Source: an uncultured bacterium (GTDB lineage Bacteria > Verrucomicrobiota > Lentisphaeria > Victivallales > UBA1829). From it: a stretch of 64,000 bases of DNA. The notes beneath the pieces were generated by a model. The model did no database searches and had not been told where the DNA came from. It saw only the letters and a list, made by a program, of their open reading frames with translations. The DNA lies in contig CASFTV010000010.1 in assembly GCA_949297765.1 (NCBI GenBank), forward strand, positions 1-64,000, given 5' to 3'. Shown here one piece after another: positions 1 to 64,000 of this stretch. Made by a program: the position numbers and the translations under genes. Each line of letters starts with the position of its first letter. Position 1 is the first letter of the stretch.

Positions 1-734
1 GAAAAGAGCAACTCGTCATATGAAGCTTTGCTACACCTTGCCGCAACGGTTATAATTTATCGAAAACTTGCTGTTATTTAGGGATAGGTTCTTATTTTGC
101 TGAGTCCGGAGAATTCCTCAAGATCGGAAATCGACACTTTCCGCTCAAAATCCTGCTCCAGAAACGCCAGAATCCGCGGGAGCAGGGAATGACCGGACTG
201 TTTGTCCAGTTTTTCCAGCGCAAGACGGGCAAGAAGTTCATAGCTTTTTCCCATGAGAAGAAGGTATTCATTCCGGTCTTTCGTATCGACATGTTCGCCG
301 ATCGCTTTCAGGTCGGTCAGGAACGAGGAGAAATTCTCCACATCATAGAGCGCGGTCCTGTTCAGATTCAGAGAGGAGAGGATGGAGGAGAGATGGCTCC
401 CCTTGATCTCCAGCACATATTTGTGCTGGTATCCCCACGATCGGAACTGATACGGTGTAAACTCCGGGACAAACAGAACCTTCCCCGGGGAAACCGCATA
501 TTTTTTTCCGTCGGTCTCATAGATGCTTTCGCCGGATTCGAGGGCAACCAGCATCAGAAAGCTGACGCCGGGAGAATCGTACCACGCATTTGCCGTATCG
601 CGGATCTGGTCCTCGAAGCAGAAGGGGTACAGCGGAAGATCCAGATTGAAGTGGAGCGACAGCAGCCGCCGGCAGTGATACCGCTCCTCTCTGTAATTGG
701 GGGAATGCCGTGCATAGACCCTTGTTTTTCTCAT
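1..734 (-). pseudogene. AraC-family regulator, 3' end disrupted
   Basis: The open frame runs from an ATG at 734 (AAAGGAGAAGCGG just upstream) to a stop at 78, about 218 residues. It shows an AraC-type cupin sensor (residues about 60-100, GKVLFVPEFTPYQF) and then the start of the helix-turn-helix domain (ISDLEEFSGLSK), where it stops. Reading on towards position 1 in other frames gives SKFSINYNR and then LRQGVAKLHMTSCSF, which resemble the rest of an AraC DNA-binding domain (middle loop, then an R-L-R...A..L...S helix). This suggests at least two small frame changes, so I call it a probable pseudogene. It is divergent from the operon at 964-9718, so it would have been that operon's regulator. 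A sequencing error cannot be excluded. The gene also runs off the window edge. Confidence 0.6.
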
Positions 735-880
735 CCGCTTCTCCTTTTGCAGTACAGTAAACTGCATCCGCGGAAAATGCAACCCCGGCCCCCTTTACAA
801 TTCTTGATTTTTTTGCTGAAAGAATAATTTTTCCCTATAGATTTTGTTACTATTCCGTATATCTAAACAAAACCGGAGGA

Positions 881-909
881 TTGACGCTTTCGGCGTTTTA
901 TGCTATAAT
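881..909 (+). promoter_or_regulatory. sigma-70 promoter of the 964-9718 operon
   Basis: TTGACG at 881-886 and TATAAT at 904-909 are separated by 17 bp, close to consensus. The leader before the ATG at 964 is about 50 nt. A short inverted repeat (TAGAT at 838-842, ATCTA at 861-865) lies just upstream and could be a regulator site, but this is weak. The rest of the 735-963 gap shows no gene. Confidence 0.7.
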
Positions 910-963
910 TAAAAACCGGAACAAAAGATTTTTCTGAAGGAATGGAGAAGGAGCGGCGGAACA

Positions 964-2151
964 ATGAATCAGCTTTCCGGAAACAATTTCTGTGATGCGT
1001 GGCTCGCCGGATTCTACGGGAAAATGCCGTTTGAATCCTATCTTCTGCTGGACCGTGCGGCCCGCACGCTGGAAGGAAATGTCGCACGGGGCAAGAAGCC
1101 GTGGTCGCCGCTCCGGGGGATCCGGCCGTCCTGCACGGCATTTCCCGGAATCTGGAATTGGGATTCCGCATTCCATGTCATGGGGGTCTCGCGCTGGAAT
1201 CCGGAGCTTGCGCGGGATCAGATCCGGATTTTTCTCCGTCTTCAGCAGCCCTCCGGTCTGTTCCCGGACGTCCTGTTTGAAGATGGAAGGCGGATGGACC
1301 GTTACGGAAAACCGCCGGTTCTTCCGTGGGCGGCCGCAATCCTGGAACGGCGCAGTCCGGATCCGGAGTTCCGGAAACTCTGCGTTCCCGCGTTCCGGCG
1401 GAATGAGGCTTTCTGGCGGAATGCCCGCGGCGGAGAGCGCTTCGGGCTTTTCCACTATGATGCGGAGGGAGAAAATCCGGAACACCGGTTCCGCGATGCC
1501 TGCTATGAATCCGGATGGGACAACTCCGTCCGCTGGGACAACGGAATTTCCAGTCTTTTTGCAATCGACCTCAACTGCTACATGGTTCTTTTCTACCGGG
1601 CGATGCGCGAGCTGGATCCCGATCCTCTCTGGGAGAGCCGGGAAGCGGCTCTGGTCCGCGCGATCGAGGAACAGCTCTGGAATGAGAAGGATCAATGCTA
1701 TGAGGATCGGAATTTTGAAACCGGCGAATTCAACGGAGTCATTACTCCGGCCTCCTTCATGCCGCTGTTCATCGGGACTGCGCCGCCGGACCGCGCCGCG
1801 GCCATGGCGAAAATCGCGGAAGAACATGAGATGCCCGGCTGGCCGAGCGTCTCGTATCGCGATCCGAAGTTTGATCCCGAAGGCTACTGGCGCGGGAGAA
1901 CCTGGCTCAACATTGCCTACTTCGCCCTGAAGGGACTGAAAAACTACGGATTCGATGCACTGGCGGACCGCGGAAGAGAGACTCTCCTCAGCTGGATCCG
2001 CGCAGTGCCGGGATTCATCTGTGAAAATTATCATCCGCTTTCCGGTCGGCCGGTCGGTGCGGCGCATTTCAGATGGAGTGCCGCATTCGTGATCGAATTC
2101 CTGCTGAACTGGACGCCGGAACTGGAAAACAACAGCTCGAAATTGAAATAA
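964..2151 (+). CDS. GH63-like (alpha/alpha)6-barrel glycoside hydrolase
   Basis: A 395-residue protein without signal peptide, so probably cytoplasmic. GIWNWDSAFHVMG (about residues 62-74) and GYWRGRTWLNIAYF (about 300-313) are the substrate-site signatures of the GH63/GH37/GH15-like barrel families. The size fits a single catalytic barrel like the GH63 mannosylglycerate and glucosylglycerate hydrolases, so alpha-glucoside or alpha-mannoside hydrolysis is likely; the exact substrate is unknown. The ATG is preceded by GGAGAAGGAG. It is the first gene of a five-gene operon with two exported proteins, a pseudopilin and a GH42-like enzyme, which suggests it finishes degradation of an imported oligosaccharide. 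Confidence 0.7.
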   Translation: MNQLSGNNFCDAWLAGFYGKMPFESYLLLDRAARTLEGNVARGKKPWSPLRGIRPSCTAFPGIWNWDSAFHVMGVSRWNPELARDQIRIFLRLQQPSGLFPDVLFEDGRRMDRYGKPPVLPWAAAILERRSPDPEFRKLCVPAFRRNEAFWRNARGGERFGLFHYDAEGENPEHRFRDACYESGWDNSVRWDNGISSLFAIDLNCYMVLFYRAMRELDPDPLWESREAALVRAIEEQLWNEKDQCYEDRNFETGEFNGVITPASFMPLFIGTAPPDRAAAMAKIAEEHEMPGWPSVSYRDPKFDPEGYWRGRTWLNIAYFALKGLKNYGFDALADRGRETLLSWIRAVPGFICENYHPLSGRPVGAAHFRWSAAFVIEFLLNWTPELENNSSKLK

Positions 2152-2176
2152 AACAATATCAAAGAAGGAGTGAAAC

Positions 2177-2722
2177 ATGAAACTCGTTTTCGGACTCGCT
2201 GCTGTTCTGACCGCAGGATGGCTTTCTGCCGGGGAATTCCGCATTGATTTGATTTCTCTGAAGTCGAATATTGATCTGGAGATCCAGAAAACATCGGAGA
2301 AATTCAAAGTCATCGACTCTCCGTGGTACAAGGAAAAACGCAGACAGAGCATTGAAATCCGCGGAGAAACGTCCGACCAGTGGAAAGCCTTTTCCTTCAC
2401 CTTTGTGCCGAAGAAAAGCGGGGAAGTGATCCTGAGAGTCAGCGCTCCCTACGTCAAGCCGGGGGAAACGCCGAAGGTCTGCGCCTACGACGATTTCAAA
2501 ATCGAAGGTGCCGATCTGAAAAACCGCGGATTCGAAGAGAAGGTTCCCGCCCACGGATGGATCCCCGGATGGGGGACAAAGGACGGTCTGATGACCGGTG
2601 ACGCCGCAGAAGGAAATTTCTATATGCGCGCCGCCTATCGGAAAGCTGTCACTCAGACTCTGAACTGCAGGGAAGGGGTCCCCGTCACGATCTCCTTCCA
2701 GGCGAAAAACGCTGTCTGGTGA
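2177..2722 (+). CDS. exported beta-sandwich (carbohydrate-binding-like) protein, unknown function
   Basis: A 181-residue protein with a clear Sec signal peptide (MKLVFGLAAVLTAGWLSAG). The rest is mostly predicted beta strand with no catalytic motif that I recognise. Phrases such as AFSFTFVPKKSGEVILRVSAP and KNRGFEEKVPAHGWIPGW resemble the jelly-roll binding modules that start many exported glycosidases (compare NGDF...WNPGF in the genes at 55822 and 60198). It follows the GH63-like gene by 25 bp (AAGGAGTG ribosome site) and ends 15 bp before the pseudopilin, so it is part of the operon. It ends abruptly after FQAKNAVW and may be a free-standing binding module. Function is inferred only from fold-like appearance and context. 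Confidence 0.6.
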   Translation: MKLVFGLAAVLTAGWLSAGEFRIDLISLKSNIDLEIQKTSEKFKVIDSPWYKEKRRQSIEIRGETSDQWKAFSFTFVPKKSGEVILRVSAPYVKPGETPKVCAYDDFKIEGADLKNRGFEEKVPAHGWIPGWGTKDGLMTGDAAEGNFYMRAAYRKAVTQTLNCREGVPVTISFQAKNAVW

Positions 2723-2737
2723 AGCGGGAGGTGCCGG

Positions 2738-3550
2738 ATGAAACAGAACAGAGCCTTGAAAATAAATTTTACGCTTGTTGAACTCCTTGTCGTGATTGCG
2801 ATCATCGCCATCCTTGCCTCCCTGCTTCTTCCCGCGCTGAACAAGGCAAGAGAGAAGGCAAGCTCCATCCTCTGTTCCAGCAATCTGAAGCAGACCGGAA
2901 ACGGACTGATGATGTACTGCAACGACAGCAACGATTATCTGCCGAATCTTTTCCAGGGGCAGGACTGCATGTTTACCGACGCAATCGCCCGCTATGTAAA
3001 TTCTCCCTATGTTTACAAAAGCACATTCTCCGGAACGGGAACATGGGGGTACTTTATCAATTATGCATCGGAACACTATATTTATTCAGCAAAATCCGTG
3101 TTTGTCTGTCCGACAGCGGCGGCGAATCTGATCGAGCCGTTTACCGGAACTCCGGGGAATTTTTTCATCACCAACTATTCCGTGACCCGCTGTGACAATG
3201 AGCCGGGTACCGCCTGCCGTCCCTACGCCTGGTGGCAGTTCAGCGGACAGACAAACGAAAAACCGAACGGACGGCGGATCAACGACATCCAAGGACGGGT
3301 CATCGTCGGCGAACAGCGCTATTTTCAGGCGGTCAGCTCCATGACGCGCAAGGTCAACACGACCCGGAACGGCTCCATTTACTGCTGGTCCCCCGCGTAT
3401 CCGGTCAATGACGCATGGGCGTCCGGCAATGTGCATACCGGCGGACTCTCCGGAAACTGGCTCTACAAGGATGGACATGTCGCCCATCACAGATTCAATA
3501 CTCAGATCATTCACAAGTCCGGGGCATCCAGCTACTTCATGGGGCTCTGA
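2738..3550 (+). CDS. prepilin-type pseudopilin with H-X11-DG C-terminal motif
   Basis: A 270-residue protein with a type IV prepilin leader. A short charged N-terminus is followed by [16 protein letters not shown] and a hydrophobic helix ending [15 protein letters not shown], the recognition and methylation site for a PilD-type peptidase. After the helix comes [23 protein letters not shown], typical of the Planctomycetes/Lentisphaerota DUF1559-like and H-X9-DG pseudopilin families. Near the C-terminus HTGG...LYKDGHV keeps the His...Asp-Gly pair with 11 residues between. Secretion-system pseudopilins are usually shorter, and no secretion genes are nearby. It sits between two exported proteins in the sugar operon, so a role in displaying or exporting those proteins is possible but unproven. 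Confidence 0.85.
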
Positions 3551-3565
3551 CAGAAAGGTTCGTCA

Positions 3566-6500
3566 ATGAAAAAAACGCTCTCGCTTCTGCTCCTCTCCAC
3601 ATCCGCTCTGCTGTTCGCGGGGCCGGAGAAGGAGACAAAGGAATTTATCGCAACCATTCAGCTTGGACAGCATCTGCTGGAACGGAAACTCGTCGCTCCT
3701 CACTTTTCCCCGATTCAGCGCCATTTTCAGGGAGCGGTGAAGAAGATTTCTGCCATGTCCCCGGAAAACGCCCGGCGCGAACTGGAGGCGTTCGAGGATG
3801 TGATGCTGCAGCTCTCCGCCCGGTGCACCGGACAGCCCTATTCCCCGAACGTCGGATGGTATACGAAAAAAAGGCTGGCCGATTATGAAAAGGATCTTCT
3901 CGAAACCCATGCAGACTGGACATACAACAGCCGGAGTCTCGCCCGCTTCGGTCTGAAGGCGGATGCGGAATTCGAGTGGAAGCGTCTTCAGGAACTCCGC
4001 AAGGGCGCTCCCAAACTGAAGACTCTGCCGCTGGATCCGCGTTTCGACCGCGCATTCTCGTTCTACAAACAGATCGCCGAGGAGCGTTTCCGTCTCGGCG
4101 GTCAGATCATCCTCTTTGAAAATGAACTGGATGCGCTTCTCCGCACGGCGGAATTCCGTCAGTCGCTCGGCGGCGCGGAGAGAAAACTTTCCGCTGACCC
4201 GGTCCGCTCCCTGCTGAAGCAGTGGAGAGAGGCCTACAATCGGAAAGACTATCTCCGCTGCGCCCAGCTCGAAAAGAGGACGGCGGAACAGATCGCGGAA
4301 CTGAAGAAACAGGTGTTCGCCTCCGACGGGAAAACGCCGGATCTCCGTCCGGGAACCAGCTTCCTGAGCACGGGTATTTTCGGCTTCGGCGGAAACTGGC
4401 AGCCGCTGCTGAACACCAATGTGCGGTATGGAAATCTCTATCTCTCCCGCGAAAACGACTTCCGGATGTATGAGAATTCCAAATTCGACTGGGAGGTCTC
4501 CTTCGATGCGGAAAACGCAAACTGTTCCCGCTATGAGATCGACGGAGGGGCGTGGACGTATGCAAAACGGAAAAATTTCTACCGGAACTCCGCAACCGGG
4601 AAAGAGGAGATCATCGACGTCTACTGGAGCGCGCTTGCGCCGGGAGTCCTCTTCGATGCGCATGCCAAAGCGGTTGCCGTGGTGGAAGGTTCGCTCGGGG
4701 TTCCGGTCGCTCCCGATGCGGTCGCCGGCGTCTTCGACGGCAAGGTGCGTCTGATCCCCAGAGGAACTCCGATCCCCTCCCGCAGCATGAGCGAAGGATG
4801 GCTCCTGCTGCTCTGGAATGCAAACAGCGCTCCGAAACTGCCTGTCCTTCTCTTCTTTGAACATGCTCCCGATCAGCTGGAGTGGGGCGGCGGCGGATTC
4901 CGGATCGTCCGCTCCCCGGAAGTCGGAAAATATGCGGCAGCCACGCTCTACGGCGCTGTGGCGCAGAAGCCCGATTTCGGAAAAAACTGGAACTCGCTTC
5001 CCGCGGACGTCCTGAAACAGTGTCGTGCCGTGGCCCGGCATCTGGCATTCTATCCGCTTGATGTGGACGAGTTCTTCGCATTCGGGAAGAAGGGCACGGT
5101 CCGGATCTGGAACAAAATCCGCAAAGCGGTGCGTCTGGACGGAAACTGGAACGTGAAGGCTCCCGCGTATGTCCCGTTCCCGCCGGCGTACACGCTGACG
5201 AATGCCGTCCGTCCGGATCAGACCCTTTCCGAGCCGCTGATGGCCACCCGGTTCGGGTTCTACCGGACCGTTCCCGGAGAGATCATCAGCTATTCGCTTT
5301 CCGCTCCCGATCTGCTCGAACGCTTTGTCCTCAGACCGGTCGCCGGGGAGGAGCGCTACATCAAACAGCTCAACGATACCATTCTGGCGCATAAGGGGGG
5401 CGATGCGTGGGATAATTTTGTCCGGGATTACCGCTCCGGTCAGGTGCTCGAGCTGGCCGCCGGATTCTGCATGCTCCGCGAAGAGGCCAGAGAACTGCTG
5501 AATCAGCAGAAACTGCCCGGTCAGCTCGAACTTTCGATCACGGGCGAAATGAGCACTTCCGGAGCCCGGGAACTGGATTCAAGATCCCGTCTCCCCGACT
5601 ATCTGGTCGACCCGAACACCGGACGCTCCGCCTTCCTCGGCGGATGGCGCGGACGCAATCAGGGCGGCGAGGGGAGCGGACGCGGCGATATGACACTGTT
5701 CAATCAGCTCCCGCTGTTCCATGCGTACGGACAGGCGGTCCTGTTCGGCCGATGGGATCTGATCGAGCGCTACTGGACCCGTCTCAAGGATCTGTACAGC
5801 GCGGTCGATTTCAATCAGCCGTGGCAGACGCCGGGGATGAACACGCTGACCAGCGGCGTGATCCTCTACGGCGATATGTACGGCGACGGTTTCCGCTGTT
5901 ACAATCTCATGTACCGTCTTGCCCGGGGCATGGGCGATTCCGAACTCGCGGACCGCGCCCGTTATCTCGCCGCAAAGCAGACCGCAACCACGATCAACTT
6001 CCTTTCGCCGAACGTGATTGCGTATAATGCGCATGTCAAGAACATTCCCGACGCCGCCTCTCCGAATGCCGCGATCGGGCAGCTCGGAATCTCCCAGTAC
6101 GGTTTCCGCACCGCTCCCTGGAAGCCCTATCCGAAAAACGCGTGGAACGCTCCGTTCCAGACCATCGGCTGCACCAACGACTATCCGTTCTACGGCATTC
6201 TGCTGCGCTACTGCTTCCCCGATTCAAAACGCTGGCTCGACACCTTCGCAAAGGAGATTCCGGAGTGGCACGATCCGGTCTATCTCTACGAACAGCGAGG
6301 CGAACGGCAGAACAATGCCTGGAACTATCTGAAATATCTGGCGATGTCCAGCCGCGACCGCCAGGCGGTCCGGGCCCTCTACGAAAAAGCCTTCCCCGCG
6401 GACTACTCAAAGACAAAGCCCCTCTTCTCCTTCCGGGGGAAACTGTGGGAGGAGCTCTACAGACGCCTTCACATGAGAGAATGGTTCATGCGGGGTAATG

Positions 6501-7522
6501 TGCTGCCCCATATCATCGGACAGAACGATCCGCTGTGGATCGGCGATTTCGGACGCGCGCATCTCGTCTCCGGCGTTTACGACCGCGAGAAGCGGACTGC
6601 GCACATCGAACTGACCTCCGGCCGTCCGGATACGCTGACCGTCGTTTCGATGGTCAAACCGGTCCGCATCCTCCGGAACGGAACGCCGGTCGAGATCCGG
6701 CACGGCGACTGGGAATGCGCGTATGAGATCCCGCTTCCCGCCGGAAACAATGCCGTCACCGTCGTTCTTCCCGAATTCCGGGTGGAGGAGTTCCCGTTCC
6801 CGAAAAAAGGGAAAAGCTCTCCCGTGCAGAATCTTCCGAAAGCTCCTGCGCCGCAGAAACTTCAGCGTGCGGCGTCTCTGCCCTCCGTCTTCAAGGTCGG
6901 ACCGGTGACCGCGCTGAATCTTGCCCCGTTCTGCAACCTCGGATTTTCCGATTCGCCCGAAAACATGATTCGCAAGGAGTTCTGGAACTTCCCGCAGAAG
7001 GATGTCATCCGCGGAGTCCCGTTCACTTTTGTGAATCCGGCCACCAACGGCGGTAAGAGCATGATCGCGCTTCAGGGACGCTATCGGAAGACGCTCCCGG
7101 AAAAGGTCTGCTCCATTCCGGTGAACAAGGTCCCCAAGCGCATCTTCTTCCTGCACGGGATGTGCTACAACGCGGATAACGGAAAGGTGATGACGTATCG
7201 CCTGAACTTCGCGGACGGTCAGACAAGAGAGATCGACGTGTACGCCGGAATCGGCGTCGGCGAATGGAAGGTCGCCCCCGGCGGAAAGGCCCTCGCGGAA
7301 CTCCCGGAGGCGCTGACGGGAAAAGTCTATCCCGCGGCAAAAAGCGGACAGTGGGGCGAAGGCGCGGGCGGATATGTCTATGTCTGGACCAACAACGTCC
7401 GGGCGCTCGGCGTGACCAATCAGGATGTGGATCAGCGCAGTCTCGCCACGTTGAAGTCGATCGACGTGATCTCCGCCGGAAGGGCCGTTCCGCTTCTCTT
7501 CGCGGTCACGGTGGAAGAGTGA
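3566..7522 (+). CDS. large exported protein, possible carbohydrate-active enzyme with C-terminal beta domain
   Basis: A 1318-residue protein with signal peptide MKKTLSLLLLSTSALLFAG. Residues about 20-250 are helical. The centre (about 250-1000) alternates beta-rich and helical segments with many aromatic residues (SFLSTGIFGFGGNWQPLLN, PWQTPGMNTLTSGVILYGD, NDYPFYGILLRYCFP), as in large (alpha/alpha)-toroid glycosidases or lyases; I do not recognise the family. From about residue 1115 there is a separate beta domain (LGFSDS, GVPFTFVNPATNGG, RIFFLHG) that also occurs in the exported glycosidase at 9750-13034. It is fourth in the operon, 15 bp after the pseudopilin and 24 bp before the GH42-like gene. 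Role inferred: extracellular or periplasmic attack on a polysaccharide. Confidence 0.55.
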   Translation: MKKTLSLLLLSTSALLFAGPEKETKEFIATIQLGQHLLERKLVAPHFSPIQRHFQGAVKKISAMSPENARRELEAFEDVMLQLSARCTGQPYSPNVGWYTKKRLADYEKDLLETHADWTYNSRSLARFGLKADAEFEWKRLQELRKGAPKLKTLPLDPRFDRAFSFYKQIAEERFRLGGQIILFENELDALLRTAEFRQSLGGAERKLSADPVRSLLKQWREAYNRKDYLRCAQLEKRTAEQIAELKKQVFASDGKTPDLRPGTSFLSTGIFGFGGNWQPLLNTNVRYGNLYLSRENDFRMYENSKFDWEVSFDAENANCSRYEIDGGAWTYAKRKNFYRNSATGKEEIIDVYWSALAPGVLFDAHAKAVAVVEGSLGVPVAPDAVAGVFDGKVRLIPRGTPIPSRSMSEGWLLLLWNANSAPKLPVLLFFEHAPDQLEWGGGGFRIVRSPEVGKYAAATLYGAVAQKPDFGKNWNSLPADVLKQCRAVARHLAFYPLDVDEFFAFGKKGTVRIWNKIRKAVRLDGNWNVKAPAYVPFPPAYTLTNAVRPDQTLSEPLMATRFGFYRTVPGEIISYSLSAPDLLERFVLRPVAGEERYIKQLNDTILAHKGGDAWDNFVRDYRSGQVLELAAGFCMLREEARELLNQQKLPGQLELSITGEMSTSGARELDSRSRLPDYLVDPNTGRSAFLGGWRGRNQGGEGSGRGDMTLFNQLPLFHAYGQAVLFGRWDLIERYWTRLKDLYSAVDFNQPWQTPGMNTLTSGVILYGDMYGDGFRCYNLMYRLARGMGDSELADRARYLAAKQTATTINFLSPNVIAYNAHVKNIPDAASPNAAIGQLGISQYGFRTAPWKPYPKNAWNAPFQTIGCTNDYPFYGILLRYCFPDSKRWLDTFAKEIPEWHDPVYLYEQRGERQNNAWNYLKYLAMSSRDRQAVRALYEKAFPADYSKTKPLFSFRGKLWEELYRRLHMREWFMRGNVLPHIIGQNDPLWIGDFGRAHLVSGVYDREKRTAHIELTSGRPDTLTVVSMVKPVRILRNGTPVEIRHGDWECAYEIPLPAGNNAVTVVLPEFRVEEFPFPKKGKSSPVQNLPKAPAPQKLQRAASLPSVFKVGPVTALNLAPFCNLGFSDSPENMIRKEFWNFPQKDVIRGVPFTFVNPATNGGKSMIALQGRYRKTLPEKVCSIPVNKVPKRIFFLHGMCYNADNGKVMTYRLNFADGQTREIDVYAGIGVGEWKVAPGGKALAELPEALTGKVYPAAKSGQWGEGAGGYVYVWTNNVRALGVTNQDVDQRSLATLKSIDVISAGRAVPLLFAVTVEE

Positions 7523-7546
7523 GTCTGGAAGGAAAGGATAACGGCA

Positions 7547-9718
7547 GTGATGGAAAATCTGAAAACTTCGGTCTGTCTTTCCGGCGGAGTGCCGACGATT
7601 CATGTAAACGGCGTTCCCGTCACCGGACTGATGCACTGGAACCGGAAAATGCTGCGGGAGGACGTCCGCAATTTTGCGGATGCGGGAATCCGCTTCTTCT
7701 CCTTCATCGGCAACATCGACCTGGACGACGGAACGCCGACGGAAGACGGAATCCCGAAGGCCTTCCAGACAATGACCCCCGCATTCATGGATTCCGTGAT
7801 GGAAACAATTCTGACGGCGTCCCCGGAAGCGCTTGTGATTCCCCGGTTCCGTCTTCAGGCGTCGAACGGCTGGAAGGACCGTCATCCCGGATCGCTCATG
7901 CGCTACTACAATCTTGAAACGCACGCGTTTGAGGACGGCTGCATGGTGACGCTCGGCTCCGAAACGTGGATCTCCGATGCGCTCGACGCTCTTGCCCGGT
8001 CGGTCGAATTCTGCGAACAGCAGTGGGGCGATCACATTGCCGGCTATCATTCCGGTTTCGGCTGCTGTGCGGAGCATGTCTGGTACTGGGGGGCGAAGAT
8101 CGCCGATTACCATCCGGCGATGATCCCTCATTTCCGCCGCTGGCTGAGCGGTGTTTACAAGTCGGACTCCGCTCTCCGGGACGCATGGAACGACCCTTCC
8201 GCGACTCTGGAAAACGCCGTCTTCCCCGCTCCGGAACGATTCTGCAATTTCAATCCCTCCGCCGCAAGCCTTCTGAATCCTGCGACGGAACAGGCCCTGA
8301 TGGATCAGCTCCGCTTCTGTTCCGAGTTCATGGCAACCCTGGTGACGCGGCAGGCAAAATGTGTGAAAAAAACTCTTTCCGGACTGGGAGCCGAAAAAAT
8401 CTTCGGCGCATTCTACGGCTATGCCAATCTGCCCGCGAACTGTATTTCGCACTATGCCGGAGGGCAGGATGCGCATCAGATTGTCCTCGACTGTCCGGAA
8501 CTGGATTATCTGTCGGCTCCGGTCGGGTATTCCGCGCGTCAGCCGGGCGGCGTCAGCACGGCGCAGATCCTGCCGGCTTCGGTGCAGCTTGCCGGAAAAC
8601 TCTATTTTGCGGAGGACGACACCGGGACCCATCGTTCCGTGACTCCCCATAATGTGCTTCCGGCGAACGCGGAGCAGTCGATCCAGATGATGACGCGCGG
8701 ATTCCTCGACGTCTGGCGCAGCGGCGGAACGCAGTGGTTCATGGATCTGTTCGGGGAGGGGTGTTTCCGCGATCCGCTCCTGATGGAGAATGTCCGGCGG
8801 ATCGCGGCATTCGCGGAGCGCCACAGGATGGACAGGAAAAGTACGGCGCAGATTGCGGTCTTCCTTTCCGACCGCAGTCTTTCCTGCTCCAAAACGTTCC
8901 AGTTCCTGAGCGGCGCTCTGATCGAACAGCAGCTCAACGAGATCGCCGCAGTCGGAAGTGGTTTCGATGTTTTCCGGCTGGAGGATTTGCCGGAACTGGT
9001 CCGCCGGGATCGTCTGCGGCAGTACCGTTTCGCGATCGTTCTGAATGCCCATTTTCTCGATGAGGAACTGCGGGTCCTGATAGATCGCGAACTCAAAACG
9101 GAGAACCGGACCATTCTCTGGCTCCATGCGCCGGGGATCATCCGGAACGGACGGTTTGATGTCGAAGGATGCAATGCGCTGACGGGAATCCGCTGCGTTA
9201 TGGCGCAACACCAGCGTTCCTCGCTGATTACGGAAGTCCTGATCGACGGACGGCGCTTCAGCTACGGCAGTTCACGGAATATCAATCCGCGTCTGTTCGG
9301 AGCGGATCCGGAGGCGGAAGCGCTCGGATGGATCGTGGAAGGATCGTGGACTCCGTTCCGTGCCGGATCAAACGGTGCAATGCTGATGCGGAAAACGTTT
9401 CCCCGCTGGACTTCCGTCTGGAGTTCGTCGCCGAATCTGCCGTCCGGATTGCTGAGTCGCTTTGCCGCGGATGCCGGAGTGCATCTCTATTCGCTGCGCG
9501 GAGATCCGGTGTTCCCGTCGGAAAACTGGATCGCGGTCCACTGCAAATGGGACGGCGTTCTGGATCTCCGCTTCCCGGAACAGGGAAGTTGGCGCGATGC
9601 ATTCACCGGAAAACTCCGGATCGAACATTCCGATCATCTCCGCCTGGAAACCCGCCGCGGAGAAAACATCGTGCTGGAACGGGTCGAAGAAACGATCCGC
9701 CGGACTTCCGAATCCTGA
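7547..9718 (+). CDS. GH42-like beta-galactosidase-family hydrolase
   Basis: About 722 residues; it can start at GTG 7547 or ATG 7550. There is no signal peptide, so it is probably cytoplasmic. The N-terminal TIM-barrel region shows FADAGIRFFSFIGNIDLDD. GH42 features follow: GYHSGFGCCAEHVWYW (probable acid/base Glu region), FRRWLSGVYKSDSALRDAW (the F..WL...Y.....L..AW signature), and LYFAEDDTGTH (candidate nucleophile Glu). Then comes a Rossmann-like trimerisation domain with RFAIVLNAHFLDEE, and a short beta tail. The residue assignments are by eye. It is the last gene of the operon and converges with the gene at 9750. It likely releases a terminal beta-linked sugar; the specificity is not readable. 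Confidence 0.75.
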   Translation: MMENLKTSVCLSGGVPTIHVNGVPVTGLMHWNRKMLREDVRNFADAGIRFFSFIGNIDLDDGTPTEDGIPKAFQTMTPAFMDSVMETILTASPEALVIPRFRLQASNGWKDRHPGSLMRYYNLETHAFEDGCMVTLGSETWISDALDALARSVEFCEQQWGDHIAGYHSGFGCCAEHVWYWGAKIADYHPAMIPHFRRWLSGVYKSDSALRDAWNDPSATLENAVFPAPERFCNFNPSAASLLNPATEQALMDQLRFCSEFMATLVTRQAKCVKKTLSGLGAEKIFGAFYGYANLPANCISHYAGGQDAHQIVLDCPELDYLSAPVGYSARQPGGVSTAQILPASVQLAGKLYFAEDDTGTHRSVTPHNVLPANAEQSIQMMTRGFLDVWRSGGTQWFMDLFGEGCFRDPLLMENVRRIAAFAERHRMDRKSTAQIAVFLSDRSLSCSKTFQFLSGALIEQQLNEIAAVGSGFDVFRLEDLPELVRRDRLRQYRFAIVLNAHFLDEELRVLIDRELKTENRTILWLHAPGIIRNGRFDVEGCNALTGIRCVMAQHQRSSLITEVLIDGRRFSYGSSRNINPRLFGADPEAEALGWIVEGSWTPFRAGSNGAMLMRKTFPRWTSVWSSSPNLPSGLLSRFAADAGVHLYSLRGDPVFPSENWIAVHCKWDGVLDLRFPEQGSWRDAFTGKLRIEHSDHLRLETRRGENIVLERVEETIRRTSES

Positions 9719-9749
9719 ACGATCCGCCGGAATGGAGAATCCCCTCGGA

Positions 9750-12700
9750 TCACTCTTCGACCAGTTCAAAATAGAGACTCGGACCGTTCCGGATCTCCGC
9801 TGTGCGGAGAGTGAATTCGAGCCCTCCCGCGGTTTTCCGGACGGGAATGCGCTCCAGTCTGCTTCCGTCAAGCGCGAGGGCATAGAGCGCCATGTTCGCG
9901 GCTTTCTCCGTCCGGACCGCCAGCGAGAACGTGCCGGTTTCCAGCAGAATCGGGGTGGAACCGTGATTCAGACAGGTCCGCTGGTCCCCGTCTTCAAACA
10001 CCATTCCGGAGTTGAGAGCGTTGGTGACGACAAACAGAAGAAGGCGCTTCGCGTCGCGAATGCTTTTCTCCCCGTCGACGGAGGCCAGTGCAAGACACCC
10101 TCTCCGGTTCATGCTCCGCACTTCAAAGTTCCGGAACGCCGCCTGACTTCCCGCTTCCGCGCAGAGACCCTGGAAGCGTTCCGTGTCAATCGTCATCCGC
10201 TTCTTCCGGGCGTCCAGGATCAGTTCCCCGGTTGCGCTGACAAAGAAATCATCCGCGGCATCGGTCCGGTTCTCCGCGGGAAGCAGACCGCGCTTCTTCA
10301 GAGAGTTCAGGGTGCGGTCCATGTCGAACAGCGTGTTCCGGGAGTCCTGAATGCTCGAATCCGCGCGTCGGACCGCCATCCCCGAGGCGCCGAGACGGGA
10401 AAAACGGATTTCGTCCTTCTGTTCCGGCATCCCGGTCAGATCCACATAACACCGCCCGACAAGTCCCATCCGAAGCTGGGCGGAACTCACCGATTCGGTC
10501 AGCTGATTGCTCTGAATCACCTCCTTCGGATCCACCGCAATGCGTGCGCCGAACGGTGCTGTGCGGACGTCGCCGCGCCGGTAGAGAAGGGCGATTATCC
10601 GTTCGGTTGCCCGGCGGATCGGGTCAAAACGGATTTCAAAATCCACAATTTTCCGGTTGAAGTTCCGGGTCGGAGCCATGGCGAACGCCGTAAGGGCGTC
10701 GAATCCGTTCAGCGCGGCGTATCCGCCCAAGACAAAACCGTGTTCGTAGCGGTACTTGTTCCAGAAACAGTGGCCGTGTTCCGAGACGAGGAACGGTTTT
10801 CCGTAAAGACGCGTTGCCAGATATCCGCATACCGTGTTCGCCGCCGAACCGATGGAGCTGGTCTGGTGAACACGCGATCCTCTTTTGAGCGGTCCCGCGG
10901 ACGGGTGGTCGTGATAGCCGTTCATCGTGACAAAATCAAAGTCCCGGCGGACCTCCGCGTGGCGCATGGATTTGCCCATCGCAAACGTGGTGACCGGTCC
11001 CGCGTAGCCCAGTTTGCGCAGGAAGACGCGTTCCCGCTCGTAGAGGCCGCGCTCCTGCTGCGTGATGAATTCCGCCCGGTCGCGTCCGCGTTGTCCGGGA
11101 GAATCTTTTGCAAGCGGCTGGAAGGTGCGGATGTCGTCAAACGCGGAAATGTTCTCCGCCTCTTTGCCCCATGCCTGTTTCAGACGTTCCGGTGTCCCGT
11201 ATTTCTGTTTCAGAAACGCCCGGAACAGCGCGGCATAGCGGTTGTCTGCGCGGAGAAAGGCGAACTCCTGTTCGTTGTTGCAGTCGATGAACGCAATTTG
11301 CGGATCGTCGATCCAGCGCATCTTCGTATACGGATTGACGTGATTCAGAACCAGTTCCGCATTTCTGCACCATGCGTCGTAATCGCGCTGATGGCGGTAG
11401 AGATCCCAGTCCTGCTTTTCCGCGCCGCCCCAGGGATAACAGCGGTCAAAGCCGATGTGCGGAACCGGAAGGGAAAGGTAAACGTAAATCCCGCGCTTCT
11501 TCAGACAGTACAGAAAATAGTCAAACTGATCCCGCAGCCGGGGCGAATATTCAAACGCATGGAGTTCCCTCCAGTCAAGATCCCGCATGTGCCGCGCCCA
11601 GATGCGGACCAGATTGTAGCCGCCACGAACAACCTGATCGGCATACTCCTCCGCATCCTGACGGCTGGCAATTTCCGTGATCCCAGTAAAATATTCCCCG
11701 AATTCCCGGTTCTGGTTGAACGCCAGAAAACGAACCGGAATTCCCGGGCGTTTTTCAAATTCGAAGTGTCCGCTTTTTCCCGCAACGACCCGTCCGAATT
11801 CCCCGATTTCGTGTTTCGGAAAAAGTCCGGCGAAATCCAGCGCGCTGCCCGCTTCCGCCGCCGGTTTCACCGATTGCGGGAGCGCTTTCCAGACGGCATC
11901 CTCCTTCACTTCCCGTTTTTCCTGTTCCGGAGAGGGATATTTCTCATCGGAGATTGTCGCGGCAATCAGAAGCCACAGCGTCTTGCTTCCCGGATTCTTC
12001 CGGAACACGATTTCAGACACTCCGCCGATCTTCTCCGGAATCGCAACCCGGGAGACATACGCGGCTCCGAACCCGTCCTTCGGGGTGACAACCGCACCGA
12101 CAAGCGCATTCTCCACCGGATTTCCCTTCCACCAGTCCGTCAGATCCCTCCCGTATACGACGGGAATTTCCGTCTTTCCGTTCTTTCCCGTCAGTTCCAC
12201 AAATCCGGAAACCGCTCCTTTCGGATCCGCCCACGCGGAAGTGTGCAGCAGATAGAGATACTTCCCGCGGATGGGATGTGCCAGTTTTACTGCCACGCGC
12301 TCCGGCGCATCCGGAAGCCGCGGACACCGCAGCGCGGCAATCGCTCTGCCGTTGTTTTTCTTCGGATCAATCACCCGGAACGGAACGTTGGCAAAGGTCT
12401 TCCGTCGGATCGGAAACGAGGATCCGTCCTGCGAACTGCCCTGATCGTGCCATCCGCCCTTCCGGTCCCCCGCGACCGAATCGGAAAATCCCCAGTTTGC
12501 ACACGCTTCCAGCGGCAGAAGAACCGGACCTGCCACGATCTTCAGATTGCGGAAATGGATGGTTCCGCTGGAGCCGACAATCCCGATTTCCAGCTCTCCG
12601 CGTGTCACCGTATCCGGGACATCGCAGGAGAAAGAGACGCTCTTCCATACGCTTTTTCCGCTTCCGAGAACCTTTCGTCCCCAGGCGCTTTTCGTTCCCT

Positions 12701-13034
12701 TTTCCCCTGCGGCCCAGAATGCGAACCATCCGCCTTCCCACCGTTTCCGGGGAACTCCGAGTTCCATTTTCACTTCGGCGGAACAGGTGATGCGGCGTCC
12801 GCGGAGGTCTTCGCCGCGAAGAGGAATTTTCGCCGTGCAGCGCGGATCGGCCGCATCCGGAGAAACGTGGAAGCGCAGAGAAGGACCGTCGGCTTCCCGG
12901 ACCAGAACGGCGGAGGGATCCTTCCGGATCCCGCGTAAATCCTCCGCGGAACGGAAGGTTCGTTCGAAAAGAAGATGTTCCCCGTGCAGGGTCGTGAGAA
13001 ACAGAAGAGCGAGAGCCGTCAGCATTATTTTCAT
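9750..13034 (-). CDS. exported GH5/GH42-superfamily glycosidase
   Basis: A 1094-residue protein; I choose the ATG at 13034 because it follows AAAGGATC and opens a signal peptide (MKIMLTALALLFLTTLHG). Order: a beta-sandwich binding module (about 20-170); a second beta domain (about 175-370; WGFSDS, NVPFRVIDPKKNNG, YLYLLH) shared with the end of the 1318-aa protein at 3566; then a TIM barrel (about 430-850). In the barrel, GYNLVRIWARHMRDLDW, IDCNNEQEF (Asn-Glu acid/base pair) and FRAFLKQKYGTPERLKQAWG are clan GH-A signatures. The tail is beta-rich. It lies 26 bp after the pseudopilin at 13061 in the same operon and is likely an extracellular mannanase- or galactanase-like enzyme. Confidence 0.7.
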   Translation of the reverse strand: MKIMLTALALLFLTTLHGEHLLFERTFRSAEDLRGIRKDPSAVLVREADGPSLRFHVSPDAADPRCTAKIPLRGEDLRGRRITCSAEVKMELGVPRKRWEGGWFAFWAAGEKGTKSAWGRKVLGSGKSVWKSVSFSCDVPDTVTRGELEIGIVGSSGTIHFRNLKIVAGPVLLPLEACANWGFSDSVAGDRKGGWHDQGSSQDGSSFPIRRKTFANVPFRVIDPKKNNGRAIAALRCPRLPDAPERVAVKLAHPIRGKYLYLLHTSAWADPKGAVSGFVELTGKNGKTEIPVVYGRDLTDWWKGNPVENALVGAVVTPKDGFGAAYVSRVAIPEKIGGVSEIVFRKNPGSKTLWLLIAATISDEKYPSPEQEKREVKEDAVWKALPQSVKPAAEAGSALDFAGLFPKHEIGEFGRVVAGKSGHFEFEKRPGIPVRFLAFNQNREFGEYFTGITEIASRQDAEEYADQVVRGGYNLVRIWARHMRDLDWRELHAFEYSPRLRDQFDYFLYCLKKRGIYVYLSLPVPHIGFDRCYPWGGAEKQDWDLYRHQRDYDAWCRNAELVLNHVNPYTKMRWIDDPQIAFIDCNNEQEFAFLRADNRYAALFRAFLKQKYGTPERLKQAWGKEAENISAFDDIRTFQPLAKDSPGQRGRDRAEFITQQERGLYERERVFLRKLGYAGPVTTFAMGKSMRHAEVRRDFDFVTMNGYHDHPSAGPLKRGSRVHQTSSIGSAANTVCGYLATRLYGKPFLVSEHGHCFWNKYRYEHGFVLGGYAALNGFDALTAFAMAPTRNFNRKIVDFEIRFDPIRRATERIIALLYRRGDVRTAPFGARIAVDPKEVIQSNQLTESVSSAQLRMGLVGRCYVDLTGMPEQKDEIRFSRLGASGMAVRRADSSIQDSRNTLFDMDRTLNSLKKRGLLPAENRTDAADDFFVSATGELILDARKKRMTIDTERFQGLCAEAGSQAAFRNFEVRSMNRRGCLALASVDGEKSIRDAKRLLLFVVTNALNSGMVFEDGDQRTCLNHGSTPILLETGTFSLAVRTEKAANMALYALALDGSRLERIPVRKTAGGLEFTLRTAEIRNGPSLYFELVEE

Positions 13035-13060
13035 GAGAGATCCTTTGCGTTCTGTGTGAT

Positions 13061-13825
13061 TCAATAGGTCCAGTTGTCATAGGGGAAGTACTGCATCTTG
13101 TTCCGGTTCCAGAAGGAGCCGGAGACGATCAAGGTCCGGTAATCCCGGTTTTCCACATGGCCGTCGAAAAAGGTGACGTTCATTGCCTGGAGATTGTTGT
13201 GGCGCCATGCGGAGTACCAGTCGCTGCCCGAATCGTTTCCTGTTGCCCGGAACTGCTCCGGCGACATCTTCCACATGGTGTTCCGCCCGGCATGGGTCGT
13301 TTCCGTAAAGGCGATTTTCCGGGAGGCGGAACGGATTTTGTTCAGCCGGTAATAGCGGCCCGTGTCATCCGTTCTTCCGGGCAGCAGCTCTCCGTTGAGA
13401 TATTCATCCGCGTAGGTGAAGGAGAGTTTCTGCCATCCTTTTCCCACCCATGTGTCCTCTTCCGGAAGCGGACGGGTCGATTCCGGACACAGCGCATTGC
13501 TCCGGACAAAGTTCAGCGCCCAGTTCCCCGACAAAGGAAGAGTCCGGAATCCGAGATTCTGCGAAAATTCCGGATTCTGATACCACATCAGATCGCCGCC
13601 TCCATTGAACGGAACCCATGCTTCGTCGTTCGTGTTCGCATACATGACTCCCGCGGTTCCGAGCGCCTTCATCGCATTCATGCACCCGAGAGTCCGTGCT
13701 TTGGCTCGCGCCGACCCCAGTGCAGGCATCAGAAGAGATGCAAGAATCGCAAGAATCGCAATTACAATTAAAAGTTCAATTAAAGTAAATTTTCTTTCTT
13801 TTTTCTCTTCTTTTTTCATTGCCAT
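13061..13825 (-). CDS. prepilin-type pseudopilin with H-X11-DG motif
   Basis: A 254-residue protein. A lysine- and glutamate-rich leader (MAMKKEEKKERK) precedes [16 protein letters not shown], the prepilin peptidase site and N-terminal helix, followed by ASLLMPALGSARAKA. The C-terminus has HNNLQAMNVTFFDGHV, in which the His and the Asp-Gly pair are 11 residues apart. It has the same architecture as the proteins at 2738 and 46581 but differs in the middle, so these are diverged paralogues and not recent copies. It lies 9 bp after the regulator at 13835 and 26 bp before the exported glycosidase, so the three genes form one operon. Confidence 0.85.
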   Translation of the reverse strand: MAMKKEEKKERKFTLIELLIVIAILAILASLLMPALGSARAKARTLGCMNAMKALGTAGVMYANTNDEAWVPFNGGGDLMWYQNPEFSQNLGFRTLPLSGNWALNFVRSNALCPESTRPLPEEDTWVGKGWQKLSFTYADEYLNGELLPGRTDDTGRYYRLNKIRSASRKIAFTETTHAGRNTMWKMSPEQFRATGNDSGSDWYSAWRHNNLQAMNVTFFDGHVENRDYRTLIVSGSFWNRNKMQYFPYDNWTY

Positions 13826-13834
13826 CTCCTTGTT

Positions 13835-14878
13835 TCAGCTATTTTTTATGATGGGAAGCGAAATGAGTTCCGAAGTCTGTTCCGCCGGAGCCTGATCGGA
13901 GAGGAGAAGACGGGCCCGTTCCGCAACGCGTTCGGCCAGTTCCCGGAAAGGCTGAACATAGGTGTAGCCCGGAGCTTCCTTGCGTGTGCCGTCTGCAATG
14001 TCGGGCCGGATCAGCAGGATCTTTTCGCGAAATTGCGGACAGCCTTCCTCGATCGCCTGAAAGAGTTTATCGTTGAGTGCGCTCGCCGAGAAAATGGCGT
14101 CCACCGGAACGCCGCAGAGAAGCAGTTTGCGCACATCCTCGCACGCCGAGGACATCTCTTCCAGAAACAGATTCGGATTCAGTTTCACGCCCGCCTCCTC
14201 ATAGGCGCGCAGAAGACCGTCCAGCTGGACCTTTTTATCCCGGACCCGCGGCAGATAAAGAATGTTTTTCCGATTCTCCTTCAGGAGTCTCCGTCCGATT
14301 TCATAGCCGGCCCCTTCATAGTCGATCTGGATATTCCCGGGGAAATCGCCGTCATAGCAGCAGACGATGATTTTCATCCCATTCGCCTTCAATTTTTCAA
14401 TGATCTTCAGCTGTTCCGGCGAGGGACGGACCCACACAAGAAGATCCAGTCCGGCTTCTTCCAGTTCGCGGTAAATCGTCTCTTCCGTGTGTCCGCTCAG
14501 GTTCAGAATGTGCTGGACCGACGGGAGGGCCGCCAGCTCCCGAAGAAGATGCGAAAGACGGAGCGCCTGATATGGAAAATAGTGCGCCAGCATCCCGTCA
14601 TTTTCCAGAATCCCAATGATCGGAAGCATGTCGCTGCCCTGCAGAGCGCTTCGCGCGGGGTTGGTGAAACTGCCCAGACTCGGACGGGCGATGATGAAGC
14701 CGTCATCCGTCAGCACCTTCATCGCCTTGCTGACCGTCGGACGGCTGACCCCGAATTTCCGGGCCAGTTCCGTGATCGTCGGTATTCGGACAGACTGTTT
14801 GCCCGCCCGCAGAATCAGCGTCATCACATAGCGCCGGATCTTCATGTACTCCGCTACGGGACTCTCCGGTTTTTTCAT
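13835..14878 (-). CDS. GntR-type HTH / LacI-type sensor transcription regulator
   Basis: A 347-residue protein. The N-terminal 75 residues form a winged helix of GntR type (TITELARKFGVSRPTVSKAM, then LTDDGFIIARPSLGSF). Residues about 90-345 form a periplasmic-binding-protein-like sugar sensor (LPIIGILENDG, IIVCCYDGDFPGNIQIDYEGAGYEIG, VPVDAIFSASALNDKLFQAI). This is the architecture of AraR-type sugar regulators. It is first in the operon with a pseudopilin and an exported glycosidase. Its own promoter has repeat elements just downstream of the -10 box, so it is probably an autoregulated repressor released by a sugar. Confidence 0.88.
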   Translation of the reverse strand: MKKPESPVAEYMKIRRYVMTLILRAGKQSVRIPTITELARKFGVSRPTVSKAMKVLTDDGFIIARPSLGSFTNPARSALQGSDMLPIIGILENDGMLAHYFPYQALRLSHLLRELAALPSVQHILNLSGHTEETIYRELEEAGLDLLVWVRPSPEQLKIIEKLKANGMKIIVCCYDGDFPGNIQIDYEGAGYEIGRRLLKENRKNILYLPRVRDKKVQLDGLLRAYEEAGVKLNPNLFLEEMSSACEDVRKLLLCGVPVDAIFSASALNDKLFQAIEEGCPQFREKILLIRPDIADGTRKEAPGYTYVQPFRELAERVAERARLLLSDQAPAEQTSELISLPIIKNS

Positions 14879-14935
14879 GATGTTTCCTGTTCAAATTCCG
14901 TTATTATGTTATCTAAGGTTTACTAAGTGTTGTAT

Positions 14936-14964
14936 ATTATATAACAAAATGATTCTTTTGTCAA
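14936..14964 (-). promoter_or_regulatory. perfect sigma-70 promoter of the GntR/LacI regulator operon
   Basis: On the minus strand TTGACA (14964-14959), a 17-bp spacer and TATAAT (14941-14936) match both consensus hexamers exactly. Just downstream lie direct CTAAG repeats (14913-14917 and 14923-14927, five bases apart) in an AT-rich stretch. They sit where a repressor would block transcription, so they are candidate operator parts; that role is inferred. Confidence 0.75.
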
Positions 14965-15107
14965 GACCTTTTTCATAAATTTTATAAAATTTTCCCGGGG
15001 ACGGCGGATGCTTCTCGGCGGAAGACGGAAAGAGAGGAAGTCAGAACAGCATCAAAGATTCCATGCGGAACCGGAAAGGCGGGATTCCCGGAAAAACGGG
15101 ACAAAAG

Positions 15108-15181
15108 TGGTATCCCCGCCAAGATTCGAACTTGAACTAAATGGATCAAAACCATTTGTGCTACCGTTACACCACAGGGAT
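15108..15181 (-). tRNA. tRNA-Gln (anticodon TTG)
   Basis: The minus strand folds as a 74-nt tRNA. The acceptor arm ATCCCTG pairs with CGGGGAT (one T-G pair). The anticodon stem AATGG/CCATT carries the loop TTTTGAT, giving anticodon TTG, which reads CAA glutamine codons. The T arm has loop TTCGAAT. The discriminator A and the 3' CCA are encoded. Confidence 0.93.
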
Positions 15182-15198
15182 CCGGAAAACGGGAAATT

Positions 15199-15227
15199 AA
15201 TATAGCATGCCTCACGCCAAAGTCCAA
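15199..15227 (-). promoter_or_regulatory. promoter of tRNA-Gln
   Basis: On the minus strand TTGGAC (15227-15222), 17 bp and TATATT (15204-15199) lie 18 bp before the tRNA 5' end, as expected for a directly transcribed tRNA. Confidence 0.6.
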
Positions 15228-15313
15228 TCTTCTTTTCCGGAAAAATCTCTTTTTCTGAATTTCTGCACCGGTCGGAAGACAGGAGACCAGATGGTAATTT
15301 TTCAGAATGGTTC

Positions 15314-15342
15314 TTGTATTTTCCGCAATCCGGACCTATATT
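15314..15342 (+). promoter_or_regulatory. putative promoter of the peroxiredoxin gene
   Basis: TTGTAT (15314-15319), 17 bp and TATATT (15337-15342) precede the peroxiredoxin start by about 60 nt. No regulator site is recognisable. Confidence 0.5.
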
Positions 15343-15404
15343 TCCTCTCAAAATCAGTTGGGGGGTCCAACTTGAATCAATTCACTCAAAAAAGGAGATG
15401 TATC

Positions 15405-16001
15405 ATGTCCACTCTGGTCACCAGGGAAGCGCCTGATTTCACTGCGAACGCCGTTATGGGAGACAATACCTTCGGCGAATTCAAACTTTCCTCGCTGAAG
15501 GGAAAATATGTGGTTCTGTTCTTTTATCCGATGGATTTCACGTTTGTCTGTCCGTCGGAAATTCTCGCGTTCGACAGCAAGTACGAGGAGTTCAAAAAGC
15601 GCGGCTGTGAACTCGTCAGCGTCTCGACCGACACCGAATATACCCATTTCGCATGGAAATCCGTTCCCCCGAACAAGGGCGGCATCGGAAACGTCAAATT
15701 CCCGATGGTTGCGGATACCACGAAAAACATCTCCCGCGATTACGGAGTCCTCTTCAACGGTTCGGTCGCTCTGCGCGGACTGTTCCTGATCGACCGTCAG
15801 GGAATCGTCCGTCATGCACTGGTCAACGATCTCCCGCTCGGAAGAAGCGTGGATGAGGCCATCCGGATACTCGACGCCCTCCAGTTCTTCGAGGAACACG
15901 GAGAAGTCTGCCCCGCAAACTGGCACAAGGGCGACAAGGGAATGAAGGCTTCCGCGGAAGGGGTCGCGGAATATCTCGGCAGCACCTACGCCGACCGCTG
16001 A
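15405..16001 (+). CDS. typical 2-Cys peroxiredoxin (AhpC/Prx family)
   Basis: A 198-residue thiol peroxidase that reduces hydrogen peroxide and organic hydroperoxides in the cytoplasm. The peroxidatic cysteine is Cys49 in MDFTFVCPSE. The resolving cysteine lies in GEVCPANW about 120 residues later, typical of the two-cysteine type that forms an intersubunit disulphide. The ATG at 15405 follows AAAGGAGATG, and the protein from there has the usual family length. No reductase partner (AhpF, thioredoxin) is adjacent, so it probably uses a thioredoxin encoded elsewhere. It is a single-gene unit with its own promoter and terminator. Confidence 0.95.
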   Translation: MSTLVTREAPDFTANAVMGDNTFGEFKLSSLKGKYVVLFFYPMDFTFVCPSEILAFDSKYEEFKKRGCELVSVSTDTEYTHFAWKSVPPNKGGIGNVKFPMVADTTKNISRDYGVLFNGSVALRGLFLIDRQGIVRHALVNDLPLGRSVDEAIRILDALQFFEEHGEVCPANWHKGDKGMKASAEGVAEYLGSTYADR

Positions 16002-16025
16002 ACCGTCTCTTCCGGTCAATGGTCC

Positions 16026-16065
16026 GGGGATGAAACTCCATCTGGGGTCATCCCCGTTTTTTTTT
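16026..16065 (+). terminator. rho-independent terminator of the peroxiredoxin gene
   Basis: GGGGATGA (16026-16033) pairs with TCATCCCC (16048-16055) around a 14-nt loop, followed by G and nine T residues. Confidence 0.8.
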
Positions 16066-16107
16066 GCCGGAAATTCCGGAAAATTTCCGTTTTCTGCGCA
16101 CTCCCGC

Positions 16108-16155
16108 TTGCAATGCGGAAGAGAGAGGATATAGTTTGATATATCGTTATAGCAG
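16108..16155 (+). promoter_or_regulatory. promoter and LacI-type operator of the regulator at 16170
   Basis: TTGCAA (16108-16113), 16 bp and TATAGT (16130-16135) form a promoter. Immediately downstream, 16135-16155 reads TTTGATATATCGTTATAGCAG with a central CG, as in LacI-family operators. 18 of 21 bases recur at 17208-17228. The core TATATCGTTATA here corresponds to the reverse complement of the core of the second copy, except for one base. Autorepression is inferred. Confidence 0.65.
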
Positions 16156-16169
16156 AGAAGGAGAATCTT

Positions 16170-17171
16170 GTGAAGGCAACGCTGAGCGACGTGGCAAGAG
16201 AGGCGGGAGTTTCCCGGTCTCTCGTATCGAAATGCCTGGCGGGTGCTCCCGATGCGCGGATGCGGGAGGAGACCCGGAGGCGGATTGAGGAGGCGGTCCG
16301 GAAATGCCGTTATCTTCCCTGCCGTCTGGCGCAGTCGCTGAAGCAGGGAAGAAGCCGGACGATCGGGCTTGTGATCTCCGATCTGCGCAATCCGTTCTGG
16401 TCGCTGTTCGCGGATTTTGCGCTCCGGGAGACGAAGCGTCACGGCTACCGTCTGCTGATTTCCCTGTGCGACTTCAACCGGGAGGAGGAACTGGAGCATC
16501 TGCGGGCTCTGCTGGAATACCGTGTGGACGGAATCCTCTACTGCGAGCATCTTGGCGAGAACGATCTGGCGGAACAGCTCCGGAAGGAACAGTTCCCGAT
16601 CATGCTGATGTTTCAGGAATCGCCGAGTTTTCCCGCCGCCCGGGTGGACTATTCTTCCGCGCTGGCGGATGCGGTGAAGGAACTTGCCCGACGCGGATGC
16701 CGTGAACTGTTCTGCATCCGCTGCGGGGAGTCCCCATGGTCCCGGATTCTCCGGCGGGAGTGCCGGTCGGCCGGACTGGATTTCTCCGTACGATTCGCAC
16801 CGCTGAAGCCGGAGGAGCTGATCCCGTTTCTGGATCGGATCTGCCGGGAGGCGCCGCCCGCAATCGTCCTGAACGGGTGGAGAACCGGACTGCTGCTTCT
16901 CCGCCGGATCGAAGCGTTGTTCCCGGAATATCGTCCGGAGTTTATTCTGAACTCCCATTTCGACCACCCGGAGTTTTTGAATCCGCGGATCACCGGCATT
17001 GTCCGGACGGATCTGGAACTCCTGGTACGCCGGAGTGTGGAAAGCCTGATCGGACGGATCAGGGGGGAATGCGCATCCGGAGATCCTCTTCTTTTCCCCG
17101 CGGCATTCCTGAGCGCCGCCGATTTCCGGAAACTGGCGCGGAACAATCTCCTCCGCGATTTCCCGTATTGA
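16170..17171 (+). CDS. LacI-family transcription regulator
   Basis: A 333-residue regulator starting at GTG 16170 (AGAAGGAGA upstream). The N-terminal HTH (KATLSDVAREAGVSRSLVSKCLAG) is typical LacI with hinge RLAQSLKQGRSRTIGLVISDLRNPFW. The rest is a periplasmic-binding-like sensor (DGILYCEHLG, ARRGCRELFCIRCGESPW, PPAIVLNGWRTG). The C-terminal part is a little shorter than in many LacI proteins. It precedes the glycosidase-like gene at 17259 by 87 bp, and both promoters carry the same operator, so it most likely represses itself and that gene until a sugar ligand binds. Confidence 0.92.
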   Translation: MKATLSDVAREAGVSRSLVSKCLAGAPDARMREETRRRIEEAVRKCRYLPCRLAQSLKQGRSRTIGLVISDLRNPFWSLFADFALRETKRHGYRLLISLCDFNREEELEHLRALLEYRVDGILYCEHLGENDLAEQLRKEQFPIMLMFQESPSFPAARVDYSSALADAVKELARRGCRELFCIRCGESPWSRILRRECRSAGLDFSVRFAPLKPEELIPFLDRICREAPPAIVLNGWRTGLLLLRRIEALFPEYRPEFILNSHFDHPEFLNPRITGIVRTDLELLVRRSVESLIGRIRGECASGDPLLFPAAFLSAADFRKLARNNLLRDFPY

Positions 17172-17197
17172 GAATGGAATGATGGTATGACGAACCG

Positions 17198-17228
17198 TTG
17201 CGTTTTTTTTGATAAAACGATATAGCAG
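17198..17228 (+). promoter_or_regulatory. promoter with second LacI-type operator
   Basis: TTGCGT (17198-17203), 17 bp and TATAGC (17221-17226). The box TTTGATAAAACGATATAGCAG at 17208-17228 covers the -10 element and matches the copy at 16135-16155 in 18 of 21 positions. A repressor bound here would block RNA polymerase. Confidence 0.65.
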
Positions 17229-17258
17229 TCTGAATCGACACAAGGAGGAAAAGAGACT

Positions 17259-18749
17259 ATGCGGAAAAATCTGGAACGGCTTCCGGATACGGAGATCCTG
17301 CAGAACCGGGGATGCGGGATCGGTTATGTGCAGCGCCGGGGAAAAATCCGTTTCGATCAGGTACCGGCGGACACCTGGTTCCTGAAAGAGAATCTGTGCG
17401 ACAAAATCTCCATCGACATTGCCTGGTCGCAGCTGGAGCCGGAAGAGGGACATTTTCTCTGGGATCAGCCGGAATGGGAGGGCTGTTTCCGTTCCTGGAT
17501 CGACGCGGGATTCAAGATCCTGCTAAAAGTCCGCGGCATGGATACGCTCGGGACTTTCTATAATCAGGGGACTCCTCAATGGGTTTTCGACGCGGGCGCT
17601 CAGTATGTGGACGAGCCGATCGAATTCTACCGCAACTCCTGGCTTCTGAACGAGATTCCCGGCGACACGTCCATGCCGATCCGCTATCCGGTCTACTGGG
17701 ACCCCGTCTATATTGAGAAGGCCGGCAACCTGATCCGCGCCCTCGGCGAGCGCTACAACGGAAAACCCTGGGTGGAGAGCGTCGCGATCGCTCATACCGG
17801 ACGGTGGGGGGAAATGCACATTGCCGATCATTATCCGCGGGACGAATGGGATCGGAAAGGCTACACGATCCCCCGTTATCTGGAGGCGCACCGGACGCTG
17901 ATTGATCTCTATCGTGCCGCATTTCCCGATACGCCGCTCCAGCAGTCCGTCGGCGATCCGAGTTTCCAGGACCGTTTCATTGACGCAATGCCGAGTTTCG
18001 AATATCTCGCAAAACATCGGATCATGCTGAAATCCGGCGGTCTCGGCAAAGCGTGGCATCCCCCGTTCCAGTCTCCCTGGCTGGACGACGCCTGCGTGGA
18101 GATGTTCCGCCGTTTCTTCTATCGTTCCAAAGTCGTGTTTGAAAATCTCGTGCTGCCGGAGGCGCTGGAGTTCGCTCTCGAGCTCGGCATGAGCTACTGG
18201 CAGAGGGGAGGAGAGGCAAAAGGCCTCGGAGAACTCAACATCGCAAAGGAGATTCCCGTTCCGGAGAAAAAAATCTATTCCGGATACAAATTCACTCCCG
18301 AACAGTTCGATGCTCTCTCTCTGGACGAACAGATGGAACTCTGGCGGCATCTCGCCCGGAAGTGCGGTTACCGGATCGCTGCGGATTCTGTTGACTATTC
18401 CGTGGAGAAGGGGATTCTTCACACCGCCTTTCTCTGGACAAACCGCGGAGCAGCGCCCTGTTATGAACGCTTCCGTCTCCGCATCGCACTCTGCGATTCC
18501 CGGGGAAGGGCCATCTGGAGCGACGCCGCGGAGCCGTCCTGCGGATGCGGTGCCGAAATCTGGGATCGCGGAGCCTCGGTCCGGACCGGTCACTCCTGGC
18601 GTCTTCCTCCCTCTCTCCCCGAAGGCGACTACGCACTGATGTTCGCTCTGGAACTCTGTTCCTTTGCGGGGGAACGGATGGAACTGGCAAATCGGGGACG
18701 CTCGGAAAACGGATTTTATCCCGCCGGCATGGTCCGCGTTTCCGCCTGA
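17259..18749 (+). CDS. TIM-barrel glycosidase-like protein (DUF4832-like C-terminus)
   Basis: A 496-residue protein without signal peptide. The first 330 residues look like a clan GH-A barrel: WSQLEPEEGHFLWDQPEW (the W..lEp.eG..dw signature), KILLKVRGMD, then AIAHTGRWGEMHIADHYP with a Glu at the usual acid/base place. The last 120 residues (HTAFLWTNRGAAPCYERFRL, PSLPEGDYALMFALEL) look like the beta-sandwich of DUF4832-type proteins. Which glycan it cuts, or whether it is catalytic at all, cannot be read. The ATG follows AAGGAGGAAAAGAGACT. It is the only structural gene behind the LacI-controlled promoter, so sugar induction is likely. Confidence 0.6.
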   Translation: MRKNLERLPDTEILQNRGCGIGYVQRRGKIRFDQVPADTWFLKENLCDKISIDIAWSQLEPEEGHFLWDQPEWEGCFRSWIDAGFKILLKVRGMDTLGTFYNQGTPQWVFDAGAQYVDEPIEFYRNSWLLNEIPGDTSMPIRYPVYWDPVYIEKAGNLIRALGERYNGKPWVESVAIAHTGRWGEMHIADHYPRDEWDRKGYTIPRYLEAHRTLIDLYRAAFPDTPLQQSVGDPSFQDRFIDAMPSFEYLAKHRIMLKSGGLGKAWHPPFQSPWLDDACVEMFRRFFYRSKVVFENLVLPEALEFALELGMSYWQRGGEAKGLGELNIAKEIPVPEKKIYSGYKFTPEQFDALSLDEQMELWRHLARKCGYRIAADSVDYSVEKGILHTAFLWTNRGAAPCYERFRLRIALCDSRGRAIWSDAAEPSCGCGAEIWDRGASVRTGHSWRLPPSLPEGDYALMFALELCSFAGERMELANRGRSENGFYPAGMVRVSA

Positions 18750-18782
18750 CGGGCGGAAACGCTTCCGGCAAAACGGATCTCT

Positions 18783-18821
18783 TTCGTTCCGCTCAGACGG
18801 AGGGCGGAACGAAGGTTTTTT
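18783..18821 (+). terminator. rho-independent terminator after the gene at 17259
   Basis: TTCGTTCCGC (18783-18792) pairs with GCGGAACGAA (18804-18813) around an 11-nt loop, followed by GG and six T residues. It overlaps the last codons of the convergent gene at 18793. Confidence 0.7.
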
Positions 18822-19920
18822 CCCGCGGGACAATCTCCAGTTTCGCCCCTTTGGGCGAGAGCTGTTTTTGCGCCCAGCGTCTGAAATCGTTGATGGCGTA
18901 ATGGGTCAGGTGCGGCAGAACCTTCTGCCGGGCGCGGTCCTGATGCGCGGCGGAACAGCAGCAGACCGGAACCACATTCGTCACGGCGAAGACATCCCCC
19001 TCTTTCGCATCGGCAAGATGGCGGCGGACCCACTTCTTCAGTCCGTTGATGACGCCCGCCGACGCAAAACAGGGAATCCCCGGCACAACGGCCCCGTCCG
19101 GTGAGACGGCAAGCTGATTCGAATTCCAGTCGAAGGCGGACAGATCCAACACGTCGGTGTATTTTTTCTTTTTTCCGGCACTGCCCGGTTTCTTCCAGGC
19201 GAGGAGAAAGCAGATCCTGCGGTTCCGTCCGTCGGGGATCTCCATTTCCGGCTGCGGCTGGAAGCGGTAGAGCACTCCTTCCGCTTCGATTCCCTCTCCG
19301 GTCCGTGTCAGCGTGTAGCGCGACGAGGTGCAGGGCTGTGCTGCGCTGCTCCAGCGCCAGAAATCCTCGCCGACGGAGAGTTCAATGATTTTTCCTTCTA
19401 CCGTTTCGATCAGCAGAGAGGCGGGCGGTTCGGTTCCGTCGTACAGCACCGCTCCCGGAACGGCCGATGCGCTTTCCTTCCATTCCGGTTCAGGGAGCAG
19501 AACGCCGTCCGCAGGGACGGGAACCACGGCAAAGCGGCGGAACTCTCCTCTTATGGAAAATCCCCCCGAAACGATCTCCCGGACCCGGAACGAGGTCCGG
19601 ATCACAAAATCGGTTGTGACACTCAGCACTCCGTCCAGCAGACGGAATTTGCGGTTGATCGACGGTTCCGCTCCAAACGGAATCGTGCAGGCGGTCTCCA
19701 GACTCGATTCGCAGCCGTCCTCGGAAAGATGCAGTTTGCGGCGCCCGGGAAGCGCGGTTGATTCCTCCAGATCATCCAGTTTTGCTCCGTGCAGGACGAT
19801 CTCAAGGTTTTTCCCGGAACGGAATGTGAACATGCCGGGGGTGGGATGGTCGAACCGCAGTTCCCACCCGGTTCCGGCCGCACGGTATCCTCCTTCCCGC
19901 CAGGGGTCGATCGCGGACAT
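18793..19920 (-). CDS. conserved-looking hypothetical protein, coupled to nitroreductase
   Basis: A 375-residue protein without signal peptide or membrane helix; I do not recognise a family. The first 270 residues are beta-rich (YRAAGTGWELRFDHPTPGMF, LSVTTDFVIRTSFRVREIVSGG), which could be a large beta-sandwich of the kind that binds sugars. The tail is helical with two cysteine clusters (IPCFASAG, VVPVCCCSAAHQD). The start at 19920 overlaps the nitroreductase stop by one base (TGATG), which implies translational coupling. The frame stays open further upstream but only in a shadow of the nitroreductase, so the coupled ATG is preferred. Confidence 0.6.
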   Translation of the reverse strand: MSAIDPWREGGYRAAGTGWELRFDHPTPGMFTFRSGKNLEIVLHGAKLDDLEESTALPGRRKLHLSEDGCESSLETACTIPFGAEPSINRKFRLLDGVLSVTTDFVIRTSFRVREIVSGGFSIRGEFRRFAVVPVPADGVLLPEPEWKESASAVPGAVLYDGTEPPASLLIETVEGKIIELSVGEDFWRWSSAAQPCTSSRYTLTRTGEGIEAEGVLYRFQPQPEMEIPDGRNRRICFLLAWKKPGSAGKKKKYTDVLDLSAFDWNSNQLAVSPDGAVVPGIPCFASAGVINGLKKWVRRHLADAKEGDVFAVTNVVPVCCCSAAHQDRARQKVLPHLTHYAINDFRRWAQKQLSPKGAKLEIVPREKTFVPPSV

Positions 19921-20426
19921 CAGATCACCTCGAAAATATCCGAGACGGCTTTGCGGCTCTGGGACGGAAGAGCGGTATCCTTCGCGTATCCGACCGGAGT
20001 CAGCGCCACCGAGTGTTCCCCCGCCGGAAGATTCAGCGCCGCATCGGCGGCCGCCCGGTCGAATGCGCAGATCCAGCAGGTCCCGAGACCTTCTTCGGTC
20101 GCGGCAAGAATCAGATGTTCCATCGCGATTGCGCAGTCCACGTCGATGATCGAATCTCCTTCCAGACGTTTCCATGCGGCGGAGGCGTTTCCGACCATCA
20201 CGGCGATCGCGGGCGCTTCCGCAAGCCACGCGGCCTTGTAGGACTTGCACAGCGCTTCTCGTTTCGCCGGATCGGTCACAAACAGCACGCGGAACGGCTG
20301 GCGGTTGCAGGCGGTCGGCGCCAGATTCACCGCTTCGGCAATCCGTTCCACAATATGGGACGGCACCGGAGTCGGACGATACGAACGGATGCTTCTTCTC
20401 AGACGGATCACATCATAAAATTCCAT
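19920..20426 (-). CDS. nitroreductase-family flavoprotein
   Basis: A 168-residue FMN-dependent oxidoreductase of the short nitroreductase type. MEFYDVIRLRRSIRSYRPTP carries the FMN-phosphate-binding RRSIRSY motif. NLAPTACNRQPFRVLFVTD is the second flavin site, and HLILAATEEGLGTCWICAF is the family's dimer and flavin helix. Such proteins reduce nitro compounds, quinones or flavins with NAD(P)H; the natural substrate is not visible. It is followed with a one-base overlap by an unknown protein, so the two may act together. It has its own promoter at 20510-20537. Confidence 0.88.
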   Translation of the reverse strand: MEFYDVIRLRRSIRSYRPTPVPSHIVERIAEAVNLAPTACNRQPFRVLFVTDPAKREALCKSYKAAWLAEAPAIAVMVGNASAAWKRLEGDSIIDVDCAIAMEHLILAATEEGLGTCWICAFDRAAADAALNLPAGEHSVALTPVGYAKDTALPSQSRKAVSDIFEVI

Positions 20427-20509
20427 GGCGGGATTCTCCTTGCTGATTCATTGAAAATGGAATTCCCGGACGGAAAACCGTTCCCGGTACCGTCCGGAAC
20501 AACATCGCT

Positions 20510-20537
20510 AATATAGTCTTCGATGCGTTTTTTTCAA
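20510..20537 (-). promoter_or_regulatory. promoter of the nitroreductase pair
   Basis: On the minus strand TTGAAA (20537-20532), 16 bp and TATATT (20515-20510). This has the same hexamers and spacing as the larC promoter at 22927-22954. Confidence 0.6.
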
Positions 20538-20583
20538 GCGCGGAACGCCGGCAGCATCCCGGCGGCTCCGGCGGAATTCGGTC

Positions 20584-21837
20584 TCATGAAGGCCCGAGTT
20601 TTTTCAGCTCGGCGGCAACCCGTTTCAGGCGGGTCGGGATGTCGATTTTCTGCGGACACTTCTTCAGGCAGGCTTCGCAATTGACGCAGGCGTCCGGACC
20701 GCCGTCTTCGGGAAGCGCGGCAATGGTTTTCCGGAATGCTGCGCCGTCCCCGCTGATCTTGTACTGGTTGTAGGCGGCGAAGACCCTGGGAATTTCCACG
20801 CCCGCCGGACAGGGAATGCAGTATTCGCAGACCGTGCAGGGTACGGAATCGGTTTGCCGGTAGGCGGCCAGTGCCGAGTTCAGAGTCATCCGTTCGTTTT
20901 CGGTCAGCGGATGGAACGGACTCATGGTGCGCAGGTTGTCCTCCATGTGTTCCGGAAGACTCATTCCGCTCAGCACGCAGAGCACGTTCGGAAGCGAGGC
21001 CGCATAGCGCAAGCCCCACGACGCCGGACTCGCCTTCGGATTCGCCGTCTTCAGAATCTTGACCGCCGCCGGATTGAGCGCGGCCAGCGTGCCGCCTCGC
21101 AGAGGCTCCATCACCAGAACCGGAATCCCGAGCTTCGTGACGATTTCATACTGTTCGCGGGACCGGTAGTCGTACCAGTCGAGATAGTTGATCTGAAGGA
21201 GCACGAAATCCCACGGCTTCGCCCCGGCGATGATCTTCAGCTGCTCCGGAGAGTCGTGGAAGGAGAACCCGATTTTCCGGATCCTGCCCGCATCGCGCAT
21301 GCGCTGGGCAAATTCGAACAGACGGAATTTCTCCACCGCTTTCCACCGGGCGGCTCCCAGCGCGTGCAGAAGATAGAAATCAAAATATTCCGTCCGGCAT
21401 TTGCGGAGCTGTTCATTGAAAATCCGTTCCGCATCCTCCGGTTTTTTGACCAGCCATACGGGAAGTTTGCTCGCAAGAAGATAGGAGTCGCGCGGATATT
21501 TCTTCAGCGCATTGCCGACAAAGGTTTCGCTTTCTCCCCCGTGATACGGCCATGCCGTGTCAAAATAATTGGCGCCGGCGGCCATCGCCATATCAACCAT
21601 CTTCTGAGCGGTCCGGGTGTCGATTTTCCCGTTGCTGCGCGGAAGGCGCATCATGCCGAACCCGAGGACGGGAAGGGTCAGATCCGTTTTCTTGTACTGT
21701 CGCCGGGTGACTTTCTGCGAACCGTTTTTCCCCGCGGACGGAGTCCCCGCCGGAGCTCCGGTCTGCGCCGCAAGACGGGCGGCCCCTCCCAGTGCGGTGA
21801 GCGCAAGAGCGCTTTTCAGAAAATCGCGTCTGTTCAT
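20584..21837 (-). CDS. Tat-exported aldo/keto reductase with C-terminal 4Fe-4S cluster sites
   Basis: A 417-residue protein. MNRRDFLKSALALTALGG is a twin-arginine signal, so it is predicted to be exported folded. Residues about 50-310 form an aldo/keto reductase barrel (VLGFGMMRLP, GANYFDTAWPYHGGESETFVG with catalytic Asp and Tyr, DFYLLHALG). Residues about 340-405 carry two ferredoxin-like cysteine groups, CTVCEYCIPCPAG and CVNCEACLKKCPQ, which fit 4Fe-4S binding. This ferredoxin-fused subclass is common in anaerobes; its substrates are mostly unknown. It lies 108 bp after larC. Export of a protein that may need NAD(P)H is odd, unless the iron-sulphur clusters feed electrons. Confidence 0.88.
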   Translation of the reverse strand: MNRRDFLKSALALTALGGAARLAAQTGAPAGTPSAGKNGSQKVTRRQYKKTDLTLPVLGFGMMRLPRSNGKIDTRTAQKMVDMAMAAGANYFDTAWPYHGGESETFVGNALKKYPRDSYLLASKLPVWLVKKPEDAERIFNEQLRKCRTEYFDFYLLHALGAARWKAVEKFRLFEFAQRMRDAGRIRKIGFSFHDSPEQLKIIAGAKPWDFVLLQINYLDWYDYRSREQYEIVTKLGIPVLVMEPLRGGTLAALNPAAVKILKTANPKASPASWGLRYAASLPNVLCVLSGMSLPEHMEDNLRTMSPFHPLTENERMTLNSALAAYRQTDSVPCTVCEYCIPCPAGVEIPRVFAAYNQYKISGDGAAFRKTIAALPEDGGPDACVNCEACLKKCPQKIDIPTRLKRVAAELKKLGPS

Positions 21838-21945
21838 AAGTTCCTCCTTCGGAATGAGCGGCTGTGCCTGCGCCGCTTTCGCTATACAGTAAACGGCGGT
21901 TCCGGAAATTGCAAGTCCTTCCGCCGGTGAATGGTTCTCTTTCTC

Positions 21946-22806
21946 TCAGCCCTTCGGCTCCGTTTCCCGAAGAATCATCGCGCGCAGCAGATTCGGTCGG
22001 CCGAAATCCCGTTTCCCGAGTCCGATTCCGACTTTCTCCACAAGAAAACTTCCCGGCAGCGTATCCCGCGTGCGGAGAGCGGCGGCAATCGCAATTCCGG
22101 TCGGCGTGACCAGTTCTCCCTTCACTTCGGACGGACGCAGCGGAATCCGGTACGCCTGCGCAATGTTCAACACCGCCGGAACCGGAACCGGAAGTTCTCC
22201 GTGCTGACACCGGACGACTCCCGTCCCTTCCGTCAATCCGGTCACAATGCACTCCGAAATCTCCAGATCGTCCGCAAGGACCGCCGCCGCCGCGATGTCC
22301 GCAATCGAATCCACGGCACCCACTTCGTGAAAATGGACCTCGTCAATCCCGCAGCCGTGCGCTTTCGCTTCCGCCTCCGCGACAATCCGGAAAATTTTAT
22401 GCGCCAGTTCTCTGGCTCTGTCCGTCATCTCGCCGCGGTCAAGAACTTTGTACACATCCGCAAGGTTCCGATGTTCGTGCGGCTCATGATGTCCGTGCGG
22501 CTCATGATGCTCGTGATGTCCGGGATGGGCGTGAGGTTCCGGATGCCCGGGATGCTCATGAGGTGCATGAGGTTCGTGATGCCCGGGATGGTCGTGATGG
22601 TCCGGTTCGTTGATGACAACGTCGAAATCACAGCCCTCCAGACCGTAGGATTTTTTCCGCGAAATGCGGTATTGCACTCCTTCCAGATTCAGACTGGCCA
22701 GGACTGCATGGAGTTTGTTCCGGTCCGCGCCGAGATCCAGCAGTGCCGCGACGGTCATGTCGCCGCTGATTCCTCCGGCTCCTTCCAGATACAGCAGTTT
22801 GCTCAT
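21946..22806 (-). CDS. larC: LarC-like nickel insertion protein, N-terminal part only, with His-rich segment
   Basis: A 286-residue protein starting at ATG 22806. MSKLLYLEGAGGISGDM is the LarC signature, and HFHEVGAVDSIADI and PVPVPAVLNIAQ, TPTGIAIAAAL follow in family order. LarC uses CTP to insert nickel into the pincer cofactor of lactate racemase (LarA). Between residues 70 and 112 lies a nickel-store-like stretch with 20 histidines in 43 residues. The protein ends just after GKRDFGRPNLLRAMIL, where full-length LarC (about 400 residues) continues with a second domain. In lactobacilli the two halves are joined by a programmed frameshift. Here only 108 bp separate the stop from the next gene, so no LarC2 can follow. 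No larA, larB or larE is adjacent. Confidence 0.9.
   Translation of the reverse strand: MSKLLYLEGAGGISGDMTVAALLDLGADRNKLHAVLASLNLEGVQYRISRKKSYGLEGCDFDVVINEPDHHDHPGHHEPHAPHEHPGHPEPHAHPGHHEHHEPHGHHEPHEHRNLADVYKVLDRGEMTDRARELAHKIFRIVAEAEAKAHGCGIDEVHFHEVGAVDSIADIAAAAVLADDLEISECIVTGLTEGTGVVRCQHGELPVPVPAVLNIAQAYRIPLRPSEVKGELVTPTGIAIAAALRTRDTLPGSFLVEKVGIGLGKRDFGRPNLLRAMILRETEPKG
22471..22599 (-). repeat. degenerate repeat encoding the His-rich segment of larC
   Basis: Imperfect repeats of His-Glu-Pro-His and His-Pro-Gly-His codons (forward strand CTCATGATG, CTCGTGATG and similar) encode residues 70-112. It is low-complexity coding DNA and could vary in length between strains. Confidence 0.75.
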
Positions 22807-22926
22807 GCGATGTTCTCCCTGATTGCCGGTCTCTCTCCGGAGAGGCTCCGAAGTCGTCCGGGCGATGATGTCATGCACGGTTCCCCCGGAAATTTCCTTC
22901 TCCGTGACCGGAAAACCGTTTCCCTA

Positions 22927-22954
22927 AATATAAGACATGGTTTCTTTTTTTCAA
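22927..22954 (-). promoter_or_regulatory. promoter of larC
   Basis: On the minus strand TTGAAA (22954-22949), 16 bp and TATATT (22932-22927), about 120 nt before the ATG. Confidence 0.55.
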
Positions 22955-22979
22955 GGCAGGCGAAAAGTGGTTTTTTATG

Positions 22980-23016
22980 AAAAAAAAGGACAATGCGTTC
23001 TGAATTCGCATTGTCC
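22980..23016 (-). terminator. rho-independent terminator of the GT2 gene
   Basis: GGACAATGCG and CGCATTGTCC form a 10-bp perfect stem with a 9-nt loop (22988-23016). In the minus direction eight T residues follow. Confidence 0.85.
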
Positions 23017-23043
23017 CGGATGATGTTTGAACGTTCCCGCGGA

Positions 23044-24432
23044 TTATGCTGCGCGGTCGCGGATCGCCGCCACGGAAATCGACTGTGTGACCGTCAGGAT
23101 GGACGGCTTCTTCGCCGCCACGCCGCGGGTCATCCATTTGGAGTTCTGCACCGTGAAGAGCGAGTAGACGCAGATCCAGCTCAGGCACGGAATGCTGTAC
23201 AGTCCGTAGATGAACGACCAGACCGATTCGCTGCGGCTGTACCGCATCGCATAGATCACGGCCGGCACCGTCGACCAGACCATCGTTCCGACCACCGTGT
23301 AGTAGAGGAACGAAAGCGGACTCATCACAAATCCGCAGATTCCCATCGGCAGAAACACGAGCGGAAGCAGAATCGCAATGCTCTGGACTACCAGATTGAG
23401 CTGGAGACCGAGAAGATCGAAGTTGAACGGCTCAAAACGGCGGAAGAACACGCCGAGCATAATCAGATTTTCCCGGATGTCGCTGCGGGTCCAGCGGATC
23501 AGCATTTTGCAGAGCGTTCTGTAGTTGGTCGGCATCTTGGTGAAGGCGATCGCATTGTGCTGGAATTCCACGCGCCAGTTTTCCCGGAGCAGCATGCTGG
23601 TGATGGCGCGGTCTTCGCCGATGCCGGAGGGCCGTCCGAGGAAGGTCTGGTTGACCCACTCCTCCATCAGAGGACGGACCGCCGAAAGACGGTAGGCGCT
23701 CAGCGCTCCCGGAGTGCAGAGAACCGATCCGATCAGGCTCTGCGCACAACGGACAAATTCAAATCCGAATGCAAACGCCACATCCAGCATCTTCGGAATG
23801 AATCCTTCATGAAGATTGGAAACCCGGATGTTGCCGGCAACCGCTCCGACGGTCGGTTTGGCGAACGGGGCCGTGATTTTCCGGAGTGCGTCGGTGGTGA
23901 TTGCGGAATCGCTGTCGATCGTCACGACAATGTCGCCCGTCGCAATCTTGATTCCTTCATAGAGCGCCCGGCGTTTGCCGCCGTTGCGCAGCAGATTCTT
24001 TGTGACAATCCGGCCGGGAAATTCCTGCGCGGCCTTGCAGATCCAGTCCCAGGTGTCGTCCTTGGAGCCGTCGTTGACCGCGATCACTTCCAGCTTCTCC
24101 GCGGGATAATCGCTTTCCAGAACGCTCCGCAGGGTGGTCGCCACATATTCCCCCTCATTGTAGGCCGGAACGATCACCGTGCATTTCGGAAGTTCGGAAT
24201 CCTTCAGAAGTTCCGCCTCCTTGTAAAAATAGGCAAGAACGGCCTGAAGAAGAAAATAGCCCAGCGTGATTCCCGCCGTAATCAGCCCGAACATCAGAAG
24301 AACAAAGCTGAAGCCGTTGACCACAAAATTGCTCAGATTCATCGTCGCAAGCATGTGAAATGCTCCGACAAAGGAGAGTACAGCGAGGACCCAGGTCCCG
24401 GTTTTCAAAAATTTTAGAGCTTGAAATTTCAT
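23044..24432 (-). CDS. membrane glycosyltransferase family 2 (hyaluronan/chitin-synthase-like)
   Basis: A 462-residue processive-type beta-glycosyltransferase. Two N-terminal membrane helices (residues about 10-70) precede a cytoplasmic GT2 domain, CTVIVPAYNEGEYVATTLRS, with motifs VNDGSKDD (D1), TIDSDSAI (D2 DxD), GIGEDRAI (catalytic GED) and IRWTRSDIRE (equivalent to QxxRW). At the last, the usual Gln is Met (MLIRW). Three or four C-terminal helices (VVQSIAILLPLVFLP onwards) would form the polymer channel. Likely product: a cell-surface polysaccharide such as hyaluronan, chitin oligosaccharide or poly-GlcNAc, not decidable by eye. The start at 24432 is chosen because upstream codons are basic and lack a ribosome site. 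No other polysaccharide genes are adjacent. Confidence 0.88.
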   Translation of the reverse strand: MKFQALKFLKTGTWVLAVLSFVGAFHMLATMNLSNFVVNGFSFVLLMFGLITAGITLGYFLLQAVLAYFYKEAELLKDSELPKCTVIVPAYNEGEYVATTLRSVLESDYPAEKLEVIAVNDGSKDDTWDWICKAAQEFPGRIVTKNLLRNGGKRRALYEGIKIATGDIVVTIDSDSAITTDALRKITAPFAKPTVGAVAGNIRVSNLHEGFIPKMLDVAFAFGFEFVRCAQSLIGSVLCTPGALSAYRLSAVRPLMEEWVNQTFLGRPSGIGEDRAITSMLLRENWRVEFQHNAIAFTKMPTNYRTLCKMLIRWTRSDIRENLIMLGVFFRRFEPFNFDLLGLQLNLVVQSIAILLPLVFLPMGICGFVMSPLSFLYYTVVGTMVWSTVPAVIYAMRYSRSESVWSFIYGLYSIPCLSWICVYSLFTVQNSKWMTRGVAAKKPSILTVTQSISVAAIRDRAA

Positions 24433-24576
24433 GTGGAATCCCTTTCTTTTTTCTTTTTTTTCCGTTTGCCTTATAGTATAGACCATAAAGATAGCAGGAG
24501 TATGACAGAAAGATTACAGATCGGCAATCTTCGATTTTTTTTGTTTTTTCCGTTTGAAGAATCTTGTTTTTCCAAC

Positions 24577-24615
24577 AAAAAAAGACCCCCTCCGGACAGA
24601 AGGTCGGGAGGGGGG
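24577..24615 (-). terminator. rho-independent terminator of the rhamnosidase gene
   Basis: CCCCCTCC (24586-24593) pairs with GGAGGGGG (24607-24614). In the minus direction the stem is followed by TC and seven T residues. The rest of the 24433-24642 gap is AT-rich leader of the GT2 gene with no gene seen. Confidence 0.75.
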
Positions 24616-24642
24616 ACGGCTGGCTTCCGGAAAATGGATGGA

Positions 24643-26847
24643 TCAGACCGTGCGGAGGACTTTTCCGCCGACTTCCTCCATCGGGCGTCCCGGCAGTTCC
24701 AGTTCGGCGATGCAGCCGTCGGGAATTTCGAAATCGCAGCGGATTTTTCCGTCTGCGGAACGTTCCCAGAAGACGCGGAGAGTCCCGTGCGGAGTTTCAT
24801 GGGTCATTTTTACAAAGTCAAGCTGCGGGATCAGGCAGGGTTTCAGCTTGAAGCGGCGGAATCCCGGTGCCTCGAAGCAGGGCGCGGCGCCGCCGGGATA
24901 CTGATACATCCACGCGGAAATATCTCCGAACATGATGTGATTCTGCGAGGAACATCCGTTCCAGTGTTCCCAGAGGGTGGTTGCGCCCTGTTTGACCCAG
25001 TATCCCCATCCCGGGTATTCCTGCTGCGTGATAAGACGGAACGCATCTTCCGCAAAGCCGAAGTCGGCGAGGACGCGCGGGACATATTTTGCTCCGAGAA
25101 TTCCGAAGTCCGCCCGATGCTGGCGGGCGCGGACCAGCGCAAGAAGTTTTTCCGCTGTGAGTTCCCGTCCCTCTTCCGCCAGACCGAAATAGAGCGCCGC
25201 CGCGAGAGCGGTCATGCTTCCGTCCGCATAGGTCCCGTCGCTGTTGCGGAACGTTTCATTGAAACTCTTTTTGATTGAGGCGGCGAGGGCGGTATACTCG
25301 TCCGCGTCGGAGTCCTGTCCGAAGAGAGCGGCAAAACGGGCCAGGCGGACGGTATCGCTGTAATAGTAAGCGCTGGAGGTCAGCTCGACGGGCGCGATCC
25401 GGAATCTGTCCCAGTGGCACCAGTCGCCGAGTCCGAAGCGGACCAGATGGTTTTCCGACATGCCGCGGCAGTATTCAATATACCGCTTCATTGCGGCATA
25501 GTGTTCGCGGGCCGGTTCCGGGTCGCCGCGGAAGAGATAGATCTGCCAGACTCCCTCAAACAGCATGCTGTCCCACGCGGGTCCGCTGCCCCAGTTGTAG
25601 CCCCATCCGCCGGACGGCGCGATGCCGGGAAGCTGTCCGCTCGGACGCTGCGTGTCCGCAAGAAGGCGGACAAAATGATGATAGGCGTTCCGGGCGTGAT
25701 AGTTCCACATGCCGGTTTCGCAGGCGAGCTGGGCGTCGCCGGTCCAGCCGTTTTTCTCCCGGTGCGGACAGTCGGTCGGGATTCCGGTGAAGTTGCTCAG
25801 ATAGCTCTGCATTGTGATCTGCTGAAGACGGTTCAGCGTCGCGTCCGACGATTCGAACGTCCCCGCCTGCCGGAACGAGTTGTGCACAAACTGCGCTTTG
25901 ACCGACTTGATCTCCGGAAGCTGTTTCCCGGAACTCCACAGCGTAAGCTGAACATACCGGAATCCGTGATAGGTGAAATGAGGATGGAAGCGTTCGATTC
26001 CGCCGCCTTTCAGAATGTAGTGGTCTTTCTGAAAACCGTCTTTCCGGATGAACATGCCGATCTCCTCCTGCGTGATGGCTCCGTTCGCGCGGAGCTGCTC
26101 GGCATACTGAAGCGTGACGGAGTCGCCCGGTTTACCCTCGACTTCAAATTCACACCAGCCTGTGAGGTTGGTCCCGAAGTCGTAGACGGTTTCCCCCGGC
26201 TTCCGGAAGGGTTCTCCGACCGGTGCATATTCCCGCATGATCCGGCACGGTTCCAGATCCTCCTTGACGATCAGGCCCCCCGGCGGATTGCACTGGACCG
26301 CGCGGGACCAGGAGGAGTCGTCGAAGTCGGGATCGGCAAAGCCCGGAATTTCCAGACGGGCGTCATAGTGTTCGCCGTTGCGGAGCGCGTCGAAGGTGAT
26401 GGGACTGTCGTGTACGAGCCAGGTGGTGTCGGATTTCGCGAGAAGCTGCCCGTCCGCAACGATATCGCAGAGGAGCTTCGGCCAGTCGCGCCACGGTGCC
26501 TTGTCGAAGCTCCAGGTCTCGGTGGTGTGACAGTTGTACCAGCCGTTGCCCAGCAGGACTGCCACTGCATTTTTTCCCGCTTTCAGAAGATCCGTCACAT
26601 CATATTCTATATAGGAATCATGGCGGTCGTACTGCGTGACAACGGGGGCAAGTTCCCGGTCGTCCACCCGCACCCCGTTGACGTACAGCTGATGCCAGCC
26701 GAGTCCGCAGAGATAAATTTTCGCCTCCGCCGGTGCGCTTCCGCAGAGAAACGTCTTTCGCAGATACGGCGCCGCACCGACCGTCTGGGACGGCGCGCCC
26801 ATGGTTTTGCCTGTATTGATCCAATATCCGTTCCAGTTCCGAGTCAT
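24643..26847 (-). CDS. alpha-L-rhamnosidase (GH78)
   Basis: A 734-residue enzyme without signal peptide, probably cytoplasmic. The N-terminal beta domains (about 25-330; AEAKIYLCGLGWHQLYVNG, VAVLLGNGWYN, TVYDFGTNLTGWCEFEV) are the typical GH78 rhamnose-binding modules. The (alpha/alpha)6 barrel has TDCPHREKNGWTGDAQ, which includes the conserved acidic residues of GH78, then YNWGSGPAWDSMLFEGVWQ and a C-terminal WERSADGKIRCDFEIPDG. It hydrolyses terminal alpha-L-rhamnose from pectin, plant glycosides or bacterial polysaccharide. It is divergent from the 821-aa gene at 27016, with a 168-bp shared control region. A terminator follows at 24577. Confidence 0.93.
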   Translation of the reverse strand: MTRNWNGYWINTGKTMGAPSQTVGAAPYLRKTFLCGSAPAEAKIYLCGLGWHQLYVNGVRVDDRELAPVVTQYDRHDSYIEYDVTDLLKAGKNAVAVLLGNGWYNCHTTETWSFDKAPWRDWPKLLCDIVADGQLLAKSDTTWLVHDSPITFDALRNGEHYDARLEIPGFADPDFDDSSWSRAVQCNPPGGLIVKEDLEPCRIMREYAPVGEPFRKPGETVYDFGTNLTGWCEFEVEGKPGDSVTLQYAEQLRANGAITQEEIGMFIRKDGFQKDHYILKGGGIERFHPHFTYHGFRYVQLTLWSSGKQLPEIKSVKAQFVHNSFRQAGTFESSDATLNRLQQITMQSYLSNFTGIPTDCPHREKNGWTGDAQLACETGMWNYHARNAYHHFVRLLADTQRPSGQLPGIAPSGGWGYNWGSGPAWDSMLFEGVWQIYLFRGDPEPAREHYAAMKRYIEYCRGMSENHLVRFGLGDWCHWDRFRIAPVELTSSAYYYSDTVRLARFAALFGQDSDADEYTALAASIKKSFNETFRNSDGTYADGSMTALAAALYFGLAEEGRELTAEKLLALVRARQHRADFGILGAKYVPRVLADFGFAEDAFRLITQQEYPGWGYWVKQGATTLWEHWNGCSSQNHIMFGDISAWMYQYPGGAAPCFEAPGFRRFKLKPCLIPQLDFVKMTHETPHGTLRVFWERSADGKIRCDFEIPDGCIAELELPGRPMEEVGGKVLRTV

Positions 26848-26879
26848 TGCCTCTCTCCTCTTTCCTTAAGAAAATGGTT

Positions 26880-26897
26880 TTATCCGGTTTCGGATAA
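26880..26897. promoter_or_regulatory. inverted repeat in the divergent control region
   Basis: TTATCC and GGATAA are separated by six bases, in the 168-bp gap between the divergent genes at 24643-26847 and 27016-29481. It is a candidate operator for shared control. No convincing -35/-10 pair was found in either direction, so promoters are not assigned. Confidence 0.35.
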
Positions 26898-27015
26898 GAT
26901 AAATCCCTCTTCGGAAAAAACAATTCCCGGGAAAAAATTAAACCAATTTTTTTCTCCGCTTTTAATTTCCCGAAACGATGATATCTTACCGCAGAGCAAC
27001 CAAAGGAGCAGCACA

Positions 27016-29481
27016 ATGCGCTATCTGTATGACAAAAGCGAAACGATTGTTCTGGAATACGATTCCGAACTGTTTGAACATCCCTTTCTTTCCAGCGGAA
27101 ACAAAGTGGTTTCCGGGGTCGCCGGCGGATCCGTCGGACCGCTGCGGCCGGGCCACTACCTGATTTATGAACAGACCGGAGCGCCGGAGAAACGGGTCCG
27201 CTATCTCGGGGTTGTCGGCGACCATTCCGTGGTTCTCCAGATGACGGTCGGAGCGTTCACGTCCGATTTCTTTGACAGCGTGGCACATGCGAAACGCGTT
27301 CCGGTGAACTATTACGTCGCCTCCGAACTGCTCGGCGACAGCACCTTCCGGGGGTATGAGCAGGATTACGGCGACGCGGTCTATCCGCATCTGATGCCGA
27401 ACAATCTTTCGTTTCTCGGTCCCGCGTTCCGGCAGCTTGATGCGAACTGGGAGTCGCTCGACGAGGAACAGATCGTCGAACGTCTGAAAAAGATCGACGA
27501 ATGGTTCCAGTCGAAAGGCTTTGCTCCGCTCCACGGATTCGCCACCTACACACCCTCCAATTCTCTGATCCGGGCGATGAAGCGGGTCGGCTGGACGGTC
27601 CTGCACTCCGTGATCCCGGAACAGAACTGGTCCGACGGCCACTGGGCGATCAACCACTGGGGAATGCCCAATCAGCCCTTCTACGCCGCCGGGGACGATT
27701 TCCGCAAACCCGCGCCGCGCGCGCCGGAAGGCATGCCGAATGTCCTTGAAATGACGATGAACTCCTATCACCTTTACATGCCGCATGTGGTGAACTGGGG
27801 GGACAACGTTCTCTCCCCCTCCCACTTTCTGCGCTGGCACCGGACCGTGGAATCCGGGGCGTATCCCGAGCGTTTCCGCAATTTCCTGATCGACTACCTC
27901 AAGGCGGCGGAATTCAAAAAAACGCCGTTTTTCCTGACCGCCGGTTTTGAATTCGGACGCTCGTTCGGCGTGCGGTCGATGACGCGCCACAACCGCCGGG
28001 GCATGTCGCTGATTCTGGATCTCGCCGCGCGCATGCCGATCGTTTTTGCGACAGGACGCGATGTGGCCGCGTATTATGAGAAATTCTGCCCTGTCCATCC
28101 GGAGATTGTTTTCACCCAGCGCGACTACCTCGCCGGAACCCGGATCATGGACAAGCCGATCAATTCCGGCCCGTCCATCGGAATGGAAATGGAGGACTAC
28201 AAGGCGGTCTTCGCCCATCTGGATCCGCTTCCCTATTACCACTACGACTACCGGGAAGTCTGGAACTTCAAGACGGACGACACCTCCGCTCCTCACGACT
28301 GCGCCCCGGAAAACCGCTCCACCATCCATGTGGACTCCCGGGAAGACCGGATGCAGATCGCCGTTGATGCTCCGCTGAAGCGCAAAACTCCGATTGCTCT
28401 CTGGGACGCCCGTCCGCTGACGATCGACAATCCGGACATCATCGCCTATCATCCTCCCGTTCTGGATGACGGACGCCGGCATACGGTGATCGTTCTGCCC
28501 GAAGGATTCCAGGGCGTTCTCCATCTCCGTGTGGAACAGCTTTCCGTTCCGCCGGCAACGGAGTTTACGGGTGTCTCCCATCCGCTCTGGCGCGTGCAGA
28601 CAATCGGAACGCATTCGCATTGCCAGTGCTACCTTTATCTGGATACACCGCTGCTCGGTCCCCTTCCGCTCCGTTTCACCGTTCCTGCTCCCTGCCGGAT
28701 CGACACGCTGGAACGTCCGCTCGGGGAATTCCGGAAAGGCGACGTTGTCGAACTGTGCTTCGATTCGCGTCGGACGTGGTTCCGTTTCTACGGTCTCCGC
28801 GCCGAGGAGATCCGTCCTTCTGCGGAAGCGGCCGCCGCCATCGACGCCGCCGCGGCCGAATGGAAGGCGTTTTCCGGAAACGCTTCCGAAGAGCTTGCGC
28901 GCGTCCACCGGGAGGACGATCTCTGGTTCAGACAGCAGATCCCGGAAGAGGAAACCGTGGTTCTGGAGGTCGATTGCTTCGGCAATCATGTGTTCGGAGA
29001 ACGGAGCCGCGCCCTGCCGTTCGACCGGGTGGTCCGGTGTGCAAATCCCGCGCTCTCCGCAAAAGAGTATGCCGACGGGGGAATCTCTCTCGGACGGGGA
29101 AAATCGTTCTGGGTGCATCCCCGCACCCTGCATTTTGTCGTCGCCGGCCTGGATTCCCTCGGCCTCTCCGAAGGGGAGGCGGTGATTTTCCGTCTGTACA
29201 ACACCACGCCCGCCTCAGAGGTTGACTGCTCCCGTTATCAGGTCTGGGTGGAGTCCGACGGAGAGAAGATCCTGACTCTTGAACAGCCCTGGACCTGTCC
29301 CCGGGAACGATCGCGGGACGCCATTCTGGAATTCTCCATCCCTGTGGAGAACATCCGCTCCGGCGCCGTGGAAATCTTCCTGAACGCCGATCAGATGGGG
29401 GTGCTCGACGACTGGTTCGCCGACGGCGGATTCATCGCCGCACTGGAACGCATCATCGTCTCCGTCCGGAACAGGGACTGA
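27016..29481 (+). CDS. large protein of unknown family, likely sugar metabolism
   Basis: An 821-residue protein; the ATG at 27016 follows AAAGGAGCAGCAC. No signal peptide or membrane helix. The first 450 residues look like an alpha/beta barrel (KKIDEWFQSKGFAPLHGFATY, KRVGWTVLHSVIPEQNW, FLTAGFEFGRSFGVRSMTRH), which recalls polysaccharide-deacetylase or GH57/GH38-type barrels, but I cannot name it. Residues 470-821 are beta-rich (TIHVDSREDRMQIAVDAPL, RTWFRFYGLRAEEI, VVLEVDCFGNHVFG). It is divergent from the GH78 rhamnosidase and probably shares its control, so a rhamnose- or pectin-related role is plausible by context only. The frame stays open far upstream, but that stretch is antisense to the rhamnosidase. 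Confidence 0.6.
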   Translation: MRYLYDKSETIVLEYDSELFEHPFLSSGNKVVSGVAGGSVGPLRPGHYLIYEQTGAPEKRVRYLGVVGDHSVVLQMTVGAFTSDFFDSVAHAKRVPVNYYVASELLGDSTFRGYEQDYGDAVYPHLMPNNLSFLGPAFRQLDANWESLDEEQIVERLKKIDEWFQSKGFAPLHGFATYTPSNSLIRAMKRVGWTVLHSVIPEQNWSDGHWAINHWGMPNQPFYAAGDDFRKPAPRAPEGMPNVLEMTMNSYHLYMPHVVNWGDNVLSPSHFLRWHRTVESGAYPERFRNFLIDYLKAAEFKKTPFFLTAGFEFGRSFGVRSMTRHNRRGMSLILDLAARMPIVFATGRDVAAYYEKFCPVHPEIVFTQRDYLAGTRIMDKPINSGPSIGMEMEDYKAVFAHLDPLPYYHYDYREVWNFKTDDTSAPHDCAPENRSTIHVDSREDRMQIAVDAPLKRKTPIALWDARPLTIDNPDIIAYHPPVLDDGRRHTVIVLPEGFQGVLHLRVEQLSVPPATEFTGVSHPLWRVQTIGTHSHCQCYLYLDTPLLGPLPLRFTVPAPCRIDTLERPLGEFRKGDVVELCFDSRRTWFRFYGLRAEEIRPSAEAAAAIDAAAAEWKAFSGNASEELARVHREDDLWFRQQIPEEETVVLEVDCFGNHVFGERSRALPFDRVVRCANPALSAKEYADGGISLGRGKSFWVHPRTLHFVVAGLDSLGLSEGEAVIFRLYNTTPASEVDCSRYQVWVESDGEKILTLEQPWTCPRERSRDAILEFSIPVENIRSGAVEIFLNADQMGVLDDWFADGGFIAALERIIVSVRNRD

Positions 29482-29499
29482 CTCCGCAAAACCGTTTCC

Positions 29500-29524
29500 G
29501 CCGTTCCCGTCCGGCGGGAACGGC
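29500..29524. terminator. hairpin between convergent genes
   Basis: GCCGTTCCCG (29500-29509) pairs perfectly with CGGGAACGGC (29515-29524) around a 5-nt loop, between the convergent ends at 29481 and 29545. There is no T run, so it may be a weak two-way terminator or only an RNA-stabilising hairpin. Confidence 0.45.
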
Positions 29525-29544
29525 ACGGATTCCGTCTCCTCTTC

Positions 29545-32500
29545 TTACGATCTGAGCTTTCCGCAGGTCCTGTTGATGACCTTCTGCACAATCGCGTAGA
29601 ATACGGGAATGAGCAGTGTCCCGAACAGCACGGAGATCAGCATTCCGCCGAACACCGCCGTTCCGAGCGAACGGCGGCTTACCGCGCCCGCTCCGGAGGC
29701 GATCACCAGCGGCCAGGTGCCGAGAATGAAGGAGATTGCCGTCATCAGCACCGCGCGGAAGCGCAGCTTTGCGGCGTGCTCCGCCGCGTCAAGCACAGGC
29801 ATTCCCTCCTCGTGTTTCTCCTTTGCGAATTCGACGATCAGAATGGCCGTTTTGCAGGCGATGCCGAACAGCAGGACAAATCCGACCTGCGTGTAGATGT
29901 TGTTCGTAATCGACAGCAGCAGAAGGGAGAGCAGCGCTCCCGCCAGCGCCACCGGAACCGACAGAAGAACCGAAACGGGAATCATCCAGCTTTCATACTG
30001 GGAGACAAGGAACAGATAGATGAAGACCAGCGCCAGCGCAAAGATCACCGCGGTCTGCCCGGAGGAGAGACGCTCCTGGTACGACATGTCGGTCCAGTCG
30101 AATGTCATTCCGGTCGGCAGCAGTTTTCCTGCGATGCGTTCCATCTCCTTCATCGCCTCTCCGGAACTCACTCCCGGCGCGGGCGATCCCGTGATGACCG
30201 CCGAGGAGTACATGTTGTAGTTGGAAAGATACTGCGGAACGAACCGGGTCCGGATCTCCGTGAAGGTTCCGAGCGGCACCATCTCTCCGGATGTGGAGCG
30301 GATATGGATTCCGGGAATATTCGAGGCATCCTTCCGGTATTCCGGTTTCGCCTGCACTTCCACCTTGAAGCTCTTGCCGAACAGATTGAAGTCGTTGATG
30401 TAGCGGTAGCCGAACAGCGACTGGAGCGCGGAGTTGACGTCTGCAAGAGGAATCCCGAGCTTCAGCACCTTTTCCCGGTCGATGTCCAGGTAGAGCTGGG
30501 GCAGATTCGCGCGGAAGGTCGAAAACACGCCCGACAGCTTCGGACTGCGGTTCGCCTCCGCGACAATGGAATTCAGGATGCTCTGGAGTTTCTGCGCATC
30601 GGTTCCGGTCCGGTCCTGCAGGACGAAGGAGAATCCGCCCGTCGTCCCGATCCCCGGGATCGGCGGAAGCCCGAACGGAATGACCGACGCTTCCGGAATC
30701 CGGGCAAGTTTTGCATACGCCTTCCGGACCAGCGAGAACTGATCCTGTCCCGGATCTTTCCGCTCCTCCCACGGCTTCAGCATGACCACGGCAAATCCGC
30801 AGTTTGACGCCTGCACGCCGGTGATGATGTTGTAGCCCGCGATGGAGAAGATGTCGCTGACCTCCTTTTCCCCGCCGAGCAGTTCGCGGACCTTCTCTCC
30901 GACTTCGATGGTCCGGTCGAGCGAGGCTCCGTCCGGCAGCTGGATGTTGACAAAGAACGCTCCCTGATCCTCCTCCGGAACGAATCCGGTCGGAATCCGG
31001 TCGTAGAGCCATCCGAGCGAACAGGTGAACAGAAGATAAAGTCCGCCGACAAGCACCGCCTTGCGCAGCAGCGTCCGCACAATGGCAAGATATCCTCCGG
31101 TGAGTTTCTCGAAGAGCCTGTCAAACGCGCGGAAAAAGATGAATTTTTTCCGTTCCTTGACCGCCGGTTTCAGCAGAAGCGCGCTCAGGGCCGGACTCAG
31201 CGTCAGCGCATTGATCATGGAAATGAAGACGCTGATCGAAATCGTGATGCCGAACTGCCGGTACATCACGCCCGTAATGCCGCTCATGAAGCAGATCGGC
31301 AGGAACATCGCCAGCAGAACCGAGGTCGTTGCGATGATCGGCGACGTCACCTGACACATGGAGCGGATCGCCGCTTCCTTCGGCGGAAGTCCCTCCTCCT
31401 CCATCAGCCGGTTGACGTTTTCAATCACCACGATCGCGTCGTCCACCACGATGCCGATCGCCAGAATCAGGCCGAACAGCGTAATCAGATTGATCGAATA
31501 GCCGAGCACGGCCATCGCCGCAAACGTGCCGACCAGTGAAACGGGGATCGCGATCGTCGGAACCAGCGTCGAACGCCAGTCCTGCAGGAAAATGTAGGTG
31601 ACCAGAATCACGAGAAGCACGGCGATGACCAGCGTTTCCACCACTTCGTCGATGGAGGCGGAGATGAACGCGGTCGTATCGTACTGGATGCCGTAGTCGA
31701 GGTCTTCGGGGAAAACGGTCTTCTTGAGCGATTCGAGCTTGGCCCGGCAGGCTTCCGCGATCGCCAGTCCGTTGGCATCGTTGAGCTGGTAGACCGCAAG
31801 CAGGGCGCCCGGTTTGCCGTTCACCGTCGCCGAGGTCGCATAGTTCTCCGCGCCGAGTTCCACATCTGCAACATGTTTGATCTTGACCTGCGAGCCGTCC
31901 TTTTCCGCGCGGATCACGATTTCGCCGAATTCCTCCGGCGTTGCGAGCCGTCCTTTCGTGCTGACCGAGAGGCGCAGCGGGACTTTTCCGTTCATCGGCG
32001 CATCGCCGACGGCTCCCGCGGAAACCTGCACATTCTGCGCCTTGACCGATGCGATCACATCGTCCACCGTCATTGCGAGCGAGGCGAGACGGTCCGGATC
32101 CAGCCAGAGGCGCATGGAATATTTCCGCTCGCCGAACGGCGACACATCGCCGACTCCGGGAATACGCGCAATCTCGTCCTTGATGTAGATCGACATGAAG
32201 TTGCTGAGGAACAGTGCGTCGTGCGTCCCTTTCGGCGAGGTCAGCGACACGATCAGGAGCATGTTCGACGATTTCTCCTTCACGATCACTCCCTGCTGCT
32301 GCACTTCCGTCGGCAGCGAGGCCGTCGCCCAGTTCACGCGGTTCTGCACGTTCACCGTGTTGGAATCTCCGTCGCTTCCGATATCGAAGGTCGCGTTGAT
32401 GACGGCCGCGCCGTTGTCGGTGGCGGTGGAACTCATGTAGAGCATCCGTTTCACGCCGTTGAGCTGTGCTTCGATCGGCTGGATGACGGTGTCGCGCACG

Positions 32501-32670
32501 GTGGCGGCGTCCGCTCCCGGATAGGTCGCCGTCACCTGGATCAGCGACGGCGAAATATTCGGGTACTGCGTCACCGGAAGCAGACGGATCGCAATCGTCC
32601 CCGCAAGAAGAAACAGAAGGGCAATCACAATGGCGAAACGGGGATGCTCAATAAAAAATCTGCTGATCAT
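29545..32670 (-). CDS. RND multidrug efflux transporter, inner-membrane pump (AcrB/MexB type)
   Basis: A 1041-residue proton-driven pump of the hydrophobe/amphiphile efflux family. It has the family length and layout: a helix at residues 10-30 (FAIVIALLFLLAGTIAI), periplasmic porter domain (TATYPGADAATVRDTVIQPI), the helix with VVDDAIVVIENVNR (proton-relay aspartates of helix 4), a second periplasmic domain (VPEEDQGAFFVNIQLPDGAS), and a last helix bundle (VLLFGIACKTAILIVEFAKE). Its start overlaps the adaptor gene by four bases (ATGA). No outer-membrane TolC-type channel is next to it, so one must come from elsewhere. Expected export: drugs, bile salts, solvents or metabolites. Confidence 0.95.
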   Translation of the reverse strand: MISRFFIEHPRFAIVIALLFLLAGTIAIRLLPVTQYPNISPSLIQVTATYPGADAATVRDTVIQPIEAQLNGVKRMLYMSSTATDNGAAVINATFDIGSDGDSNTVNVQNRVNWATASLPTEVQQQGVIVKEKSSNMLLIVSLTSPKGTHDALFLSNFMSIYIKDEIARIPGVGDVSPFGERKYSMRLWLDPDRLASLAMTVDDVIASVKAQNVQVSAGAVGDAPMNGKVPLRLSVSTKGRLATPEEFGEIVIRAEKDGSQVKIKHVADVELGAENYATSATVNGKPGALLAVYQLNDANGLAIAEACRAKLESLKKTVFPEDLDYGIQYDTTAFISASIDEVVETLVIAVLLVILVTYIFLQDWRSTLVPTIAIPVSLVGTFAAMAVLGYSINLITLFGLILAIGIVVDDAIVVIENVNRLMEEEGLPPKEAAIRSMCQVTSPIIATTSVLLAMFLPICFMSGITGVMYRQFGITISISVFISMINALTLSPALSALLLKPAVKERKKFIFFRAFDRLFEKLTGGYLAIVRTLLRKAVLVGGLYLLFTCSLGWLYDRIPTGFVPEEDQGAFFVNIQLPDGASLDRTIEVGEKVRELLGGEKEVSDIFSIAGYNIITGVQASNCGFAVVMLKPWEERKDPGQDQFSLVRKAYAKLARIPEASVIPFGLPPIPGIGTTGGFSFVLQDRTGTDAQKLQSILNSIVAEANRSPKLSGVFSTFRANLPQLYLDIDREKVLKLGIPLADVNSALQSLFGYRYINDFNLFGKSFKVEVQAKPEYRKDASNIPGIHIRSTSGEMVPLGTFTEIRTRFVPQYLSNYNMYSSAVITGSPAPGVSSGEAMKEMERIAGKLLPTGMTFDWTDMSYQERLSSGQTAVIFALALVFIYLFLVSQYESWMIPVSVLLSVPVALAGALLSLLLLSITNNIYTQVGFVLLFGIACKTAILIVEFAKEKHEEGMPVLDAAEHAAKLRFRAVLMTAISFILGTWPLVIASGAGAVSRRSLGTAVFGGMLISVLFGTLLIPVFYAIVQKVINRTCGKLRS

Positions 32671-33785
32671 CGACCGGTCTCCGCGGGTTTCTGCCGCTGC
32701 GGACGGACTTTGCTGCCGGGACGCACTTTTGTGACGCCTTCGACAATCACCAGTTCACCCTCTTTTACTCCGTCGGAAATATAGAGCGAGCCATCCTGCC
32801 GGGTCGCTTTGACCGTGCGCCGTTCCACAAGATCGTCCTTGCCGACCACATAGACATAATCGCCCGCCATGTCGGTCTGCACAGCCGCAAGAGGGACCGC
32901 AACCGCCTTTGCCGATCCTCCCGTCCGGAGACGGACCTTGACATACATGCCCGGAATCAGCTCCTCATCGGGGTTTTCGAACACCGCCCGCAGCTGGAAC
33001 GTTCCGGTCGTCTGGCTGACCTGATTGTCAAAGGAATCCAGATGCCCTTTCCCCGCATATTTCTTCCCGTTCTGGAAGTAAAGTTCGACCGGTACTTCGC
33101 GGACTTTCCTGTTCTTCCGGACCGAACCGGATTCCATCAGCCGGAGAAGATCCGTCTCGTTCAGCCGGAAGTCCACCTTGACCGGGCCGGAGCGGAGCAG
33201 CGTCGCAAGACTTCCGCTGGAGGGCGAAACCAGATTGCCTTCACTGTAACGGTTGAAACTGATGCGTCCGTCGAACGGTGCTCGGATCTGTGTATAGCTC
33301 AGATCCAGTTTCGCCTGGCGGAGTTTGGCTTCCGCCGCGAGAACGGCGGCATCGCTCTGCATCTTCTTTGATTCCGCGGTGTCGAAATTCCGCACGGAGA
33401 CCGCGTCTTTTTCCAGAAGGGATTTCTGCCGCTGATAGTCGATGCTGGTGTTTTTCTGATCGGCTTTTGCCTTCAGGAGATCCGCCTCGGCGGCGGCGAC
33501 GGCCGCTTCATATTTGTCCGGTTCGATCTGGAAGAGAAGCTGGTCTTTCCGGACCAGTTCGCCGTCCCGGAAGTTGCGTTTCCGGAGAAACCCTTCCACG
33601 CGGGCGACAAGATCGACCGAATCGTACGCCCGCACATTGCTGATCGACGGCGTATAGATCTCGTAGGAGGATGCCGTCGCCGGCGTGACGATGACTTCCG
33701 GGGCCGCCGGAACTGCTGCGGGTTTTTCTTTGCATCCGGAAAGCAGCACAAGAAGCACCGCCGCCGGAAGAAGTGTGTGTCTCAT
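32667..33785 (-). CDS. RND efflux periplasmic adaptor lipoprotein (AcrA/MexA type)
   Basis: A 372-residue membrane fusion protein. MRHTLLPAAVLLVLLSGC is a lipoprotein signal with lipobox LLSGC, so it should be anchored in the inner membrane. The lipoyl half-motif (NVRAYDSVDLVARVEGFLRK), a helical hairpin (AEADLLKAKADQKNTSIDYQ), the second lipoyl half (LSYTQIRAPFDGRISF) and the beta-barrel (TTGTFQLRAVFENPDEELIPGM) are in the expected order. It bridges the RND pump at 29545 to an outer-membrane channel. It overlaps the pump gene by four bases and follows the DUF1015 gene by 24 bp, so the three may be one transcript. Confidence 0.94.
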   Translation of the reverse strand: MRHTLLPAAVLLVLLSGCKEKPAAVPAAPEVIVTPATASSYEIYTPSISNVRAYDSVDLVARVEGFLRKRNFRDGELVRKDQLLFQIEPDKYEAAVAAAEADLLKAKADQKNTSIDYQRQKSLLEKDAVSVRNFDTAESKKMQSDAAVLAAEAKLRQAKLDLSYTQIRAPFDGRISFNRYSEGNLVSPSSGSLATLLRSGPVKVDFRLNETDLLRLMESGSVRKNRKVREVPVELYFQNGKKYAGKGHLDSFDNQVSQTTGTFQLRAVFENPDEELIPGMYVKVRLRTGGSAKAVAVPLAAVQTDMAGDYVYVVGKDDLVERRTVKATRQDGSLYISDGVKEGELVIVEGVTKVRPGSKVRPQRQKPAETGR

Positions 33786-33809
33786 AATGAAGATTCCGTT
33801 GGGTTTCGC

Positions 33810-35042
33810 TCAGAAGTTGTGGACAACGAGTCCGTCTCTGAGCTTGGGTTCGAACCAGGTGGATTTCGGCGGCATGATGGCGCCCGCGTCCGCGATGTCC
33901 ATCAGCTGATCGAGCGTGGTCGGATACATGGAGAACGCAACCGCCGCCCGGCCGGAATCAACCAGCCGGACAAGTTCCTTTGTCCCGCGGATTCCGCCGA
34001 CAAAATCAATCCGTTTGCTGGTCCGGGGATCGTCGATTCCGAGAACGGGGGCAAGAAGATTGTCCTGAAGGAGGCTGACATCCAGTTTTTCGATCACGCC
34101 CAGTTTCGACGTGTCGAACTTCGGCGTGAGCTTATACCACTGCCCGTCGAGATACATGCAGACCGTCTCCCGCTCGGCGGGTTCCTGCTCGGCAGTCTTC
34201 TGCACATGGAAGCGTTCGGCGACTTTTGCGAGAAATTCGTCTCTGCTCAGACCGTTGAGGTCTTTCACCACCCGGTTGTAGGCAAGGATCCGGAGCTGGT
34301 CGGACGGAAATGCCACGGCAAGGAAGAAATTGTAATCCTCCTTCCCCGTGTGATGCGGATTCGCCGCGCGGCATGCGGCTCCGGCACGGGCCGCCGAGGC
34401 CGCCCGGTGATGCCCGTCCGCAATATAGAAGCAGGGAATCCGGTTCCGGAACAGTTCCGAGAGTTTTATCGAACGTTCCGCTCCCGCCTTCCAGAGCCTG
34501 TGTTCGATTCCGTCCGGCGCAACAAAGGAGCAATACGGTTCCTCCGCCGTGATCGAGGCGACGACGGCGTCAATTTCCGGATTGCCCCGGTAGGTCAGGA
34601 ACACCGGTCCCGTATGGGAACGCAGATCCATCACATGACGGGCGCGGTCATCCTCCTTGTCCTTGCGGGTCTTCTCGTGCTTTTTGATGATGTTGTTTTC
34701 GTAGTCCTCGACGGAAGCCGCTCCCGCAATGCCGATCTGAAGACGGCCGTTCATCTTCAGGGAATAGACATAGAGATTTGCTGTCGGGTCCTCGGTCAGC
34801 GGGGCCTCTTCGATCAGACGCTTGAAATTCGCGGCGGCCTTTGCATAGACCGGATCGCTGTGCAGATCGGTTCCCTCCGGCAGTTCGATTTCCGGACGCG
34901 ACACCCGGAGGAAGGAAAGGGGATTGTCCTTCGCCAGTTCCGCCGCCTCTTCGCTGTTGACTACATCATAGGGAACGGCCGCCACTTGCGCGGCCTTCTC
35001 CCGCGGGGGCATCAGTGCATGAAAACCGTTGAAAATCGCCAT
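33810..35042 (-). CDS. DUF1015-family protein
   Basis: A 410-residue cytosolic protein. MAIFNGFHALMPPREKAAQVAAVPYDVV is the usual DUF1015 opening, followed by NPLSFLRVSRPEI and the IPCFYIADGHHRAASAA motif, with a HTGPVFLTY box. The family is widespread in anaerobes and is sometimes linked to serine metabolism, but its biochemical role is not established. The start at 35042 is supported by GGAGGAG ten bases upstream. It has its own promoter at 35092-35120 and is divergent from the IMP cyclohydrolase gene. The RND adaptor follows after 24 bp, which may or may not mean a joint function. Confidence 0.88.
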   Translation of the reverse strand: MAIFNGFHALMPPREKAAQVAAVPYDVVNSEEAAELAKDNPLSFLRVSRPEIELPEGTDLHSDPVYAKAAANFKRLIEEAPLTEDPTANLYVYSLKMNGRLQIGIAGAASVEDYENNIIKKHEKTRKDKEDDRARHVMDLRSHTGPVFLTYRGNPEIDAVVASITAEEPYCSFVAPDGIEHRLWKAGAERSIKLSELFRNRIPCFYIADGHHRAASAARAGAACRAANPHHTGKEDYNFFLAVAFPSDQLRILAYNRVVKDLNGLSRDEFLAKVAERFHVQKTAEQEPAERETVCMYLDGQWYKLTPKFDTSKLGVIEKLDVSLLQDNLLAPVLGIDDPRTSKRIDFVGGIRGTKELVRLVDSGRAAVAFSMYPTTLDQLMDIADAGAIMPPKSTWFEPKLRDGLVVHNF

Positions 35043-35091
35043 TTGCAGTTTCTCCTCCAGTTGAATTGGGTCCGTTTTTGACAATTCTGTT

Positions 35092-35120
35092 ATTATACCA
35101 TCGAAATGAAAGATATTCAA
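35092..35120 (-). promoter_or_regulatory. promoter of the DUF1015-RND unit
   Basis: On the minus strand TTGAAT (35120-35115), 17 bp and TATAAT (35097-35092), about 40 nt before the DUF1015 start. Confidence 0.6.
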
Positions 35121-35130
35121 GGGGAGGGGT

Positions 35131-35158
35131 TTGAAAAATGCCGTTTCCGATCTATATT
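35131..35158 (+). promoter_or_regulatory. promoter of the IMP cyclohydrolase-helicase unit
   Basis: TTGAAA (35131-35136), 16 bp and TATATT (35153-35158). The leader to the ATG at 35291 is about 125 nt. I see no riboswitch fold in it. Confidence 0.55.
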
Positions 35159-35290
35159 GATAGGACCGGCTTCCCCGGACGGGAAAACGGGAAACAGACG
35201 GCGCTGTCCGGAGGTTTTCCGACGGTTTTTCCGAATCTTTCCGGCGGAAGCTCTGCGGAGCAGTTCAACACCATCATCAGGAGGTTTTTT

Positions 35291-35926
35291 ATGTATCTCG
35301 GCAGAATTGTGGCGGCCGGCATGACCGCGAAAGGAAAGCCCGTTGCGGCATACCGTGTTTCATCCCGCTCGTTCCCGAACCGGACGGCAAATCTGGTCGG
35401 CGAAACGATTTCCATCATTCCGCGCAAGGGATTTGAATCCGATCTTTCCAGGAATCCGTATATTGCGTACAACTGCGTGCGGCTGTGCGGGACGACCGCC
35501 GTTGCAACCAACGGCTCCCATACCGACCCGATCGTGGAGAAACTTATGGCGGGAATGAATCTGCGCGACGCATTTACCCTCTCGCTTCTCGCGATGGACT
35601 ACGAACACGACTCGCTCGACACTCCGCGCATTGCGGCGGCGGTCGATGCGAAAAACGGGCAGGGCGCACTCGGAATCGTCCGGAAGGACGCGGTTCTTGT
35701 GAACGTGTTCGATCTGGAGCCGGGAAAACTCCGGTATCTCTCCACCTATGTCCGGAACACCCCCTCCGCGGATCAGGTTGACACCGGATTCGATGCAGCC
35801 TGCGGCGCCTGCGCCTGTGCCTATGTGATCGGACAGGGCGTGTTCGCCGAATTTGAAAATCCGGTCTGTTCCGCGGCGGCGGTCTGGACCGGTGAAGGAT
35901 ACCATCTCGCCGTTCAGGACGCGTAA
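35291..35926 (+). CDS. purO: IMP cyclohydrolase, PurO-like
   Basis: A 211-residue protein; the ATG at 35291 follows AGGAGGTTTTTT. It opens MYLGRIVAAGMTAKGKPVAAYRVSSRSFPNR, the pattern of the PurO family (PF07826), followed by YNCVRLCGTTAVATNGSHTDP and DTPRIAAAVDAKNG. PurO closes the ring of FAICAR to make IMP, the last step of purine synthesis. It is best known from archaea; most bacteria use the PurH fusion instead. Upstream in-frame codons are excluded because the ribosome site and conserved start agree. The helicase start follows its stop directly (TAAGTG), so the two genes are co-transcribed. Confidence 0.85.
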   Translation: MYLGRIVAAGMTAKGKPVAAYRVSSRSFPNRTANLVGETISIIPRKGFESDLSRNPYIAYNCVRLCGTTAVATNGSHTDPIVEKLMAGMNLRDAFTLSLLAMDYEHDSLDTPRIAAAVDAKNGQGALGIVRKDAVLVNVFDLEPGKLRYLSTYVRNTPSADQVDTGFDAACGACACAYVIGQGVFAEFENPVCSAAAVWTGEGYHLAVQDA

Positions 35927-38002
35927 GTGCCGATGGGATCCCCTCTCGACAGACTCAACCCGCCTCAGCGGGAGGCCGCGACCACGATTGACGGTCCGCT
36001 TCTGGTCCTCGCCGGGGCAGGAACCGGAAAAACCAGCGTCATTACCAGCCGGATCGCCTTTATGATCGAAAGCGGTGTCCTGCCGTCGTCGATTCTCGGC
36101 GTGACGTTCACCAACAAGGCCGCACGGGAGATGCGGGAACGGCTCAATAAAATCGTTCCCGTCGAGGCCGCACGGAAAGTGACGCTCGGGACGTTTCACT
36201 CTTTCTGCGCCCGCGTGCTCCGGCGCGACATCCATCTCGCCGGACACTTCAACTCCAACTTCAGCATCGCCGACGACAGCGATCAGAAAAGCATCCTCCG
36301 TCAGGCCGCCGCCGAACTGGGCTATTCCAGGGACGACGCTCCGACCGACGAGGCCGCCGCCTTCATCTCGCATGCGAAAAACCGGATGCTCGATCCCGAG
36401 GAAGCGTATCAGGATGCCAGACAGAACTACCCCTCCCGGATGCGCCTTGCGGAGATCTATGAACGCTATCAGAAACTTCTGGAGCTGCAGAACGTGGTCG
36501 ATTTCGACGACATGCTCCTCCTGACGCTCCGCATTTTCGAGAATCATCCGGATACGCTGGAATATTACCGCGACATCTACCGCTATCTTCTCGTGGACGA
36601 GTATCAGGACACCAACGCCGCCCAGTTCCGCATCCTCCATCTTCTCGCCGGCGACCGCTGCAACATCTGCGTGGTCGGCGACGACGATCAGAGCATCTAT
36701 GCGTGGCGCGGCGCCGACGTCTCCAATATTCTCGATTTCCCGAAACTCTTCCCCGGCGCGAAAACGATCAAGCTGGAACAGAACTACCGTTCCACGAACA
36801 AAATCCTCAACGCCGCCAACGCCGTGATCGCCAGGAACAACAGCCGCTACGACAAAAATCTCTGGTCCGCCAAAGGGGACGGCGAAAACATCCGTCTGGT
36901 TCAGGCCAAGGACGGCGAGGCGGAAGCGGAATTCGTGGTCAATTCGATCTGCAATCTCGTCGCCCGCGGAGAATACAACTATCGCGACTGTGCGATTCTC
37001 TACCGTTCCAACCATCTCTCCCGGACGTTTGAACAGCATTTCCGCCGCTACGGAATCCGACCGCACATCGTCGGTGGACAGGAATTCTTCCAGCGGAAGG
37101 AGGTCAAGGACGCCGCCGCGTATCTGAAACTGATTGTCAATCCCCGCGACGACCAGAGTCTTCTGCGCATTCTCGGCATTCCGCCGCGCGGCATCGGCGA
37201 CAAGGCCGTTCTGAAACTGCGCGATCTGCAGACGGTATCCCTTCAGCCTCTGGCGGATCTTCTGGGATCGCCGGAGTTTCTGGGTTCCGTTTCTCCGGCG
37301 GCCGCCTCCGGCGCGCGCAGCCTTGCCGGAACTATCGCCGCTTTCCGGAAGAATTTTGAGGAAACCGCCTCTCTTGCCGGATCCGTCCGGGAGTATCTGG
37401 ACGAAACCGGTTATCTGCACGGCCTCCAGCGGATTTACAAGGATCGCGAAGACGCGGAAAAACGTCTGGAGAACGTCACGGAATTCATCAGCTACATCGG
37501 TCAGTTCGAATACTCGTTCCTGAACGAGCATCAGCGCCGGGCCACCCTGCGCGACTTTATCGAAAACTACTCGCTGATGGACGAGAATGACCGGACCGGA
37601 GAGGAGGACGAAGCCGATGCTCCCGTGATGTCCACGGTTCACGCCGCCAAGGGATTGGAATGGCCCTGTGTGTTCATTGTGGGAATGGAACACAATCTTT
37701 TCCCGCACGAGCGGTCCATCCGCGAAAACAGTCTGGACGAGGAGCGCAGGCTCTTCTATGTGGCGATCACACGGGCGCGGGAGCTGCTCTGCATCACCTA
37801 CGCGGGCGAACGGTTCAAATTCCGGGAGTTCGTGCGCCAGTTCCCGTCGGCGTTCCTGAAGGACCTTCCGCCGGAGATCGTCGACAGCGACGTGCCGGAA
37901 AACTTCCGCAACGAGGCCAGCGACGAAGTGAAACGCCAGGCCTTCGAAAAAATTTTCGAACTGCTCGACGAGGAACCGCAGGACGAATACGACACCTGGT
38001 GA
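35927..38002 (+). CDS. UvrD/PcrA/Rep-type superfamily 1 DNA helicase
   Basis: About 690 residues; GTG at 35927 or ATG at 35933 can start it. LNPPQREAATTIDGPLLVLAGAGTGKTSVI holds the Q motif and Walker A. VTFTNKAAREMRERL is motif Ia, YLLVDEYQDTNAAQFRIL motif II, VGDDDQSIYAWRGADVSNIL motif III, and IKLEQNYRSTNKIL motif IV. VMSTVHAAKGLEWPCVFIVG is motif V and LDEERRLFYVAITRARELL motif VI, all in order. The length fits PcrA/UvrD, a 3'-5' helicase for excision repair and removal of recombinases. It is co-transcribed with purO and ends in a shared terminator. Confidence 0.95.
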   Translation: MPMGSPLDRLNPPQREAATTIDGPLLVLAGAGTGKTSVITSRIAFMIESGVLPSSILGVTFTNKAAREMRERLNKIVPVEAARKVTLGTFHSFCARVLRRDIHLAGHFNSNFSIADDSDQKSILRQAAAELGYSRDDAPTDEAAAFISHAKNRMLDPEEAYQDARQNYPSRMRLAEIYERYQKLLELQNVVDFDDMLLLTLRIFENHPDTLEYYRDIYRYLLVDEYQDTNAAQFRILHLLAGDRCNICVVGDDDQSIYAWRGADVSNILDFPKLFPGAKTIKLEQNYRSTNKILNAANAVIARNNSRYDKNLWSAKGDGENIRLVQAKDGEAEAEFVVNSICNLVARGEYNYRDCAILYRSNHLSRTFEQHFRRYGIRPHIVGGQEFFQRKEVKDAAAYLKLIVNPRDDQSLLRILGIPPRGIGDKAVLKLRDLQTVSLQPLADLLGSPEFLGSVSPAAASGARSLAGTIAAFRKNFEETASLAGSVREYLDETGYLHGLQRIYKDREDAEKRLENVTEFISYIGQFEYSFLNEHQRRATLRDFIENYSLMDENDRTGEEDEADAPVMSTVHAAKGLEWPCVFIVGMEHNLFPHERSIRENSLDEERRLFYVAITRARELLCITYAGERFKFREFVRQFPSAFLKDLPPEIVDSDVPENFRNEASDEVKRQAFEKIFELLDEEPQDEYDTW

Positions 38003-38028
38003 ATCTCCAACCATTCTCCGCAGCAAAA

Positions 38029-38065
38029 GAAAACGCCGTCATCCGAAACGACGGCGTTTTCTTTT
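38029..38065. terminator. bidirectional rho-independent terminator
   Basis: GAAAACGCCGTC (38029-38040) pairs perfectly with GACGGCGTTTTC (38050-38061) around a 9-nt loop, with T runs on both sides. It serves the helicase gene and the convergent DedA gene. Confidence 0.88.
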
Positions 38066-38087
38066 CCGCCGGAATGCGGATGGGAAA

Positions 38088-38759
38088 TCAGGCGTTTTTC
38101 CGCTTCATCACCTTGTGGTGGACGTAGAGGTAGGCGGCGACGAAGAGAACAAGTCCCAGCAGGATCCATCCGTAGTTCCGCGCGATGATCGCCTTTCCCT
38201 GCTCAATCATCTGGACATAGGTCATATCCTGCGTCAGATGACCGAAGTATCCGCCGATGGCGGTCAGGATCAGAACCCAGATTCCTGCACCGAGCCCGGT
38301 GTAGAACGTGAAACTTTTCAGATTCATCCGGGCCAGCCCGGCGGGGATGGAGATCAGCTGGCGGATCGCGGGAAGAAGCCGGCAGACAAACGTCGCGAGT
38401 TCTCCGTACTCCCGGAAGATCTCTTCGGCGCGGTCGAGAGTCTCCTCCTTCAGGAAGAAGTATTTTCCGTAGCGGTGGAGAAAGGTCCTCCCGAGCTTCA
38501 GCGCCAGATAGTAGTTGATGTAGGCTCCGGCAAGAGATCCTGAGACGCCCACAAGAACCGCAATCGCGGAATCCATCCACGGATTGCCCGTGGTCAGCTG
38601 GTGCTTGAAGGCGAGAAATCCGGCGGGGATCATCACCACTTCGCTCGGGAAGGGGATGAAGGAGCTTTCGATGGTCATGAAAATGAAAATCAGAAGGAAG
38701 CCCCATATCGGGGCATACTGGGTGATGGTGTCCAGATGGGCGGCGATGGTTTCCGTCAT
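38088..38759 (-). CDS. DedA-family membrane protein
   Basis: A 223-residue integral membrane protein. It shows the DedA pattern FMTIESSFIPFPSEVVMIPAG (acidic residue plus PFPSE), AGAYINYYLALKLGR, and the Arg-rich region FVCRLLPAIRQLISIPAGLARMN. Several helices and a basic C-terminus (YVHHKVMKRKNA) complete it. Bacterial DedA proteins are thought to flip lipid carriers such as undecaprenyl phosphate or phosphatidylethanolamine and to keep membrane homeostasis. It is divergent from lgt and converges on the terminator at 38029. No strong promoter was found. Confidence 0.93.
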   Translation of the reverse strand: MTETIAAHLDTITQYAPIWGFLLIFIFMTIESSFIPFPSEVVMIPAGFLAFKHQLTTGNPWMDSAIAVLVGVSGSLAGAYINYYLALKLGRTFLHRYGKYFFLKEETLDRAEEIFREYGELATFVCRLLPAIRQLISIPAGLARMNLKSFTFYTGLGAGIWVLILTAIGGYFGHLTQDMTYVQMIEQGKAIIARNYGWILLGLVLFVAAYLYVHHKVMKRKNA

Positions 38760-38869
38760 AAAATCTCTCCCTGACTGTTGCGTTTTGGCGTTTGGTGGTG
38801 TAAAGTACTGCGGATTTTAAAAAAGTCCACTCAATATGACGAAAAAATAATGAAAGTCCGGGATTGACC

Positions 38870-39706
38870 ATGCATGAAATCGCGTTTACGATCGGGAAGC
38901 TCTCCATTCACTGGTACGGAGTTTTTGTGGCTCTGGCATTTTTTGTCGCAATGAGCACGCTTCTGGTGGAACGGAAACGCGCGGGAATCACCGCGGACAA
39001 CGTGTTCGATCTGGCGTTGATTGCAATTTTCGGCGGCGTGTTCGGCGCGCGCCTGTTCTATGTGGTGCAGTTCCATCAGCAGTTCCGCGGCAATCCGCTC
39101 GACATCATCCGGATCGACAAGGGGGGACTCGTCTTTTACGGCGGATTCATCATCGCTCTGATCGTGGTGATTCTGTACTGCCGGTGGAAAAAACTCCAGA
39201 TGCTCAAGGTGCTGGACATCTATGCTCCGGCGGTGGCGTTCGGACACGTTTTCGGACGGATCGGCTGCTTTCTGCAGGGGTGCTGTTTCGGAAGACCGGT
39301 GGAGCCCGGCTCCATCTGGCCGTCGGTGGTGTTTCCCGCGGGATCGGCCCCCGCGGCGTTCTATCCGTCGAATCCGTCGAATATTTACACCGGGATTCAC
39401 AAGGGGGTGTCCGAATCCCTGCCGCTTGTGCCGGTTCAGCTGTATGAGTCGCTCTGCAATCTGGTGATCGGGATTCTGCTGATCTGGCTGCTCCGGAAGC
39501 TGAAGTGTCCGGGCCGGGTCGGGGTGGTCTATCTGGTGGCCTATGCCGTGATGCGCTTCTCGCTGGAGTTTCTGCGGGGGGATCACACGGATCACATCGG
39601 AATTTTCACGCCGTCGCAGGCGGTGGCTCTGTTCCTGATGCTCCCCGCGGCGGGAGCGCTGTACTGGTACACCGGATGGAGATACCGGAATGCCGCCGGA
39701 AAGTGA
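38870..39706 (+). CDS. lgt: prolipoprotein diacylglyceryl transferase
   Basis: A 278-residue inner-membrane enzyme that attaches diacylglycerol to the lipobox cysteine of prolipoproteins. FTIGKLSIHWYGVFVALAF is the N-terminal helix with the conserved HWYG. GARLFYVVQFHQQF, GGLVFYGGFI and HVFGRIGCFLQGCCFGRP follow (Lgt signature, with the usual Asn replaced by Cys and a longer loop, as is common in the PVC group). PVQLYESLCNLV and RFSLEFLRGDH complete it. The ATG at 38870 is preferred over the in-frame TTG two codons upstream. It overlaps the RluD-type gene by 17 bases and thus heads an operon that also contains the cytidylate kinase fusion. Confidence 0.93.
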   Translation: MHEIAFTIGKLSIHWYGVFVALAFFVAMSTLLVERKRAGITADNVFDLALIAIFGGVFGARLFYVVQFHQQFRGNPLDIIRIDKGGLVFYGGFIIALIVVILYCRWKKLQMLKVLDIYAPAVAFGHVFGRIGCFLQGCCFGRPVEPGSIWPSVVFPAGSAPAAFYPSNPSNIYTGIHKGVSESLPLVPVQLYESLCNLVIGILLIWLLRKLKCPGRVGVVYLVAYAVMRFSLEFLRGDHTDHIGIFTPSQAVALFLMLPAAGALYWYTGWRYRNAAGK

Positions 39707-40649
39707 ACGGTTTCAGCGGACGGTTCCTCCGGAGCTGGCGGGAACGCGTCTGGATCAGTGCGCGGCGGCGCTCTCGGACGGAATTTCCCGCACCCGGATT
39801 CAGCGGGTCATCGCGGCGGGAGGAATGCGGATCAACGGAGCACTGTGCCGCGTGGCGCGGACCGTCGTGGCGGAAGGGGATGAACTCGTTTTCGAAGTCC
39901 CGGAAGAGCCTGCGCCGGAGCATGTGACGCCTGAACAGATCCCGCTCAGAATTCTCTATGAGGACGATGCGCTGATGGTGATCGACAAACCCGCGGGAAT
40001 GGTGGTCCATCCGGCGGCGGGAAATTATACGGGAACCGTGGTCAACGCGCTGCTCGGACGGAATCTGGAACTGGCGGAGGAGTTCGAGGAGAGCGGAGAT
40101 CCGGCGCGTCCGGGGATTGTTCACCGGCTCGACAAGGATACGTCGGGATGCCTGCTGGTCGCGAAGAGCGCCCGGGCGATGGACCGTCTGTGCCGGATGT
40201 TCGCCGAGCGGGAGGTGGCGAAAACCTATGCGGCGATCGTCGCTCCGTGTCCGAAGGTGGCGGCGGCGGAGATCCGCACGCAGATCGGACGCCATCCGGT
40301 CAACCGGAAGAAAATGGCGGTTGTGCAGCGGGGCGGAAAAGAGGCGCTGACCCGGTTTTCCGTGCTGCGGAAAGGACGGATCGGAACGGTCTCGGCGGCG
40401 CTTCTGCAGGTGCGGATCCTGACGGGGCGGACTCATCAGATCCGGGTTCACATGTCGTATTACGGGTCGCCGGTGATCGGAGACGCCGTCTATGGAGGGA
40501 ACGGACGCATTCCGGCGCCGCGTCAGATGCTTCATGCGTGGAAGGTCTCGTTCCCGCATCCGTTTACGGGAGAACCTCTCGCGTTCGAGGCTCCGTTCCC
40601 GGCGGATTTTCAACAGTATGCGGATCAGATTCAGGAACAGGGAGGATGA
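39690..40649 (+). CDS. RluD-like pseudouridine synthase (RluA family)
   Basis: A 319-residue RNA-modifying enzyme. An S4 RNA-binding domain covers residues 15-75 (LAGTRLDQCAAALSDGISRTRIQRVI), followed by the catalytic domain with IVHRLDKDTSGCLLVA, in which the Asp of RLDKDTSG is the catalytic residue. LTGRTHQIRVHMSYYGSPVIGD is the second family motif. The order S4 plus RluA domain is that of RluD, which modifies 23S rRNA helix 69, but specificity cannot be assigned surely. It overlaps lgt by 17 bp and ends four bases before the kinase fusion gene, so translation is coupled. Confidence 0.92.
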   Translation: MPPESERFQRTVPPELAGTRLDQCAAALSDGISRTRIQRVIAAGGMRINGALCRVARTVVAEGDELVFEVPEEPAPEHVTPEQIPLRILYEDDALMVIDKPAGMVVHPAAGNYTGTVVNALLGRNLELAEEFEESGDPARPGIVHRLDKDTSGCLLVAKSARAMDRLCRMFAEREVAKTYAAIVAPCPKVAAAEIRTQIGRHPVNRKKMAVVQRGGKEALTRFSVLRKGRIGTVSAALLQVRILTGRTHQIRVHMSYYGSPVIGDAVYGGNGRIPAPRQMLHAWKVSFPHPFTGEPLAFEAPFPADFQQYADQIQEQGG

Positions 40650-40653
40650 AAAC

Positions 40654-41718
40654 ATGGCAGTGAATGTGGTTGCAATCGACGGACCCGCGGCATCGGGAAA
40701 AAGTTCCGCCGCGCGTCTTCTGGCGGAGGCGCTTCCCGGAAGTGTTTATGTGAATACGGGCTCCATGTACCGGGCGGTGGCATGGAAGGCGCGCAGACTC
40801 GGACTCGATCCGAAAAATCCCGATCCGGAGAAACTTGCGTCGCTTCTGGAGTCGACATCCATGCGCTTTGTCCCGACTCCGGAGGGACGGGAGCTGGAAG
40901 TCGATGGACTTCTGCCCGGGGATGAACTGCGGACGGAGGAGATTTCCGCAGGAGCGTCGGCAGTCGCCACAATTCCGGCGGTCCGTGAGAAGCTCGTCCA
41001 GTGGCAGCGCGAAATGGCGGAAGGAAACCGGATCGTCATGGAAGGGCGTGATATCGGAACGGTGGTTTTTCCCGACGCGAAATATAAATTCTTCCTGACG
41101 GCTTCGCCGGAGGAACGCGCGCGCCGCCGGCTCATTCAGGACGGCGGAAATCCCTCGGAAGAGGAGATCGCCCGCGTCGCCGCCGAAATTGCCGCCCGCG
41201 ACAAGGCGGATTCCTCCCGTGCCGTCGCTCCGCTCCGCCGTGCGGAGGATGCGGTTCTGATCGACAACACCGGCATGACCCTTGCCGAGACCGTGGAACT
41301 CCTCTGTGAAAAGATCCGGAGAAAAGTTGTCCTTCCGTACCGGGTCCCGTATGCGGACACCGATCAGATGGGTGTGGTCTACTACGCAAATTATTTTGAA
41401 TATTTTGAGCGGTTCCGCAACGAGCTTCTCCGCGCCTGCGGCTATCCGTACCGGGTGCTGGAGCAGGAGGGGATCGCAATGCCGGTCATCGAGGCGGTCT
41501 GCCGCTACAAGGCGTCCGCCCGCTATGACGATGAACTGGATATCACCGGATTCTTCGCCGAGGCGAGCGGAGTCAAAGTGAAGATCGTCTGCCGGATCTA
41601 CCGGGCCGGACAGCTGCTCGTCGAAGGCCACACCGTTCACGCCTGCGTGGACATGAAGACCGGAAGGCCGACCCGTCCGCCCCGCTTTGTCCGGGATCTC
41701 CTGGAGCCGGAGAACTGA
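40654..41718 (+). CDS. cmk: cytidylate kinase fused to YbgC-like acyl-CoA thioesterase
   Basis: A 354-residue fusion. Residues 1-225 are CMP kinase: VVAIDGPAASGKSSAARLLA (Walker A), YVNTGSMYRAVAWKA, MEGRDIGTVVFPDAKYKFFLTAS and a lid with RDKADSSRAVAPL. It phosphorylates CMP and dCMP. Residues about 228-354 are a hotdog thioesterase of the 4-hydroxybenzoyl-CoA/YbgC type: VPYADTDQMGVVYYANYFEY with the catalytic Asp, then FRNELLRACGYPY. The junction CEKIRRKVVLPYRVPYADT is continuous with no stop or frameshift. The ATG at 40654 follows GGGAGGATG. It is last in the lgt operon. YbgC-type enzymes hydrolyse acyl-CoA or acyl-carrier esters near the membrane; why it is joined to a nucleotide kinase is unclear. 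Confidence 0.93.
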   Translation: MAVNVVAIDGPAASGKSSAARLLAEALPGSVYVNTGSMYRAVAWKARRLGLDPKNPDPEKLASLLESTSMRFVPTPEGRELEVDGLLPGDELRTEEISAGASAVATIPAVREKLVQWQREMAEGNRIVMEGRDIGTVVFPDAKYKFFLTASPEERARRRLIQDGGNPSEEEIARVAAEIAARDKADSSRAVAPLRRAEDAVLIDNTGMTLAETVELLCEKIRRKVVLPYRVPYADTDQMGVVYYANYFEYFERFRNELLRACGYPYRVLEQEGIAMPVIEAVCRYKASARYDDELDITGFFAEASGVKVKIVCRIYRAGQLLVEGHTVHACVDMKTGRPTRPPRFVRDLLEPEN

Positions 41719-41884
41719 TTTTTCCGCAAATTCTCCGCTTCTGCGCGAATCCGGATTTCTGCACGCCCGGATCCACGTCCTTGTTCCGCTTCTCTCCGCC
41801 GGGGGAGATCCCCTTTCCGCTTCTCCGGAGGATTTCCCCGTTTCCGGAAGCGGAAAAAGGATCCATATAATTTGGAAATTCATT

Positions 41885-41913
41885 TTGAAATCGGTGTGCC
41901 TGCGTGCTATATT
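41885..41913 (+). promoter_or_regulatory. promoter of the hom operon
   Basis: TTGAAA (41885-41890), 17 bp and TATATT (41908-41913); the leader is about 40 nt. The gap 41719-41884 holds only imperfect hairpins (for example TTTCCGCTTC at 41814 with GAAGCGGAAA at 41847) and no gene. Confidence 0.6.
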
Positions 41914-41957
41914 AAACGGTTATCATTCAAAAACAAACCGTAAACAAGGAGTTCCCC

Positions 41958-43247
41958 GTGAAGGAGCTTGAAATTGGAATCATCGGATTCGGGACCGTGG
42001 GGGCCGGCGTGGCCGACTGCCTCCTGAAAAACGGAGAAGTCATAGCGAAACGCACCGGCGTGAAACCGGTCATCAAACGGATTGCCGATCTCGATCTGGA
42101 ACGGGACCGCGGCGTCAAAGTGCCGGACGGCGTCCTGACAACCGATGCGATGGAAGCAATCGAATCATGTGAAGTCATCGTGGAGCTGGTCGGAGGAACC
42201 ACATTTGCAAAGACAATCATTCTGGAGGCTCTCAAACGGGGCAAGCCGGTCGTTACGGCCAACAAGGCTCTGCTCGCAAAATACGGAGAAGAGCTGTTCG
42301 CCGCGGCGGAAAAATCCGGGGCGGACATCTTCTATGAAGCCAGTGTCGGCGGAGGAATCCCGATCATCAAGAGCCTGCGCGAAGGACTGGTCGGAAACCG
42401 GATCAACCGGATCTACGGCATCCTCAACGGAACGTGCAACTACATCCTCACCCGGATGGAGCGCGATCAGGCGGATTTCCGGGAGGTCCTTGCCGATGCT
42501 CAGAAACTCGGCTACGCGGAGGCGAATCCCTCGCTCGATGTGGACGGATTCGACACGGCGCACAAGGCGACGATTGCGGCATCCCTCGCATACGGAAACT
42601 GGTTCGGAATGGATCCCGTCTATGTGGAGGGAATCACCGGAATCACCCTCGACGAGATCAAACTGACGAAGGAACTCGGATATAAAATCAAACTGCTGGC
42701 GATCATCAAGCAGAACGAGGGCAATGTGGAAATCCGCGTCCATCCGACGCTGATCCCGAAACATTCGATGCTCGCAAGAGTGGACGACGTGTTCAACGCC
42801 GTGCTGGTCAACGGAGACTTCGTGGACGACGCGCTGTTCTACGGACGGGGCGCCGGACGCAATGCAACCGCCAGTGCGGTGGTCGCGGATATCACGGATG
42901 TGTGTCTGAATCTGACCGCGGGGTCCTCCCGCCGGATTCCCGGATTCGTGGCGGGCAATCTCTATAAGAAGGTGCTGCCGATCGACAATGTCTGGTCGCG
43001 CTACTATCTGAGCCTGCAGGTCGCGGACGAACCGGGGGTTCTGGCGAAAATCACCAATATCCTGGCCGCCTGCAACATCAGCATTTCCAGCGTGGTGCAG
43101 AAGGAGCGCAAAGGGGAGGAAAATGTCACGCTCGTGATCCTGACCCATCTCTGCGAAGAGAAAAACATGAAGGCGGCGATCGTCGAGATCAACGCTCTTG
43201 CGGAAGTGCGCAACAACGTGAAATTCATTCGAATCGAGGACTTGTGA
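41958..43247 (+). CDS. hom: homoserine dehydrogenase
   Basis: A 429-residue enzyme starting at GTG 41958 (AAGGAGTTCCCC upstream). It reduces aspartate semialdehyde to homoserine on the path to threonine and methionine. LEIGIIGFGTVGAGVADCLL is the NAD(P)-binding fold, PVVTANKALLAKYGEELF and YEASVGGGIPIIKSLREGL are catalytic-domain motifs, and ILNGTCNYILTRM is the family signature. YAEANPSLDVDGFDTAHKA carries the catalytic Asp and Lys. The last 80 residues (LQVADEPGVLAKITNILAA) are an ACT domain for feedback control, probably by threonine. Its stop overlaps the next gene's possible GTG start. Confidence 0.95.
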   Translation: MKELEIGIIGFGTVGAGVADCLLKNGEVIAKRTGVKPVIKRIADLDLERDRGVKVPDGVLTTDAMEAIESCEVIVELVGGTTFAKTIILEALKRGKPVVTANKALLAKYGEELFAAAEKSGADIFYEASVGGGIPIIKSLREGLVGNRINRIYGILNGTCNYILTRMERDQADFREVLADAQKLGYAEANPSLDVDGFDTAHKATIAASLAYGNWFGMDPVYVEGITGITLDEIKLTKELGYKIKLLAIIKQNEGNVEIRVHPTLIPKHSMLARVDDVFNAVLVNGDFVDDALFYGRGAGRNATASAVVADITDVCLNLTAGSSRRIPGFVAGNLYKKVLPIDNVWSRYYLSLQVADEPGVLAKITNILAACNISISSVVQKERKGEENVTLVILTHLCEEKNMKAAIVEINALAEVRNNVKFIRIEDL

Positions 43248-43249
43248 CA

Positions 43250-44656
43250 ATGAGCGGATTCCATACGGTCGAAAAGATCGGCGGAACATCAATGACCCGT
43301 TTCGCCGACGTGATGAAAAATGTGATCATCGGAAAACGCAGCGGAGATGCGCTGTACAACCGGATTTTCGTGGTTTCTGCGTACGGCGGCATCACCAATC
43401 TGCTGCTGGAAAACAAAAAAACCGGCGAACCCGGAATCTACGGCTTTTTCGCACAGGATTCCGCGGAGTGGCGGCCCGCGCTGGAGAAGACGCGGGAGGA
43501 GATGCTCCGTCTCAACCGGACTTTCGAAACGGTGGGGCTGGACGTCGCACAGGCGGATGAATTCGTGAATCAGAGGCTGGACGGACTGATCGTATCACTC
43601 GAAAATCTCATGTCGCTGCGGACCTTCGGTCATTTCAAGCCGACGGAGTATCTGCCGGCTGCGCGGGAGTTCCTCGCCGCGGTGGGCGAGGCGCACAGCG
43701 CGTTCAACTCCGTGCTGATCCTGCGCGCGAACGGAGTCAACGCCCGCTTTGTGGATCTCTCCGGCTGGAAGTCGATGGAAAACCGCGATCTCGACAGCGC
43801 GATCCTCAATGCGTTTGAAGGAATGGACTTCGCCCATGAAATGCCGATCGTCACCGGATATGTCAAGTGCGATCAGGGCATCATGAAGACCTTCGACCGC
43901 GGATACAGCGAAATCACCTTCAGCAAGATCGCCGTTCTGACCCATGCGCGGGAAGGCGTGATCCACAAGGAGTTCCACCTTTCGACCGGCGATCCGAAAC
44001 TGATCGGGGAAGACAAGGTCCAGGTGATCGGCAACACCAATTTCGACATTGCCGACCAGCTCTCCGACATGGGCATGGAGGCGATTCACCCGAAGGCCGC
44101 CAAACAGATGGAGATTCAGAATATCCCGATCCGCGTCAAGAACGCGTTTGATCCGGAACATCCCGGCACACTGATCAGCCGCGACTACATCTCTCCCGTT
44201 CCCCGCGTGGAAATGATCTGCGGACGGAACGACATCATCGCGATCGAAGTCCACGATCCGAAAATGGTCGGCGAGTGCGGTTACGACTATCACCTGACGG
44301 AATGCCTCAAGAATCATCACATCAGCTATATCGCCAAGACGACGAATGCCAATACAATCACCCATTTTGTTCCCGAACGCAACCGGACCCTGGAGGCATG
44401 TCTGGAAGAGATCCGCGCGAAGTTTCCGGAATCCAAGGTGGAGACCTGCAGGATCGGCATCATCTCCGTGATCGGAACGAACATGCGCGCACCCGGATTC
44501 CTGACGCGCGCGGCAAAATCCCTGTTCGATGCAAAGATCAATGTCCTTGCACTGGACCAGACCATGCGTCAGGTGAACATCCAGTTCATGCTGAACCGGG
44601 ACGATTTCAAAAACGCGCAGATTGTGCTGCACCGGGAATTCGTCGAAAAGAAGTGA
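43250..44656 (+). CDS. aspartokinase (divergent)
   Basis: A 468-residue protein from ATG 43250; a GTG at 43244 overlapping the hom stop is an alternative. It phosphorylates aspartate, the first step of the lysine, threonine and methionine branch. TVEKIGGTSMTRFADVM corresponds to the KFGGTSV motif of aspartokinases but with Ile and Met changes. IFVVSAYGGITNLLL, GYVKCDQGIMKTFDRGYSEIT and MEAIHPKAAKQMEIQNIPI are the kinase-domain landmarks. The C-terminus (GIISVIGTNMRAPGFLTRAA and LDQTMRQVNIQFML) holds ACT domains. The kinase core has insertions and so is distant from E. coli LysC. It is in operon with hom. Confidence 0.88.
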   Translation: MSGFHTVEKIGGTSMTRFADVMKNVIIGKRSGDALYNRIFVVSAYGGITNLLLENKKTGEPGIYGFFAQDSAEWRPALEKTREEMLRLNRTFETVGLDVAQADEFVNQRLDGLIVSLENLMSLRTFGHFKPTEYLPAAREFLAAVGEAHSAFNSVLILRANGVNARFVDLSGWKSMENRDLDSAILNAFEGMDFAHEMPIVTGYVKCDQGIMKTFDRGYSEITFSKIAVLTHAREGVIHKEFHLSTGDPKLIGEDKVQVIGNTNFDIADQLSDMGMEAIHPKAAKQMEIQNIPIRVKNAFDPEHPGTLISRDYISPVPRVEMICGRNDIIAIEVHDPKMVGECGYDYHLTECLKNHHISYIAKTTNANTITHFVPERNRTLEACLEEIRAKFPESKVETCRIGIISVIGTNMRAPGFLTRAAKSLFDAKINVLALDQTMRQVNIQFMLNRDDFKNAQIVLHREFVEKK

Positions 44657-44718
44657 ATGTCGGACTGTTATTCCGGCGGCGGACGCCATAGGGACACCAC
44701 CGCCGCCCGGAGGAAAGG

Positions 44719-46566
44719 ATGCTGCGGATGCAGAGCAAACTGAAGGATGCGCTGGAAAAGAAGGTCGTGATCTTCGACGGCGCAATGGGAACGGAAATCT
44801 ACCGGAGGAATTTTTTCGTCAACACATCCTACGAGAATCTCTGTCTGAGCAATCCGGGGGTGGTCGAGGAGATTCACAGGAACTATCTCGATGCCGGAGC
44901 CGAAGTGCTCACAACCAATTCCTACGGGGCCAATTTCAATAAGCTGGCGAAATTCGGACTCGCGGAACGGCTGGAGGAGATCAATCGCGCGGCGGTCCGT
45001 CTTGCAAAAGGAGTCGCGGACGGAAAAGCTCTGGTCGGCGCGTCCGTCGGCCCCATCGGCGACATCCCGAAGGGAACGAGCTGCCCGAAGGACAAGGCGG
45101 TCGGAATCATCGCCGGACAGATTCGCGCACTCGCCGCGGAAGAGCCGGATTTCATTCTGTTCGAAACACTCCGCTCTCTGTATGATGTGGAAATCGCCCT
45201 GGCGGCACTGGAGATCGCGGCCCCCCGCATGCCGTTCATGGTGAGCGTGCAGGTCGATCCCGCCGCGCGGACTCTGAGCGGCGACGATGTGTCCGCAATT
45301 CTGGGATTCCTCTCCACATCCGCTCTTCAGCCTGACGCATTCGGAATCAACTGCGGTTCCGGTCCGGAAGGGATGCTGGAGGCATTCGAAAAGTTTGCGC
45401 ATCACTGTCTGTATCCGGTTGTGGTCCAGCCGAACGCCGGCGCACCGAAAAATGTCGACAACCGGATGATCTATATGAGCAGTCCCGAATATCTGACGAC
45501 ATACGCCATGCGGTATGTGTCGCTGGGGGCGCGGGGGGTCGGCGGCTGCTGCGGAACCACGCCCGATCATATCCGCGACGTGGTCCGGAGCATCCATCCG
45601 ATGGCAAAAATCGAACGGGCCGCGAAACTTCAGGTTTCCACACCCGAAGTTCCGCTGAAGGAACCGGTTCCGCTTGCGGAGAAATCCCGTCTGGCGCGGA
45701 AACTTGCGGCAGGAGAGTGGGTGCATACCGTGGAAATTGTTCCGCCCCAGGGATATCTGCTGGCGCAGACCGTCGAGAAATCCAGACTCTGCGCATCGGC
45801 GGGATTCGATGCGGTCAACATCCCGGACGGACCCCGAGCAAGTTCCCGGGTCTCTCCGCTGGTCACCGCCTGCAAGATTCAGGAGGGCGCGGGAATCGAA
45901 ACCATTCTGCATTTCTGCTGCCGCGACAAGAACCTGATCGGAATGCAGGCCGATCTGCTCGGATGCGCCGCAATGGAGATCAACAACATCCTCTTCATTA
46001 CGGGCGATCCGCCGAAGCTGGGGGATTATCCGTTTGCGTCGGGCGTGTTCGATATGGATTCGATCGGGATGGTGCGCGTCCAGAGCCGCCTGAACCGCGG
46101 GGTCGATCTTGCCGGAAAGCCGATTGATGCGCCGACCCGGGCGTTCATTGCGGTCGGCGCCGATCCGAACGCGATTGACATGGAACGCGAAATCCGTCGC
46201 TCCAGAGAAAAAATCGAGGCGGGGGCGGAGGCGTTCATCACCCAGCCGGTCTTCGACGTTCAGCCGCTGCTGCGCTTTATCGACGCCGTTCCGGAGCTGC
46301 GCGACGGACAAATTCCGGTGATTGCCGGAATCTGGCCCCTCGCCAGTTACCGGAATGCGGAATTCATGCGCAACGAAGTTCCCGGCGTGGTTGTTCCGGA
46401 TTCCGTCATGGAACGCATGGCAAAACCGGCGACCAAAGAAGAGCAGCGCCGTGTCGGAATTGCGATTGCACGCGAAGCGATTGCCTCCATCCGGGGAAAG
46501 GTCGCCGGAGTGCAGATCAGCGCTCCCTTCGGCAATGTCAACACGGCAATCGCCGTGATGGAATAA
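44719..46566 (+). CDS. bifunctional homocysteine S-methyltransferase / methylenetetrahydrofolate reductase
   Basis: A 615-residue fusion like B. subtilis YitJ. Residues 1-290 are the homocysteine methyltransferase ([29 protein letters not shown]) with zinc cysteines in [10 protein letters not shown] and [12 protein letters not shown]. Residues about 320-610 are the flavin-dependent reductase ([32 protein letters not shown]-like region, [31 protein letters not shown]). The two together supply and use the methyl group for methionine. ATG 44719 and ATG 44728 are both possible. It lies 62 bp after the aspartokinase, so the segment 41958-46566 is a methionine-threonine supply operon. Confidence 0.93.
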
Positions 46567-46580
46567 CCGGTTCCGGACAA

Positions 46581-47387
46581 ATGAACCGATCTTTTCCTGT
46601 TCGGGTATTTACGCTTGTGGAGCTTCTCGTAACCATTGCGATGATCGCGATTCTTGCCGCGCTTCTGCTTCCTGCTCTGAACGCCGCCCGGGAAAAAGGA
46701 CAGGCTTCCGCGTGTGCGGGAAAACTCAAGCAGATCGCGCTTGCCAACCAGATGTACGCCAACGATTGCGACGAATTTTTTGTTCCCTACCGGGAGTCGG
46801 AAGACGAGAGCGATCAGAGTGCGGGGGCCTACTGGTTCGGAACCCGCGTGGACGGGGTCTATGATATTACCGAAAGTCCGCTGCTTGGGACGTATTACGG
46901 CCATACCGCGAAGCTGATGGTCTGTCCGATGGCGGAACTTGGGACCTCGGATATCACCCGGACTCCCTACGGCGGCGGATACGGGTATAACGGAACCTGG
47001 TTCGGACGCTACCGCCTCTCCGATACGGAACTCTGGGCGATCCGGCGCAGTGTGATGCGCGCTCTCGCCCGGACCGTGATGTTCGGCGATTGTGCCGGAT
47101 CCGGAAAACGTTCGACTTCCTACGCCTCCATCCGGGTGACTCCGCTGATGTACTGCAAGGTCAAACCCCTGAGTTCCGGCGAGCGGTACGACAACGCACT
47201 GAGCGGCACCATGCATTTCCGCCATCTGCGCCGCGCGAACTGCGCCTGGGGAGACGGTCATGTCTCACCGGAACCGGTCGGAACAATCAACAGCCATACC
47301 CACGCCGCCGAAGGGCCGGTCGGCTATCTGAGAGCGGAAAATATCGACGTCTACAATCCCGTCCGCACTTCGGATGAAATTCTCTGA
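46581..47387 (+). CDS. prepilin-type pseudopilin with H-X9-DG motif
   Basis: A 268-residue protein. [16 protein letters not shown] after a short basic leader is the prepilin peptidase site; [15 protein letters not shown] and [20 protein letters not shown] continue the family pattern. The C-terminus has [14 protein letters not shown], a true H-X9-DG spacing. Unlike the other three copies it stands 14 bp after a methionine-cycle gene, not in a sugar operon. It may be read through from that operon or have its own unseen promoter. A convergent radical SAM gene ends 30 bp away. Confidence 0.82.
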
Positions 47388-47417
47388 ATCCGCGTTTTCC
47401 GGATTCCGGAAAGAGGA

Positions 47418-48398
47418 TCAGTTCATCTGGAAGGTCCGGTTGCTTTTCCACGAACAGTGGCTGCACAGCGGATTCCGGCCCGCCAGAATTTCCCGGCGGT
47501 AGTGCTCCGCCTTCGGTCCGTGGAAGATTTCGGCAAGGGGGGTGTTCAGAATGTTCCCCGCGTCGAATCCGTAGAAATCGGTGCAGAAGAGAACGCGCCC
47601 GTCGTATTTGATGTGCGGACGGCGGAAGGGGGCGAGGCAGGGGGACTCCCCGCCGTGCGGATTGATAAACACCGGACACGGATATGCTCCCGCCTCCGCG
47701 CGGCGACGGACCTCCGAAAGAGCGGATTCCAGTTTTTTCCGGTATTCGTCATCCTCCTCCCGGTGCCAGACTTCGATGGTTGGATCGTCGGTCTGGAACT
47801 CCCGGCGGAGCCATGCGCGGTAGGCGTCGATCTCCGCCCGGCTGAAGTACATCAGCCGCTGCAGATGGATGAGGTCGGGACCCAGTTTTCCGAGAATATC
47901 GGGAAGATCCGGCGCGGATTCCACATTTTCATCCGCGAGAGTCGAAAGGAAGATCAGTTTTCCGGTGCGGTGTTTCAGAAGAGCGATGTTTGCCGCCACC
48001 TTTTCAAAAACTCCCTTTCCGCGGATCCGGTTGTGGTAGGGCGCGTCTCCGTCGAGAGAGATGTAGATGGCGCTGAAGCAGCGGTTCAGCAGCTCCGCGT
48101 GACGGTCGATCAGCGTCCCGTTGGTGATGATTCCGAGTTCGAATCCCGCACTGTGCAGGTGGTCTGCCAGATGATCGAAACGGTCGTAGAGCAGCGGTTC
48201 CCCGCCCCAGAGGATGATCTGCGGTTTCGGATCGACGGTCCGGAGGGAGTCCGCGATTTCGATCCATTTTTCCGGCGGGATCTCCGAGTTTCCGCGACGT
48301 TCTCCGAACATGCCGTTCTGCTGTCCGCAGAAGATGCAGCGCAGATTGCAGCGTCCTGTGAGCTGAAAATGAATGGATGTGATCTGTACGTCCGGCAT
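47418..48398 (-). CDS. radical SAM protein with SPASM-like C-terminal cysteines
   Basis: A 326-residue protein. FQLTGRCNLRCIFCGQQNG contains the CxxxCxxC motif that binds the 4Fe-4S cluster and S-adenosylmethionine. IILWGGEPLLYDRF, ITNGTLIDRH and AIYISLDGDAPYHNRIRG complete the barrel. The tail PCLAPFRRPHIKYDGRVLFCTDF and NPLCSHCSWKS resembles an auxiliary cluster (SPASM or twitch) as in peptide- or sulfatase-maturing enzymes. The substrate is not evident, and no small peptide precursor is adjacent. The start at 48398 is chosen because it fits a promoter (48431-48458) and the family start (VQITSIHFQLTGRCN). Confidence 0.9.
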   Translation of the reverse strand: MPDVQITSIHFQLTGRCNLRCIFCGQQNGMFGERRGNSEIPPEKWIEIADSLRTVDPKPQIILWGGEPLLYDRFDHLADHLHSAGFELGIITNGTLIDRHAELLNRCFSAIYISLDGDAPYHNRIRGKGVFEKVAANIALLKHRTGKLIFLSTLADENVESAPDLPDILGKLGPDLIHLQRLMYFSRAEIDAYRAWLRREFQTDDPTIEVWHREEDDEYRKKLESALSEVRRRAEAGAYPCPVFINPHGGESPCLAPFRRPHIKYDGRVLFCTDFYGFDAGNILNTPLAEIFHGPKAEHYRREILAGRNPLCSHCSWKSNRTFQMN

Positions 48399-48430
48399 AC
48401 GGCTCCGATCGGTGTTGTTGGATGGTGTAT

Positions 48431-48458
48431 AATGTACTCTCTTTCCCGGAAAAGTCAA
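48431..48458 (-). promoter_or_regulatory. promoter of the radical SAM gene
   Basis: On the minus strand TTGACT (48458-48453), 16 bp and TACATT (48436-48431); it overlaps the last codon of the gene at 48455. Confidence 0.5.
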
Positions 48459-50446
48459 CAGGGCGCGGAAACAACGATTCCGGGAGGAAGTTCCCGTTCC
48501 AGCCTGCCGCCGCTTACGGCAAGACGGATTTCTCCGAGCGGTGTCGGAATCGTCGCCGCATCCTCTTCTGCGAGCAGAGGGGAGGGGACGCAGCGGATCG
48601 TCCGCCAGCCGTCCGAAAGAGGCTCGCATCCGAACAGGAGAATCGGCAGCAGTGCCGCCGGTCCGGAACTCCAGGCGTGACACAGACTCAGACCGCAGGG
48701 CCGGCCGTAAAACGAGTAGATCCCGTTTCCCGCGGAGGAGTCGTTCCACGCTTCGAAAAAGGTTGTTGCACCGAGTTTGAGCATTCCTCCCCAGATGCGG
48801 CGGATTTCGGCAAGCGCGTTTTCATGGAGCCCGGTCCGGATCATCGCCAGAATTTCCAGGGCGGCCTGATACGGAGTTCCGACCGGCGGAAGATCGGTCA
48901 GACAGAGCTTCTGCATGATCCGCTTTGCTTCCTCTCCCGCGACCAGTCCGGTGAGGACCGCACAGAAATTCGGATGGCGGTAGAACCCCTCTTCCGGACG
49001 TTCGGGATTCGCCCGGAAGAGTCCGGTTTCCGGATCGAATGCCCGGGAAAGAAGAAGCTCCCGGAGTTCTTCCGCTTTGTCGAAACAGCGGCGGGCGAAC
49101 GGAGAATCCTCCATCCGTTCCGCGAGAGCGGATGCCGCTTTCATGGCTCCGAAGAAGAGAATCTGGAGAACGGTCTGCTTCTCCGCGGCATTCCACTCGC
49201 GCTCCGGAGCGCTGCGGCTGCGGACCCAGTCGATGAAGACCCACTCTCCCGGAGGAAGAAATCCTCTTCCCGACTGCTCCAGAAGAACTTCCGTCATCTC
49301 TTTGATTTCAGGGTACTGACGGCGGAGAAAGGGCAGATCCGCAAAATACCGCTGGTGAAGATCGTGTGAAATCAGAAGCCAGAGTGAGTAGTCCGTGGCT
49401 CCGTTGACGTGGCTCTTCCGGATTCCCGCCCGTCCGAGCACGGTCAGGGTTTTGCGGACCGGTTCCGGATCGGCGAACGTATAGGCGTCGGCCAGCAGCG
49501 AAAGAGCGAGATCCCCCGCCCAGGGCAGACGGTCCCGCTTGATCCCGTCGATCAGAAAATGACGCATGCAGAGCCGCAGGGTGTAGGCGGAATTCAGCCA
49601 GATCCGCGTGAGTTCCGGATCCGAGGCAAAGGCGCCTGCATAACGGACCGGTGTGAACTCCGCATCGCACTCCAGACGGACCGGATTTTCCGCTTCTGCC
49701 CGCAGATAGCGGAATGCCAGCGGATCGGGCGTCTCCCAGACTCCCGAACGTGTTTCCATCAGCTCCATGCTCTGTTCCCAGAGAAGAGGATCGGTAGTTT
49801 CCATTTCAAATTTCGATTCGCCCGCTCCGAACTCCGGTTTCTGTTTGGAGAAGATCCGGACGGTCGCCAGAATTTCGCGTCCCGCGTCGTAGCGTCCGGG
49901 CGCATATTCTGTCGGGGTCAGGCGGAGGGTCGGAAATTTGTCGCCGAAGGGGTCTCCGCCGGGAACTGCTTCTTCAAAGTGTTCCCCGTCCGTGGAGGCG
50001 GTCCATCCGGAGAACGGTTCCGGCTGGATCGCCGGCATCATGCTCTCCGTGGCGTTGACTTCCACTTTCACCGTGAGAATCCCCTCCCGTTCCGCCCGGA
50101 AGAAAAATCTCTCCGCCTCCTGACGCTCCGGCGCAACTTCTTCACCGTCGAGATCGGCCGAAAATGTGCCGTTTACCCGGATCGAAAACGGACCGGCGGA
50201 AATCCTCCGGCGGAAGAAAACCCCCGGAAGCGGACGGTGGAATTCTCCCGGATAACCGACCTTCAGCTGAAGTCTCGAAACCGCCTTCTGCATCTGGCGG
50301 AGCAGAAAACACTCGTATTCCGCCCGGGGGTAAAGCCATTCCCCTCCGGTGTGGCGCGGGGGTTTCGGCTGAAAGATCGAATAGGCGGGATCCGGAACCG
50401 CAAATGCGGATCGCTGATGGGCTTTGCTTGGGTGGAAGACTGTCAT
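48455..50446 (-). CDS. GH78-like alpha-L-rhamnosidase-family glycosidase
   Basis: A 663-residue protein from ATG 50446, without signal peptide. The N-terminal third is beta-rich (FFRRRISAGPFSIRVNGTFS, REGILTVKVEVNATE). The rest is a helical (alpha/alpha)6 barrel with FLIDGIKRDRLPWAGDLAL (equivalent to the GH78 DCP.R....GD motif) and TTFFEAWNDSSAGNGIYSF before CHAWSSGPAALLP. It is distant from the rhamnosidase at 24643 (less than full-length and without its Cys-Pro), so the sugar removed may differ. It is alone behind its own promoter and is followed by the radical SAM gene on the same strand, which has a separate promoter. Confidence 0.72.
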   Translation of the reverse strand: MTVFHPSKAHQRSAFAVPDPAYSIFQPKPPRHTGGEWLYPRAEYECFLLRQMQKAVSRLQLKVGYPGEFHRPLPGVFFRRRISAGPFSIRVNGTFSADLDGEEVAPERQEAERFFFRAEREGILTVKVEVNATESMMPAIQPEPFSGWTASTDGEHFEEAVPGGDPFGDKFPTLRLTPTEYAPGRYDAGREILATVRIFSKQKPEFGAGESKFEMETTDPLLWEQSMELMETRSGVWETPDPLAFRYLRAEAENPVRLECDAEFTPVRYAGAFASDPELTRIWLNSAYTLRLCMRHFLIDGIKRDRLPWAGDLALSLLADAYTFADPEPVRKTLTVLGRAGIRKSHVNGATDYSLWLLISHDLHQRYFADLPFLRRQYPEIKEMTEVLLEQSGRGFLPPGEWVFIDWVRSRSAPEREWNAAEKQTVLQILFFGAMKAASALAERMEDSPFARRCFDKAEELRELLLSRAFDPETGLFRANPERPEEGFYRHPNFCAVLTGLVAGEEAKRIMQKLCLTDLPPVGTPYQAALEILAMIRTGLHENALAEIRRIWGGMLKLGATTFFEAWNDSSAGNGIYSFYGRPCGLSLCHAWSSGPAALLPILLFGCEPLSDGWRTIRCVPSPLLAEEDAATIPTPLGEIRLAVSGGRLERELPPGIVVSAPC

Positions 50447-50466
50447 GCTGCTCTCCGGTTTCTGGA

Positions 50467-50495
50467 AATATAACCCCGGTCCGGAGGGAATGCAA
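50467..50495 (-). promoter_or_regulatory. promoter of the GH78-like gene
   Basis: On the minus strand TTGCAT (50495-50490), 17 bp and TATATT (50472-50467), just upstream of the ATG at 50446. Confidence 0.55.
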
Positions 50496-50609
50496 TGAAA
50501 ATCCGCCGGAAAAAGCGCATCTCCATTTTTCTTCCTCTTTTTTTTCCGCTTTCCCCGTGGAATCTTTCGGGAGATCCGCATGAAGCCGGATGGCGGTGGC
50601 GTCCATTTC

Positions 50610-51218
50610 TCAGAGACGGAATCCGTGATGGGTTAGCAGACGGTCGATCCACTGCGAGAGCCTTTTCCTGTATTCCGTTTCCAGACACGGCATTTCCCGT
50701 TCTCCCTGCGATGCGGCAAGAAGATCGTTCAGCAGCCGTTCCTCCTCTTCCCGTTCCGGTTCCGGGATCAGGCCGTTCTCATTGAGGAATGCCAGTTTGA
50801 CCAGCATTTTCCTTTCCTCCGTTCCGTTTCCGGATTCCGCCGCCCGGGAGAGCAGTTCGCGGAACGCCCGGTAACTCTGAAGTGCCTCCAGCATCGGATG
50901 GGTATTGGCACTCAGGAATGCGGCAAGTTCACATGCCGCCAGATAGCTTTCCGTATGGAGGGCAACCGCGTCGAAAACGGTCAGAAGCTCCGGATCCCGG
51001 ACCGAAAAAAATGCGGATTTCTCTCCCGGCGGAGAGTATTCAATAGAAAATTCCCGGAACAGTCCGAATTCCGGGAATTTCCGTTTTCCGCATCCGCGCG
51101 CGCCTTTCTGGAGGAAGTCGATTTTTCCCGCGTCCGGCGAGAGAGCCGAGATCATCAGACTCGATTCCCGGAAGGGCGTCTGGCGCAGAACAAGACAGGT
51201 TGTTTTCAAACGCGTCAC
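50610..51218 (-). CDS. recO: DNA repair protein RecO
   Basis: A 202-residue protein starting at GTG 51218 (AAAGGAAC eight bases upstream). TRLKTTCLVLRQTPFRESSL and LSPDAGKIDFLQKGARG are the OB-fold start of RecO, and FDAVALHTESYLAACELAAF and LVKLAFLNENGLIP resemble its helical domain. RecO loads RecA on gaps with RecF/RecR. The zinc-binding cysteines of many RecO proteins are missing, and it is short for the family (usually about 240). It lies 19 bp after the HlyD adaptor and seems to be the last gene of the secretion operon, probably by chance of arrangement. Confidence 0.72.
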   Translation of the reverse strand: MTRLKTTCLVLRQTPFRESSLMISALSPDAGKIDFLQKGARGCGKRKFPEFGLFREFSIEYSPPGEKSAFFSVRDPELLTVFDAVALHTESYLAACELAAFLSANTHPMLEALQSYRAFRELLSRAAESGNGTEERKMLVKLAFLNENGLIPEPEREEEERLLNDLLAASQGEREMPCLETEYRKRLSQWIDRLLTHHGFRL

Positions 51219-51237
51219 GCCCGTTCCTTTCGGGGAA

Positions 51238-52623
51238 TCAGGGTTCCCGGATTCCTTCGCTGAGCGCTTTGACAAACGGATTGAGAATGTAGTTGATGAC
51301 CGTCCGTTTGCCGACCTTGATTTCGGCCTTGATCCGCATTCCGGCAAGGAGTGTTGCCCCTTGAGCCCGTCCTTTGAGTTTTCCCGAAATTTTCAGATGA
51401 GCCTGATAGGTTGTACTCATGGAGGTCTTGCTCTGACGTCCCCCGTCGTCGGCATCCTCCATCTGTTCGGCGCTCTGGATGCCCTTGTTGAAGGCGTCCT
51501 GGGAGATGTAGATCACTTCGCCGTCCAGAGTTCCGCACTGCTGGAACGGAAACGCATCCAGTTTGATCCGGGCCTTGTCGCCGAGTTTCACCCAGCCGAT
51601 GTCTTTGGCGGGAATATCCACTTCCGCCTCCAGAGGGACATCGGTCGGGATCAGGGTCACGAGTGCTTCCGCCTCGCGGACGGCGGATCCTTCCTGAAAC
51701 GGCGCAAGTTCATGCACGACGGCGTCGCACGGGGACCGCAGTTCGCTCTGCCGATCCAGCATCGCCGCTTTCGGGATGTCCTTGTTGACCGAGATCAGTT
51801 CCCGTTTCACGTCCACATGCTCCTCCATAATCTGGCGGTTCCAGTCCTTGATGAACGCGTTCTTTTCCGCCAGAATGGTCTGAATCTGCTGGCGGTTTTC
51901 CACGATCTGCACATTCTGCTGGTCGATCTGGATCGCCATTTCGAGGAAGGATACCTGCGTCTGAAGCAGATCCTTCAGCGAGACGATGTTTTTCTTCTGC
52001 AGATCGCTCATCATCTTTTCGATTTTGCCGATGGCGTTTTTCCGTTCCTCGTAACGGGTCAGACTCTCTTCCAGCGCTTTCAGAGTTTTCTGATAGCGCA
52101 CGAGATTTTCATCGTAGGAGCGGATCTTCTCCCGGTAGTAGAGTTTTCGGGCTTCGAAGATTCCGAGCTGGTTCTTCATATCCTGATCCGGCTTTTCCGG
52201 AAGGACGAACGGTTTGTCGTAGCCGACCAGCTCCGCTTCCAGACGCATCTTGTGCGCGTTCAGGCTCTGGCGCTGTTCAAGAAGTTTTCCGTAATCCGAT
52301 TCCGTAAGGGTCGGGTCGAACGTGAAGAGAACCTGTCCTTTTTTCACCTTCTGGCCCGGACGGATGTTCACCGTCTTGATCACGGTTCGTTCATAGGGCT
52401 TCATCGTGATGGTCGGACGGACGGTCGTAAGTTTTCCGTCCGCGGCGACGATCTTGTCCACCTTTGCGAAGCTCGCCCATACGATCAGAAGAAACAGAAG
52501 CGCCACGACCAGAAACCATACAACATGCATCGGAAACGGCGGCCGCTGCGCCTCCAGCATAATGGCGTCCGGCTGAAACTCCTCCGCCTCTCTCAGTGTT
52601 TTTGTCGTATTAAATTTCATCAT
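51238..52623 (-). CDS. HlyD-type membrane fusion protein of a type I secretion system
   Basis: A 461-residue protein with one membrane helix (MHVVWFLVVALLFLLIVWASF, about 32-52). It then shows VDKIVAADGKLTTV and IKTVNIRPGQKVKKGQVLF, typical HlyD-family boxes, and a long coiled coil (about 110-310; LEESLTRYEERKNAIGKIEK, TILAEKNAFIKDWNRQ). The C-terminal half-lipoyl and barrel part (SELRSPCDAVVHELAPF, VKLGDKARIKLDAFPF) ends the protein. It links the ABC exporter at 52610 to an outer-membrane channel, which is not encoded here. The start (tandem ATGs at 52623 and 52620) overlaps the exporter's end, which indicates coupled translation. Confidence 0.93.
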   Translation of the reverse strand: MMKFNTTKTLREAEEFQPDAIMLEAQRPPFPMHVVWFLVVALLFLLIVWASFAKVDKIVAADGKLTTVRPTITMKPYERTVIKTVNIRPGQKVKKGQVLFTFDPTLTESDYGKLLEQRQSLNAHKMRLEAELVGYDKPFVLPEKPDQDMKNQLGIFEARKLYYREKIRSYDENLVRYQKTLKALEESLTRYEERKNAIGKIEKMMSDLQKKNIVSLKDLLQTQVSFLEMAIQIDQQNVQIVENRQQIQTILAEKNAFIKDWNRQIMEEHVDVKRELISVNKDIPKAAMLDRQSELRSPCDAVVHELAPFQEGSAVREAEALVTLIPTDVPLEAEVDIPAKDIGWVKLGDKARIKLDAFPFQQCGTLDGEVIYISQDAFNKGIQSAEQMEDADDGGRQSKTSMSTTYQAHLKISGKLKGRAQGATLLAGMRIKAEIKVGKRTVINYILNPFVKALSEGIREP

Positions 52624-55294
52624 CTTCGGTCCCCATCTGCTGACGCCAGAATTCTGCATAAATGCCGTTCCGGCCGATTAATTCCCGGTGTGTTCCGCTT
52701 TCCACCAATTCGCCTTTGTCCATCACCACGATCTTGTTGGCCCGGCAGAGAATGGAGAGCCGGTGGGAGATGATGAACACCGTCCGGTTGCGGGCGATCA
52801 TTTTCAGATTCCGCCGGACAAGCGTTTCGCTTTCCGGGTCGAGTGCGCTGGTGGCCTCGTCGAAGATCAGCACCCGCGGATTCGGAAGAAGGGCGCGGGC
52901 GATGGCAAGCCGCTGCCGCTGGCCGCCGGAAAGGTTGGAGGCATTCTCTTCCAGAATGGAATCGTAGCCTTTCGGCATCTTCTGGATGAATTCATCGGCG
53001 CCCGCCATCCGGGCCGCGTAGATGACCTCCTCCATCGACGCCTCCTTCTTCGTGAGCGTCAGGTTCTCCCGTACCGTGCCGTAGAAGAAGTAGTTGTCCT
53101 GCAGCACGATTCCGATGTTGGAGCGCAGGGAAGAGCGGTCGATTTCCCGGATGTCGATTCCGTCAAACTTGATGATGCCCGCCTGAAGCGGATAGAGTCC
53201 CTGGATCAGCTTGGTCAGCGTCGTTTTCCCGGAACCGGACCGCCCGACGAGTCCGACGGTCGTTCCCGGTGCAATGTGAAGGTTGCAGTCTTTGATCACG
53301 CGCGGTCCGTCCAGCGTGTACTGGAAGGAGACGTTCTCAATGGAGATCTCTCCCCGCAGCTGGTGGTGCAGCGATCCGCCCACCTGTTCTCCCGGGCAGT
53401 TCATCACCACGCCGAGCATCTTCACCGACAGCGCGGTCTGCTGATACTCATGCACCAGCCCAACGATCCGCACCAGCGGCGCCGTCACCCGTCCGGACAG
53501 CATCTGGAACGCGATCAGCGCTCCGACCGACAGCGTCCCGTCGAACACCGATTTCGCCCCGAACCAGATGATGGCGACAAACATCGCCTTTTCCAGAAAA
53601 TTACTCAGCGTCCGTGCGGTCATCGAGATCTTCGCCACCCGGAAGTAACGGGTGATCGCATACGCCGCCGTGTCGTTCCATTTCCTCTGCTGACTGGGTT
53701 CCAGCGCAAGCGATTTGACGGTCCGGATTCCGTGGATTGTCTCCACCAGCATTCCCTGCCGCTTCCCTTCCGCCAGATACAGCTCCTCCAGACGGATCTG
53801 GAACGGTTTAATCAGCGCCGCAATCACCAGCGCCATCGCAAACGTGAACGCCAGAACCACAATCGTCAGCTTCACACTGTAAAACAGCAGAAACGGGAGA
53901 AACACCACCAGCGAAAGCAGTTCCAGCGCCGAAAAGAAAAGACTGCCCGAAAGAAACGAGCGGATCTTCTCCGTCTGCTGCATGTGCTTGATCAGAACGC
54001 CCGAAGCAATTCTCTCGTAGAAATCCACCGGAAGACTCAGCAGCTTGGCAAATGTCCGCGTCGCAAGACGGATGTCGATCCGGTTTGTCGCAAACAGCAG
54101 AAAATAGTTCTCCAGATATTCCAGCGCCGCATTGAACAGAAGCATCACCGATACGCCGATTCCGAGAACTGTCAGCGTATTGTAGCTTTCGTGAACAAGC
54201 ACCTTGTCCACGACCAGCTGGAAGAAGATCGGGATCGCAAGTCCGATGATGCTCATCGAGATGATCGCCACCGCCACCTGTCCCAGAAGAACTCGCTGAC
54301 GGAAAAATTCCGGAATGAACCAGCGAAGTCCGAACGGCTGGTTTTCCTCCAGAAGCGAATAGCGTTTCTTGAGCAGCATCACTTCCCCGGAAAGCTCGGT
54401 CCGGAAATATTCCTCGTCGACAAACTCGATCTTGGGCTTGTGTCCCTCTTTTGCGACGGGATCCCAGATGGCGAGCTGCTGCTTCAGTTCCGGTCCTTTC
54501 GCATCGTTTTTCTTCTGCTCCTCCGGTGTTTCGACGGTGACCTGCGGACTTCCCGCTTCGGCGGTCAATTCCGGTGCGGACGGCGTCTCTTCCGCCGCAA
54601 CCTGCCGCACTCCGCAGAGGACGATTGCGGTGCCGTCCTTCTTGAATGCGATTGCCGGATAGGCCGCGCCGATTCCCGGAAGTTTCTTCCAGGTGACCCG
54701 GATGATTTTTGTCCCGAAATCCTGATCGTCCGCCATCTTCCGGAGAAGGCGGCGGGCTGGTTCATCCTCGGAGATCGCATAGTCGTGGAGGAGTCTTCCC
54801 ACGTCGGTGTCTCCCCCGTGATGTTTCACGATCGCGGAGAGGCAGTAGAGTGCGGTGTGGCGTCCGTCCGCGGAGCATCCTGCAAGTTCGATCTTGATGA
54901 AAATGGCGTTTCCTCCCCATGCGGAGCTCAGCTGGTCGCGCGTGAGGAAGATCATCTTTCCCTGGGTTTTGCCGAGCGGATCGAAAACGGCGAACCGCTC
55001 TTCCGAGACCCCCTGCGAAACGCGGCTCCGCAATCCGAGATAGAGAACCCAGTTTCCGTTGTTGAGACACAGAAGAACGGGCGCTCCGAAATAGGAGGCC
55101 AGCTCGTCCGCGTTGGCGTCGCTGCGCTGTTCGGGCGAAAGACGCAGTTTGGTCGCAAGCTCGATCCCGAGCGCCATCGCGTCATCGGAATCGGTCGGAC
55201 AGGACTGGAGAAACGCCTCCAGTTCCGTCCCGCGCGGAAGCATCCTGGATACCTCGCGCAGACATGATAGTAACGTTTCTGTTTGTTGTGACAT
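52610..55294 (-). CDS. type I secretion ABC transporter with two degenerate C39-like domains
   Basis: An 894-residue exporter. Residues about 30-135 and 140-310 each resemble a C39 peptidase fold. The first has PVLLCLNNGNWVLYLGLR and FDPLG. The second has HTALYCLSAIVKHHGGDTD and WDPVA, where the usual catalytic Cys of C-G-L-A-C-L is Thr147 and the catalytic His region reads PAIAFKKDGTAIVL. Both are therefore non-cleaving C39-like domains as in HlyB. The membrane domain (about 320-600; VAIISMSIIGLAIPIFFQLV) is followed by the ATPase with GRSGSGKT, LSGGQRQRLAIARALL and VLIFDEATSALD. It probably exports a large substrate without removing a leader. It is in operon with a 97-aa protein and the HlyD adaptor. 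Confidence 0.93.
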   Translation of the reverse strand: MSQQTETLLSCLREVSRMLPRGTELEAFLQSCPTDSDDAMALGIELATKLRLSPEQRSDANADELASYFGAPVLLCLNNGNWVLYLGLRSRVSQGVSEERFAVFDPLGKTQGKMIFLTRDQLSSAWGGNAIFIKIELAGCSADGRHTALYCLSAIVKHHGGDTDVGRLLHDYAISEDEPARRLLRKMADDQDFGTKIIRVTWKKLPGIGAAYPAIAFKKDGTAIVLCGVRQVAAEETPSAPELTAEAGSPQVTVETPEEQKKNDAKGPELKQQLAIWDPVAKEGHKPKIEFVDEEYFRTELSGEVMLLKKRYSLLEENQPFGLRWFIPEFFRQRVLLGQVAVAIISMSIIGLAIPIFFQLVVDKVLVHESYNTLTVLGIGVSVMLLFNAALEYLENYFLLFATNRIDIRLATRTFAKLLSLPVDFYERIASGVLIKHMQQTEKIRSFLSGSLFFSALELLSLVVFLPFLLFYSVKLTIVVLAFTFAMALVIAALIKPFQIRLEELYLAEGKRQGMLVETIHGIRTVKSLALEPSQQRKWNDTAAYAITRYFRVAKISMTARTLSNFLEKAMFVAIIWFGAKSVFDGTLSVGALIAFQMLSGRVTAPLVRIVGLVHEYQQTALSVKMLGVVMNCPGEQVGGSLHHQLRGEISIENVSFQYTLDGPRVIKDCNLHIAPGTTVGLVGRSGSGKTTLTKLIQGLYPLQAGIIKFDGIDIREIDRSSLRSNIGIVLQDNYFFYGTVRENLTLTKKEASMEEVIYAARMAGADEFIQKMPKGYDSILEENASNLSGGQRQRLAIARALLPNPRVLIFDEATSALDPESETLVRRNLKMIARNRTVFIISHRLSILCRANKIVVMDKGELVESGTHRELIGRNGIYAEFWRQQMGTEDDEI

Positions 55295-55327
55295 GGTGGT
55301 TTTTTCCGGCTGAAACGGTTGAGTGTG

Positions 55328-55621
55328 TTACTGGAAATTCGGTGAGACCGAGACCTCCGGCTTTCCGGAGTTCCCGCCCTCCCGGCTGCGCTGGACGATG
55401 CCTGCCTCTTCCAGTTTCCGGACCAGGCTTTCCATCGTGGAAAAGGCCTTCACAAATCCCTGCGGCGTCATGATCAGTTCTCCCGTGATCTCGTGGGGAT
55501 TGGGTGCCTGCGGATCGTGTTTTGTATTCACCAGAATATTATAGAGCTCCATGCGGATCATTCCGTCCGTCAGGCTGACCGACTCCATTCCGTCGGCAAA
55601 AATGCGTTTCCGTTCCGTCAT
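55328..55621 (-). CDS. small conserved-looking protein upstream of the type I secretion genes
   Basis: A 97-residue soluble protein from ATG 55621 (TERKRIFADGMESVSLTDGM). It continues MIRMELYNILVNTKHDPQ and ITGELIMTPQGFVKAFSTME, then LVRKLEEAGIV, and ends in a Gly/Ser-rich tail. The size and the pattern of a beta sheet followed by a helix containing a (M)TPQ...K motif recall DUF3467-like proteins, but I cannot confirm this. It precedes the ABC transporter by 33 bp in one operon, so it may be an accessory factor or a substrate chaperone. There is no glycine-glycine leader, so a peptide substrate is unlikely. Confidence 0.7.
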   Translation of the reverse strand: MTERKRIFADGMESVSLTDGMIRMELYNILVNTKHDPQAPNPHEITGELIMTPQGFVKAFSTMESLVRKLEEAGIVQRSREGGNSGKPEVSVSPNFQ

Positions 55622-55660
55622 TGTTTCAATCCTTCTTCTTTCCATACCCTCAGAGTCTTT

Positions 55661-55690
55661 ATAATAGCATTACTTCCTTCAAAAGTCTAA
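55661..55690 (-). promoter_or_regulatory. putative promoter of the type I secretion operon
   Basis: On the minus strand TTAGAC (55690-55685), 18 bp and TATTAT (55666-55661), about 40 nt before the ATG. The match is moderate. Confidence 0.4.
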
Positions 55691-55761
55691 TTTTTTCCTG
55701 AAAAAAAAGGGGATTTGCATCTCTTTGTTCCGGATTTGTTTTCCGGATCTGCTGTCTGCGG

Positions 55762-55798
55762 AAAAAAACGGGCCGCGGGAGAGGGATCCCGCGGCCCG
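55762..55798 (-). terminator. rho-independent terminator after the 55822 gene
   Basis: A 12-bp perfect GC-rich stem (55769-55780 with 55787-55798, loop 6 nt) is followed in the minus direction by seven T residues (55768-55762). It ends the long sugar operon. Confidence 0.88.
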
Positions 55799-55821
55799 GA
55801 TGCCGTTCGGATGGAGAACGG

Positions 55822-58800
55822 TTACGGTCTTTTCCCGTCTTCCGGACGGACGGCCTTTTTCAGCCGTTCGGAAGAGGCGGTCAGCTCTTTGATGAGACTT
55901 TCTTTGCTGCAGCGGGAGAGCTGGTTGCCGCCGAGCCAGTCGATGACGTTCTGGAGGAACTGAAGGTTGTCCGCCGCCTCGACCCGGACCGGAGAAAGCC
56001 ACAGGCTGTCGCCGGCCACGACGATGCGTCCTTTCCCGAATTCGCCCGCCGCGACAACGGCCCGGTTTTTCTGCCGGAGATCCTCTCCGGATGCCCGCAC
56101 AACCGCTTTCCACTCCGGTCTGCCGAGATGGAACGCCGAGGTGACAAAGAACTGAATCTCCTTCACATTCGATGTCAGCGGATGGTCGCCCAGGTTCGAT
56201 GCCCGGATCTGCAGAGGATCGCCGAAGCCGCAGCTGCGCGGATTTTCACAGATTCCGTCCTGCACAATCTTGAACTCCGGCGTCAGAATCCGCGAGAGAA
56301 GAATGCTCCGGTTCGAGTTCGGCCGATACGGATTCGACGAACAGAGCAGCAGCAGCGAACCGCCTTCCCGGATGTAGTTCCGCAGCAGCTCGGGAAACTT
56401 CCCGTTCACAAGACGACTGTAAATCAGGGCGCACTCCTCGGCAAGAATCACCATGGAGCACTCCCGGAGCGTCTCTTCCGTCACCTGCCGCGGCGCAAGA
56501 CTCCACGGAGTGAATCCCTGTTTCCGCAGCATTTGCGAAAGGACGGGGAAATAGTCGATTCCATAATCCTTGTCCTCGCTGTCGAGCGCGGTCAGGAACA
56601 GCGCTTTCCGCTTTGCGGTTCCTTCCGGATTCTTCGCGAGAGCCCGGAGGTCCGACAGCAGCTTGACTCGTTCTGCCGAAGGCGCCGCGATGGTCATCGG
56701 CTCCCGGTCCGCCCGCTCAAACAGCAGGACCACCGGCGACTGCGATTCCAGCGTCACATCCAGTCCGTTCTTCAGCAGTTTTTCCGCTCCGTCGACACAG
56801 TGTTTCCCTCCGCGCGCCCACTCCTTTATATTGCGCATCCGCAGCGGAGCGCCCAGAAATGCCTTGTCCGTGAGCCGGACCGACAGTTTGCGCGTTGTTC
56901 CGCCCCAGTTGGTCAGATAGAGCAGGAAACATTCCGGAGTTCCGGCCAGTTTGGTTTCAATGTAGGGGAATTCTCCGTTCGCGGCACAGCCGGTTTCGAC
57001 CGGACGGGTCAGTCCCGCTCCGGCTCCCAGACGGGCGATCAGCGCACTGGCGGAAAACAGGTCGAGACGCGGTGCCACATAGCAGATTTGTCCCCTGCCC
57101 ACTTTTTTCAGCGTGATTGCCGGCGTTCCGTCGGAATAGGTCGCGATCGCCTCCGCTCCGTTGAGCGCGATCCGTTTGCCGGTTTTTCCGCAGAAATCAC
57201 CTTTCTCCAGCGGGTACTCTTTGCCGTCGAAGCGCAGTTTCAATCCGGCGGGAAGGGGGGTGGCGATCTTCCGGATTCCGGCGAATTCCTCCACCGGAAG
57301 CGCACGGTAGTCCTCGTCGCTCCACTTCAGGGAATCGAAGGTGATGACGACGCATGTCCCCGATTCCGCCATTTTCCGCACATTTTCCCAGACCCCTTTC
57401 CGGACCAGCGACGCATACGGGAAAACCGCAAGACGATAGGAGTTCTCCTTCAGACCGGCGAATGACCGGCAGCTCAGCGTGTCGGTCGGGAATCCGGAGA
57501 AGAGCATGGCGCCGAAATAGCTCATGTAGTCCCGGTAGTTCTGCGCGGAGCTGTTCAGCATGCCGCGGAAACTCTCGAACGGATACAGGATCGCCGCCTG
57601 TCCCTGCGGTCCGGCGGCTGCGAGCGCAAGAGGGGCTCCCGCTTCGATTTCCGCCTTGACTTCCGGCATGTAGTAATGCACGTTGGTGTCCCAGTGCCAG
57701 ACCGTGTTGCCCGAAACGCCGTGGATGATGTTCGACCAGAGCATCTGCCGGTAGTTCTCTTCGCCGAACGGCTTGTTCTCGCTGATCATCCGGTCGGAGA
57801 GGAGGTAGAGATAGGAGCGGAGACCTTCGCTGTAGAACCGGGTCCCGTCCACGATCACGGTCAGGATGTTCTCTTTGCCGTAATTCAGGAGTCCGCCGAT
57901 GTCGAACTGATATTTTTTATCCCATCCTGCGACCGTGCCGATTTTTTTCCCGTTCAGCCAGAATTCGCCTTTCTGCGCCACGCCTTTTCCGTGGATGAGA
58001 TACCGCACCGTGCTGTCCAGAAAACTCTGCCGGACCACGCCCGAGGGCATGAAGAATTTGAAGCGGTAGCATCCCCATCCCTTTTGCCCCTTGAACTCCT
58101 CTGTTTCGTCCCATGCGCCGGGAACCGGAATTTTCTTCCAGGAGGAGTCGTCGAAATCGACGGAGAACCATTCCGCGGGAATTTTGTTCCGGTCGGAGAC
58201 CAGATTGAATTTCGCCATTCCGTGAAATTTTCCGAAACAGTTTTTCTCCATCGCTTTCGCGGAACTTCCGGACGCCGCCACGGTCGTCACGATGTTCTCC
58301 GTGTTGATGATGGGGCGCTTGATGTTGTGTGAAAGATAGTCGTGATAGAGGACGGAGTCCAGAATGCTCAGCAGCACGCTGGAGGAGTCCGCGGGCAGCC
58401 CGGCATAGTGGAAGAAGCGGTAGCCGGTGTGGCAGAAATAGATGTCATTGACCTTGGCCGCCAGTTCCGGATCGACCGCCGCATAGCCGTCGAAATAATG
58501 GCTCTGCATCCGGCAGTCGTAGGTGAAGGGGGCATCGAAATGTTTCCGGAGCAGGCCTTTCACCCGTGCGGCTCCGGAGGCAAAATCCTCGCGCAGGAAC
58601 TCCAGCCAGTCGTAATAGTTTCCCGGACGGCTGTTGTAAATATGGTTGAGAACCGAAAGCCGGGCGCTCCAGTCCATCGCCAGCTTCAGTTCTTTGAGAT
58701 GGGTCGGCGCAACCTCGTCCCAGCTCCTGAAAGAGGTCCCCCAGACCTGATTGGCTTTTTCCAGCGTGCCGTATTTGGCGCGGACAAACGCGGAAAACGC

Positions 58801-59982
58801 CTTCAGCGGACGTTCATGGGTGGGGGTGTAGCCGGGTTCGCGCAGAATTTCATAGGTCAGCAGAGGAAGGCGGCCGAAATAGAGACGGTCGTTTTCAAAT
58901 GTGCTCTCATAGAGCTTCCCCGCAGTTCCGGAATGCATGTCCAGACTCATCGAGTGATTCCCCGTGATATAGAACTCGCCGATCTCCGGATGCTTCTTCC
59001 GCAGCGGATAGAACGGAGAATACTCATACGACTGCGCAATGCACAGCTGCGGCAGCATCCGGTTGCGGAGAACTTCCGTCATGTAACTGAAGACATAGGA
59101 ACGGTTTTCAAACCCGATTTCCACCTGTTTCTGCGGATTTTCGACCGCCCGGATCCCGTCTCCGTGATGCACCGCGATGTAATCATATCCGAGAAGGCCG
59201 CGAAGCCAGAGCGAATTGACCGTCCATTCCGAGCAGAGCGTTCCGAGATAGTAGTGGATTTTTCCGTTTTTGCGGAGGAAGCGTCCGTCGACTTCCAGCG
59301 TGTAGGGCGCGTCGGGGATGACACGCGCTTCGGAGGGCGGTGTCACTCGGGCCGGCGGTGGATTGATCTTCACGTCCCTGCGCACCTCCGCTTTCGGCAC
59401 GGCTTTGCCCTGAAGCTGAAGAGCGATGGAACTTACACTCAGTTTCTCCGAGCCGGGCCAGTGCATGATGACAACGCCGGCATACGTTTTCTCCGAAAGA
59501 AGCTCTCTGGAAAGAGTCCATTCCATCGAAGCGTTGCGCCAGGTGCTGCTCTTCGGCAGGACAAAATCCAGCTTGATTCCGCCGCCGGCGGATGTCCGGA
59601 GCAGAACCATCTCCTTCTTCGCATTGAGTCGGAAAAAGCGGATCTGAATCATTCCGCCTCCCCGGTGGCGGACCGTCAGACGCAGTTTGCGCGGCCCGTC
59701 CTGCGGCAGTGCGAACGGCGTGTTTTCCGCCTGGATCAGTCCCTTCGGCGGAACGGCAAAGGAGAGATTCAATGTTCCGTTCTCTCCGGCATCCTTTTTC
59801 CATTCGACCGTGCCTCTGGCACCGTCGAAAAAGCCGGGATTCCAGTTCGACGCGGAACTCCCGCTTCCTTCGCGGAAGTCGCCGTTCCGGATCAGATTTT
59901 CTCCCCACTCCCCGTCGGCCGCACAGCAGAGCTGCGCCGCCAGAAGCAGGCCGGAGAGCCAGGCGTGACGAAATAAATTCAT
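55822..59982 (-). CDS. large exported GH42-like glycosidase with binding modules
   Basis: A 1386-residue protein from ATG 59982 (AAGGAG upstream) with signal peptide MNLFRHAWLSGLLLAAQLCCA. Order: carbohydrate-binding jelly-roll (about 25-200; NLIRNGDF, WNPGFFDGARG); TIM-barrel region (about 220-560) with YDYIAVHHGDGIR, LLTYEILREPGYTP and FSAFVRAKYGTLEKANQVWG, the GH42 signature; an inserted GH2-type sugar-binding domain (about 600-760; SVDFDDSSWKKIPVPGAWDE); a Rossmann-like trimerisation part (SYRLAVFPYASLVRKGVWE); and a last GATase/ThuA-like domain (KALFLTALDSEDKDYGIDYF, GGSLLLLCSSNPYRP). The acid/base Glu is likely in YEILREPG. It is the last gene of the operon from 63514 and shares its first module with the gene at 60198. 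Confidence 0.72.
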   Translation of the reverse strand: MNLFRHAWLSGLLLAAQLCCAADGEWGENLIRNGDFREGSGSSASNWNPGFFDGARGTVEWKKDAGENGTLNLSFAVPPKGLIQAENTPFALPQDGPRKLRLTVRHRGGGMIQIRFFRLNAKKEMVLLRTSAGGGIKLDFVLPKSSTWRNASMEWTLSRELLSEKTYAGVVIMHWPGSEKLSVSSIALQLQGKAVPKAEVRRDVKINPPPARVTPPSEARVIPDAPYTLEVDGRFLRKNGKIHYYLGTLCSEWTVNSLWLRGLLGYDYIAVHHGDGIRAVENPQKQVEIGFENRSYVFSYMTEVLRNRMLPQLCIAQSYEYSPFYPLRKKHPEIGEFYITGNHSMSLDMHSGTAGKLYESTFENDRLYFGRLPLLTYEILREPGYTPTHERPLKAFSAFVRAKYGTLEKANQVWGTSFRSWDEVAPTHLKELKLAMDWSARLSVLNHIYNSRPGNYYDWLEFLREDFASGAARVKGLLRKHFDAPFTYDCRMQSHYFDGYAAVDPELAAKVNDIYFCHTGYRFFHYAGLPADSSSVLLSILDSVLYHDYLSHNIKRPIINTENIVTTVAASGSSAKAMEKNCFGKFHGMAKFNLVSDRNKIPAEWFSVDFDDSSWKKIPVPGAWDETEEFKGQKGWGCYRFKFFMPSGVVRQSFLDSTVRYLIHGKGVAQKGEFWLNGKKIGTVAGWDKKYQFDIGGLLNYGKENILTVIVDGTRFYSEGLRSYLYLLSDRMISENKPFGEENYRQMLWSNIIHGVSGNTVWHWDTNVHYYMPEVKAEIEAGAPLALAAAGPQGQAAILYPFESFRGMLNSSAQNYRDYMSYFGAMLFSGFPTDTLSCRSFAGLKENSYRLAVFPYASLVRKGVWENVRKMAESGTCVVITFDSLKWSDEDYRALPVEEFAGIRKIATPLPAGLKLRFDGKEYPLEKGDFCGKTGKRIALNGAEAIATYSDGTPAITLKKVGRGQICYVAPRLDLFSASALIARLGAGAGLTRPVETGCAANGEFPYIETKLAGTPECFLLYLTNWGGTTRKLSVRLTDKAFLGAPLRMRNIKEWARGGKHCVDGAEKLLKNGLDVTLESQSPVVLLFERADREPMTIAAPSAERVKLLSDLRALAKNPEGTAKRKALFLTALDSEDKDYGIDYFPVLSQMLRKQGFTPWSLAPRQVTEETLRECSMVILAEECALIYSRLVNGKFPELLRNYIREGGSLLLLCSSNPYRPNSNRSILLSRILTPEFKIVQDGICENPRSCGFGDPLQIRASNLGDHPLTSNVKEIQFFVTSAFHLGRPEWKAVVRASGEDLRQKNRAVVAAGEFGKGRIVVAGDSLWLSPVRVEAADNLQFLQNVIDWLGGNQLSRCSKESLIKELTASSERLKKAVRPEDGKRP

Positions 59983-60197
59983 AGGATCAATCTCCTTCCA
60001 TTCACATGACAAACTTGAGCGGACGGGAGTTCCCTGTCCGTATTTTTTTATGAATCGCGATGCCGGGGATCTTCAGTTGCCGGCCGAGGGATTCCGGAGT
60101 TTCCCGGAGGGGGAAACTTGCCGACTTCCGGGGAGGGCGGCCGAGGGAAGACGCGTCTCCCCGGAAAGGGGTGGTGTCGGATGCCGTGATCCGGAGT

Positions 60198-60821
60198 TCA
60201 GGGCTGAGCGGGCTTTGCCGCAGGAGCTGCCGGGGCGGTCGGAACTTTATTGAACTGAAGCGAAACCGAAGAGACTTTCAGCTCCGTCTTGCTCGCCCAG
60301 GACATGATGACGACATTTGCAAACAGATTCTGCGCAAGACGTTCCTTGGAAAGCGTCCACTCCGAAACGGTTTTCGTCCATCCTGTTCCCGGCTTCAGGA
60401 CCTGCTCCAGCTTGACCGGGCTTCCGTCTTCCCGTTTGAGCCATGTGAGACCCTTGCCTTTTTCCACGGAGAAGAAACGGATCTAGATGAGTCCGCCGCC
60501 GTTGTGTTCCGTCGCAAGACGGATGCGGCGCGGCCCGTTCACCGGAAGACGGAACGGTTTGCTCTCCACCTGAATCAGTCCTTTTGCCGGTGCGGCGAAT
60601 TTTACCAGAAGGGCATTCGGATGCGCGGCGTCGCCGCCGGAAATCCGCTCGACGGATCCTTTTGCCCCGTCGAAGAATCCGGGATTCCATCCCTCCGCCG
60701 TTGTGCCGCCCTGTGCGAAGGTGCCGTTCTGGACCAGCGAGTTCTCCCACTGGGTTTCCGCCGCGGCCTGAAGGGTGAATGCCAGAGCTCCGAACAGAAG
60801 AAGTTTCTTATAAACGTTCAT
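60198..60821 (-). pseudogene. exported carbohydrate-binding-like protein with in-frame amber codon
   Basis: A 207-codon reading frame broken only by TAG at 60485-60483. Before it: a signal peptide (MNVYKKLLLFGALAFTLQAAA) and a binding-module start (ENSLVQNGTFAQGG, WNPGFFDGAKGSVE, NGPRRIRLATEHNGGGLI). After it: IRFFSVEKGKGLTWLKRE, WTLSKERLAQNLFANVVIMS and a proline/alanine tail. The N-terminal module of the neighbour at 55822 reads GGGMIQIRFFRLNAKKE across the same place, so the stop replaces Gln (CAG to TAG). Either it is a recent nonsense pseudogene, or the stop is suppressed, or the base is wrong. The remaining frame is intact, which argues for a recent event. It is cotranscribed between the pseudopilin and the large glycosidase. 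Confidence 0.8.
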
Positions 60822-60875
60822 GGTGCTTTCCTTTCTTTTTGCATGTTTTTGTTTTATCGGTTGATATCCTGTTGA

Positions 60876-61535
60876 TCAGCGGAAGGTTGCCGTGTGCATG
60901 ATCTTGTTCTGGAATCGGAAGAGGAATGTATTGCCCGCGGCGCAGAGAATCCAGGTCCGCAGCATGTGCGGCGCCGCGATCTCATTGCTGATTCCGATGT
61001 AGGCAACATTGAGCGCGTTGATGAACGGAGCGGGAATCTCCTCCCGGGAACCGCCCGTTTTCTCCGTCAGATACATGGTTCTGGAGGGATTCTGAATCCG
61101 GGTGATCTTCCCGATCCATCCCGTTTCGTTCCCGAAATAGAAAAGACGGTATACCGCGTAGCCGCAGGAATTCCGCGGATGATACTCCGGATAGTAGCCG
61201 TCCTTCACAACGGCGCGGGACGGACAGTGATACACCGGTCCGCCCATCTTGCTCGACCAGCCGAGATAGGTTCCCAGTTTGCACTCCCATGTCTCCTTGT
61301 ACTGAAAGAAATCAGGATTCGGAGAGTACGGCATGTAGTCCTGATTGTCCGCGCAGTACTGCTGAAGGGCAACTCCGCAGTTGCGCAGATTTCCCGCGCA
61401 GGCAATGCTTTTTCCTTTTTCTCTTGCGCTGTTCAGCGCGGGCAGCAGCAGCGCCGCAAGAATCGCAATGATTGCAATGGAGATCAGAAGTTCGATCAGG
61501 GTGAATTCCGAAACATGTGAAAAACGTCTTTTCAT
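60876..61535 (-). CDS. prepilin-type pseudopilin with altered H-X9-DG motif
   Basis: A 219-residue protein. [16 protein letters not shown] is the prepilin site after a basic leader ([10 protein letters not shown]), then [16 protein letters not shown] and [20 protein letters not shown]. It is the shortest of the four. Near the end [13 protein letters not shown] keeps the His and the nine-residue spacing but has Ala-Gly where Asp-Gly is usual. It lies in the operon after the regulator at 61647 and before the binding protein at 60198. It may be losing the motif or have a different job. Confidence 0.82.
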
Positions 61536-61646
61536 GATCCCTTTTTTCCTTTTTTCAGGGGAGGCGACGGCCTCCTGTTTGAGTTTTTCTCCACAATGTC
61601 TGGTTCGGCGGGCCGGATGCCGTGCCGAAATCCGGAAACGCGTGCA

Positions 61647-62783
61647 TCAGCTGTTTTTCATGCCGGCTCCTTGTTTCGGGTGGGAGGGCGGCGGTACGCA
61701 GCCGCAGGAACGCCCCGGAATGAAAAGCGGTGGAAGAAGAACACATTTCTTCCCTTCGGAAGGCCGGTTTTTCAGTGCATCCAGCATGGAGAGAAGCTGA
61801 TCGGCCATGCCGCGGAGATCATGGCGCACTCCGGTCAGGCGCACCGGCGCAAGATCCTGAATCCATGGAAGTTCGCCGAACATGAAGAATGCGATGTCTG
61901 TCGGAATGCGGAGTCCGCGTTCCCGGACGGCTTCCAGAGCGCCGAGGACCGCACGGTCTCCGGACACCGCAAGCGCATCCATGTCCGGACAGCGCTCGAA
62001 CAGCGCCCGGGCGGCATTTTTCGCATCGGCGAAACAGAACGGTTCGGATTCTCCCAGAAGACGCGGTTCAAATGCGAGGCCGAACTCTTCCATCACTTCT
62101 TTGTATGCATCAATCACGAGATGATGTCCTGCAAATGCCGAAGTTCCGTTAATCATCCCGATCCGTTTGTATCCATGTTCGGCCAGATGCCGGATGCCGA
62201 TGCGGACCTCTTCCGCGTCATCGTTTCCGACACAGGCGACCGACTCCACACCGATCGGGCGGCCCAGCACCGCAACCGGAATGTTCTTCCCCGCAAGATA
62301 GCGGAGTTCCCGGTCGCCCGGAATCAGACCGTTCAGGAAAATGCAGCCGCCGGAAAGCTCCTCCGCGCGGGCGATGAGTTTGTCGCGGATCTGTCTGGCG
62401 TCGGAGAGCACTTCCACGAGAAGGCGGTCTCCGCGTTCGGCAAGACGGCAGCTCATCTCATGGAGAATTTCCCGTCCGTAAAAATCCGCTTCCATGTGTC
62501 CGTAATAGCAGGTGCAGAACACATGGACATCCCCGGAGACCGGGGCTTTCACCGTCTCCTTCGCGTGCGGCGAGAACTCCTGGCAGAGAAACGTTCCCGA
62601 TCCCTGAATCCTCCGGAGAACCCCCTGCTGTTCCAGCGCCGCCACCGCTTCCCGCAGCGTGTTGCGCCCAACGCCGATCTGCTTGCTCAGCTCCTCTTCG
62701 ACGGGGATCTTTTCTCCGATTTTCCAGGCTCCAGAGTTGATCTGCATCGTCAGAGAATGGATCGCTTTTTCACTTTTTGTCAT
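61647..62783 (-). CDS. GntR-type HTH / LacI-type sensor transcription regulator
   Basis: A 378-residue protein. The winged helix at residues 1-70 (VEEELSKQIGVGRNTLREAV, LEQQGVLRRIQGSGTFL) is GntR-type. The sensor at about 90-360 is LacI-like (GGCIFLNGLIPGDRELRYLA, IGIRHLAEHGYKRIGMINGT, CPDMDALAVSGDRAVLGALE, DIAFFMFGELPWIQDL). This is the same architecture as the gene at 13835 but a diverged sequence. It sits between the SGNH lipoprotein and the pseudopilin in the operon (14 bp and about 110 bp gaps), so it likely controls that operon in response to a sugar. The 61536-61646 gap shows no clear promoter. Confidence 0.9.
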   Translation of the reverse strand: MTKSEKAIHSLTMQINSGAWKIGEKIPVEEELSKQIGVGRNTLREAVAALEQQGVLRRIQGSGTFLCQEFSPHAKETVKAPVSGDVHVFCTCYYGHMEADFYGREILHEMSCRLAERGDRLLVEVLSDARQIRDKLIARAEELSGGCIFLNGLIPGDRELRYLAGKNIPVAVLGRPIGVESVACVGNDDAEEVRIGIRHLAEHGYKRIGMINGTSAFAGHHLVIDAYKEVMEEFGLAFEPRLLGESEPFCFADAKNAARALFERCPDMDALAVSGDRAVLGALEAVRERGLRIPTDIAFFMFGELPWIQDLAPVRLTGVRHDLRGMADQLLSMLDALKNRPSEGKKCVLLPPLFIPGRSCGCVPPPSHPKQGAGMKNS

Positions 62784-62797
62784 CGTAGGACGAATCC

Positions 62798-63514
62798 TTA
62801 TTTGTCCGTTTTTTTCGTTCCGGGCAGGGCGGGTTTGACCGTTTCAGAAATTTTCTTTCCGAGTTCCTTGTTCGTTTCCGCGTTGAAATGGACACCGTCT
62901 CTCCACTTCTTCCCGCATTCGCTGCGGTTCAGTGCCTGATAGACATCAATGACGGGAATCTGTTCCTCGGCGGCGATCCGGGCTGCCACCTTGTTCATCC
63001 GCAGCACGATGGAGTTGAAGTAGTTGTCCTTGACCGGTGTGCAGAGAATGATAAACAGTTTCGAACCCGGGTTTTTCGCTTTCAGATACTGGATCGCTTT
63101 CCGGTATGCCGACTCATATTCCGCCGGATTGGTGAACTGGCTGTGAAGCCCGTTGTTGAAGCAGATGACCGCGTGCGGAGCAAGGGAAAGAAACACTTCC
63201 AGCTCCTGAAGGTAAAGCGGATCTGTCACACAGCGCGACGAGGTCCACTGAGTGCAGTTCGCCGTTCCCCGGAGTCCCGCCGCAACCGACGGCATGTAAT
63301 CCCGGCAGATCGAATCCCCGATAAACAGCGCCCGCGGAACATTCTTCGCCACAAGATTGGTCGCAAAAAACGTCGTCCACTCCATATTCTCCCGAATCCG
63401 GCTGGACCGCGGAAGCTGATAGTCGCGGAAATCCGGTTCCTTTCCGCTTTCTTTTCCACACACAGGAAGAAGGCTTCCCAGCATGCAGCATAAAAGAAGA
63501 TGCCTCATTTTCAT
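62798..63514 (-). CDS. SGNH/GDSL-type hydrolase lipoprotein
   Basis: About 238 residues; it starts at ATG 63514 or 63508. MRHLLLCCMLGSLLPVCGK is a lipoprotein signal (lipobox LPVC). RALFIGDSICRDYMPSV is block I with the nucleophile Ser, FNNGLHSQF is the Asn block, and WRDGVHFNAET carries the Asp and His of the catalytic triad. This is the SGNH esterase pattern, so it probably deacetylates a polysaccharide or oligosaccharide at the cell surface. The upstream in-frame codons to 63592 are less likely because they lack a signal peptide. It heads the minus-strand sugar operon and has its own promoter. Confidence 0.85.
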   Translation of the reverse strand: MKMRHLLLCCMLGSLLPVCGKESGKEPDFRDYQLPRSSRIRENMEWTTFFATNLVAKNVPRALFIGDSICRDYMPSVAAGLRGTANCTQWTSSRCVTDPLYLQELEVFLSLAPHAVICFNNGLHSQFTNPAEYESAYRKAIQYLKAKNPGSKLFIILCTPVKDNYFNSIVLRMNKVAARIAAEEQIPVIDVYQALNRSECGKKWRDGVHFNAETNKELGKKISETVKPALPGTKKTDK

Positions 63515-63595
63515 TTTTTCCGAACTCTCCTTCTGTTTGTCTCGATAAATAATGTTTTGCAGACGTTGCGGAATCATTCCTTCCTTAATCATCCT

Positions 63596-63623
63596 ATGAT
63601 AGCATGAATTTTTGGAAAAGCAA
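63596..63623 (-). promoter_or_regulatory. promoter of the SGNH-regulator-pilin-glycosidase operon
   Basis: On the minus strand TTGCTT (63623-63618), 16 bp and TATCAT (63601-63596). A short palindrome CTATGATAG overlaps the -10 element (63595-63603), a possible regulator site. The remaining gap to 63950 shows no gene. Confidence 0.45.
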
Positions 63624-63879
63624 ATCTCTTTGGAAAATTTTTCCGTAAATTTTTCTTTTTTCCGGTTTTCCTCTCTTTTTGAGAGAACGGGGAAACAGCC
63701 GGAGATCTTTTCCGGGGCCGTGACGGAATTTCCTGACGCGGTCTGCCCGGCGGGGAGGGGAACTCTTCTTCATTCATCCTTTCTCCGGAGGAAATTTTCC
63801 TGTACCGCGGAAACGCAACGGGAAAACAATTCTTTTCCCTCCGACCGGCCCGGATCGGGAAACCGGACGGGGAAGATAC

Positions 63880-63908
63880 TTGACAAACGCCCGGGGTGGT
63901 GTTATAGG
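63880..63908 (+). promoter_or_regulatory. promoter of the response regulator gene
   Basis: TTGACA (63880-63885), 17 bp and TATAGG (63903-63908), about 43 nt before the ATG at 63951. Confidence 0.65.
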
Positions 63909-63950
63909 TATCCAAATAATGAAGAGAACCTTAACGGCGGAACAGCAACG

Positions 63951-64000
63951 ATGAATCCGAAAATACTGCTGATTGAAGACGACAGCTCGATCTGCGACAT
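63951..64000 (+). CDS. response regulator receiver domain, partial (cut by window end)
   Basis: Only the first 16 codons are inside the window: MNPKILLIEDDSSICD. This is the first beta strand and acidic pocket (Glu-Asp-Asp) of a two-component receiver domain. The output domain and the partner kinase lie outside the window. Confidence 0.75.
   Translation, partial: MNPKILLIEDDSSICD

What the first reader, a model, noticed from the sequence alone, without database searches (positions are those of the whole stretch)
52610..55294. ABC exporter with two tandem non-catalytic C39-like domains
The N-terminus holds two segments each resembling a C39 fold with the DP(L/V) motif. The recognised catalytic Cys position is Thr147 and the catalytic His is lost. 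HlyB-like exporters have one such domain; two in tandem may select two signals or a folded substrate. The substrate gene is not in the operon.
Basis: partly seen in the sequence, partly recalled or inferred. Interest (0 to 1): 0.65.

Follow-up and report, generated by a model that had tools for sequence, protein, structure and literature searches.

The report
Protein exporter with doubled docking domain
This gut-type Lentisphaerota bacterium carries a type 1 secretion pump whose cytoplasmic end has two dead-protease domains in a row instead of the single one of the classical haemolysin exporter, an architecture conserved in many relatives and apparently undescribed, probably used to catch very large repeat proteins before export.

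Summary
Confirmed. The 894-aa ABC exporter (52610-55294, minus strand) begins with two complete C39-like domains, D1 (residues 1-137) and D2 (138-312). Profile comparison, D1-HMM hits on D2, and separate structure predictions agree; D1 alone matches the C39-like domains of a Vibrio exporter (Z 14.3) and HlyB (Z 13.9). Both are catalytically dead: the Cys positions are Thr7 and Thr147, the His positions Trp82 and Ala223. None of 58 homologues has Cys at either site. The next gene is a HlyD-type adaptor, so this is a type 1 secretion pump. The doubled domain is old: it occurs across Lentisphaerota (including Victivallis vadensis), in Akkermansia-assigned MAGs and, diverged, in another phylum; a single-domain clade appears to have lost D1. 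No substrate lies in the window, but the genome encodes a 1551-aa AIDA-repeat protein, apparently without signal peptide, ending GLLA; the same G-x-L-A tail ends cargo-like genes beside this exporter in relatives, RTX and non-RTX alike. This genome has a C39-like exporter but no RTX repeats, contrary to a published correlation. The role of D1 (extra cargo receptor) is inferred, not shown. New variant of a known kind.

The parts
52610..55294 (-). ABC exporter, 894 aa: D1 - D2 - transmembrane domain - nucleotide-binding domain
   Evidence: best family TIGR01846 type_I_sec_HlyB 619.8 bits (below its 725.55 cut-off); closest solved chain HlyB 7sgr E 3.8e-137
54884..55294 (-). D1, first C39-like domain, residues 1-137; dead site Thr7 (55274-55276) and Trp82 (55049-55051), Asp105-Pro106 kept
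54359..54883 (-). D2, second C39-like domain, residues 138-312, with a low-confidence insertion at about 236-268; dead site Thr147 (54854-54856) and Ala223 (54626-54628), Asp278-Pro279 kept
53477..54271 (-). ABC transmembrane domain, residues 342-606 (PF00664)
   Evidence: 141.5 bits
52847..53293 (-). ABC nucleotide-binding domain, residues 668-816 (PF00005)
   Evidence: 117.7 bits
51238..52659 (-). HlyD-type membrane fusion protein, 473 aa, ORF overlapping the exporter's 3' end by 50 bases; acidic cytoplasmic N-terminus
   Evidence: TIGR01843 281.4 bits over cut-off 208.65; a homologue is found in 67 of 81 loci, next to the exporter
55328..55645 (-). small protein of 95-105 aa, no known family, directly upstream of the exporter here and in about 20 relatives; conserved SPNF end; possible accessory

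Best explanation
The gene encodes the inner-membrane ABC subunit of a type 1 secretion system, paired with the HlyD adaptor next to it and with an unlinked TolC-like channel. Its cytoplasmic N-terminus is two catalytically dead C39 domains in tandem. Shown: architecture, dead sites, conservation, operon with HlyD. Inferred: D2, next to the membrane part, does the classical HlyB job (docking HlyD by a basic patch and holding cargo), while D1 is an additional cargo-receptor/holdase arm, so that each exporter dimer presents four such domains to the long unfolded C-terminal part of very large repeat proteins. Inferred: the cargoes are large proteins without signal peptide that end in G-x-L-A (in this genome the AIDA-repeat protein G000:C55:2337-6992, ending EKQGLLA, and a paralogue apparently split over contigs C28/C45 ending QGMLA), recognised at their C-terminal end and exported uncleaved in one step.
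For: Two complete C39-like folds. Both lack Cys in all 58 homologues, which argues against leader cleavage. HlyD adjacent; a TolC-like OEP protein in the genome. Of the HlyD-docking residues of HlyB (named in PMC11026475), K56, K58 and R66 align with basic residues in 44, 49 and 34 of 58 D2 sequences, and the aligned stretch has mean charge +2.1 in D2 but -2.2 in D1. D1 and D2 diverge much faster than the rest (64-75% identity against 95-96% for the membrane and ATPase parts between the window protein and L035) while dN stays well below dS where dS can be estimated; PMC11026475 reports the C39-like domain as the least conserved domain and the main cargo determinant. Cargo: large acidic N/T/S-rich genes sit beside the exporter in relatives, several ending G-x-L-A; RTX proteins of one- and two-domain genomes end GMLA, GVLASL, GILASL, GFLAGL; non-RTX candidates end GLLA/GMLA. 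The cargo module occurs in 14 of 31 genomes with the exporter and 1 of 30 without (Fisher p 1.8e-4, not corrected for relatedness).
Against: No experiment. No cargo gene within the window, so the cargo pairing in this genome rests on the shared tail, composition and co-occurrence. 17 of 31 exporter-bearing genomes show no hit with the own-genome cargo module. The one-domain clade appears to use the same tail type, so D1 is not needed to read G-x-L-A. The Akkermansia-type neighbours end differently (for example FTIANA). The charge-patch argument is an average; in the window protein itself the HlyB K56 position is Gly and the K62 position is Val (as hydrophobic in nearly all homologues).
Confidence: 0.55

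Rival explanations
1. D1 is not a cargo receptor but a structural or regulatory domain: it caps D2, sets the spacing of the exporter dimers around HlyD, or binds the small upstream protein.
For: The D1 His position is always filled by an aromatic residue (Trp 47, Phe 6, Tyr 5 of 58). The small upstream gene is linked to the exporter in about 20 relatives. The one-domain relatives have similar-looking cargo without D1.
Against: D1 is among the fastest-diverging parts, unusual for a fixed structural contact; the small gene is missing beside many two-domain exporters.
Confidence: 0.28
2. D1 is a decayed duplicate without a function of its own.
For: Catalytic site gone; one clade seems to have lost D1 without losing the exporter.
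Against: Retained in most of the 71 of 387 sampled genomes of the phylum that match the D1 model, with conserved positions, confident fold and dN well below dS.
Confidence: 0.05
3. Ordinary HlyB/RTX system whose RTX cargo is simply encoded elsewhere or missing from the assembly.
For: Relatives with the exporter do have RTX cargo, in one case (G005) on the same contig a few kb from the exporter.
Against: No RTX repeat in this genome (98% complete), nor in three others of its genus, nor in G038, G052, G057 of the Victivallis-type group; cargo-like non-RTX giants with the same tail are present.
Confidence: 0.1
4. A leader-peptide processing (PCAT/bacteriocin) exporter.
For: C39 fold; NHLM and bacteriocin exporter families score but far below cut-off.
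Against: No Cys in either domain in any of 58 homologues; HlyD and large-cargo context; the genome has three other exporters with apparently intact C39 sites.
Confidence: 0.02

Closest known systems
HlyB of the haemolysin type 1 secretion system (CLD-type exporter, TIGR01846)
   Same: N-terminal catalytically dead C39-like domain, ABC transmembrane and ATPase parts, HlyD partner; closest solved structure by sequence; D2 matches its domain by sequence (E 1.4e-7) and both domains match it by fold
   Different: Two C39-like domains in tandem; D2 His usually lost whereas HlyB keeps His83; below the TIGR01846 cut-off; no RTX cargo in this genome
PCAT/AMS exporters with an active C39 peptidase (PCAT1, ComA, LahT)
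   Same: Same C39 fold at the same place of an ABC exporter
   Different: One domain with intact Cys-His-Asp that cleaves double-glycine leaders of small peptides; both domains here are dead
cNMP-binding plus C39 exporters of the same phylum (for example L186, L164)
   Same: ABC exporter with an enlarged N-terminus
   Different: The enlargement looks like cyclic-nucleotide-binding domains, not a second C39 domain

Membership tests
Type 1 secretion ABC exporter with C39-like domain (CLD type) | N-terminal C39 fold without catalytic Cys | tested here: met
   Thr147 and Thr7
Type 1 secretion ABC exporter with C39-like domain (CLD type) | HlyD-family adaptor encoded with it | tested here: met
   TIGR01843 over cut-off; conserved neighbour
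Type 1 secretion ABC exporter with C39-like domain (CLD type) | TolC-like outer membrane channel available | tested here: met
   one 477-aa protein with two OEP repeats on G000:C1; its pairing with this exporter is inferred
Type 1 secretion ABC exporter with C39-like domain (CLD type) | one such domain per subunit (usual form; not strictly part of the definition) | tested here: not met
   two tandem domains; hence 'variant'
Type 1 secretion ABC exporter with C39-like domain (CLD type) | RTX-repeat cargo (a correlation stated in PMC8277102) | tested here: not met
   no PF00353 match in this genome; present in some relatives
Type 1 secretion ABC exporter with C39-like domain (CLD type) | large uncleaved cargo with C-terminal signal | tested here: inconclusive
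   candidates with shared G-x-L-A tail; secretion itself not testable
TIGR01846 type_I_sec_HlyB | score over the curated cut-off (725.55 bits) | tested here: not met
   619.8 bits
Peptidase C39 / PCAT processing exporter | catalytic Cys and His | tested here: not met
   0 of 58 with Cys in either domain
NHLM bacteriocin exporter (TIGR03796) | score over cut-off (853.3 bits) | tested here: not met
   418.1 bits

The most novel reading that the evidence does not exclude
A distinct class of type 1 secretion exporter in which a duplicated C39-like domain supplies separate receptors (one for HlyD docking and core cargo, one for a second cargo region or cargo class), letting one pump export both RTX and RTX-free giants marked by a common G-x-L-A tail.
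Probability: 0.3. Interest if true: 0.65.

Novelty: new variant of a known kind. Interest (0 to 1): 0.5.

Why it matters
How type 1 exporters choose cargo through a dead protease domain is still debated. A natural exporter with two such domains, with sister proteins that have only one, is a ready-made experiment on what the domain does. It also gives an exception to the published rule that C39-like domains go with RTX cargo, and offers a short C-terminal tail (G-x-L-A) by which cargo could be predicted in Lentisphaerota, whose secretion is almost unstudied.

Tried and rejected
An extra N-terminal domain in the 977-1088 aa exporters of G165 and G155 and in L164 was checked as a possible second case: by eye those are cyclic-nucleotide-binding domains. 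The idea that D1 goes with loss of RTX cargo was tested and not upheld: several two-domain genomes have RTX proteins and two one-domain genomes have none. The first trees left open whether the one-domain clade is primitive; with nearer outgroups it nests inside the two-domain exporters, with supports of 82-97, so loss of D1 is preferred but not certain. Pfam gave no family for the small upstream protein. Papers: no description of tandem C39-like domains was found in the open library; subscription papers and preprints were not searchable, so absence is not proof.

Full report
What is there. The ORF 52610-55294 (minus strand) codes for 894 aa. Pfam finds the ABC transmembrane domain (342-606), the ABC ATPase (668-816) and a Peptidase_C39 match at 146-220. 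The nearest NCBIfam model is type_I_sec_HlyB, 619.8 bits against a cut-off of 725.55; the nearest solved chain is HlyB. The following gene (51238-52659) is a HlyD-family adaptor over its cut-off. The genome is a Lentisphaerota MAG, judged by its nearest named relatives, Victivallales and Victivallis.

Two domains, not one. I collected 80 relatives from genome contigs and aligned the N-termini of 58. The profile of residues 1-137 (D1) aligns end to end with that of 138-312 (D2): probability 98.2%, E 2.9e-14, 126 columns. A D1-only HMM searched in 387 genomes of the phylum has a match in 71 and, in many of them, also hits the D2 that follows (E to 2.3e-10; a few of the 71 are single-domain relatives). 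Pfam's own C39 model sees D1 only below its cut-off (16.6 bits here; 22 of 58 members match at E up to 1), so routine annotation is likely to miss it. AF2 models: residues 1-330 pLDDT 86.9; D1 alone pLDDT 90.0, pTM 0.85. D2 matches ComA 5xe9 at Z 17.7 (129 aligned, 1.9 A) and HlyB 7sgr at Z 16.6. D1 alone matches 3b79, the C39-like domain of a Vibrio exporter, at Z 14.3 (122 aligned, 2.8 A), and HlyB at Z 13.9. The Foldseek E-values for D1 are modest (1.5e-4), but the best rows are C39 domains.

Both sites are dead. At the catalytic Cys position D1 has Thr7 (homologues: Ser 32, Thr 25, Gly 1) and D2 has Thr147 (Thr 35, Ser 23); at the His position D1 has Trp82 (Trp 47, Phe 6, Tyr 5) and D2 has Ala223 (Tyr 29, others, His 4); the Asp-Pro is kept in most. 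HlyB by comparison has Tyr9 for Cys and keeps His83 (PMC8277102). One-domain relatives keep that His (DGHYAI in all six), as do two forms from another phylum.

Distribution and history. The two-domain form is found in the window genome's family and order, in a few genomes of the rest of the class and in one sampled genome elsewhere in the phylum (G175), in the type strain Victivallis vadensis DSM 14823 (L062) and in nine Akkermansia-assigned MAG loci that form one clade nested inside the Lentisphaerota tree, suggesting transfer. A scan of 198 genomes of the phylum of G413 (the MAG titled Desulfovibrio that holds L109, so Thermodesulfobacteriota if the title is right) found two further tandem forms: L241 (904-aa frame, D1-HMM hits at 73-198 and 196-323) and L240 (869-aa frame, first domain only weakly matched). 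With these in the tree the one-domain Lentisphaerota clade nests inside two-domain exporters, so one old gain of D1 and one later loss is the simplest reading; supports are 82-97 and long branches are involved, so this is likely rather than shown.

Division of labour. PMC11026475 lists the basic residues of the HlyB C39-like domain that hold HlyD (K56, K58, K62, R66, R128) and shows that this domain is the chief cargo determinant and the least conserved. In D2 the positions of K56, K58 and R66 are basic in 44, 49 and 34 of 58 sequences (that of K62 is hydrophobic), and the whole stretch averages +2.1 charges; the aligned stretch of D1 averages -2.2. D1 and D2 both diverge several times faster in protein sequence than the membrane and ATPase domains, with dN well below dS where dS could be estimated. 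This fits D2 as the HlyD-docking domain and both as cargo-facing. It is inference.

Cargo. Nothing in the window looks like a type 1 cargo; the upstream 1396-aa gene has a signal peptide by eye and glycosidase-type domains. The genome has no RTX repeats. It has a 1551-aa protein (L126 2337-6992 minus = G000:C55) with AIDA/strand-loop-strand repeats and a fibronectin type III domain, a papain-like CWGAASSN...HAITGWGY segment by eye, several C-terminal modules of about 125 residues, no signal peptide by eye, and the end EKQGLLA; a paralogue runs off contig C28 and its likely end lies on C45 (QGMLA). Relatives' versions end GMLA (G003, G038, G052, G057). Genes beside the exporter in relatives end VSGMLAS, LAGMLVS, SPNMLAS, SNGTLA, NSGLLAG (two-domain) and RGTLA, RGMLA (one-domain); RTX proteins found independently end GMLA, GVLASL, GILASL, GFLAGL after a shared GAF...KIFEE-like stretch. 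The own-genome module is found in 14 of 31 genomes with the exporter and 1 of 30 without. I read G-x-L-A as part of a common C-terminal export signal. The Akkermansia-type neighbours (2000-2500 aa; FG-GAP and Mac-1-like domains in L057) end differently.

Verdict. I find no report of tandem C39-like domains in the open literature. It is a new variant of a known kind, a CLD-type type 1 secretion exporter.

Noticed in passing
window 55328-55645 (-): Small protein (about 95-105 aa, conserved SPNF end, no Pfam family) directly upstream of the exporter in about 20 relatives; a diverged copy lies elsewhere near the operon in L058, L075, L079 and L102.
   Followed up: partly
L126 2337-6992 (-) (G000:C55): 1551-aa AIDA-repeat protein without evident signal peptide, with a papain-like segment and a GLLA end; candidate cargo. 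A paralogue is apparently split over contigs C28 and C45.
   Followed up: partly
L050-L057, contigs up to 75 kb: MAGs assigned to Akkermansia carry the two-domain exporter, with a 2000-2500 aa neighbour in several (FG-GAP and Mac-1-like domains in L057); the clade sits inside the Lentisphaerota tree, suggesting transfer.
   Followed up: partly
L094, L097, L098, L100, L103, L107 downstream of HlyD: Large acidic proteins of about 950-1500 aa starting with a conserved stretch like FKLEDRVLFEAAAAAE, recalling the LEPR-XLL motif, most next to another conserved gene of about 550 aa.
   Followed up: no
L001, L002, L003 (G000 contigs C17, C29, C28): Three further C39 exporters in the same genome with apparently intact Cys and His, i.e. 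ordinary peptide-processing exporters.
   Followed up: no
L241 and L240 (another phylum): Diverged tandem C39-like exporters outside the window's phylum, with Thr for Cys but His kept in the second domain.
   Followed up: partly
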